A stretch of 35,097 nucleotides of DNA, from positions 1 through 35,097 of the forward strand of contig JAGVYH010000069.1 in the NCBI GenBank assembly GCA_018303325.1, written 5' to 3'. This stretch comes from Candidatus Woesearchaeota archaeon. GTDB lineage: Archaea > Nanobdellota > Nanobdellia > Woesearchaeales > DSVV01. The translations under genes were made by a program, and so were the position numbers. Positions 1-35,097 of this stretch are shown here, piece after piece. The stretch's first letter is position 1. Every line of letters begins with the position of its first letter. Below the pieces are notes generated by a model, which saw only the letters and a program-made list of their open reading frames with translations, made no database searches and had not been told where the DNA came from.

Positions 1-1
1 A

Positions 2-88
2 CTAACGCCAGCAATTCTCGAAAAACGAGCAACTAAAGTGTGGACGTGGGGAAAATTTTTACATAAGAAATTAAAGTACCTGAACTAA
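2..88 (+). CDS. C-terminal end of a transposase (5' partial)
   Basis: The open frame runs in from the left edge and encodes 28 residues before TAA at 86-88. It contains TPAILEKRATKVWTWGKF. A 'TPA...(I/V)WTW..FL' ending resembles the C-terminus of several DDE/integrase-type transposases; that is family knowledge recalled, not a search result. The other two frames close sooner or read less like protein. The start and catalytic residues lie outside the window. The structured DNA just downstream would fit the end of an insertion sequence. The fragment is short, so the family is a guess. Confidence 0.45.
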   Translation, partial: LTPAILEKRATKVWTWGKFLHKKLKYLN

Positions 89-188
89 GACAGTGCCAAT
101 ATTCTTCTTTCCATCATATTACTACTGGGCGAGGGTATTTATTTAAAAATCTATTCTTTTTAAGCAACTACTAAGCCTGCCAGTCAGC

Positions 189-208
189 TTTGGCGAAAAC
201 CCGCCAAA
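189..208. repeat. Small hairpin near insertion-sequence end
   Basis: TTTGGCG (189-195) pairs perfectly with CGCCAAA (202-208) across a 6-base loop. It lies about 100 bases downstream of the transposase stop codon and could be a subterminal hairpin or terminator of that element. This is seen directly; the role is inferred. Confidence 0.5.
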
Positions 209-261
209 TAATACTCAGCAGAATAGCAAAGTTTATCGTTGGTTTTTGCTTCCTATTTGTA

Positions 262-313
262 TATATACTAAACGTGATTAATTTTCGAACAAATTAATCA
301 CGTTTAGTATATA
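262..313 (-). repeat. TATACTAAA-armed hairpin, copy 1 (inverted)
   Basis: A perfect 23-bp inverted repeat: 262-284 pairs with 291-313 across the 6-base loop TCGAAC. Read on the minus strand the loop is GTTCGA, matching the loop of copies 2 and 3. The outer arm TATATACTAAA is shared with the other copies; the inner stem (CGTGATTAATTT) is unique to this one. Confidence 0.85.
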
Positions 314-358
314 CAAAAGTGCAAAATAATGTTCGATTATTTTGCACTTTTAGTATAT
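308..358 (+). repeat. TATACTAAA-armed hairpin, copy 2
   Basis: A perfect 16-bp stem: 315-330 (AAAAGTGCAAAATAAT) pairs with 336-351 across loop GTTCG (331-335). The stem continues into TATATAC / GTATAT with one bulged base at 352. It shares its left arm with the right arm of copy 1, so the two hairpins are nested back to back just upstream of the coiled-coil gene. Confidence 0.8.
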
Positions 359-425
359 TTCAACTCATTTAATTAGAAAAGTCATATCATTAATTATTTA
401 TATCACTTAAGTCTTGTATTTTCTT

Positions 426-1697
426 ATGCTTGAATTTATTAAACAATTCTTTAAAAAGCCTGAGAAAATAGAGGAAATAGAACATATAGATATAGATAAA
501 ATAGAAGACTGGCTAAATAAGCACACTTCTGACATTATAGAAGATATTGATAAAGAAATTAATTCAATCTATGCTCAAATAAGCGAAGATGTAAATGAAT
601 TAAAGCATGAGTTGAAAAACCTTAAGAATGCTGCGCTTAGAAATGAAAATATCATTCTCAGGGCAAAACAGATTATGGAAGGCAATAGAACAACTTACAT
701 TGATAAAATTATTAAGTTTGCTGAGGCTCTTGACTTAACAAACAAGGGTTTTTTTTCTGGCAAGAAGTTCTGCAAAGAGTTTGGAGCCCAAATTCTGGAA
801 TTAAGCAATCAAACACTCAGAAGTTATTATGTTCTTCAGGAATTTTTTGGGGAAGAATCTGGTTTAGTTGCGAAAAGGCTGAAGAAAGTTGACGAACAGG
901 TAAAAGAAATGAGAGAGATTATCATTAAATCGCCAATTTATAATCTTGATGAACTGCAAAAAAGTATTAAAGATTTCAGGGGAAGGCAAGAAGCGCTTAA
1001 TAAACTATCAGAAGAGATAACTAAGAAAAAGAGCGAGCTTGAAGAATACAGAATTTCAAGAGAAAAAGTCGAGCTTAAAATGGCAGCTCTTAAAAAAAGC
1101 GATGTTTATCTCAGTTACAGAAAACTGTCTGAAGATAAAGCAAGCGTAATGGAAGAAATAAAGCGTTTGGAAACTGATCTTGCAGCTGACTTTTCCCTGC
1201 TTCTCAGGCCATTGAAGAAACACAGCAGACTGGCACTGAATGAGAAGCTTGTCGAACAGTACTCAAATGATCCTTTGCTTGCGCTGTTAAATGATGATAA
1301 ATTAGAAATCATTTCAATACTTGAGCAATTAAAAACTAATATCCTCTCAAACAAGCTTGAACTCAAGGATACGCAAAAGGATAAACCATTGCAGGCAATA
1401 GACAAACTTCACAGAAGGTATTTTGAAGATTTCTTAAATAAGTATAAAACATTGAGAACAAGAAAGAAAGATATAGACAGCCAAATATTAAGCAATAATG
1501 TGAATCAGGATTTCAATGACCTGCAATATAAGCATGAGCACCTTTTAGGCAAGTGCAAACATGTAATTGACGAGATAAATAATATTGAAAAAAACAAGCT
1601 GAAACTTAATATAGACGAGCATAGAAAAGAGCTCGAAATAAAATTCAGCACCCTTGCAATGAAAAAAGTGAAATTTATAAACAAATTGGATAAGTAA
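426..1697 (+). CDS. Archaeal coiled-coil protein of unknown function, probably 3'-truncated by an insertion
   Basis: About 423 residues from ATG 426. An upstream in-frame TTG at 414 is less likely, because a TATA-like box near 394-403 predicts transcription starting almost at the ATG. The protein is charged and mostly helical, with long heptad-like stretches (roughly residues 35-90 and 150-250, and again near the end). The N-terminal part (DIDKIEDWLNKHT..., RNENIILRAKQIMEGNR, YYVLQEFFGEE) resembles a conserved archaeal coiled-coil family that I recall but cannot name; its function is unknown. No signal peptide or membrane helix is seen. The stop codon at 1695-1697 lies inside the left inverted arm of a structured insertion, and an in-frame reading tail resumes beyond it, so the present C-terminus may not be the ancestral one. 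Confidence 0.75.
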   Translation: MLEFIKQFFKKPEKIEEIEHIDIDKIEDWLNKHTSDIIEDIDKEINSIYAQISEDVNELKHELKNLKNAALRNENIILRAKQIMEGNRTTYIDKIIKFAEALDLTNKGFFSGKKFCKEFGAQILELSNQTLRSYYVLQEFFGEESGLVAKRLKKVDEQVKEMREIIIKSPIYNLDELQKSIKDFRGRQEALNKLSEEITKKKSELEEYRISREKVELKMAALKKSDVYLSYRKLSEDKASVMEEIKRLETDLAADFSLLLRPLKKHSRLALNEKLVEQYSNDPLLALLNDDKLEIISILEQLKTNILSNKLELKDTQKDKPLQAIDKLHRRYFEDFLNKYKTLRTRKKDIDSQILSNNVNQDFNDLQYKHEHLLGKCKHVIDEINNIEKNKLKLNIDEHRKELEIKFSTLAMKKVKFINKLDK

Positions 1698-1800
1698 ACT
1701 TCCCAATCGCAGCAGAGCTGCGGGGCTTTATTTTGCCAACGCTTCAGATGGGAGGTTTACTCTTAAAAATGGCTCACAGCAGAGCTGTGAGGTTTATAAC
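1694..1800 (+). mobile_element. ~107-base structured element (CCCAATCRC family), copy alpha
   Basis: Outer arms GTAAACTTCCCA (1694-1705) and TGGGAGGTTTAC (1749-1760) are complementary except for one position. Inside is a hairpin CGCAGC-AGA-GCTGCG (1708-1722), followed by GGGGCTTTATTTT. A second hairpin, CTCACAGC-AGA-GCTGTGAG (1773-1791), is followed by GTTTATAACC. The same design occurs at 9471-9592. There is no coding capacity, so it would be a non-autonomous element if mobile. It separates the coiled-coil gene from an orphan tail that precedes the acyl-CoA synthetase gene. Confidence 0.6.
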
Positions 1801-1940
1801 CTATTTTTTTTGAATTAATAAACGAAAAATCTGAGAATACTGCTGCTAATCAAGAAAAACCTGAAAATATTAATATTCAAGAAAAATCTAAGAATATTGA
1901 TACTCAAGAAAACATAGCTGACAAACAAAAAGAGGTTTAA
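1800..1940 (+). pseudogene. Orphan 3' coding tail, possibly severed from the coiled-coil gene
   Basis: An open frame without a start codon runs from just after the structured element to TAA at 1938-1940. It is in the same numerical frame as the upstream gene. It encodes about 45 acidic/Asn-Gln-rich residues with a repeated N-x-Q-E-K-x-x-N pattern (ANQEKPEN, NIQEKSKN, DTQEN). The stop falls two bases before the ATG of the next gene, and GAGG within this tail serves as that gene's ribosome site, a typical operon junction. The simplest reading is that this was the end of the upstream gene before insertion. Alternatively it is chance low-complexity AT-rich DNA. Confidence 0.45.
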
Positions 1941-1942
1941 TA

Positions 1943-4243
1943 ATGAAAAAACTAGACATTATCTTTAATCCAACTTCTATTGCAGTTATCGGCGCTACCA
2001 ACAAGAAAGGCCATGTTGGTTATGCCTTTATGGAAAATTTAGTGAAAGGTGGATTTAAAGGAAAAACATATCCTATAAACCTAACCAAAAAAAAGATGTT
2101 TGGTATTAAAGCTTATCCTTCTGTTCTCGACGTAAAGAAAAAGATTGAGCTGGCAATAATTGCCACTCCAGCACAAACTGTACCCGCGCTTGTTGATGAA
2201 TGCGGTAAAGCTGGGATACATGGTGTTGTAATTATTTCTGCTGGCTTTAAAGAGGCAGGAAAAGAAGGAGAATTAATGTCAGAACAAATATTAAAAACCG
2301 CAAAAAAATATGATATGAGAATTATAGGGCCAAACTGCATGGGTTTCATACATCCTTCCCTAAAGCTTAATGCAACATTTGCAAACCAGATGGCAGTGCC
2401 TGGAAAGATTGCTTTTATTTCCCAAAGCGGTGCTCTTGGAACTGCAATTCTTGACTGGGCGCTTAATCATAATGTTGGTTTCAGTTATTTTGTTTCAATA
2501 GGTTCAATGATAGATGTTGGGTTTAGTGACCTTCTGGACTATTTTGCCGACGATAAAGAAACAGAAAGTATTATTATTTACATGGAATCATTAGACCATG
2601 CACAGGAATTCCTGAAATCTGCAGTTGCATTGACGAAAAAGAAGCCAATTGTTGTTCTAAAGGCAGGAAAAAGCATAGAAGGCTCAAAAGCAGCAAAGTC
2701 CCACACAGGAAGCCTTACAGGCGACGATGGGGTGTTTAGTGCTGCTTTCAGAGAATCTAATATTTTAAGGGTCGATACTATAGGAGAACTGTTTGACATG
2801 GCTGAAGTCCTGTCTAAACAGCCAAAACCTAATGGAAACAGACTAGCCATCATTACAAATGCAGGTGGTCCTGGAGTTATTGCAACTGATTACTTGGTCG
2901 CTAATAATGAATTAGCCAATAAAGGCGTGCTTGCTAAATTATCTGATGAAACAATTCAAAGACTTAATGAAATATTATCTCCAGCATGGAGCAAGTCCAA
3001 TCCTCTTGATTTATTGGGTGATGCAGATGCATTAATGTACAGAAGAGCAGTCGAAGAATGCATCAAAGATAAAAATGTCGACGGAATACTAATTATTCTA
3101 ACGCATCAGGCTGTTACTGACTCAAAAAAGATTGCTGAAGAGATTGTTTCAATAAAAGGTGTTTCAGATAATGGTTTTTCAACTAAGCCAATACTTGCAG
3201 CATGGATGGGTGAAGAAGATGTTGAAACAGGAAGAGCTATATTAAGAAAAGCGAGGATACCTGTGTATGACCTTCCTGAAAAAGGTGTGAATTGTTTTAT
3301 TAATGTTTATAATTGCTCAAAACAGGAAAAAAAAGAGCAGATTCCTTTGCCATATGCTTTCACTCCAAATAAAGAAAAAAATAAATTTATTCTACAAAAA
3401 CTTGTAAAAGAAAATAGAAATATTATGACTGAACCTGAAGCAAAACAATTTCTGGCTAATTATGGTATTCCTATTTATGAAAACATGATTGCAGTGAATT
3501 CAAAAGCAAACTTTACAAAAGGAAAGATTACAAAAACAAAAATCGCAAAAGGAAAAACTGCATATACAGGAAAAGCAATAAATTCAATGCCGAATATTTA
3601 TGTAGCAGACAATTCAGAAAATGCAGTAAAACTTGCATCAAACTTAGGGTTTCCTGTTGCCATGAAAATTGTTTCTCCTGATATTATCCATAAAACAGAG
3701 GCTGGGGGAGTTAAACTTAATCTGAAAAATCAAGAAGAGGTGAACTCTGCTTTTGCAGACATCATTAAATCCTCAAAGAAATACATGCCTAATGCAAAGA
3801 TTGAAGGTGTTCTTATTGAACCAATGATATCAAAAAAATATGAACTAATTATTGGCTCAAAGAAAGATCCTATTTTTGGACCAGTGGTTATTTTTGGTTT
3901 TGGCGGAACAGCTGTAGAAGTGTTTAAGGACATTAATATTGGCTTACTTCCCTTGGATATGGCAAAAGCAAAAAAATTAATTGAAGAAACAAAGATATTT
4001 ATACTGCTTAAAGGATACCGAGGACAAAAAGGAGTGGATATGGCTGAATTAGAGTTCATACTGTGCAAATTTTCGCAGCTGATTATTGATTTCCCTGAAA
4101 TCAGCGAGATAGATATTAATCCTTTTAGCATCGACGAAACCGGCGGCGTTGTTATAGATGCAAAGATTATCTTTGATAAAGAAGTGTTAAACAAAAAGTT
4201 AATTGATGAGTACGCACAATTATTAGCCAAACACAAAAAATAG
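1943..4243 (+). CDS. Acetate/acyl-CoA ligase (ADP-forming), fused alpha and beta subunits
   Basis: 766 residues. The enzyme converts acyl-CoA + ADP + Pi to carboxylic acid + CoA + ATP, the ATP-yielding last step of fermentation in many archaea. The N-terminal CoA-binding Rossmann domain shows AVIGATNKKGHVG (about residues 12-24). A succinyl-CoA-ligase-like domain follows, with GPNCMGF and FISQSGALGTAI. The phosphohistidine loop AKSHTGSLTGDDG places the catalytic His at about residue 254. The C-terminal ATP-grasp domain has LTEP-like MTEPEAKQFLANYGIPIYE, KIVSPDIIHKTEAGGV, FGFGGTAVEVFKD and EISEIDINPF. A Lys/Thr-rich insertion (about residues 519-548) between the ATP-grasp entry helix and the next strand is unusual. 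GAGG sits about 7 bases ahead of the ATG. The 3' end overlaps the convergent membrane-protein gene by 21 bases. Confidence 0.95.
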   Translation: MKKLDIIFNPTSIAVIGATNKKGHVGYAFMENLVKGGFKGKTYPINLTKKKMFGIKAYPSVLDVKKKIELAIIATPAQTVPALVDECGKAGIHGVVIISAGFKEAGKEGELMSEQILKTAKKYDMRIIGPNCMGFIHPSLKLNATFANQMAVPGKIAFISQSGALGTAILDWALNHNVGFSYFVSIGSMIDVGFSDLLDYFADDKETESIIIYMESLDHAQEFLKSAVALTKKKPIVVLKAGKSIEGSKAAKSHTGSLTGDDGVFSAAFRESNILRVDTIGELFDMAEVLSKQPKPNGNRLAIITNAGGPGVIATDYLVANNELANKGVLAKLSDETIQRLNEILSPAWSKSNPLDLLGDADALMYRRAVEECIKDKNVDGILIILTHQAVTDSKKIAEEIVSIKGVSDNGFSTKPILAAWMGEEDVETGRAILRKARIPVYDLPEKGVNCFINVYNCSKQEKKEQIPLPYAFTPNKEKNKFILQKLVKENRNIMTEPEAKQFLANYGIPIYENMIAVNSKANFTKGKITKTKIAKGKTAYTGKAINSMPNIYVADNSENAVKLASNLGFPVAMKIVSPDIIHKTEAGGVKLNLKNQEEVNSAFADIIKSSKKYMPNAKIEGVLIEPMISKKYELIIGSKKDPIFGPVVIFGFGGTAVEVFKDINIGLLPLDMAKAKKLIEETKIFILLKGYRGQKGVDMAELEFILCKFSQLIIDFPEISEIDINPFSIDETGGVVIDAKIIFDKEVLNKKLIDEYAQLLAKHKK

Positions 4244-4705
4244 AATTCCAACAACAACAAATAAACCATATCTTGCTATCAAATGAAAGAATATATTTAA
4301 TTTTGAACCGTGTATCATTTCATTTTTCTCAAATCTTATCATAAATAGTGAAGCGGTTATAATCCCTAAAATAAATATCAGCGAAGATTCTATTATCAGA
4401 ATTTTTTGATTATTGCTGACTGTAAATATGATTATACTAAACAAAGAATACAGATAATCCAGATAAGTTTTTGATATTATAATTAGAATAATTACAATTA
4501 TAATAAATATTATTGTAAAAATAGTTAATTTTTCATACATTAAGATAAAGAATAACATTATCAAAAAAACAATAATTTTAGCAAACCATTCAAAGTAAGT
4601 TTTGCCTTTTCTCAGCTCTTCTGAAGCAATCAATGAAGTAAAATATCCTGAAATTATACCAAGAAAACAAACTAATAATATTGATAAATATTGCCAAAAC
4701 TCCAT
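4223..4705 (-). CDS. Small polytopic membrane protein, function unknown
   Basis: 160 residues, very hydrophobic, with about five predicted membrane segments: near residues 5-27, 42-60, 62-82, 84-112 (possibly two) and 140-159. A short charged stretch (RFEKNEMIHGSK) precedes the last helix. I recognise no family signature. A TATA box (4724-4734 on the minus strand) lies about 25 bases ahead of the ATG, supporting this start and a leaderless transcript. The gene converges on the acyl-CoA synthetase gene with a 21-base overlap of coding ends. Confidence 0.7.
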   Translation of the reverse strand: MEFWQYLSILLVCFLGIISGYFTSLIASEELRKGKTYFEWFAKIIVFLIMLFFILMYEKLTIFTIIFIIIVIILIIISKTYLDYLYSLFSIIIFTVSNNQKILIIESSLIFILGIITASLFMIRFEKNEMIHGSKLNIFFHLIARYGLFVVVGILFFVFG

Positions 4706-4723
4706 GCTAATCTGTGTTATTCT

Positions 4724-4734
4724 GTTATATAAAT
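4724..4734 (-). promoter_or_regulatory. TATA box for the membrane-protein gene
   Basis: Minus-strand ATTTATATAAC, about 20-30 bases upstream of the ATG at 4705, in the usual archaeal TATA position for a transcript starting at or next to the start codon. Confidence 0.5.
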
Positions 4735-4864
4735 ACTTTTATGAGAAGAAAAATATAGTTTAGATTAGGTTTTATGTTCTAGCCTTTTAATGGCAAAGAA
4801 TGCAGAAATAAATTTTATATAAACAATCTTTGTTTTTTTTTGAAAGTCAAGAATTTTTAACTTT

Positions 4865-5377
4865 TCACTCTTCGCTCAATCTTTTTATTCTTTCATCACA
4901 ATTAATAGATTTAATGTATTTAGAAACAGAAATTGACACCATATGCTCCCATACCATTTTCTTTGCAATTCTTAGTCTTATTTCAGATGAGCTTACACCA
5001 TTGAATCTTTCACTTATCCAATGAACTTTATATCCAGCTTCTTTGAATAATCTCTTTGTAAGTTCAGAACCAGTATAAACAATATCAAACATTCCATATG
5101 GCTCAACATATCTTTTTAAATGCGAAACCCATTCTTTGTTATTATGAATATCAGGAACATAAACTATTCTGCATTTAGCTATCTTCTTTTCTTTTAATGC
5201 GATTTCAATCATGTCTTTTCTTTCATCTGCTGAGAATGGATTAATAGATGTTTCTTTTTCCTGTGTTGAGCCGATAACTATAATTACTGAATCATGTGCT
5301 TCTAATATTTTCTTAATCACATAAAGATGTCCAACATGAAACGGCTGGAATCTTCCAACGAATAATGCAATAGTCAT
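4865..5377 (-). CDS. nadM: Nicotinamide-nucleotide adenylyltransferase (archaeal NMNAT)
   Basis: 170 residues, the usual size for archaeal NMNAT. It transfers AMP from ATP to NMN to make NAD+. The nucleotidyltransferase signature GRFQPFHVGH is at residues 8-17, with the two His residues of the HxGH motif. The second ATP-binding signature VSSSEIR is at 128-134, equivalent to ISSTxIR. SINPFSADERKDMI in between is also typical. A minus-strand TATA box (5402-5412) 25-35 bases upstream supports the ATG at 5377 with little or no leader. The gene is followed by a 115-base gap to purB on one side and by the membrane protein on the other; all three are on the minus strand but well separated. Confidence 0.93.
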   Translation of the reverse strand: MTIALFVGRFQPFHVGHLYVIKKILEAHDSVIIVIGSTQEKETSINPFSADERKDMIEIALKEKKIAKCRIVYVPDIHNNKEWVSHLKRYVEPYGMFDIVYTGSELTKRLFKEAGYKVHWISERFNGVSSSEIRLRIAKKMVWEHMVSISVSKYIKSINCDERIKRLSEE

Positions 5378-5401
5378 ATTACTATAAGAGTTCTTTGACT
5401 G

Positions 5402-5412
5402 TTTTATATATT
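5402..5412 (-). promoter_or_regulatory. TATA box for nadM
   Basis: Minus-strand AATATATAAAA, 25-35 bases upstream of the nadM ATG, consistent with an archaeal promoter for a leaderless mRNA. Confidence 0.5.
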
Positions 5413-5492
5413 TTGTTAGAAAAATGCGATTTATACTCTTTTTACATCTTTTTTTGCTTTTTTTTTGATACTATGAAACTACAGTGAAACAT

Positions 5493-6830
5493 TCACATCC
5501 TCGCCAATCTTCCCGCTTCTCCTATATATGTTTCTGGAGTCAATGTTCTCAATCTTTGTTTTGCATCTTCAGGTATATTAACTCTGTCTAGAAGCCCATG
5601 AAAATCATATTTAGTGACTTGTTTTCCTCTTGTTAAATCTTTCAATAGTTCATACGCATTTGTTACGCCGTATCTTCTAAATACTTGTTGATATGGTTCG
5701 GCAAGTAATTCCCATCTCTCGCTTAAATCAGCTTTAATTTTCTCTCTGTTAACTTCAATCTTTCCTAAACCTTTTAACAAAGAGCTGTATGCAATCTCGC
5801 TGTATGCAAATCCAACGCCAATGTTTCTTAATACTGTGCTGTCACTCAAATCTCTTTGTAGTCGTGAGATTGGCAATTTTGATGATAAATATTCAAAAAC
5901 AGCGTTTGCCATTCCTAAATTACCTTCTGCATTTTCAAAATCAATAGGATTAACCTTGTGCGGCATTGTTGACGAGCCAACTTCTCCTGCAACTGTTTTC
6001 TGCTTAAGATAATCTATTGATATATATGTCCACATATCTTTTGAGAAATCCAGCAAAATATTATTTGCTCTCATCATACAATGAAATACCTCTGCCATCC
6101 AATCATGCGGTTCAATCTGTGTCGTTACTAAATTTGGCTCAAATCCAAGGCTGATAACAAAATCTCTTGAGAAATTTATCCAGTCTACTTCAGGATATGC
6201 ACTCATAAATGAAGCATAAGTTCCTGTTGCGCCATTAAGTTTTGCTCTGATTTTAATTTCTTGCAATTGTTCCAATTGAACATTTAATCTTGATGCAAAC
6301 ACTGCAAACTCTTTGCCCAATGTTGTTGGTGAGGCTGGTTGTCCATGTGTTCTTGAAAGCATTGGTATTAATGCGTATAAATCAGAATATTGTTTTATTT
6401 TATTTAAAACATTAGGCAGGGTTATTTTTACTTTATAATTCTTTATCATCATTGCATATGCAATGTTATTGACATCTTCACTTGTGAGGCCAAAATGTAT
6501 AAACTCAACTACATTTTTTAAGGATGTGTCTTCCAGCTTCAATTTTAGATAATATTCAACTGCTTTCACGTCATGATTTACTTGTTTTTCAATCTCTTTT
6601 ATTGCAGTGCATTCATCCTGAGAGAAGGAATCAATAATACTTTCAAGAGATGCCTTTTCTGTTTCGGTGAATTTTCTAATAATCCCTTTTTCACTTAAGA
6701 ATTCAAGGTATTTTATTTCTACAAATATTCTGTATTTAAATAGAGCAAATTCACTGAAATAATTCTGCAAATGTTGTGTTGCCTTATGATATCTGCCGTC
6801 GATAGGAGATACTGCTGTTAATGGATCCAT
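5493..6830 (-). CDS. purB: Adenylosuccinate lyase
   Basis: 445 residues. The enzyme cleaves adenylosuccinate to AMP + fumarate and also acts on SAICAR in purine synthesis. The N-terminus has AVSPIDGRY (residues 6-14), the hallmark of the E. coli-like PurB subgroup. Fumarase/aspartase superfamily regions are all present: HFGLTSEDVNN (112-122), THGQPASPTT (161-170) and the signature loop GSSTMPHKVNPIDFENAEGN from residue 285. It lies 55 bases downstream of purA on the same strand, so the two probably form a transcription unit that completes IMP to AMP. The E. coli-type sequence in an otherwise archaeal context suggests ancient transfer from bacteria (inference). Confidence 0.95.
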   Translation of the reverse strand: MDPLTAVSPIDGRYHKATQHLQNYFSEFALFKYRIFVEIKYLEFLSEKGIIRKFTETEKASLESIIDSFSQDECTAIKEIEKQVNHDVKAVEYYLKLKLEDTSLKNVVEFIHFGLTSEDVNNIAYAMMIKNYKVKITLPNVLNKIKQYSDLYALIPMLSRTHGQPASPTTLGKEFAVFASRLNVQLEQLQEIKIRAKLNGATGTYASFMSAYPEVDWINFSRDFVISLGFEPNLVTTQIEPHDWMAEVFHCMMRANNILLDFSKDMWTYISIDYLKQKTVAGEVGSSTMPHKVNPIDFENAEGNLGMANAVFEYLSSKLPISRLQRDLSDSTVLRNIGVGFAYSEIAYSSLLKGLGKIEVNREKIKADLSERWELLAEPYQQVFRRYGVTNAYELLKDLTRGKQVTKYDFHGLLDRVNIPEDAKQRLRTLTPETYIGEAGRLARM

Positions 6831-6885
6831 TGTTGCCTCGTTTTTGATTTTATAATTTTTATTTCCTTTATCTCTTGTATAAAAT

Positions 6886-8175
6886 TTACTTTAATTCTTC
6901 TAAAATAATTGTCTGCTCTCTATCAGCGCCGACACTTACTATACCTATCTTAGTTTTCAAAAGCTCTTCTATTTTTCTGATATATCTTTGACAATTTGTT
7001 GGCAGTTCATCAAATGTTTTTGCATTGCTTATATCTTGGTTCCATCCTTGTTGAGGTTCATAGATAGGCTGGCCTTCTATATCATACGCAACGCAGATAG
7101 GGATTGAATTTAAATCACCCAACACATCAATCTTAGTCATTGCAATATAATTAATGCCGCTTGCTAATATAGATTTTTTCAGGACTTCTAAATCTAACCA
7201 GCCGCATCTTCTTGGCCGTCCTGTTGTTGCTCCGAATTCGCTGCCTTTTTGCCTTAATTCTTCTCCCATCTGATTATTTAGTTCTGTAAGGAAAGGCCCT
7301 TCTCCAACTCTTGTTGTATAAGCCTTTACTATTCCTATTCTGTAATCAAAGTCAACATACACACCAATACCATTTAATGCTCCGCCGATGCCTGTGTTTG
7401 ATGATGTAACATAAGGGTAAGTGCCATTGTCAACGTCGAGCATTATTCCCTGCGCACCCTCTGCCAGTAATGAGCTATTTCTTGCTGCCTCAGCTAATAT
7501 TGGTTTTGAGTCTCTTATAAATGCGTTGAATAAACTCTTCTTTTCCATTAAATCATCATATATCTTTTTTGCATCAATATAACAATTGTTGTCTATAAAT
7601 TGCTCTAAAAATGGATTTTTTCTACAAATAGTTCTAATTGTTTCCCTTCTTGTTGCCTCATCTGTTAAATAAAAATTAATTTGATGATTCCTGTATCTTA
7701 CATTCTTGTTTATTCTTTCTTCTAAACCCGCGCTCTCCACGTCTTTTGCTCTTATGCCTTTTCTTGCGATTTTATCGATATATGCAGGGCCAATTCCTCT
7801 TCCAGTCGTGCCTATTTCTTTACCTGTAATTGCATCAATTATCAAATGATAAGGCATAATTAGATGGGCATTCTCGTCGAGAATTAGTGTTTCAGGCGTT
7901 ATGCTTATGCCTTTTTCCGACAATGCTTTTATTTCATTGATAAATTCGTTATAATCTACAACCATGCCTTGGCCAAGAACACAAACTTTGCCGCTTATAA
8001 TTCCTGAAGGTATTAAATGAAGAACATATTTATTGCCATTAATCATTAAAGTATGGCCTGCGTTGGCACCGCCCTGATATCTTACAACTACTGTTGCATC
8101 ATTTGATAAGAAATCCACTATCTTGCCTTTTCCCTCGTCTCCCCACTGCGCTCCCACTACAATAATATTTGGCAC
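6886..8175 (-). CDS. purA: Adenylosuccinate synthetase, bacterial-length form
   Basis: About 429 residues. It joins IMP and aspartate using GTP to form adenylosuccinate. Visible motifs are VVGAQWGDEGKGK (P-loop and catalytic Asp), GGANAGHT (catalytic His), TTGRGIGPAY, and near the C-terminus TTGRPRRCGWLDL and MTKIDVL. I choose GTG 8175 as start because GAGGTG lies 6 bases ahead of it; a GTG three codons upstream (8184) overlaps that site. The length and motif pattern are those of bacterial/eukaryal enzymes. Many archaea carry a form of about 340 residues, so this may have been acquired together with purB. The 5' leader is about 50 bases if the TATA box at 8251-8260 is used. Confidence 0.95.
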   Translation of the reverse strand: MPNIIVVGAQWGDEGKGKIVDFLSNDATVVVRYQGGANAGHTLMINGNKYVLHLIPSGIISGKVCVLGQGMVVDYNEFINEIKALSEKGISITPETLILDENAHLIMPYHLIIDAITGKEIGTTGRGIGPAYIDKIARKGIRAKDVESAGLEERINKNVRYRNHQINFYLTDEATRRETIRTICRKNPFLEQFIDNNCYIDAKKIYDDLMEKKSLFNAFIRDSKPILAEAARNSSLLAEGAQGIMLDVDNGTYPYVTSSNTGIGGALNGIGVYVDFDYRIGIVKAYTTRVGEGPFLTELNNQMGEELRQKGSEFGATTGRPRRCGWLDLEVLKKSILASGINYIAMTKIDVLGDLNSIPICVAYDIEGQPIYEPQQGWNQDISNAKTFDELPTNCQRYIRKIEELLKTKIGIVSVGADREQTIILEELK

Positions 8176-8250
8176 ATTTAACACCTCTGCAAACCACAGA
8201 AAACTGCGAAGGTTTTAATAGTTTGTTGTTCTGAACTATCTAATTGTTCT

Positions 8251-8260
8251 TTTTATATAG
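8251..8260 (-). promoter_or_regulatory. TATA box for purA-purB
   Basis: Minus-strand CTATATAAAA. Start of transcription would fall near 8227, leaving about 50 bases of leader ahead of the GAGGTG ribosome site, unlike the leaderless neighbours. Confidence 0.45.
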
Positions 8261-8389
8261 TTCCTGGGCGAAGCCACCATTCTCATAATTATTTTTTTAT
8301 TTCCTACCTGATTGGACAAGTATATGATGATTTAGTTTTTTCTGTTAGTTTAATAACATATATCTTTCTTAAAAAACTTAAATTATAAT

Positions 8390-8470
8390 CATGTAACGGG
8401 GGACTGCGTCCCACAAACGAATTGTGAGCGGAAAACAGGATTGAGAGCGAAAAAAGGTATTAAAATGATT
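8390..8470 (-). repeat. 3'-end-associated dispersed repeat, copy A
   Basis: Read on the minus strand this stretch runs CTTTTTT..CTCTCAATCCTGTTTTCCGCTC, then GTTTGTGGGACGCAGTCCCCCGT and ACATGA. It matches 21640-21718 (plus strand) at most positions and 16655-16716 more loosely. The core GGGAC-GCA-GTCCC forms a hairpin. It lies just downstream of the eamA gene and in that gene's sense orientation. The rest of the 8176-8523 gap holds the purA promoter and an AT-rich inverted pair AGTTTTTT/AAAAAACT (8334-8341, 8371-8378). Confidence 0.75.
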
Positions 8471-8478
8471 GAGAAATA

Positions 8479-8498
8479 GAACCTCCGCTAAGCAAATG
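8479..8498 (+). repeat. Left member of inverted repeat flanking eamA
   Basis: GAACCTCC (8479-8486) and CTAAGCAAATG (8488-8498). The reverse complements of both words occur at 9575-9582 and 9582-9592 on the other side of the transporter gene, with the order of the two words swapped. Confidence 0.6.
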
Positions 8499-8523
8499 TC
8501 ATTAATCACATATTAATAGCAAA

Positions 8524-9408
8524 TCATATAACCATCAACACAACCCCTAGAACCATCAGCACTGTGCCGAACAGAATATGCCAAAAATTATCTTTTTCTT
8601 TTAATACAAAATAAGCGATAATAATTGTAAAAATTGCTGAAACTCTCTTAATTGATATGATATAAACAGTATAAGTTAAGCTTATTGCAACTATATATGA
8701 TAACATTACAACAAAATAAATTAGTGACGTGATTAACAAGCCCTTCCAATGCGCTTTAAAAGTATCTTTTGTTTTGGAAATAAATAAACAGGGTTTATCC
8801 TTAACCAAAAGATAAGCCGCAAATAAAGGAATAACAAAATAATTATAGATCATCGCATGGGTAATGTAATTAGAGTTATTTATAATGAACTTGTCCATTA
8901 CAGAGCCAATACCAAAAATAAATGCAACAATAAACATGTATAATGAGCCTTTGTTTCTGAAGATTAGCTTGAATGGCTCTAAAATGCCATCTTTTCTTTT
9001 TTTGTAATTTAAAAAATAAGTTCCTGTTACTAAAAAAGCAATTCCTATAATCCCCATATAAGATGGAAATTCCTTAAGCCATACCATACCAATAATCAAA
9101 GTAAATAATGGTGTTATAGTCAACAATGGTGTTGTTATAGAAACATCTTCTATTTTTATTGAATGCATGTATAATTGTCTTGTAATAACCACCATTATTC
9201 CTACAATAACAAAAGAGATTATAACTGTCCAATTAAATACAAATTTTGGCCATAAATATGGTAAAAAAGGCAAAATAATAATTACAGTCATTAATATGCC
9301 GCAAAATGCGAAATAAGAAGCATCAGCATTTTTTATATATTTTTTATTAGCCAAATGATATAATGCGTAAAAAAATGCGCAGATTAATCCGAGTATTAGC
9401 CAAAGCAT
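8524..9408 (-). CDS. EamA/DMT-family transporter
   Basis: 294 residues, the usual length for ten-helix drug/metabolite transporters. Two homologous halves of five membrane helices are apparent (roughly residues 1-135 and 150-294). Each half ends with the family's helix-turn-charged pattern (GIIGIAFLVTGTYFLNYKKRK; HILFGTVLMVLGVVLMVI). The motif VFTIIIAYFVLKEKD-like (TIIIAYFVLKEKDNFW) near residue 265 matches the 'lxaixxlgE' region of EamA proteins. Substrate cannot be deduced. An AT-rich TATA-like stretch about 30 bases upstream fits a leaderless start at ATG 9408. The gene stands alone between repeats and is bracketed by inverted sequence words, suggesting it arrived as a block. Confidence 0.85.
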   Translation of the reverse strand: MLWLILGLICAFFYALYHLANKKYIKNADASYFAFCGILMTVIIILPFLPYLWPKFVFNWTVIISFVIVGIMVVITRQLYMHSIKIEDVSITTPLLTITPLFTLIIGMVWLKEFPSYMGIIGIAFLVTGTYFLNYKKRKDGILEPFKLIFRNKGSLYMFIVAFIFGIGSVMDKFIINNSNYITHAMIYNYFVIPLFAAYLLVKDKPCLFISKTKDTFKAHWKGLLITSLIYFVVMLSYIVAISLTYTVYIISIKRVSAIFTIIIAYFVLKEKDNFWHILFGTVLMVLGVVLMVI

Positions 9409-9470
9409 AGATTAATGCATTTATATGCTCTTTTAATAAATATTGTGATAAAGATTATTCTTAATTTGTT

Positions 9471-9592
9471 GGAAATACCCCGCTGCTTGCGGTGATTGGG
9501 TTGAAAAAAAGTGTTAGGGATATTTACAACACTGAACCTCCTAAATAAATGATACTCCGCCCCTAGGGTGATTGGGAGGTTCATTTGCTTAG
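9471..9592 (-). mobile_element. ~110-base structured element (CCCAATCRC family), copy beta-gamma
   Basis: Minus-strand order: GAACCTCCCAATCACC, palindrome CCCTAGGG (9561-9568), GGGCGGAGTATCATTTATTT, then GGAGGTTC closing an 8-bp inverted pair (9575-9582 with 9534-9541). An AGTGTT...AACACT hairpin follows. Last comes a second CCCAATCACCGC-AAGCA-GCGGGGTATTT module (9503 down to 9471). Length and order match copy alpha at 1694-1800. It lies immediately upstream of the transporter gene. A 62-codon open frame crossing it on the minus strand is a by-product. Confidence 0.6.
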
Positions 9593-9824
9593 AATGTAAT
9601 TTTATAAGTAAAACTCCTTTTTCACAGGCTATATAAATTATAAGGACAAAATATATATAATTTGCTTACCATATTACTCTTGTAAGGGTAGTCGAAGATT
9701 TAAGATCACACCAATACACCGCTACATTACTTTTTGTTTATACTTTAACCTTAAGATTAATTATCAAATTATGTATGTAATCAAAAGGGGATTATTTTAC
9801 AATTAGATAAACCAGAGGTAAACA
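9593..9824. other. AT-rich intergenic DNA
   Basis: Completes the 9409-9824 gap. I see TATA-like stretches (CTATATAAATT near 9630, AAATATATATAA near 9650) but no tRNA-like fold or convincing gene. The 5' part of the gap is occupied by the structured element. Confidence 0.5.
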
Positions 9825-10019
9825 ATGGTAAATATGTGCCCTGCATTGGATATGATGTATGAACGAGTCTATAAAGAAGAATCTTGTAAATATGACAATA
9901 CTTCGCTTACATTAGTTTTCATTATATCTATGCTTGCTGTGTTATTCTTTGGCGATTGGGGCTTAAGGTTTAAAATGTGGGGTTCTTTAACAATATTGTA
10001 TTTTGTGTTTGTGAGCTGA
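9825..10019 (+). CDS. Small membrane protein, unknown
   Basis: 64 residues starting at an ATG with GAGGT (9815-9819) five bases upstream, a good ribosome site. A hydrophilic N-terminus with two Cys (positions 5 and 21) is followed by a membrane segment at about residues 29-43 (TLVFIISMLAVLFF) and a second hydrophobic stretch at the C-terminus (GSLTILYFVFVS). It lies directly ahead of the two large surface-protein genes in the same direction. No family is recognised. It may be a genuine small protein or a chance frame in AT-rich DNA; the ribosome site tips the balance. Confidence 0.45.
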   Translation: MVNMCPALDMMYERVYKEESCKYDNTSLTLVFIISMLAVLFFGDWGLRFKMWGSLTILYFVFVS

Positions 10020-10161
10020 TTCTATTATAAACTGATTTCTTTGAAGTTCTTTCAATAATAGTAAGATATATATACATCTATTTCTAATTAATAAATATTT
10101 AATAGATAGTTGATTGAAAAAGTCGAAGTTACATTAATTATTTTTAAAAAAGAGGGTTTTG

Positions 10162-12675
10162 ATGAAATATCTAGCTAAAATACGATTTAAAAGAAGAGAT
10201 ATAATTTTCATAGCTTTTGTTGTAATTGTATTATTCGGTGCTGTAATTAGTTCTTTTATTTTGGAAAATAACTTAGACCTTACTGGTTTGGCAAGAAAGA
10301 TACTGCCTGCTTATTCTTCATACAACAGTAAACATAAATCAACAGATTCTGAAAAACAATATACAAAACCATATACCTTGATTAATGATAAACAAGCAGG
10401 AATTTCTAATTACAATAAAAAATCATTTGAATCTGACAAAGAAAAAGGAAGAGCTTTAGACAAATTTAATCGTAACGAGCTATTAGAAATGTCAAATAAA
10501 AAAAGAGAGAAAGAAAAGAAACAAGAAATAAAAGAGCAGATTTGCGCGGTGTTGAAAGGAGAGGCTTATAAAAAAATAACCACATACAATCTTTTTTCAA
10601 AAGTTTGTTTAAATCCATTAAATAATAATTTAAAAATCGCGTCTGGTGCTTTTGGATACTGGATTAATGCTTATGACAAGCCGCAAAAAGAAGAATGCCT
10701 TGTCGAATATGACACCTGCAAAGAAGAAGGATTGCCATATCTTTATGAAGCATACTGTGACAGTGTTACAGAATTGCCAACACTTTCACCTAATTTAATA
10801 GATTGCAGGGATATGTTTGGCGATGAAAATTATATATGTATTAAAGGCGCTTGTGTCCTGAAGAAATGCGGCGATGGTTTAATTAATGTGGTGGATGGTG
10901 TTGAAGAGGAGTGTGACGACGGAAATAACATAGCAGGAGACGGCTGCGATGAAGAATGTCAAATAGAAGTCGTGGTTGAGGTTGAATCTTCAAATATTGA
11001 TTTAGTCATAGGAAAGATAAATGAAATTGCTTTAAGCGAGAATTGTATTAATTCTTTTGTGTTTGAAATATGCAATTATGGTGAAGACACAGTAACAAAA
11101 GATTTCAACATCAATGTTCAAGCGAACGAAAAATTTTCAACATTTTCTTACAATGCCAAAGAACAAACAATTGAAGCAGGAGAATGTGTCAATGTAAAAA
11201 ATCAGAAAAAAATGAGTATACAGCAATTTGGCCAGCTTGGAGATACTGCTGAAGTGTTGTTTAGCATTGATGTTGACAATAATATTGCTGAAATAGATGA
11301 GAATAATAATATAAAATCTCAAAATATTTATTTTGGTGATAATTATTATTCTAAACCAAATGATTTCTCTGAAGAAAATATTTGTAGCACTTGGTGTTTT
11401 GATACAGACGATGGAAAAGATTACTGGGATAAGGGAACAGCTAACTGGCTGTATATCGGACAGTCTGGTTCTTCAGAAGATGTATGTGACACATGGGGTT
11501 TTGATAATAAAGTGTATCTTTGGGAACAATATTGCATCTCGCCAGTTTATCAACTGGAAAATGGGCTTTATGTTTATCCTCGCGGAGAAAAGAAAGTTGA
11601 CTGCACTGTAATGGATGCAAAATGTGAAGATGGCAAATGTGTACCTATTGAAGAAAATCATCTTAGTTGTAAAGATTTGGAAGGAGATACAGATTTCTTT
11701 ACTTATGGTGATGTTGATTACACATCTATTGACGGCGAAAAAATGTTATTAAATGACGAATGTTTGGATGAAACTTATCTAAATGAATATTATTGTCAGG
11801 ATGATGAGCTTGTTAATGTTAAAAAATATGATTGTTCCCAAAAGAATGCGGTTTGTATAGGTGGAAAATGTGTAGAATCATCTGAACCACCTGATGAGGA
11901 GCCAAGCAATAAAGACGATTCAAAGACTGAAGATATAGAAAATGATCCTTTTGTTGCTGGCAGCGAAGATTTCTGTTCATGGGATTATTATCATCTTATT
12001 GAATATTCCCTTGATAAAAATAATAATCTTTATTCTTCAGATGTTGATTGTACCCAATATTCAAATGAGTTTGGTGTTGCTCTTTGTGCAAATGCTGTGT
12101 GCACATATCCAGACCCTTCTTTAAAGAGCTGTAAAGAAGATCTTGACATTGGATTGGACTATTATATTTTAGGTGATATTAGTTCTACAAACGAATATGG
12201 TATGAATGATTACAACTATGATTATTGTGTTGAAGGTATTATTGAAACTGTTGATGAAAGCAATAATGCAGATGAGAATGCAGAACAAAATACCAATCTG
12301 TTGGTAGAATTTTATTGTAACGGAAATGAGCTTAAAATGACAGAGCCTTATGATTGTTCTCAAGATAATCTGGTTTGCCACTCCGGAAAATGCGTAGGTG
12401 TTGATGAAAGCCAGATGTTTTGTGAAATAATAAATGGTGATGATTTCATATCAATTCATTATATTAATGAATTCGGCGATGATATATGGTATAATCAATT
12501 TCAATGCAGTGAAAGCAAAGAAGTGTTTGACTCTGTTTACATGGATAAGTATCTTGCAGAATTATCCTGCAACGGAAATAATTTAGCATATATTATTAAC
12601 GAATGTGCTGAAGGCGAAATTTGTCAGGAAGGTAAATGCGTTAAAAATGAGGAACTTGGATTATATACTACTTAA
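10162..12675 (+). CDS. Large Cys-rich modular surface protein (paralogue 1)
   Basis: 837 residues from ATG 10162, which has GAGGG five bases upstream; a TTG one codon earlier is less likely. The order is: basic N-terminus, one membrane helix (about 13-34), the motif DLTGLARKI (39-47), a charged linker, then a Cys-containing domain (CAVLKGEAYKKIT... IASGAFGYWI). Next comes a Myxococcus-type cysteine-rich repeat beginning CGDG at about 236 and ending ECDDGNNIAGDGCDEEC. A CARDB-like beta domain covers about 275-390 (FEICNYGEDTVTKDF). Several Cys modules of the form Y-x-N-E-F-G ... YC...C...C...C follow, separated by (N/D)DPFVAG linkers. With the N-terminal anchor, the bulk is expected outside the cell. 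It is a tandem paralogue of the next gene, 88 bases downstream. Confidence 0.85.
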   Translation: MKYLAKIRFKRRDIIFIAFVVIVLFGAVISSFILENNLDLTGLARKILPAYSSYNSKHKSTDSEKQYTKPYTLINDKQAGISNYNKKSFESDKEKGRALDKFNRNELLEMSNKKREKEKKQEIKEQICAVLKGEAYKKITTYNLFSKVCLNPLNNNLKIASGAFGYWINAYDKPQKEECLVEYDTCKEEGLPYLYEAYCDSVTELPTLSPNLIDCRDMFGDENYICIKGACVLKKCGDGLINVVDGVEEECDDGNNIAGDGCDEECQIEVVVEVESSNIDLVIGKINEIALSENCINSFVFEICNYGEDTVTKDFNINVQANEKFSTFSYNAKEQTIEAGECVNVKNQKKMSIQQFGQLGDTAEVLFSIDVDNNIAEIDENNNIKSQNIYFGDNYYSKPNDFSEENICSTWCFDTDDGKDYWDKGTANWLYIGQSGSSEDVCDTWGFDNKVYLWEQYCISPVYQLENGLYVYPRGEKKVDCTVMDAKCEDGKCVPIEENHLSCKDLEGDTDFFTYGDVDYTSIDGEKMLLNDECLDETYLNEYYCQDDELVNVKKYDCSQKNAVCIGGKCVESSEPPDEEPSNKDDSKTEDIENDPFVAGSEDFCSWDYYHLIEYSLDKNNNLYSSDVDCTQYSNEFGVALCANAVCTYPDPSLKSCKEDLDIGLDYYILGDISSTNEYGMNDYNYDYCVEGIIETVDESNNADENAEQNTNLLVEFYCNGNELKMTEPYDCSQDNLVCHSGKCVGVDESQMFCEIINGDDFISIHYINEFGDDIWYNQFQCSESKEVFDSVYMDKYLAELSCNGNNLAYIINECAEGEICQEGKCVKNEELGLYTT

Positions 12676-12763
12676 TAACTTTATAACTTAAATTAGAATT
12701 AACAATAAAATTAATTAAAATTTAAATAGTACTAAATTATTGGGTAATTTATCAGGTGATTAA

Positions 12764-15700
12764 ATGAAAAAAAAGAGCATCATGAATTACATAAAAAGAA
12801 GAAATAAGTTAGTTTTAGCTATTGTAACTGTTTTAATAATTTTTCTTGTTTTATCTTCTCTCATTGTTCTTATGTCTGATATTATATCTAACAAAACAGG
12901 CCTTGTCGGAATGGCGAGAAAAGTAATAATGATGGCGTCAAATGATCAGAAATATGAATCAGATTCTAAAAGAGACGAGGAAAAGCCATCTTCCATTGCA
13001 GATAGTATCTTGGCAATGATTAATCAAATGATTCAGGGTGGAAAAAAAGAGATAGAAACACAAACACAGGTATCAACCAGAATAAAAGAAAAGGTAATAA
13101 GAACAAGAGAATCTACCAATAGCAGAATTAAGGATAGAATAAATATGATCAATCAATTAAAAATCCAAAAGGAAAAGGAAATGTATTGTTCTGTGGTGAA
13201 GGATGGTGCATATTCTAAAATAACTGAAGAAAATTTGTTCTCAAAATCATGTATTGATCCTACTGGAGATGATTTAAAGATTGCTTCTGGCGCTTTTGGA
13301 TATTGGATAGATATGTACGCTGGAAAATATGACCAGAATGAAATAAAAGAAGAATGTGTTGTAGAATATGATACCTGCAAAGAAGATGGAATGCCTTATA
13401 TTTATGAAGCGTATTGCGACAGCAAAACAGGATTGCCAGCGCAAATGCAGCCAGCGCAAATGCTTGATTGCAGAGAGATTTTTGGCGATGAAAATTATGT
13501 ATGTATAAAAGGCGCCTGTGTTCTAAAAACCTGCGGTGATGGATTGAAAAATAAGTTAGGAGAAGAATGTGATGACGGGAATACTATCAATGGTGATGGA
13601 TGTGACAAAGAGTGCAAGGATGAACCATTATTGCCTGATTTGACAATAGGTACAATAAATGAGAATGCTGCAAGTGAAGCTTGTGTTAACTTTTTTGAGT
13701 TTGAAATATGTAATGAAGGAAATGCTGAAGTGAAAGATAATTTTAAAATTGCAGTATATGCTAATGATAAAAATTCTATATTCACTTATGAAGCAGAAGA
13801 ACAACCCCTTCTTCCTGGTGAATGTGTTCTTGTAAAAAATCCGACTAAAACAAACATACTTAAATTTGGCGGTCTTGGAGAGACACACAAGGTTACTATT
13901 AAAGTTGATGTTAGTGATGATATTCAGGAAGAATTAGAGACTCTTGATGAAGAACCTATTAATGAAGGTGTGGTAGAAATTGGCGACGAGGATAATAACG
14001 AAAAATCCCAAACAATTTATTTCGGCGACAATTATTATTACACACCAAATGATTTCACAGAAGAAAATATTTGTAACACATGGTGTTTTGATACAGATGA
14101 TGGAAAAAATTATTTGAAAAGCGGGGATATTAACTGGATTTATATCAACCAAGCTTATAATGACAAAGATCAATGCAGTAAATACGGCGACTTTGATAAT
14201 CAAGTATTCCTTTACGAGCAATATTGCATCTCACCAATATACAAACTAAATAATGGGTTGTATGTATATCCTCAAGGAGAAAAAGTTGTTGATTGCACTT
14301 TGTTAGATTCAAAATGCAAGGATGGAAAATGCGTGCCTATTAAGAATAATTATCTTAATTGTAAAGATATGGAAGGAATGCTAAGTATGTTTACATACGG
14401 CGAGGTTGATTACACATCTATTGACGGCGAAAAGATATTATTAAAAGATAAATGTTTAAATGAAGAAACATTGTTAGAATATTACTGTCAAAATGATGAG
14501 TTAGCTGAATCAGATGACTTAAGTTGTTTCTATGAAAATGCTGTTTGTCAAGACGGAGAATGTGTTAAAACTGATAAAACAAATGAATTTGAAGATTCTG
14601 ACCCAGATAATGATCCTTTTGTATATGGCACTGGTTTATTTATTAAATTAAATGGCGAAACTCAAGAGTACAATGATGATTGCGCATGGAAAGGTTATGA
14701 AGTTATTCAATATTCAGCAGGAAAAAATAATTATCCACAAGCAAACAATGTAGACTGCACTCAATATAAAAATGAGAACGGCGCTGCCATGTGCGCTAAT
14801 GGTGTATGCACTTATCCTGATCCTACTTTAATGATATGTGAAGAGGGCGAAGATAACGGACTAAATTACTATGAATATAGCACCACTCATTCTATCAATG
14901 CTTATAGCTTAGAAAATTATAATGGTGATTTTTGTATTGAAGGCACAACTCAATTAATAGAATTTTACTGTAATGAAAATGAACTTAAAATGACAGAGCC
15001 TTACGATTGCTCTTTAGAAGATATGGCTTGTTATAATGGCAAATGTGTTGTTGTTGATGAAAGTCTGAAATCATGCGAAATAATTGAAAAAAAAGACAAG
15101 AATGTTATTCATTATACCAATGAATTTGGCGACGAAGAACAAGACACTGAATTTGCATGCAGTGAAACTAATGAAATGTCAAATATTGAAGCATTTGACT
15201 GGGAGAAAGAAAGCAATTATCTGGCACAGTTTTATTGTGATGGTAATGAGCCTGCTTATACCATAACTGATTGTACAACTGACGGAAAGAAATGCTATGA
15301 TGGCCAGTGCATGGCTGAAGATCAAAGTTTGGTTAAATGCGAAGATATTGCAATGCCTAATGTTGAGGTTGCTGTAGCAGTTAGTGAAACATCAACTGAA
15401 CCGCAGTCAGAACCGCAAGAAACTCCTGAAAATGAAGAAGAGCAAGATAAAGAACAAGATAACAAAAATCCTTTTGTTAAGGGCATAACTTTATACACAA
15501 ATAGTTTTGGTGAAGAAGATGGTTATAATGATTATTGTGAAAATGAAGAACTATTAAGTGAATCTTATTGTGAAAATAATGAGCAAAAAGAAACCTTAAT
15601 TAACTGCGTTGATTTTGGCATGAAATGTTATAATAGCAAATGTGTCATGCCTGATGAGAACCTTAAATTCTGTGAAATCCAAAATGAGGGTGAGGAATGG

Positions 15701-16567
15701 CAGATAGTAGAATATACAAATGAATTTGGGTATCATGGTTATTTTTCTAATCTTTGTATTGATGAAAATGATATTGATGATTTATCTAATGTGAATTGGT
15801 GGAATCTTGAAGGGGATATTTTGGTGGATTACAAATGCGACGGAAAGAATCTTGCTTATGACATAGTTAACTGCAAAGAGCAAGGCAAGGTTTGTTATAA
15901 TAAACAGTGTTTAGTGAAAGATGAGTCATTAAAAAGTTGTACAAATGACCCAAATGAAGCATCGCCAGATGATCCTTTTATCGAGGGAATAAATGTTTAT
16001 ACCAATGAATTCGGATTTGAAGAGCAAAGCGGTGATAATTGTGAAGGAAATGTTTTTAGTACTGAATTTCCTCTCTACGAAACTTATTGCGAAGGAAATG
16101 AACTTACAGGAAAATTAATTGACTGCAATGATTATGGAATGAAATGCAATGATTGGAAAGACATATGCCAAATGCCTGTTACTGAAATGAAATGTGAAGA
16201 TACAGATGATGGTGAAGCTCCAAATGTACCTGGCAAGGTAACTTTCACTTCTGAGTTTGGCGATAGTGAATCTGAATATGATGAGTGTAATAATAAGGAT
16301 TATAAAAATGTATGGGAATTATTTTGTATAGAAATAATGACGCCTGACGGTGCGAAAATTATTCCTGAAGATAAAACAATGGTTTGTGAAGAAGGCAAAA
16401 CTTGCCGAGAGTTTTGTGATGCTGATGGAAATTATATAGGGGGTGCTTGCGCAGATCCTAATGATCAAACTAATATATGTACGAGCGAATCTACTGCTCC
16501 GATGGAAAAACAACCAATAGAAGAACCAGCATCATCTTCAGGCGGCGGAGGTAGTGGCTTTGGATAG
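12764..16567 (+). CDS. Giant Cys-rich modular surface protein (paralogue 2)
   Basis: 1267 residues. GGTGA lies 6 bases before the ATG. One membrane helix (about 15-37) is followed by TGLVGMARK (45-53), matching TGLARK in the neighbour. The N-terminal domain set is identical in order: FSKSCIDP...IASGAFGYWI domain, cysteine-rich repeat starting CGDG at residue 257, and CARDB-like domain (about 290-430). After that come roughly eight Cys modules of about 65-85 residues. Each tends to carry YTNEFG near its start, then YC(E/D)xNE, C...C(Y/F)xxxC and an acidic ESLKxC end; about four of these have no counterpart in paralogue 1. Linkers DPFVYG, NPFVKG and DPFIEG recur. The C-terminus is Ser/Gly-rich (SSSGGGGSGFG). 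Multiple even-spaced Cys suggest disulfide-bonded beads outside the cell. Confidence 0.88.
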   Translation: MKKKSIMNYIKRRNKLVLAIVTVLIIFLVLSSLIVLMSDIISNKTGLVGMARKVIMMASNDQKYESDSKRDEEKPSSIADSILAMINQMIQGGKKEIETQTQVSTRIKEKVIRTRESTNSRIKDRINMINQLKIQKEKEMYCSVVKDGAYSKITEENLFSKSCIDPTGDDLKIASGAFGYWIDMYAGKYDQNEIKEECVVEYDTCKEDGMPYIYEAYCDSKTGLPAQMQPAQMLDCREIFGDENYVCIKGACVLKTCGDGLKNKLGEECDDGNTINGDGCDKECKDEPLLPDLTIGTINENAASEACVNFFEFEICNEGNAEVKDNFKIAVYANDKNSIFTYEAEEQPLLPGECVLVKNPTKTNILKFGGLGETHKVTIKVDVSDDIQEELETLDEEPINEGVVEIGDEDNNEKSQTIYFGDNYYYTPNDFTEENICNTWCFDTDDGKNYLKSGDINWIYINQAYNDKDQCSKYGDFDNQVFLYEQYCISPIYKLNNGLYVYPQGEKVVDCTLLDSKCKDGKCVPIKNNYLNCKDMEGMLSMFTYGEVDYTSIDGEKILLKDKCLNEETLLEYYCQNDELAESDDLSCFYENAVCQDGECVKTDKTNEFEDSDPDNDPFVYGTGLFIKLNGETQEYNDDCAWKGYEVIQYSAGKNNYPQANNVDCTQYKNENGAAMCANGVCTYPDPTLMICEEGEDNGLNYYEYSTTHSINAYSLENYNGDFCIEGTTQLIEFYCNENELKMTEPYDCSLEDMACYNGKCVVVDESLKSCEIIEKKDKNVIHYTNEFGDEEQDTEFACSETNEMSNIEAFDWEKESNYLAQFYCDGNEPAYTITDCTTDGKKCYDGQCMAEDQSLVKCEDIAMPNVEVAVAVSETSTEPQSEPQETPENEEEQDKEQDNKNPFVKGITLYTNSFGEEDGYNDYCENEELLSESYCENNEQKETLINCVDFGMKCYNSKCVMPDENLKFCEIQNEGEEWQIVEYTNEFGYHGYFSNLCIDENDIDDLSNVNWWNLEGDILVDYKCDGKNLAYDIVNCKEQGKVCYNKQCLVKDESLKSCTNDPNEASPDDPFIEGINVYTNEFGFEEQSGDNCEGNVFSTEFPLYETYCEGNELTGKLIDCNDYGMKCNDWKDICQMPVTEMKCEDTDDGEAPNVPGKVTFTSEFGDSESEYDECNNKDYKNVWELFCIEIMTPDGAKIIPEDKTMVCEEGKTCREFCDADGNYIGGACADPNDQTNICTSESTAPMEKQPIEEPASSSGGGGSGFG

Positions 16568-16583
16568 TTTAAGAATTTTAATA

Positions 16584-16633
16584 TATACTAAAAGTCCTTG
16601 ATTTTTGTTCGGAAATCAAGGACTTTTAGTATA
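16584..16633 (+). repeat. TATACTAAA-armed hairpin, copy 3
   Basis: A perfect 21-bp inverted repeat: 16584-16604 (TATACTAAAAGTCCTTGATTT) less its last base is readable by eye, pairing with 16613-16633 across an 8-base loop containing GTTCG. It begins 17 bases after the stop codon of the giant surface-protein gene, so it may end that transcript. Arms and loop match the copies at 262-358. Confidence 0.8.
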
Positions 16634-16654
16634 AATATTTGTCTTTGTTCATTT

Positions 16655-16716
16655 GATTAACTCTTGTTTCTTGCTCTCAACCCGTAACTAGGGATGGAGT
16701 CCACGGTCGTATGAAA
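16655..16716 (+). repeat. 3'-end-associated dispersed repeat, copy C (degenerate)
   Basis: GCTCTCAACCCGT, then GGGATGGAGTCC (a weakened version of the GGGACGCAGTCCC hairpin), then GTCGTATGAAA. It aligns position by position with copy B at 21640-21718 but is more diverged. It is downstream of, and sense to, the giant surface-protein gene. The rest of the 16568-16897 gap is the hairpin before it and the palindromic cluster after it. Confidence 0.6.
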
Positions 16717-16718
16717 CT

Positions 16719-16834
16719 GTTAGAAAGCTTGAAGGTCTGAAAGCTCGAAGGTGCGCTTTAGGAGTCGCACTTTCAAACTATCAAGCTTTCTAACTTTCAA
16801 GCTTCTAAATGCTGTCAAGCTTTCTAACTTTCAA
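16719..16834. repeat. Palindromic word-repeat cluster following copy C
   Basis: GTTAGAAAGCTTGA (16719-16732) is perfectly complementary to TCAAGCTTTCTAAC (16781-16794). Inside that, AAGGTGCG/CGCACTTT (16748-16755, 16766-16773) pairs again with one G-T. The 20-base word starting TCAAGCTTTCTAAC at 16781 is repeated exactly at 16815-16834. Variants of the AAGCTTGAAGG/GAAAGCTCGAAGG word fill the space between. No coding potential is seen. Confidence 0.8.
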
Positions 16835-16897
16835 ACAATCTTACCATTTCTTCATGAACGTGTCCAATTAGATAGAATATAAAAAAGAAGCAGTACA

Positions 16898-17698
16898 TTA
16901 TTTTTCTGTTCCCTTCATTGCTGTTGTTTCTGCTGCAGGTTCTTGTGTTTGTTTTTGTGTTAAATATGTTCTTTCTCTAGCTTCATATATTAATGCACTT
17001 GGCAAAGATAAAGATGTTGAAGATGAACCTCCGCAAGGATATATTCTTCTTAATCTGCTCCATTCTTCTTTTACTTCTGGAACATTTCTGAGTATACTTA
17101 AATTAGCAAGATATTTTGCATCTACCCCTTCAATTCTTCCAACTGCAACATATAATGCAAGATAAGTATTTCTTAGCAAGAAAACTGCATCCTTTGAACC
17201 TATACCATCTATCATTAATGCACTTAAGGAAACATCTATAATAGCTCTTAATTTCCCCCTACTCATATAATCTATCTTAACATCATGAATGTTTGTGTTT
17301 CTTTTTTCATTTGCAAGATCTTCTAATGTTGAACTACTTATTGCAACTGTTTTTTTCGTTCTTCCAGAATGAATTCTTAATCCAGCAAAGGATATGTTTC
17401 TCTGGATTTCATATTCAATAAAAATATTTTCTTCAGGAACATTCCATAATTTGCAGTAGTCTCTCTCCTTAGGAGCTACAGGTTTCCCATCTGTTTCCAT
17501 TATTTCATGAGCGTAGAAATCTTTGATAGCATGATATCCTTTTTCATATTCTAATCCCTGTTTATCTTTTTCTGTTAAAACATAATCATCGACTGAAGCT
17601 TTGTCAGATGCATCTGGTAAGTCTGGTGGAATAAAGCTTACACTAACTAACTTTAACTTTTTTTCTCCAATTTTAGATGTTGTATCATTGCTGCCCAT
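16898..17698 (-). CDS. Protein of unknown function
   Basis: About 266 residues from ATG 17698, which has AAGGTA seven bases upstream. A TTG nine codons further up (17725) would also keep the frame but lacks a ribosome site. I recognise no family. The middle (ENIFIEYEIQRNISFAGLRIHSGRTKKTVAISSSTLEDL) looks like a beta-rich segment followed by helices (AIIDVSLSALMIDGIGSKDAVFLLRNTYLALYVAVGRIEG). The last 35 residues are Thr/Gln/Ala-rich and probably disordered. There is no signal peptide or clear membrane helix, so it is probably cytoplasmic. The gene is isolated: its 3' end faces the surface-protein gene's 3' end across the repeat-filled gap. Confidence 0.65.
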   Translation of the reverse strand: MGSNDTTSKIGEKKLKLVSVSFIPPDLPDASDKASVDDYVLTEKDKQGLEYEKGYHAIKDFYAHEIMETDGKPVAPKERDYCKLWNVPEENIFIEYEIQRNISFAGLRIHSGRTKKTVAISSSTLEDLANEKRNTNIHDVKIDYMSRGKLRAIIDVSLSALMIDGIGSKDAVFLLRNTYLALYVAVGRIEGVDAKYLANLSILRNVPEVKEEWSRLRRIYPCGGSSSTSLSLPSALIYEARERTYLTQKQTQEPAAETTAMKGTEK

Positions 17699-17725
17699 TT
17701 TAACTACCTTTGACTTTAATGACAA

Positions 17726-17919
17726 ACAACATTATTTTCAACATTTTTTTAACAACAGGGAATTAAAAGAAGATACTATTATCTATTTCAAAATTAATAG
17801 ATATATATAGACATTCAATGTATATAAACATTTTGACTAAAAAAGAGGGGAAAAAAGGCATTTGACTAAGATTGGAATATTCAAAGTACTAATAATTAAA
17901 CATTTAAACACTTAGCTTC
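17726..17919. other. AT-rich intergenic region upstream of the unknown gene
   Basis: No gene is seen. TATA-like ATATATATAG occurs around 17801-17811, readable on either strand. If it drives the minus-strand gene it would give a leader of about 80 bases. Confidence 0.35.
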
Positions 17920-18096
17920 CTAAACCCTGCTCTTATACATATTATATCTTCCTTTTGCTTTCTGGCTTGTTCTGTCTTCAGGATATTGCTCAAGAACATC
18001 TCGCTCGTCATATCCGCATTTATTACAAACCTTAACCTTTGCGCCAAGATAATTAATAATCTTGACATCTGTTGATGAGCATTTTGGACAGCGCAT
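17920..18096 (-). CDS. Small zinc-ribbon protein
   Basis: 58 residues from ATG 18096; an in-frame GTG three codons upstream (18105) is an alternative start. Two CxxC knuckles, MRCPKCSS and VCNKCGYDER, lie about 20 residues apart and make a classic zinc ribbon like those in transcription and translation factors. The C-terminal half is basic and polar (DRTSQKAKGRYNMYKSRV), consistent with nucleic-acid binding. No further assignment is possible. It is divergent from lspA across a compact shared promoter region with 10-bp repeats. Confidence 0.65.
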   Translation of the reverse strand: MRCPKCSSTDVKIINYLGAKVKVCNKCGYDERDVLEQYPEDRTSQKAKGRYNMYKSRV

Positions 18097-18103
18097 ATTT
18101 TTC

Positions 18104-18140
18104 ACTTAATCTATATTTTCACTTAACCTAACTTAACCTA
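18104..18140. promoter_or_regulatory. 10-bp direct repeats in a divergent promoter region
   Basis: ACTTAACCTA occurs twice in exact tandem (18121-18130, 18131-18140). A third copy with one mismatch, ACTTAATCTA, is at 18104-18113. The 10-bp period places the copies on one face of the helix, as expected of an operator for a repressor or activator. It lies between the zinc-ribbon start and the lspA TATA box. Confidence 0.45.
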
Positions 18141-18166
18141 TACTCTAAATAAGAGATTAGATAATT

Positions 18167-18178
18167 AAATATATAAAT
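18167..18178 (+). promoter_or_regulatory. TATA box for lspA
   Basis: AAATATATAAAT, centred about 28 bases ahead of ATG 18201, supports that start over the TTG at 18180. The sequence is near-palindromic and could also serve the divergent zinc-ribbon gene. Confidence 0.5.
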
Positions 18179-18200
18179 CTTGGGATTAACAAGAGAAATA

Positions 18201-18665
18201 ATGGACCAAGAATACAAAAATTACAAATATGTGTTAATCCTTCCCTTGATAGTCGTATTATTGGATCAGTTAACCAAATTCTTAGTAACATCATACATGC
18301 AGCTAAATCAATCAATCCCTATAATAAATAACATCTTTCATTTAACATACATTACAAACACAGGTACATTGTTTGGTTCTTTCAAAGACAATAATATGCT
18401 ATTTATCTGGCTTTCATTAATAATAATAGGCGCATTGCTGTATTTATATGATAAATTTGACAAAACAGAGCAAATCCTATTTTCTTTGGTAATCGGCGCA
18501 GCCATTGGCAACCTAATAGATAGGGTTGTTTATGGCTATGTAATAGACTTTCTTGATTTTAGAATATGGCCAGTGTTTAATATAGCTGATAGTGTGATAA
18601 GTGTAAGTACTATTGTTCTATTAATATACTTACTAAAAAGGGATTTCTTTAACAAACATCAATAA
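18201..18665 (+). CDS. lspA: Lipoprotein signal peptidase (signal peptidase II)
   Basis: 154 residues, the typical length. This aspartyl protease of the membrane removes signal peptides ahead of the lipid-modified Cys of lipoproteins. Four membrane segments are visible (about 10-30, 64-83, 92-110, 126-146). Family motifs: DQLTK (22-26), NTGTLFG (53-59, the NxGxxFG region), GNLIDR with catalytic Asp 107, and FNIADS with catalytic Asp 130. ATG 18201 is chosen over the TTG 21 bases upstream because of the TATA spacing. LspA is standard in bacteria and not part of the classical archaeal export set, so transfer is likely. No protein in this window shows a lipobox Cys to serve as an obvious substrate. 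Confidence 0.93.
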   Translation: MDQEYKNYKYVLILPLIVVLLDQLTKFLVTSYMQLNQSIPIINNIFHLTYITNTGTLFGSFKDNNMLFIWLSLIIIGALLYLYDKFDKTEQILFSLVIGAAIGNLIDRVVYGYVIDFLDFRIWPVFNIADSVISVSTIVLLIYLLKRDFFNKHQ

Positions 18666-18722
18666 GCTGTTAAAAGCAAAGAATTAAGGGTTTAACAGAT
18701 TTATAGCATTTTCAAGACTCAA

Positions 18723-18770
18723 TAGTGATAAAAACCGAAATATTTAAATATACCAACAGATTTATCACTA
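18723..18770 (+). promoter_or_regulatory. Promoter framed by a perfect 10-bp inverted repeat
   Basis: TATA box TATTTAAATA (18741-18750) is preceded by CCGAAA as a BRE-like element. TAGTGATAAA (18723-18732) and TTTATCACTA (18761-18770) are exact reverse complements flanking the box symmetrically. Transcription would start near 18775, giving a ~60-base leader with GGAGG ahead of ATG 18838. The inverted repeat could be an operator that blocks TBP/TFB access. Confidence 0.6.
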
Positions 18771-18837
18771 AAAAAGAGTGTATTTTTGGAAGTTAATAAG
18801 AATTTGTATTCAAATTACAGCAAATGGAGGCATTAGA

Positions 18838-20400
18838 ATGATAAAACAAATATTAAACACATTAAATGATATTGTTAGTAGAAATATTAAGAAATATGCA
18901 GTTGTTGTTTTAGCGCTGTTATTGTTCGCCATAACTATCAATGCAGCAATGGCATTGCCAGAGATTAACCCTAATTATAAAGACTTTTCTTACAATACTT
19001 ATAACACAGCAAACATTGCTAAATTAGATTCATTTAACACTAACCCATCAACCTCAAATCAGTTAATTAACAAAAACATTCCTAATGTTTATGCTTCTTC
19101 AAAAGATATTGGTAAAGATGCATTAATTGGAAAATTTGTAGATGTTCCTGAAGAAAACGGAAATGTCCAGCCTCATCCAAAGAAGAACAAGCTTGAAGAA
19201 TATGAGAATTCCTTTAAAACTTTGGAAAATAGATTACAAACTATTCAGAAAGAATTCTCCTCATTAAACAAGCCACATTATACACCTAAAGAATATTGTA
19301 GCAGATTGTATAAAGAGAATTTTAAGGTGTTGAAAGGAGAAGTATTATTTTTAATGCATAATGCAGATGAATTAAATAAAAATGTTCAAGCAGCTAAAGC
19401 AGATTCAGTTAAGGAAGTACAATCAAAGACAAACTTGCTTATTAGCGTTAATACCTTAAAAACAAATAGTATTTCATTATTAAATGAAGTTAGTGCAGAA
19501 ATCAATGAATTAACACAGTTAACTAAACAATGTAATTCTGTTGACAATAATGGTGATAATGGTAATGACAATGGTAATGATAATGGTAATGACAACGGAA
19601 ATAACGGCGGAAATGATAACGAAAACGGTAATGGAGACAATGGTAACGGCGCAAATGACAATGGAAATGATAATGGAGATAATGATAACGGAAATGGTAA
19701 TGGTGATAACGGCGCTAATGACGACCCTGTTGTCCCTCCTGTAGTTCCTCCAGTCGTAGACCAGAACGCAGAAGACCAGAAGCTATTAAATGAATATGAA
19801 GACAAGTATGATGAGTACAAGAAGGAATACACTGATTTAAAGAGTGACCTTGATGATGCAAATGATAAAAATGACGAAGATGAAGTTGAAGATATAACTG
19901 ATGACCTAAAAGCTCTTTACAAAGATGTAGACAAGCTTTATGATGATGTTTCAAAATTCAAAGGAACAGTTGTTGACAGTTTAGTTGACGACGTAGATGA
20001 ATTAAAAGTTGATATCAAGGAATTAAAACAAAAAATCAACTGTGTGAAAAACGGCGAGTCACAAACATGCTACAAAGATGAATCTCAAGAAGATATTGTA
20101 GACAACAATGAAAACATTATTGATGAAGGCTATGATTATGTTGACAACACAATTAATAATAACAAAGCAGCTAAAAGCAACAAAAACACAGAAGAAGTTG
20201 AGTTAATAACTTCAAATACATTGCCTTTGCCGCAGACACAAGCAACACAATCTAATGTTAACGCAGATAGTACACAGACAAAACAGATTAAAACATCATT
20301 TAGCCAGTCAAGCACATACATGGCATTGTTAATCAGCGGATTTGTACTTTTGGTTGGATTGATAGTGTTCCTTACTGCTGTGTTGATAAGGATGTTTTAA
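18838..20400 (+). CDS. Secreted/anchored surface protein with Asn-Gly-Asp repeat linker
   Basis: 520 residues from ATG 18838, which has GGAGG 7 bases upstream; an in-frame GTG at 18778 lacks this. Signal-like helix at about 20-38 (YAVVVLALLLFAITINAAMA), with likely cleavage after AMA. A helical region with KLEEYENSFKTLENRLQTI and a Cys pair follows. A low-complexity tract of Asn, Gly and Asp (about 235-298) leads into DDPVVPPVVPPVV. A second acidic helical region (about 310-400) comes next, then a polar stalk and a C-terminal membrane helix (about 491-519) ending RMF. The architecture suggests an extracellular stalk tethered at its C-terminus, with coiled coils either side of a flexible linker. 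Family unknown. Its strong, apparently regulated promoter suggests abundance. Confidence 0.8.
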   Translation: MIKQILNTLNDIVSRNIKKYAVVVLALLLFAITINAAMALPEINPNYKDFSYNTYNTANIAKLDSFNTNPSTSNQLINKNIPNVYASSKDIGKDALIGKFVDVPEENGNVQPHPKKNKLEEYENSFKTLENRLQTIQKEFSSLNKPHYTPKEYCSRLYKENFKVLKGEVLFLMHNADELNKNVQAAKADSVKEVQSKTNLLISVNTLKTNSISLLNEVSAEINELTQLTKQCNSVDNNGDNGNDNGNDNGNDNGNNGGNDNENGNGDNGNGANDNGNDNGDNDNGNGNGDNGANDDPVVPPVVPPVVDQNAEDQKLLNEYEDKYDEYKKEYTDLKSDLDDANDKNDEDEVEDITDDLKALYKDVDKLYDDVSKFKGTVVDSLVDDVDELKVDIKELKQKINCVKNGESQTCYKDESQEDIVDNNENIIDEGYDYVDNTINNNKAAKSNKNTEEVELITSNTLPLPQTQATQSNVNADSTQTKQIKTSFSQSSTYMALLISGFVLLVGLIVFLTAVLIRMF

Positions 20401-20513
20401 TTTTGTATTTATTATTTTATTTTGTTTTCTTATTCATTTATTGATTGTTTGTTTTTATTGATTGTTTCAGTTTATTACTATTTTTTCGTTTTTTTTCTCA
20501 ACTTTTTTATACT
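20401..20513 (+). terminator. T-rich transcription terminator region
   Basis: A dense series of T runs, including TTTTTTCG and TTTTTTTTCTC near 20483-20500, directly follows the surface-protein stop codon. Archaeal RNA polymerase terminates at U-rich tracts without needing a hairpin. Confidence 0.55.
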
Positions 20514-20534
20514 ACCTTGTTTTCTTTATAGGTT

Positions 20535-21590
20535 ATGGATGAACTAATAAAATTAGATGGTTCTCACAATGAAGGTGGCGGCCAAATCTTAAGAACAGCT
20601 TTAGCGCTTTCAATTCTGACGCAAACCCCTTTCACAATAGATAAAATACGCCAAAATAGACCACAGCCAGGATTAAAAGCGCAGCATTTACACTGCATAA
20701 AAGCGCTGTTAGAACTGACAAATAATAAAGCAAAGGTAATCGGCGCAGAGCTTGGCTCAACCAAACTTGACTTTTTTCCTGCTGAAATCGTTAAATCAAA
20801 ATTAGATATAGATATTGGCACAGCAGGTTCTATTACATTACTATTGCAATCTTTGCTGCCCTGCCTTGTTCTTAGACATAAAAGAACACATTTAACTATA
20901 ACTGGGGGAACAGACACTAAATGGTCGCCGTTATTTGATTATCTAAAAGAGGTTATTATCCCGCAGTTTAGCCGATATGCAAAGATTGAATTAAATCTTT
21001 TAAAGCGCGGTTTTTATCCAAAAGGCAATGGTAAAGTTGAAATAAAAATTAATCCTTACAAGCTTGAAAAATTTCAAGAAGTAAATCTGACTGAGCAGGG
21101 TGAGCTGATTCATATATGTGGAAGAAGCTTTTCTTCAAAAGAATTAATGAATGCTAAGGTTGCAGAACGGCAGGCAGACAGCGCAAAAAAATATTTATTA
21201 GAAAAATTAAACGGATTTTTTCATATTAATATTAATGCAGAATATAATGACACATTATCAATAGGCACATGCATAACACTCTGGGCAATTTTTAAGGATA
21301 AAGCTGACAATATAATACGGCTTGGAAGCGATGCATTAGGAGAAAAAGGAACATCAAGTGAAGAAGTTGGCAAAGAAGCAGCTCAAAAATTAGTTAATGA
21401 AATAAACTCAAAAGCGCCTGTTGATGTTCATTTGGCAGACAATCTTATTCCTGTGTTAGGTATTGTCGGCGGAAAAATAAAAGTAAGTGAAATAAGCAAT
21501 CACACTTTAACAAATATTTATACAACTGAACTGTTCATAGAGAAAAAGTTTAATGTAGACAAAGAGAATAGGATAATATCTGTGGATTAA
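20535..21590 (+). CDS. rtcA: RNA 3'-terminal phosphate cyclase
   Basis: 351 residues, standard length. It converts RNA 3'-phosphates to 2',3'-cyclic phosphates using ATP via a covalent enzyme-AMP intermediate. The N-terminal signature DGSHNEGGGQILRTALALS (residues 8-26) is diagnostic. IRQNRPQPGLKAQHLHCIKAL and DIGTAGSITLLLQSLLP follow in family order. The C-terminal region contains DVHLADNLIPVLGIVGG, and NHTLTNIYTTELF near the end is typical of archaeal members. A TATA-like TTTTTTATAC (about 20506-20515) points to a leaderless start at ATG 20535. Its likely partner in RNA end metabolism, ThpR, is elsewhere in the window; no RtcB is seen. Confidence 0.95.
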   Translation: MDELIKLDGSHNEGGGQILRTALALSILTQTPFTIDKIRQNRPQPGLKAQHLHCIKALLELTNNKAKVIGAELGSTKLDFFPAEIVKSKLDIDIGTAGSITLLLQSLLPCLVLRHKRTHLTITGGTDTKWSPLFDYLKEVIIPQFSRYAKIELNLLKRGFYPKGNGKVEIKINPYKLEKFQEVNLTEQGELIHICGRSFSSKELMNAKVAERQADSAKKYLLEKLNGFFHININAEYNDTLSIGTCITLWAIFKDKADNIIRLGSDALGEKGTSSEEVGKEAAQKLVNEINSKAPVDVHLADNLIPVLGIVGGKIKVSEISNHTLTNIYTTELFIEKKFNVDKENRIISVD

Positions 21591-21639
21591 TTAATATATT
21601 ATGTAGAAAATAAAGTATAGAAGAATCATATTTGTTCAG

Positions 21640-21718
21640 ATGATTTATATCTTTTTTACTCACAATCCTATTTTCCGCTCTCAACCTGTTTGTGGGACGC
21701 AGTCCCCCGTCATATGAA
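21640..21718 (+). repeat. 3'-end-associated dispersed repeat, copy B
   Basis: CTTTTTTACTCACAATCCTATTTTCCGCTC then CAACCTGTTTGTGGGACGCAGTCCCCCGTCATATGAAAA is described here in pieces; the two segments are contiguous. It is about 85% identical by eye to copy A (minus strand 8390-8470) over about 57 bases. The hairpin GGGAC-GCA-GTCCC is perfectly conserved between A and B. It lies downstream of, and sense to, rtcA. It is part of the 21591-21859 gap, whose remainder is the palindromic cluster. Confidence 0.75.
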
Positions 21719-21728
21719 AAATTAAAAT

Positions 21729-21802
21729 GGGTGCTAGTGGCTAGGTGCTAGTTACGATGAATTATCGCCACCAGCACCTAGCACCCAGAACCTAGCACCT
21801 AG
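21729..21802. repeat. Palindromic word-repeat cluster following copy B
   Basis: GGGTGCTA (21729-21736) pairs with TAGCACCC (21779-21786). CTAGGTGCTAG (21741-21751) pairs perfectly with CTAGCACCTAG (21792-21802). A small hairpin CGAT-GAATT-ATCG (21755-21767) sits in the centre. The word GCTAGGTGCTAG and its complement occur several times, allowing alternative folds. It is non-coding and begins about 10 bases after the repeat, as at copy C. Confidence 0.8.
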
Positions 21803-21859
21803 TTTTCATAGTGAACTTTGTTGGACATGCCAGGAACGACTAAAAACAAATACAATTCC

Positions 21860-24031
21860 TCAATTAACACTAACTTCTGCCATTTTCAGCTTATTCTCCA
21901 GATCAAGGATTACATAATACATTCTTTTTTTATGCTGTCCTTGTTCAGGCAATTTCTGATAATACTCTTTGAGCTTCTTAAGTTTGGCATATGCCTCGTC
22001 ATGCATTCCATTCTCAATAAGGTCTGTAACCATGCTTATTTCTGCGCTAAGTTTTCCTAATATGCTGTTCATCTGAGCCAGTTTGACTGGTGGCAGTTTC
22101 AGGTCTTTAGTCCATTCCTTTTGTTTCTTTGCCATTTGTTTTTTAATCAGATTTTGTTCAGCTTCAAATCTAACTGCTGGCTTTTGCCCTGTCTTTCCTC
22201 CGCTTAAATATTGCCCTTCGACTTTGGCAAATAATTCATCAACTCTTCTTTGCAGCCTTTCATTTACTTCTTCAAGCTCTTTCTTTTTCGCAATAAGATA
22301 TTTGACTTTTTTCAAGTCTTCCAAACCTTTTTCAACTGTTTTCTCTTTAGCATTTAGTTTGGACATAAGTTCATGAACATGCGCAGTTTTTCTGTTATGC
22401 TCAGCGTCTGCTCGTTTTATTTCTTCCAGCTTGGCATCCAAATGCTTTTCTTTTTTGGCAATAGCTGTTTTTTCCTTTTCCATATCATTAACAAGGCTTA
22501 CAACTTCTTTTTCTTTCTCAGATATTAATTTCCTGTCAAGTTCTATCTTTGATAATGTTTGTGTAAATGCAGATTCTTCCCTGCCAACCATTGCCTTATT
22601 TGCCTTTGCATCTTCCAGCATTAAATTAATCTGGGTTTCCTTCTCATTTAGTTCAATTTTTCTCATTTTCAGTTTTTCTTCTATTGCCTTTGCTTTCTCT
22701 TCATAAGGCAGCAGGTAATCTTCTCTTTTTTTGAGCTCTTTTTCTTTTCTCGCTGTTTCTTCAGAAAGCCTTAGGACTTCTTTCTGTTTCAAAGAAATCT
22801 CTTTTTTTATCCTTTCAAGCTTTGCAACCTCGCCAATTAGGGTGCTCTGCTCTTTATCCAGCATTGCTTTAACCTCAGCATTATCTTTTTCTGCTTTAAT
22901 GACTCCTTCCTCTTGTAAATTAAGGTCAATTTCTTTTTTTGAAAGCTCATATTTTATTATTTTTAATTTCTGATCTTCTGCGACAAGTTGCGGGTATTTT
23001 TTCTCAAGAAGTTCTGCTTTAGCTATTTTTTCATTAATCTCTATTGATAGTTTATTAAACTGCTTTTCTTTGATTTCATACTCTTTTTCTGTTTTTTCTA
23101 ACTTTGCAATTTTTAGAATTATTGAATTTTGCTCTTTATCCAATCGTTTTTTGCTGTCTGCAACATCCTGTTCTGCAGCAATTACATCTTGTTCCTTTGA
23201 GTTAAGAAATTTCTCTTTCTGATTAAGCTCTTGCCGGATAACACTCATTTTTTGTTCTTCTTCAAGCAATCTTTGATACTTTTTCTCCATATTAACTGTT
23301 TTAATCGCTAATTTTTTTGTTTTTAGCTCTTCAGCATGGACTTTTTTCATTAATGAGATATAATAATCAATTTTTTTTACTATAGAATCTTCTTCTTTTT
23401 TTAGTAATTCATTTGCTTCATTAAGCTCTTTTCTTTCTTTAACCAGATTATGCTCCCAGTTGTGAAGTTTTTCAGATTTTTCCTCGAGCTCTTGTTCACG
23501 TTTCTTAATATGTGCATATTTTTGGGTTACTAAAAGATCTTTCTTGATCAGCTTTTTTTCTGATTCTTCAAGTTTTTTTAAATTTTCATGAGCATCTTTT
23601 TTATCCTTGCTTAATTGAATGTTAGACAAAAAATATGTCTGTTCCTGTCTTTTAAGCAATGCTTTTATTTCATTTACTCTTTTTTCTTTTTGATCAATAA
23701 TTTGGGTTTTATGTTTTAACAGCTCTTTGATTTTATCAACATCTCTCCCGCTTTTTACTTTACTTGTTGCCTCAAGGATCTTTTGTTTGGTGATATGCAG
23801 AAATTCCTGTTCTTTAGATATATGTTTCTTTGCCAGCCTTTCTTTTTTTTCAAGCTCTGCCAAACCTTTTTTTTCTTCATAATCCAATTCAGAAGTTAAT
23901 ATCGGCTCAATTTTAATTTCGCTTAAAACATCTTTCTTCCTACTGAATAATCTTGAGAATAAACCTTTTCTCCTTCCTTCAGAAAGACCGATTGGGGGAG
24001 CAGGAGGCTCTGGTAAATCATATTTTGCCAC
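21860..24031 (-). CDS. Very long coiled-coil protein
   Basis: 723 residues from GTG 24031, which has AGGTGA five bases upstream; the frame also has a GTG at 24040 inside that site. A short Pro-rich N-terminus (YDLPEPPAPPIG) is followed by a basic patch (GRRKGLFSRLFSRKKD), then almost unbroken Lys/Glu heptads from about residue 55 to 600 (KELNEANELLKKEEDS, EKELKKREDYLLPYEEKAK). A smaller helical C-terminal domain follows (KLPPVKLAQMNSILGKLSAEI... YAKLKKLKEYYQKLPEQGQ). It has no signal peptide, membrane helix, P-loop or SMC-type head, so it is not an SMC/Rad50 ATPase. It is probably a cytoskeletal or scaffold rod; that is inference only. The antisense frames in this region are shadows of the repetitive Lys/Glu coding. 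Confidence 0.85.
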   Translation of the reverse strand: MAKYDLPEPPAPPIGLSEGRRKGLFSRLFSRKKDVLSEIKIEPILTSELDYEEKKGLAELEKKERLAKKHISKEQEFLHITKQKILEATSKVKSGRDVDKIKELLKHKTQIIDQKEKRVNEIKALLKRQEQTYFLSNIQLSKDKKDAHENLKKLEESEKKLIKKDLLVTQKYAHIKKREQELEEKSEKLHNWEHNLVKERKELNEANELLKKEEDSIVKKIDYYISLMKKVHAEELKTKKLAIKTVNMEKKYQRLLEEEQKMSVIRQELNQKEKFLNSKEQDVIAAEQDVADSKKRLDKEQNSIILKIAKLEKTEKEYEIKEKQFNKLSIEINEKIAKAELLEKKYPQLVAEDQKLKIIKYELSKKEIDLNLQEEGVIKAEKDNAEVKAMLDKEQSTLIGEVAKLERIKKEISLKQKEVLRLSEETARKEKELKKREDYLLPYEEKAKAIEEKLKMRKIELNEKETQINLMLEDAKANKAMVGREESAFTQTLSKIELDRKLISEKEKEVVSLVNDMEKEKTAIAKKEKHLDAKLEEIKRADAEHNRKTAHVHELMSKLNAKEKTVEKGLEDLKKVKYLIAKKKELEEVNERLQRRVDELFAKVEGQYLSGGKTGQKPAVRFEAEQNLIKKQMAKKQKEWTKDLKLPPVKLAQMNSILGKLSAEISMVTDLIENGMHDEAYAKLKKLKEYYQKLPEQGQHKKRMYYVILDLENKLKMAEVSVN

Positions 24032-24441
24032 GAATATCACCTAATTTTTTTATCTTTTTATAATTTAAAGATTATTATCTGAATAGTTTACATATCATAA
24101 ATATTTATACTTTAAGCTATCTTAAAGCATTTATTATATATTATATTTATATACTTTTGTAATACTTACAAAATGGTAATGAAAAAGTAATGGTTTAAAC
24201 AATGTTAGATTTAACTTAGTAAAGAATTTTATTATTCTATACAAACCCAATTTTCTCCATATTCCACCCAAAACATTTTTAAGGAGAAGATAAATCTTAC
24301 ATATAAATAATATAAAATAGTTAGATATTGTGTTAATAAGGTAATACTATCAGTTTACTATTTAATATCTACTATTTTATTAGTGGAATATTGTTTAATA
24401 CTATAAAATGATTATATACCAAATATATGGAGGGAATTTTG
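24032..24441. other. Divergent AT-rich promoter region with palindrome
   Basis: About 410 bases without a gene, between the coiled-coil gene (minus) and the Zn-ribbon gene (plus). It holds several TATA-like runs (24051-24068, 24136-24152, 24405-24420) and the perfect hairpin TTTTGTAA-TAC-TTACAAAA at 24155-24173, which could be an operator. Confidence 0.45.
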
Positions 24442-24618
24442 ATGAGCGAAACAGAGCTAAAGTGCACATCTTGCAACAGAAAAATAACTAATATATCTGG
24501 TTTGGCAAGATTTAAATGTCCTAGTTGCCTAAAATATGAAATAGTTCGTTGCAGAGAATGCAGAGAAAAAGCAACCAAATACATCTGTCCAAACTGCAGT
24601 TTTGACGGACCAAATTAA
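24442..24618 (+). CDS. Archaeal Zn-ribbon RNA-binding protein involved in translation
   Basis: 58 residues from ATG 24442; the GGAGG at 24429-24433 lies within a longer frame starting at 24427, so the inner ATG is the right start. Four CxxC pairs are spaced as in the conserved archaeal family annotated 'Zn-ribbon RNA-binding protein with a function in translation': CTSCNRKI, FKCPSCLKYEIVRC, RECREKA and YICPNCSFDGP. It lies 92 bases upstream of EF-1beta in the same direction, the neighbour it often has in archaea. Confidence 0.85.
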   Translation: MSETELKCTSCNRKITNISGLARFKCPSCLKYEIVRCRECREKATKYICPNCSFDGPN

Positions 24619-24710
24619 GGTTTCTGGCTTAGTTATTAGTTTATTAGTTGAGTTAGAAATGGTCTTAATGAAATATGAAAAAATAATCACTTATATAAGG
24701 AGGATTTATT

Positions 24711-24986
24711 ATGGCGCAAGTAGTAATCACATTAAAAATAATGCCTGAGAGCCCAGAAACAGATTTAAAAAAGATAGAAATAAAGGCAACAGAAGCAATA
24801 ACTGCTTTTGGCGGTCATGTTGGCAAGGTTGAAATTGAACCTGTTGCGTTTGGTTTAAAGGCAGTAAAATTGTTTTTCGTAATGGATGAAAGTAAAGGAT
24901 CGACAGAAGAATTGGAAACGCAGATTGCAAAAATTGAAGAGGTTAATTCTGTTGAAGTAACTGATGTAAGAAGAACTATAGGATAA
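24711..24986 (+). CDS. ef1b: Elongation factor 1-beta
   Basis: 91 residues, standard for the archaeal factor, which is the guanine-nucleotide exchange factor for EF-1alpha. MAQVVITLKIMPESPETDL at the N-terminus, EIEPVAFGLKAVKLFFVMDE in the middle and EEVNSVEVTDVRRTIG at the C-terminus follow the EF-1B alpha-beta fold seen in archaea. AGGAGG lies about seven bases upstream of the ATG, the strongest ribosome site in the window. Probably co-transcribed with the preceding Zn-ribbon gene. Confidence 0.95.
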   Translation: MAQVVITLKIMPESPETDLKKIEIKATEAITAFGGHVGKVEIEPVAFGLKAVKLFFVMDESKGSTEELETQIAKIEEVNSVEVTDVRRTIG

Positions 24987-25072
24987 GTTTTTTGTTGAGA
25001 AATTTTCTTAACTTTTTTAGTCAGGTTTCTATGTCTTTTGCAAAAATAAATCCTACCAAAAATGCGGACAAG

Positions 25073-25103
25073 GCTTCTTTATGACAATCATAAAGAAAGA
25101 AGC
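25073..25103. terminator. Possible bidirectional hairpin between convergent genes
   Basis: CTTTATG (25077-25083) pairs with CATAAAG (25089-25095). An outer GCTTC/GAAGC can add pairs with a bulge. It lies between the 3' ends of EF-1beta and the convergent unknown gene. Confidence 0.35.
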
Positions 25104-25204
25104 ATATATACGGCAGATGCAATTATTTAAAAAAGAAGAGAAGAAAGGTGATTTATCTTTTTATAATGTTTCTTATTTTGTTGATATGTGTTATAATTCC
25201 AATC

Positions 25205-26104
25205 TCATAATCTGTCCATGCCTTCGTTCAACATCTCTAAGAACACAGTAAGATAACCTTTGCCGTATTCTGACAATCTAAATGAAGGCCTTGTATAGAG
25301 TACATAATGAGTAGTTATCTCTCTTTCACGAATTGGATGCACAAAAAATTCAAACAATGGATGTCTCTCTCCTCTAACAACGTTATCCACATAGAACTGG
25401 CCATCATAATCGCCGCTGATGTTAAAGAACATATATCCTTTATCCCTGCCTTCTGGATGGTCAACACCTAACCAATGAACATTAAGATGATGCATTCTGA
25501 CACCAGGCACAACAGGCCTTGGCTTGAAATGAACACCAGTACTGGTCAAAGTGTATCTTGCTTCATAAAACCCACCTGGTTCGTCATCATAAAATAATCT
25601 GATAGCAATCTTCTGATCAGTTGTTTGCTTTAACGTTTGTTGAGTTGATCTTGCTCTTTTTCTGGGTTTTGGAGAAGGATTATGATTCAAAGAAAATTCT
25701 AGTGCAGTCACAAAGAGATCATATTGCGGAAGCGACAAGAATTCATCCTTTGATAGTTTTGCAACTGAACCATTCAAGAATTTGAAATAATGGGTTGCAT
25801 GGATGCCATGTGCTGCTTCGAGCTGTCCAAGCTTTGCCATCAACTCTTCTTCTTTCGCAACAAGCTCTTCAAGAGTGCCTTTTTCAACATTTTTAATAGT
25901 GCCATTTGAGGGAGGATTAATATCATATATACATCCACCATCAATGCCGTAGAATAATTTGTAGGTATTAGGAATGATTGTTCTAGACTGAAATGCTTCG
26001 CTCTTTGGGCGTTCAATTTTAAATGTTTTCACTGACCGCAAGAATTTTGAATACCAACTGATGAACTCTGTCATAAATGGCTCGATTCCTTGGATGTTTT
26101 GCAT
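25205..26104 (-). CDS. Protein of unknown function
   Basis: 299 residues; the ATG at 26104 is preceded by a TATA-like CTTTATAAATC about 25-35 bases upstream, suggesting a leaderless mRNA. I recognise no family. It begins with a helical segment (FMTEFISWYSKFLRSV), has a basic linker (PSPKPRKRARSTQQ, about residues 143-156), and a beta-rich C-terminal half rich in His and aromatic residues (GVRMHHLNVHWLGVDHPEG, FEFFVHPIREREITTHYV). The spacing of His could suit metal binding, but no known motif matches. No signal peptide or membrane segment is seen. It stands alone between EF-1beta and the PIN gene. Confidence 0.65.
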   Translation of the reverse strand: MQNIQGIEPFMTEFISWYSKFLRSVKTFKIERPKSEAFQSRTIIPNTYKLFYGIDGGCIYDINPPSNGTIKNVEKGTLEELVAKEEELMAKLGQLEAAHGIHATHYFKFLNGSVAKLSKDEFLSLPQYDLFVTALEFSLNHNPSPKPRKRARSTQQTLKQTTDQKIAIRLFYDDEPGGFYEARYTLTSTGVHFKPRPVVPGVRMHHLNVHWLGVDHPEGRDKGYMFFNISGDYDGQFYVDNVVRGERHPLFEFFVHPIREREITTHYVLYTRPSFRLSEYGKGYLTVFLEMLNEGMDRL

Positions 26105-26402
26105 TGAATTTTAAGGAATAATATCTTGATTTATAAAGATGATTAAGATAGAAAAATAATAAGAGCCGACCGGCAGCGTTCAAAGTTTAATAGGGGGTTT
26201 TCAAGATAACAAATGAAAAATAGGATAAATCAAGTAAATAAGCGCAGATATAGAAGCTCACAAACCTCTTATCTTACATTTTGTTTATTTCGTGTATTTC
26301 CACAAATTTTTCGAACAATTATTGAAAATCTTCCGATTTCCACCAAATTTTTTGCGAAAAAATCTTGATTAAATTAATTAATCTATTAACCTATTAGTTC
26401 TT
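26105..26402. other. Intergenic region with degenerate direct repeat
   Basis: No gene is seen. It contains the repeat described at 26296-26368 and an AATTAATTAATC stretch (about 26373-26384) that could be the TATA region for the PIN gene. Confidence 0.5.
26296..26368 (+). repeat. Two-copy ~35-40-base degenerate direct repeat
   Basis: ATTTCCACAAATTTTTCGA (26296-26314) recurs as ATTTCCACCAAATTTTTTGCGA (26336-26357). Each is followed by an AAAATCTT word (26325-26333 region and 26358-26366 region). Two imperfect copies in tandem ahead of the PIN gene could be an operator or a simple duplication. Confidence 0.4.
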
Positions 26403-26822
26403 ATGAAAAGAAGGTTTTATCTCGACACATGCATCTGGAGAGACTATTATGAAAATAGGTCGGATAATTTTCGGCCTTTGGGAGAGTGGGCGCTATTTTT
26501 GATAAATAAAATAAATGATAATAAAGAGATTATACTCTATTCTAGCTTTGTTATTGATGAATTAAATAAACATTACGATGAGAAAAAAATTGTTAATATG
26601 TTCGAACCATTTCAAAATAAAGGTTTGCTTATAAAAGTAGACATACTCAAGTATCAAGTAGTAGAAGCAAAAAAATTATCCTTATTTAGAAATATTCCTT
26701 TTGGTGATGCATTGCATGCAATTATAGCAAGAGATAACAAGGCAATATTTATTACAAGAGATAAACATGCCCTTGAACTTTTGGATATTGTAATTGTGAA
26801 AAAACCAGAGGACTTACTCTAA
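26403..26822 (+). CDS. PIN-domain ribonuclease, probable toxin
   Basis: 139 residues, the usual size for VapC-like toxins. The four acidic residues of the PIN metal site are in place: D8 (FYLDTCIW), E53 (SFVIDELNK), D102 (IPFGDALHA) and D120 (FITRDKHALE). Such proteins cleave RNA, often tRNA, when released from an antitoxin. The ATG at 26403 follows an AT-rich promoter-like stretch at leaderless distance. No antitoxin gene precedes it. Instead an RHH-type gene lies tail to tail, the coding ends overlapping by 9 bases, so the two would be made from separate convergent transcripts. Confidence 0.85.
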   Translation: MKRRFYLDTCIWRDYYENRSDNFRPLGEWALFLINKINDNKEIILYSSFVIDELNKHYDEKKIVNMFEPFQNKGLLIKVDILKYQVVEAKKLSLFRNIPFGDALHAIIARDNKAIFITRDKHALELLDIVIVKKPEDLL

Positions 26823-27071
26823 ACCAAATTTTTTAAGATATTCTTTACCAACTTCTTCTCTTATCACCTCATCCATCCATAATGGTGTTTTGGTCTTTGC
26901 CTTGCCAAAATTCTTTTTAACTTCTTCCAATATTTTCTGTTTTTTTAGATTTTTCAGCTTATCTCTTATTGCTTCTCGAATAAACTCTGTCTTTGTGCTG
27001 TAATAAGGTTTCATGGCTTTATTCATCTCTCTTGCCAAATCACCTTCAACTTTAATAGTAATTGATTCCAT
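26814..27071 (-). CDS. Ribbon-helix-helix DNA-binding protein, probable antitoxin
   Basis: 85 residues. The N-terminal ribbon ESITIKVEGDLAREM (2-16) followed by helices around STKTEFIREAIRDKLKNL (25-42) is a ribbon-helix-helix/CopG-type fold. The charged C-terminal tail (KNFGKAKTKTPLWMDEV) would be the toxin-binding part in an antitoxin. TATA-like ATTTAAATATTA is followed by two tandem TAAGACTAAG copies abutting the start codon, fitting autoregulation. It is convergent with the PIN gene. Confidence 0.8.
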   Translation of the reverse strand: MESITIKVEGDLAREMNKAMKPYYSTKTEFIREAIRDKLKNLKKQKILEEVKKNFGKAKTKTPLWMDEVIREEVGKEYLKKFGLE

Positions 27072-27102
27072 AAGACTAAGTAAGACTAAGTAATATTTAA
27101 AT
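27071..27102 (-). promoter_or_regulatory. Promoter and tandem operator of the RHH gene
   Basis: TAAGACTAAG occurs twice in exact tandem (27071-27080, 27081-27090), running right up to and including the last base of the ATG complement. TATA-like TAATATTTAAAT (27091-27102) comes next. RHH proteins bind short direct or inverted repeats, so this is a likely self-repression site. Confidence 0.5.
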
Positions 27103-27200
27103 TTTATGGTTTTTACGTTATGATTGTTAGATTCGACAAAAAAGCAGTTTAATAATTTAATAAAGTTAGAGTATTAAAAGGATAGTACTAAAAAAGAGAA

Positions 27201-28526
27201 TTATATCTGAAGCAATTTCTTAAAATTATCTTTTATTCTCTGCTCAAAATCAACAACTCTCTCACCTTCCATTTTCTCAAGGTCTAAAGATGTCATTAAT
27301 TGTTTTATGGTGTTTATTTGTTCGTTATGTTCATTTATTTCTTCTTGATGCTCGTTTGTTTCTCTTTCTTGCTCTGTTGTTGGAGTTTCTTCTTTCTGCC
27401 CAGTTATTTCAGGTTCAGCTTTTACAATCTTTAAGTTTAATCTGGCCTTGCCAATATGCTCTTTTATCAATGCTTCTTCAATATCATTGCTTTTTTCTAG
27501 ATTTATCTTGATTTCTTCAAACTCAGTTGTTGTAAGTTTGGTAGTATTTTTCATAATAAAATAAATCCCTTTCTGATACATTTGCTCGAAGATATCATCA
27601 AGATTAATATCGCTTATTTTCCCCTCTTTTATTAAGCCAAACATTCTTATTGTTACAATTGTTTTGTTTAATTCATTTTTAAAAATTTCAAGCTCATTTT
27701 CAAGCAGTGTCAATAACTCTCTCCTTATTTCTTGCGGTGTTTTGTTGTTGCAGTCGAAACATAGTGAAACAACATTATAAATTTTTATTGGAAAATGGGT
27801 TAGGTTACCGTCTTCATAAATGTAAAATCCACCATGCTTTAGCTCTTCAATCTCTTTAAAATTGTTTGGAAACAATGGACCTGGATAAACAATTGAGGTA
27901 TACCCTTCCAAACTATGATTTGCAATAATATGTACATGACCGCCTGCATAATAATCAAATCCTTTTGGCAGCAATGAAACCGGCGCAGAATCCATGTCTT
28001 CCAATTCTTTTGGTTTTAGTTCTGTCAAAGCAGTGTGAAACATAAATATTTTGAACCCTTTTTCTTGCTCAAGAGACTCTTTATCCAATGCTTCGTAATA
28101 GCTCTTTTCAAGCATCCCTTTCTTGCCTAAAAGCCCTGTTATTTTTGCTCCTGTTTTTTTGTCTTCTGTAAAAACAAGCGACAGTTTATTTTCAACAACC
28201 CTGCCTTTGACAACATTAATCACTAAGCCTGCATTTTCCAGAACATCTAATATCGTCTTTCCACTTGGAGAAAAATCATGGCTTCCAGGAATAATATAAA
28301 CAGGAATATCGCTTTCTTTCAGTTCCTTTAATTTTTTTACAACTATCTTTAATTTGTCAATTGCAGGCAGGGATGTATTGAATAAATCACCGCAAATTAG
28401 AATAAAATCAACAAGTTCTTCTTTGGATTTGGCAGTTGCCATTAGAAAAGCATCTAAACTAGCTTCTCTTAATTTGGGGTCACGCCAGCTTCCTATGTGG
28501 CAATCAGCAATATGAGAAAATTTCAT
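27201..28526 (-). CDS. mre11: Mre11/SbcD-like DNA repair exonuclease
   Basis: 441 residues. Manganese-dependent nuclease that with Rad50 processes DNA double-strand breaks. Phosphoesterase motifs: DCH (D8, H10) in HIADCHIGSW, GDLFNTS (D47), PGSHD (80-84), MFHTAL and GGHVHI. In well-studied Mre11 the third motif is GNHD; here Asn is replaced by Ser, a variant I believe also occurs in other archaeal members. A C-terminal cap region follows, then a disordered Glu/Gln/Thr-rich linker (about 385-415) and a final helix (MTSLDLEKMEGERVVDFEQRI) of the type that contacts Rad50. No rad50 is in the window. Same strand as herA, about 900 bases downstream of it, with a secreted-protein gene between. Confidence 0.9.
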   Translation of the reverse strand: MKFSHIADCHIGSWRDPKLREASLDAFLMATAKSKEELVDFILICGDLFNTSLPAIDKLKIVVKKLKELKESDIPVYIIPGSHDFSPSGKTILDVLENAGLVINVVKGRVVENKLSLVFTEDKKTGAKITGLLGKKGMLEKSYYEALDKESLEQEKGFKIFMFHTALTELKPKELEDMDSAPVSLLPKGFDYYAGGHVHIIANHSLEGYTSIVYPGPLFPNNFKEIEELKHGGFYIYEDGNLTHFPIKIYNVVSLCFDCNNKTPQEIRRELLTLLENELEIFKNELNKTIVTIRMFGLIKEGKISDINLDDIFEQMYQKGIYFIMKNTTKLTTTEFEEIKINLEKSNDIEEALIKEHIGKARLNLKIVKAEPEITGQKEETPTTEQERETNEHQEEINEHNEQINTIKQLMTSLDLEKMEGERVVDFEQRIKDNFKKLLQI

Positions 28527-28619
28527 CTTAAATGGTTATTATTATTTGTTATTACTAGTTGAATATTACTTCTTTACTTCTTATTATTTTTGTTATTTAG
28601 TATCTCTAAATCATTGAAA

Positions 28620-29153
28620 TTATTTAAAAAAATTCTTTAGGAATTCGACAATTCTTTGGATAACGCCTTTTTTTACTTTTATTTCTTCAACAGGTGGAGT
28701 GATTTCCTGTACTGCATTTGGTTCAGAAACATTAATTATATTTATCTCCTGTGAAGCTTGCTGTGCATTAGCTGCTGAAGTATTTGGGGAGATAATCACT
28801 TTAATCTCTTTCTTTTTTTCAGTCTCTTTAGGTGCTTTAACGTCTATAAATGCCTCGCAGTAAACAGAATTGTTTGTCTTAGTTCTTATTGCAAAGGCTT
28901 TTTTTACAAATAGAGTTACATCTTTTGTTCCGTCTTTATGATCTTTCCAAATAACCTTGCCTTCGCCGTCTATTGTAAAGATACATTCATTATCATTTGT
29001 CACATCAACAAGCACAATCTTATGGTTTTCTACCATCAAAAGCTCGTTTTTATTTTCAAAGATATGGTATGTGTCAGCAGCAACAAATATGCTGGATAAT
29101 ATTAAAGATAGTATTGCAACTATTCCAAAAATAAAAAGTGTTGTTTTTTTCAT
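28620..29153 (-). CDS. Secreted protein with N-terminal signal peptide, unknown
   Basis: 177 residues. GGTGGTGA lies about five bases upstream of the ATG. A signal peptide (KKTTLFIFGIVAILSLILSSIFVAA) with probable cleavage after VAA is followed by a beta-rich domain with two Cys (CIFTIDGEGKVIWKDHKDGT ... SVYC). A Lys/Glu and then Ala/Asn/Gln linker comes next, and an amphipathic C-terminal helix (IQRIVEFLKNFFK) could lie on the membrane. There is no lipobox. No family recognised. Its position between mre11 and herA is probably coincidental, since spacing on both sides is large. Confidence 0.7.
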   Translation of the reverse strand: MKKTTLFIFGIVAILSLILSSIFVAADTYHIFENKNELLMVENHKIVLVDVTNDNECIFTIDGEGKVIWKDHKDGTKDVTLFVKKAFAIRTKTNNSVYCEAFIDVKAPKETEKKKEIKVIISPNTSAANAQQASQEINIINVSEPNAVQEITPPVEEIKVKKGVIQRIVEFLKNFFK

Positions 29154-29425
29154 ATTTTCACCACCTAAATAATATCATAAAGGATAATTGCAAGATAAGT
29201 TATTTACTCAACTTTTGCGATTATTCATAAATAGCTAAGTTAAACAACACCAATCACGCATTAACTCATATTTAAATTTTGAAAACCGCAAAAGTTCAAT
29301 TATTTATATAATAATTATATGGCAATTTATAGGTATAGTAATACTTAATCATTTATAAATTTATTAGATTTATGAGGTATATTTAGCTAACCTTTCTTTA
29401 TAATCAGCTAATAAGCTATATACAA

Positions 29426-31114
29426 TTAACCCAGATTTACACCGCTAAAGTCTTTTGCATACTGCTTGACTTTGGTTTGTATTTCTTTAAATATCAATTC
29501 TTCAAATAATGGTATTTTAATTGGTGTTGCAAATCTAACAAAGTTGCTTGTGACTATTGCTTCTCCCTTATCCAGACATGCAATATTTTTGTCGTCATCA
29601 TTCAGATCCTGTGAAGCTGATTCTATTATTGCTTTCCTTTCAATACCCATCTCCATACCGAGAATTATTTTAGTGTTCATGTTTGCAAGAATCTGCCTTG
29701 GTATCAGTGAAGGCAGCTGGGTGATTGCAATAAGCCCAACCTTAAACTTTCTCCCTTCTCTTGCAATAGTATCGAATATATTTGAACCTTTTTCAAGCAC
29801 ATCTTTCCCAAGAACTCTTGGCGCCTCTTCAATAACAACAGAAATCTGCGGTTTTTCTGCTAAACTACCGTCTGTTTTATACTGCTTATATTTATTAAAA
29901 AGTTCACTGCATATTAAAGAGCCAATAAATATTTCTTGCTGGCTTGAAACATTGGATGTGTCAATTATCACTGTTCTCGCATTTTCAAGCTCTTCTGCAA
30001 TGTCATGCACAGTTGATTCACCTGAATGAAAATCAAATATGCCTTTAGATACAATGTCATCTGATTTAGAATTTAGGCTTAAATCTAATATGCTAAGCAT
30101 TCTTCGTTTTATAACGCCGATTGTTGCACTCTGAAAACTGCCATTTGGACCATAAGATTGGTTTAATTGGTTGCCATATCTTTCTGTTGACGATTGATAT
30201 CCATTCATTCCGGTTAATTTTTCCTTTTCAGTGAATCGTTCTGTTTTTTCTTTTTCTATTTTTTCTTTCTCTGTCTTTTCCAATAATATCGCTTTTATCC
30301 AATCTTGTTTATAATAATTGTAATAAGCTACTAATGCTTCATACTGCGCATCTGACCAGTTAACCACGCCTCTGAAATGAGTTGGCTTGATTAAGCTGAT
30401 ATTTATCTTTAAGCTTCTTGCTCCAGCTGGAGGATTTTTAGAATAATATATTATTTTGTTTTTAAGAGGATGATCTTTTAACCCTAATTTATTCCTGCCG
30501 TAATATTCATCATGCGGGTCCAAAACAAGAACACCGCAAAAATCCTGCTCGACAAGAGACCACAAAATGCATTTAGTCAGATTACTCTTGCCTTTTCCTG
30601 TGGAAGCAGAGATAAGAATATGCTCTGATAAAACAGCATCCCCCTGCAAATAGATATCATACTCAAATATTTTTGAGCCGCTCCTTAACCTTCCGACGTG
30701 CAATGGGTTCTTTGGTTTGGTTATAAACTTTAGATCTTCTTCTTTCAAACCGCGCACATCTGAGAAAAAACAAGGTAAAGATTTACTTATGGTATTTGTG
30801 TCTAATTGTATAAGATTTTTTGCAATAACAAGATTATAATTTCTTAATTCATGCTCAATAAAACTTAAATGCTGCTCTTCTGACACCTGCTCTAATTTAA
30901 TCCCCGATATTAATTCTAAATTAGCCTGTGAAAGCTGGCTGCCATAGATTAAATCATAAACCTGAAGAAGAGTTTTTTCTGGCTTGTCTTTCTCTTGAGA
31001 AACAAGCAGCTCGCCTATTTCCACTTTTTGGTCATACTTTTGCCTGATTAATATTTTGTTATGGCTTCCGCCAATAATTGTGCCTTTAACTGAATCCTTG
31101 ATTGAATTTATCAC
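29426..31114 (-). CDS. herA: HerA-like hexameric DNA translocase/helicase
   Basis: 562 residues. HerA pumps DNA during end resection with NurA and Mre11-Rad50. The N-terminal beta-barrel (HAS-barrel, about 1-75) leads to Walker A STGKGKSN (171-178) and Walker [11 protein letters not shown] (195-204). Downstream [29 protein letters not shown] (arginine-finger/sensor region) and [11 protein letters not shown] are family typical. A Lys/Glu and then Gly/Gln/Ser-rich insertion (about 280-325, [18 protein letters not shown]) is unusual. The GTG start at 31114 is supported by a TATA box (31134-31145, minus strand) at leaderless distance. No nurA or rad50 is visible nearby. Confidence 0.88.
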
Positions 31115-31133
31115 TTTTTTGGGGAAGAGGGCT

Positions 31134-31145
31134 GTTTATATAAAT
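31134..31145 (-). promoter_or_regulatory. TATA box for herA
   Basis: Minus-strand ATTTATATAAAC, 20-31 bases from the GTG start, giving essentially no leader. Confidence 0.5.
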
Positions 31146-31358
31146 ATTGTTGAATAAGAAAGAAATAAAATAGAAAAATAGGAAAAATTCAAAAAACCTG
31201 CTTATTATTTACTTCGCAATATAAATGCATATAAATATAAAAGTCTTCTTGACAGAATAGATTACCAGTAAGTTACAAATCATAATGAAAAAGACAAAAA
31301 AATAATTATTATAATCATCAAGGGAAACTTATTACAAAAAGTTAAAAAATTAAAAGAA

Positions 31359-32453
31359 ATGAGTAAAAGATGTGAAACCATGGATAAAGAAATTGAACGA
31401 TTGCAAAAACAAAAAGAGCGTCTTGAAAACACTTACAAAACAGGAATAATCTCTGAGGAAGAATATCATAAAAGCCTTAAAAGTATAGATTCTAAACTAA
31501 GATATTCTACCAAAAAAAAGACTGATGAAAAAAAGAAGAAAGAAGCAATAGATGAAATTTTAGACGCGAGGGCAAAGCCAAAAAAAGAAGATAAAAGGGA
31601 AGCATACCAAAGAGGAGTAAAAACTATGGACATAAAGAGTGAGAAGAAACAAGTTAAGAAGCATAAAGAAGATAAAGATAGTGAAACATCAAAAATAAAG
31701 ATTGTTCCATATTATGACGATATTAAAAGCGAAGACGAACATGAGTTCACAGAAGAAAAAAAGAATAATAATGGATATGGAAAAAAAGTAAAAAGTGGAA
31801 GAAAAGAGAAAAATAATAATGTGATTAATTCATATAATGATAACAACAATAAGGATAATAATTATGACGGACCTTCTTTTTGGGGCAATTTCGGCGCATT
31901 TTTGCTGTTACTAATAATTATTGTTGGAATTTTATTTTTCGTGCACAAATACACGCAGGTATTAGCGCCGCAATCTAACACAATAACAATCTATGAGTAT
32001 TCTGATTTTTTCTGCCCTTACTCAGCTGCTATGCAGACAACACTGAAAAAAGTCAAGGAAGATTACGGCGTTAAAGTAAAGATTTATCAGAGACAGTTCC
32101 CTAATACAGATATTCATCCGTTGGCAAAGTTAGCTGCTGAAGCATCTGAATGCGCAGATGACCAGAATAGATTTATAGAATATCATAACCAGTTATTTTT
32201 CCCAAAAAAAGAGATTAAAACAGAGAATGATTTAATTAATCTTGCTAGTGATGCAGATATAGAAAACGTTGACAAGTTCAAAGATTGTTTATTAAATCAT
32301 GACAAGCTTGCAAATGTAGAGGAAGATATTGCTGAAGGGAAAGAGTTAGGTGTTAAGACAACCCCAACATTAGTAATTGACGGAGAATTACTTGTTGGGG
32401 CGCAGCCTTATAATGTTGTAAAAGCTGTAATTAACAAGCATTTGAAAGGATAG
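31359..32453 (+). CDS. Membrane-tethered DsbA-like thioredoxin-fold protein with a single-Cys active site
   Basis: 364 residues; ATG 31359, or 31380 seven codons later, since neither has a clear ribosome site. The cytoplasmic N-terminus begins with a coiled coil containing LENTYKTGIISEEEYHKSL (SHOCT-like), then about 110 residues of Lys/Glu/Asn-rich disordered chain. One membrane helix (about 178-196) follows. The extracellular thioredoxin-fold domain has YSDFFCPYSAAM (active-site motif CPYS at 219-222), RQFPNTDIHPLAKLAAEAS, and the cis-Pro segment VKTTPTLVIDG near the end. Dsb-type enzymes normally carry CxxC; here the resolving Cys is Ser. This favours a reductase/isomerase-like or modified role over a dithiol oxidase. 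A link to the Cys-rich surface proteins is plausible. Confidence 0.85.
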   Translation: MSKRCETMDKEIERLQKQKERLENTYKTGIISEEEYHKSLKSIDSKLRYSTKKKTDEKKKKEAIDEILDARAKPKKEDKREAYQRGVKTMDIKSEKKQVKKHKEDKDSETSKIKIVPYYDDIKSEDEHEFTEEKKNNNGYGKKVKSGRKEKNNNVINSYNDNNNKDNNYDGPSFWGNFGAFLLLLIIIVGILFFVHKYTQVLAPQSNTITIYEYSDFFCPYSAAMQTTLKKVKEDYGVKVKIYQRQFPNTDIHPLAKLAAEASECADDQNRFIEYHNQLFFPKKEIKTENDLINLASDADIENVDKFKDCLLNHDKLANVEEDIAEGKELGVKTTPTLVIDGELLVGAQPYNVVKAVINKHLKG

Positions 32454-32514
32454 TTTTAGATAATATAATAATCTTGTTGAAAATTCATAGAATATAAACA
32501 AAGAAAAACTAATC

Positions 32515-33048
32515 TCAAATTGCTTGCATTCTTTTGTCTCTTTTTTTTTTCTCAAGCCATTTGTAGACATTTGCATGCGTGCTTCCTGCGATTAAGCTTT
32601 CAATAGCTCTTCTTGCATTAGAAACATCTTCTCCTAAACCAATAAGACCAACAGTTTTGCCGAAGATGCAGATGTATGTTTCTGTAAGCCCTTCTATTAC
32701 TTTCCGCGCTTTGCCGTCTTTGCCGATTATTCTGCCTTTTATCCTTATTAATTGCGCAGGTGTTTTAACAAATTCTTTCAGCTCAACAAGTTCAAGAGTA
32801 TAATCTTGTTTTAATAAAAGATTAGCAATATCTGGATTAAAGCCACGCGCTATTGCCTTTATCATATCTCTTGTAGAAAACAGGGTTAAAGGATCTTCAC
32901 CTTCAACAATAACATCGCCTTCTTTGCTGTCAATGATTATTTTTGTATGTGTTTCTTCTTCAATCCTTTTTTTGATTTCGCCATTTTTGCCTATTAAAAC
33001 AGCTATTCTTTCTTTAGGAATTTTAATATCATATGAATATTCAGCCAT
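32515..33048 (-). CDS. KH-domain RNA-binding protein, Dim2/Pno1-like
   Basis: 177 residues from ATG 33048. The open frame continues 54 codons further, but that extension reads as non-coding and the conserved protein starts at MAEYSYDIKIP. Two KH domains carry GxxG loops, IGKNGE (19-24) and IGKDGK (108-113). VIEGLTETYICIFGKTVGLIG and the ending ANVYKWLEKKKRDKR are characteristic of the archaeal Dim2/Pno1 family, which acts with the 3' end of 16S rRNA in small-subunit assembly. A 14-base palindrome (33048-33061) overlaps the start codon. Convergent with the DsbA-like gene, 61 bases apart. Confidence 0.9.
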   Translation of the reverse strand: MAEYSYDIKIPKERIAVLIGKNGEIKKRIEEETHTKIIIDSKEGDVIVEGEDPLTLFSTRDMIKAIARGFNPDIANLLLKQDYTLELVELKEFVKTPAQLIRIKGRIIGKDGKARKVIEGLTETYICIFGKTVGLIGLGEDVSNARRAIESLIAGSTHANVYKWLEKKKRDKRMQAI

Positions 33049-33311
33049 TATCTTAAGATAAGATGGGTGCTTTTTAATGTTTGTGGTTGAAGTTGGTTTA
33101 AATAGAGGAAAAGGTGGTGAAATGTTTGGTAATACACACAAAAATACACAAAAAGGTGACCCTAACAATTCAAGTTGTAAGCCAATAATGACCCAAAAAA
33201 TCCTAAACATTTAAAAATTCGAGAGTATTCTTGGTTATTTAAGTTGCATTATACAGCATTATTATATAGATGCGACTAATAAACAATTGATAGATAGGTG
33301 AAATAAGTAAA
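33049..33311. other. Intergenic region between KH and TRAM genes
   Basis: Divergent promoter region. The upstream continuation of the KH frame (to 33210) has a composition unlike the gene and is rejected as coding. A 30-codon plus-strand frame from 33122, with AGGTGG in front, is too short to support. Confidence 0.45.
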
Positions 33312-33698
33312 ATGATGAGAAGAAATGAAGGATTTAATAGGGGCGGTTTTGCTCCAGTAAAAGTAGGAGAAGAGCTTGACGTAAAGATAGAAGCAGTCGG
33401 AGAAAAAGGAGACGGAATTGCAAAAAAGAATGGTTTTGTCTTGTTTGTGCCCAACACAAAAGAAGGAGACGAGGTTAAGGTTAGAATAACCAAAGTCTTA
33501 AGAAAAGTTGGTTTCGCTGAAGTTGTCGGAGAAGGCAGCAAAAAGTCAGAAGGAACATCAGAGGAAGCGCCAGAAAAAGAGAAAAAAGAAGATTTGATTC
33601 CAGAAGGGGAAGACAGCGAAAACTTTGGTGATGAATCTGAAGAATCCGACGAAGAGAGCAAAGATTCCAGCGAAGAAGAAACTAAAGAAGAATTTTAG
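33312..33698 (+). CDS. TRAM-domain protein with long acidic tail
   Basis: 128 residues; AGGTGA lies 11 bases upstream of the ATG. A short Arg/Gly-rich start (MMRRNEGFNRGGFAPV) is followed by a TRAM domain (about 17-75: VGEELDVKIEAVGEKGDGIAK, FVLFVPNTKEGDEVKVRIT, FAEVVGEG). Small archaeal TRAM proteins bind RNA and some act as RNA chaperones, including in cold response. The last ~50 residues are almost entirely Glu, Ser, Asp and Lys, a tail much longer than in stand-alone archaeal TRAM proteins, which usually end soon after the domain. It could tune RNA affinity or recruit basic partners (inference). Confidence 0.88.
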   Translation: MMRRNEGFNRGGFAPVKVGEELDVKIEAVGEKGDGIAKKNGFVLFVPNTKEGDEVKVRITKVLRKVGFAEVVGEGSKKSEGTSEEAPEKEKKEDLIPEGEDSENFGDESEESDEESKDSSEEETKEEF

Positions 33699-33708
33699 CC
33701 AGCAACAC

Positions 33709-33742
33709 AACTTTTTATTTTTCTTTTTAGTAATTTTTTTTA
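33709..33742 (+). terminator. T-rich terminator after the TRAM gene
   Basis: Runs of T (CTTTTTATTTTTCTTTTTAG, then TTTTTTTT) begin a dozen bases after the stop codon, as expected for archaeal U-tract termination. Confidence 0.55.
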
Positions 33743-33826
33743 TTAGTATAAATTATTATTATCTTTATTAATGTAAATCTGTAATTTTAAATAAATTATA
33801 TAAACCTAACTTGTTCTATCCATTTT

Positions 33827-34378
33827 ATGCGAACATTTATAGCAATACCTTTGCCAGAAGAGGTTAAACAAGAATTAGTAAGAGTACAGAATAAAATTTT
33901 GTTAAATCAAAAAGATAATTTCAAAGTTTCAACAGTAAAAGAATTTCATTTTACTTTAAAATTTCTTGGAGAGATTGAAGATAAAGATATTGAAAAGATA
34001 AAAGAACTGCTTAAGGCAATAAAGTTAAGTAAATTAATGCCGTTTGAAGTTTCACTATCAAATATAGGGTTTTTTCCCAGCGAAAATTATATCAAAGTTA
34101 TCTGGACAGGCATTGAACCCTGTGAAAAACACGACAGAATAAACGAACTGCAAAAGAATATAGATAATGCTCTTGTAAGCAGGTTTAAGAAAGATCTTAG
34201 GTTTCATGCGCATCTTACTTTGTTCAGAGTCAAATTCATTAAAGACAGAAAACAGTTTATTGATTGCATAAAAAAGATACATGTAAAACCTGTAAAGTTT
34301 AAAGTAGATTCTTTCAATATTTATAAAAGCACACTAACACCCGATGGTCCAGTGCATGAAGTGCTAGGAAAGTATTAA
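33827..34378 (+). CDS. thpR: RNA 2',3'-cyclic phosphodiesterase (ThpR, 2H family)
   Basis: 183 residues, standard length. It hydrolyses RNA 2',3'-cyclic phosphates to 2'-phosphates and was formerly called 2'-5' RNA ligase. The two HxTx motifs that define the 2H superfamily are HFTL (41-44) and HLTL (129-132). MRTFIAIPLPEEVK and LKFLGEIEDKDIEKIKE are typical of ThpR. A TATA box (ATAAATTATATAA near 33790-33803) about 27-35 bases ahead gives a leaderless start at ATG 33827. Functionally it could act on the cyclic ends made by RtcA, encoded in the same window though 12 kb away. Confidence 0.93.
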   Translation: MRTFIAIPLPEEVKQELVRVQNKILLNQKDNFKVSTVKEFHFTLKFLGEIEDKDIEKIKELLKAIKLSKLMPFEVSLSNIGFFPSENYIKVIWTGIEPCEKHDRINELQKNIDNALVSRFKKDLRFHAHLTLFRVKFIKDRKQFIDCIKKIHVKPVKFKVDSFNIYKSTLTPDGPVHEVLGKY

Positions 34379-34419
34379 TTGTTAAGAGAAAGATATTTAA
34401 AGATAAGCTGTTCAAGTGG

Positions 34420-35019
34420 ATGTTTATGAATCTGAAAAAAATTTTAATTTTTGCATTAATTGCCATAATTATATTATTTTTAATATTTGGTGCATTATTC
34501 ATTGGTTTGGTTAAATATGGAGAAAAGTACATGGAAAAACAGGTTGGTGATCAGTTTGATTGCCCACAAATAAACAAGACAATCCAATATTATGAAGGCA
34601 TTACTGACACAACCAAGGCTGGATTTATCACGATAAATAATAAAGAATACAACGATTGGGAAACAAGTTATTATGATAACAATTTTGTAGAAACAAAAAC
34701 AGATAAACTAACTGTAAATTGTGTTCAAGTGTATGGAACAGAAGCCAAAAAAAAGAAATGGAATTCTGTTGCTGGTGTTTGGAAACATTATTTTTGTGAT
34801 TCTGCAGAAGGGCAAAACATTAAATTTATAGAGAAGACAATTAATATAAAAATGCCTGCATGGATAGGATTTATCAACAAAGAAGGCAATAATTCAATTA
34901 TATACGGAAAAAAAGTGAGTATCATAAATGAATATGATAAAAATAAAAATTATTTGAAAACATACTGCAAACGAATAGAACCCCAAGCTACTCAAAAAAA
35001 CTGTGCTAAGACGCATTAA
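34420..35019 (+). CDS. Membrane-anchored extracellular protein, unknown
   Basis: 199 residues from ATG 34420 (a second ATG lies at 34426); the TATA-like GATATTTAAAG near 34389-34399 fits a leaderless transcript. One N-terminal membrane helix (about 7-32), then a hydrophilic domain of about 165 residues with five or six Cys (FDCPQINKT, VNCVQVYG, HYFCDSAEG, TYCKRIEP, KNCAKTH). No family recognised. The last few codons overlap the end of the minus-strand transposase fragment by 14 bases, so the present C-terminus may partly derive from the insertion. Confidence 0.65.
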   Translation: MFMNLKKILIFALIAIIILFLIFGALFIGLVKYGEKYMEKQVGDQFDCPQINKTIQYYEGITDTTKAGFITINNKEYNDWETSYYDNNFVETKTDKLTVNCVQVYGTEAKKKKWNSVAGVWKHYFCDSAEGQNIKFIEKTINIKMPAWIGFINKEGNNSIIYGKKVSIINEYDKNKNYLKTYCKRIEPQATQKNCAKTH

Positions 35020-35097
35020 TGGCACACTTGTATCTATCTATAGGTTTTTGATAATTTATTCCTTGATGTATTCTTTCTTCATTATAAAACTTTACAA
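35006..35097 (-). CDS. C-terminal end of an integrase-core transposase (partial)
   Basis: On the minus strand the window edge is open and encodes 29 residues to TAG at 35006-35008. FYNEERIHQGINYQKP matches the 'YN..RpHqgl.y.tP' ending shared by rve-core transposases of IS481- and IS3-like elements (family knowledge). The catalytic DDE residues lie outside the window. TGTGC (35002-35006) and GCACA (35022-35026) form a short inverted pair near the element's likely end. Confidence 0.7.
   Translation of the reverse strand, partial: VKFYNEERIHQGINYQKPIDRYKCAINAS

Follow-up and report, generated by a model that had tools for sequence, protein, structure and literature searches.

In a 35,097-nucleotide window of archaeal DNA, two copies of a conserved sequence, the head, are each followed by a different palindrome built of complementary repeated words, which raises the question of whether the head makes its own tail or whether head and tail are separable parts. 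The window is contig C10 of G000, a 1.97-Mb MAG of a groundwater archaeon (Candidatus Woesearchaeota), and was compared with G001, a MAG of a sister species from the same genus. The sampled stretches (735 of 1970 kb in G000 and 601 of about 1400 kb in G001) contain 93 and 63 full heads, respectively, for a total of 156. On the largest contigs, picked by size, 33 heads occur in 312 kb (~10 per 100 kb), suggesting a genome-wide number of roughly 200 heads per genome.

The first-pass annotation had placed a different word palindrome behind each of two heads (copies B and C), and this was borne out in both position (Table 1) and fold. Scored with RNA parameters against dinucleotide shuffles, the core of copy C reaches -45.7 kcal/mol as compared to -28.3 kcal/mol in the shuffles (z -4.9), and that of copy B -37.2 as compared to -19.7 kcal/mol (z -6.1). 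All parts of the design claimed for copy C are present, namely outer arms formed by GTTAGAAAGCTTGA (16719-16732) and its pairing partner at 16781-16794, GTGCG/CGCAC as a small hairpin in the middle (16751-16770), and, at 16812-16834, the right arm repeated once more in direct orientation, the last being common to other members of the same palindrome family, F1 (e.g., L113 and L119). In copy B, GGTGCTAG words at 21729-21802 surround a central TTACGATGAATTATCGC. The words had been described as unrelated between sites, which holds for copy B against copy C, but they are not private to their sites, as each word set is a multi-locus family.

Table 1. Features of head copies A, B and C in the window
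Feature	Position	Strand	Evidence
Copy C head (LE), with GGGATGGAGTCC hairpin and TATGAA edge	16673..16715	+	nhmmer LE model, 32 bits
Copy C core, F1 word palindrome (AAGCTTGAAAG words)	16716..16848	+	F1 HMM 16719-16802, 75.8 bits
Copy C right end, type RE2 (TTCATGAACGTGTCCAATTAGATAG)	16849..16885	+	nhmmer RE2, 36.6 bits
Copy B left TIR ATATTTGTTCAG (consensus GTATTTGTTTAG)	21628..21639	+	TIR scan; 8-bp TSD over 36 copies, z 7.3
Copy B head (LE), with GGGACGCAGTCCC hairpin	21677..21718	+	nhmmer LE, 46.5 bits; stem covariation
Copy B core, F2 word palindrome (GGTGCTAG words, centre TTACGATGAATTATCGC)	21719..21808	+	F2 HMM 21728-21804, 75.8 bits
Copy B right end, type RE1 (GTGAACTTTGTTGGACATGCCAGGAACG)	21809..21839	+	nhmmer RE1, 36.0 bits
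Copy B right TIR AAAAACAAATAC	21842..21853	+	TIR scan
Copy A head (LE), third head in window	8389..8429	-	LE profile match
Copy A core, AT-rich (F7b-like)	8331..8388	-	no significant fold, z -0.5
Copy A right ends, RE2 (8294-8330) then RE3 (8258-8286)	8258..8330	-	nhmmer RE2 40.3, RE3 28.6 bits

Anatomy and placement of the frame

In the explanation that we favor, the head is probably the left end of a non-autonomous, MITE-like element, referred to here as the frame. In order, the frame comprises a TIR (GTATTTGTTTAG), an AT-rich stretch, a left hairpin, the core, a right hairpin, and a second TIR (CTAAACAAATAC), with a right end of type RE1 (GTGAACNNGTTGGACATGCCAGGAACG), RE2 (GAACGTGTCCAATCAGGTAAG), or RE3, the last an inverted relative of the head. 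The 12-bp terminal inverted repeats, allowing up to 2 mismatches, surround 36 of the 156 heads, and exact ones lie within 400 bp of frame ends in 35 of 44 cases. An 8-bp target duplication matches at 4.78 of 8 positions against 3.18 expected (36 copies, z 7.3), with at least 7 of 8 matches in 11 of the 36 (expected about 1%); the signal peaks at 8 bp only, z being at most 2.9 at lengths 4-7 and 9-12. Most elements having both TIRs measure 170-270 bp. The stem of the head hairpin covaries (AC/GT in 115 heads, GC/GC in 28; Fisher p 1e-26), and empty orthologous sites are common between the two genomes.

The frames show the anatomy of a MITE: TIRs, a TSD of fixed length, presence or absence between species, and a short, non-coding, multi-copy and intergenic nature, as shared with the prokaryotic MITEs reviewed, along with Rickettsia palindromic elements, in PMC10969869. 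They differ from these in that the interior is not simply inherited from a single autonomous element, the hairpin cassettes instead recombining with the ends, and in that a partner transposase was not found: in the sampled stretches no TIR pair encloses an ORF, transposase ORFs included, and neither genome contains IS1595 or ISL3 transposases.

Placement relative to genes fits tolerance downstream of genes, the frames being mostly 3' of them. Based on rough ORF calls, frames are enriched in convergent spacers (49 of 127, compared to 108 of 631 spacers) and avoid divergent ones. This enrichment, together with the covarying head stem, is what might be expected if the elements were selected as bidirectional transcription terminators or RNA hairpins, with core change tolerated and only hairpin strength of importance. 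We regard that explanation as decidedly unlikely, given that frames in tandem spacers have no orientation preference (33:33), that AT-rich cores such as that of copy A lack a significant fold, and that it accounts for tolerance of a new core and not for the movement of cores.

Core families and the origin of the tails

Between TCATGAA and TTCATGA, frames harbor one of at least eight core families, whose names and class borders were set in this analysis: F1 (word AAGCTTGAAAG), F2 (GGTGCTAG), F3 (GATGGTTT), F4 (GTCGTTT), F5 (TTCGTTC), F6 (GACGTTA), the AT-rich F7, and F8 (GGTAAGA). Inverted repeats number 56 in a 422-kb sample and 0 in 215 kb of shuffled DNA. Family abundance differs between the G000 and G001 samples, with counts of 2 vs 19 for F4, 0 vs 24 for F8, 14 vs 3 for F3, and 14 vs 6 for F2.

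The first-pass annotation had suggested that the tail is generated locally, by snap-back synthesis or template switching at each head. Palindromes that are perfect or nearly so, with different words at different heads, fit this idea, as does an orthologous pair (L094:9118 vs L078:12579) in which the core centre is inverted, indicating that arms recombine within a hairpin. However, the same families, each keeping its asymmetric pair of arms, recur at many unlinked loci, and the arms are specific to the family. Left arms are closer to the left arms of other copies than to the reverse complement of their own right arm, and the two arms of one copy are no more complementary than arms taken from different copies (six families; permutation p 0.10 to 1.0), from which we infer that the tails are inherited families and not locally made, leaving local synthesis highly improbable.

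The composite nature of the element, with a conserved head and a variable palindromic tail, was upheld, and its modules are separable. Heads lacking a palindrome and palindrome words spread without the head had been named as contrary to a head that makes its tail, and each was encountered in part: palindrome-less heads exist in both species (L107:2087 / L084:8738), and many core matches lack a head. Head and tail are therefore separable modules exchanged between loci, as opposed to a head making its own tail.

Core replacement at orthologous loci

Fourteen loci have a frame in both species with flank matches on both sides, and in 11 of them the core family differs, with flanks mostly 80-95% identical and frame ends kept; some of the cores, among them AT-rich ones and that of L108, were assigned by eye, as the models gave no call. 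The replacements are F1/AT (L091/L123 and L098/L120), F1/F3 (L092/L080), F4/AT (L094/L078, L105:5430/L083, L155/L128, L170/window copy A, L174/L119 and, by eye, L108/L085), F4/F3 (L105:4883/L083), and F8/F3 (L105:6511/L083). The core is unchanged in the other three (F5/F5 with inverted centre, F1/F1, and none/none). The comparison of related genomes thus bears out the expectation of palindromes changing fast and the head staying.

At two loci the target duplication is shared between the species. L083:13793 and L105:5430 have the same TSD, ATTAAATC, and carry AT-rich/RE3 and F4/RE1, respectively, and L119:14895 and L174:4116 have a common CTTAATTT site and different cores. Since the target duplication is the same and the cores differ, one ancestral insertion changed its core at each of these loci. 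In the orthologue of copy A in the sister species (L170:11194), an F4 core stands in place of the AT-rich core, and part of RE2/RE3 has been replaced along with it. The resulting F4-RE3 fusion, TTACTCGCTCTTGGCTTCGCCC, recurs at three loci whose outer flanks differ; one of the three is this orthologue, which has kept its own outer flank.

Differences of this kind could also arise without exchange, were whole elements to have transposed independently in the two species into shared intergenic hot spots. The concentration in convergent spacers means that sites could be used again, and the loci orthologous to copies B and C, found in G001 by their flanking genes, are without the element. Conversely, orthologous frames are alike in head and upstream sequence beyond chance, with orthologous heads more similar than random heads (0.83 vs 0.76; a value that no resampling out of 500 reached), and no correlation exists between head and core in the collection as a whole. 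Independent insertion is excluded where an identical TSD and orthologous heads are seen, and is very unlikely as a general account. Misassembly, by which cores would have been joined to the wrong flanks, deserves mention given that both genomes are MAGs with numerous repeats; it is extremely unlikely, because frames are syntenic on both flanks across two MAGs that are separate, because copies differ from one another within a genome (head identity about 75%), and because the two MAGs share an insertion in elp3.

To locate the ends of the cassette, mutual information with core family was computed for every column of the alignment, with permutation inside each species. Neither the head columns nor the 50 nt upstream carry information on core family (mean z about 0), the only link being to the last ~7 nt of the head (TCATGAA; z 4-7), and each species alone gives the same pattern with smaller z. 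On the right, the association in RE1 frames persists (z mostly 3-12) until just before GTGAAC and is gone beyond it (z 0), and at some loci the border lies further out, at CCAGGAAC. RE1 occurs almost exclusively with word cores (37:2), which likewise indicates that the right breakpoint varies. Association of core with frame is thus lost sharply at the foot of the cassette stem, so that cassettes reassort against frames, the junctions lying where the central stem begins.

Proposed cassette exchange, its rivals, and related elements

We propose that the MITE frame carries a central hairpin cassette that has probably been exchanged between dispersed copies, ectopic gene conversion or template switching being the most likely route on present sequence comparisons. 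The cassette is bounded by TCATGAA and TTCATGA and filled by one of the palindrome families; a frame whose hairpin breaks or stalls would be repaired by copying the cassette of another, with the conserved arms CCGTC, GTGAAC and CCAGGAAC serving as short homologies; to judge from the products in the two genomes, conversion would be non-reciprocal and ectopic. The frames may have been spread by a putative DDE-type transposase, and the word palindromes may be older or independent palindromic elements able to insert without a frame. Heads are, on average, about 75% identical across 42 bp, which is short for ordinary recombination and counts against the conversion reading, as do the variable right breakpoint, the negative result for a transposase with these TIRs in the sampled stretches, and the MAG status of both genomes.

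The main rival, which we consider rather unlikely, holds that the cores are mobile palindromic elements inserting preferentially into the loop of the frame or of other hairpins, after which the older core is lost. It receives support from headless cores at gene ends and inside elp3, the one case seen of an in-frame palindrome in a gene, where in both species an F1 palindrome adds about 34 residues to the Elp3 Fe-S loop, between CPH and CIFCPGG, that neither seven relatives nor the solved structures of Elp3 contain. Nested arrangements point the same way, F4 lying inside a different hairpin element, P2 (L166, with a TTTGTTC direct repeat and an empty G000 site), and F8 within F3-type arms, as does the occurrence of cores in either orientation in frames. 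Nevertheless, most frames contain a single core and no remnants of an old one, the headless copies are without TCATGAA edges and no clean target duplication was seen with them, and the joint replacement of core and part of RE2/RE3 in the copy A orthologue also disagrees with simple insertion.

Exchange of the central cassette might, alternatively, be the work of a dedicated archaeal system, in which a putative recombinase or structure-specific nuclease would recognize the central hairpin of the frame at its folded base and swap palindrome cassettes from a genomic repertoire; we regard this as unlikely. Such a system would be somewhat like integrons, in which folded cassettes are exchanged. In integron-type systems a tyrosine integrase acts on folded attC-like hairpins.

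Short palindromic repeats of prokaryotes are usually seen as static relics. Here, in two related genomes, MITE ends stay and the hairpin core is replaced locus by locus, with borders defined nearly to the base, so that the spread and diversification of palindromes become directly testable; the results also suggest hairpin bases as possible exchange points in archaeal chromosomes. In the part of the literature covered, we found no earlier account of an archaeal MITE whose hairpin cassettes are exchangeable.

Several known elements resemble the frames in part. The REP/BIME elements associated with Y1 (RAYT) transposases (PMC2817692) likewise have two inverted hairpin units, a variable centre, over 100 copies and intergenic location, but the frames have TIRs and an 8-bp TSD and not hairpin-guided single-strand transposition. 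Mobilization of the Y1/IS200 type was rejected, as the flanks of the Y1_Tnp match in G000 (at G000:C5) contain no LE or RE matches and thus no adjoining frame ends. Dispersed hairpins that merge and shuffle, as here, are found among yeast mitochondrial GC clusters, which at one homologous site may stand alone in one strain and be merged in another (PMC4478555), and among the double-hairpin elements of Allomyces (Paquin et al. 2000, as cited in PMC7218506). In contrast to what these sources relate, the frames lie on an archaeal cellular chromosome and have an 8-bp TSD, defined cassette borders and several word-repeat families. Rickettsia palindromic elements, in the account of Ogata et al. (2000, 2002) given by PMC10969869, are similar in forming several families of palindromes of roughly 100-150 bp, with elp3 as the one in-frame case here; they differ, on that account, from the archaeal cores, which are nearly all intergenic and mostly inside a TIR frame.

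In a genome collection, the exact head pattern matched only the Candidatus Woesearchaeota groundwater MAG JACQSP01, taken here as G001, and the exact word patterns of F2 and F4 were present in 0 of 278 other genomes of the phylum, a draw that G001 was outside of. Rfam yielded nothing above the gathering score, with sub-threshold chance matches only, and a viral origin was rejected since viral contigs gave no exact match to the head or to F1. Lastly, F1-like palindromes without heads are present in one other genus (G008).

Conserved parts and variable stems in dispersed hairpins

P2, a second dispersed element distinct from the MITE-like frame, has a conserved inner part (TTTGTCAGCTTTG..GCGAAAAC..GTTTTCGCCAAAGCTGAC) and terminal stems that vary from copy to copy with complementarity kept (GTATGTATTAAGCCTGCC / GGCAGGCTTAATACATAC, GCAACTACTAAG.., GTAAGTAATAAGTCTGCC..); comparison with Rfam gave no match. 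Another hairpin family, with a TTCG-type centre, has conserved TATATACTAAAAG ends, and the stem between ends and centre is variable in sequence and perfectly complementary inside every copy.

Core palindromes in other settings

The centre of an F5 core palindrome is inverted between the two species while its flanks are >90% identical, the outcome that recombination between hairpin arms would be expected to give. Elsewhere F4 forms a palindrome within a palindrome, lying inside another word family (TGTCAGTTGTCAG / CTGACAACTGACA). The in-frame F1 palindrome in elp3 lengthens the Fe-S loop by ~34 residues.

Features and their coordinates (L, sampled stretches of genome G000 or its sister species)
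Feature	Position	Remark
P2	window 163-250; L083:14238; L166:4828	~15 others
TTCG-type hairpins	window 262-313, 315-351, 16584-16633	many further loci
F5 core	L094:9118 vs L078:12579	centre inverted
Nested F4	L100:13548; L105:9568; L091:7398	
F1 in elp3	L075:4740-4822; L110:8898-8980	both species
Frame TIR, different interior	L091:7-138; L098:1382-1513	
Y1 remnant	L041 (G000:C77)	

Related elements

Two elements carry the frame TIR (GTATTTGTTTAG) around a different interior (GGTGACAGGGGGACTTGCCCC..) and possibly represent a sister MITE family. A Y1 (IS200-like) transposase gene remnant is broken up by nested hairpin elements.
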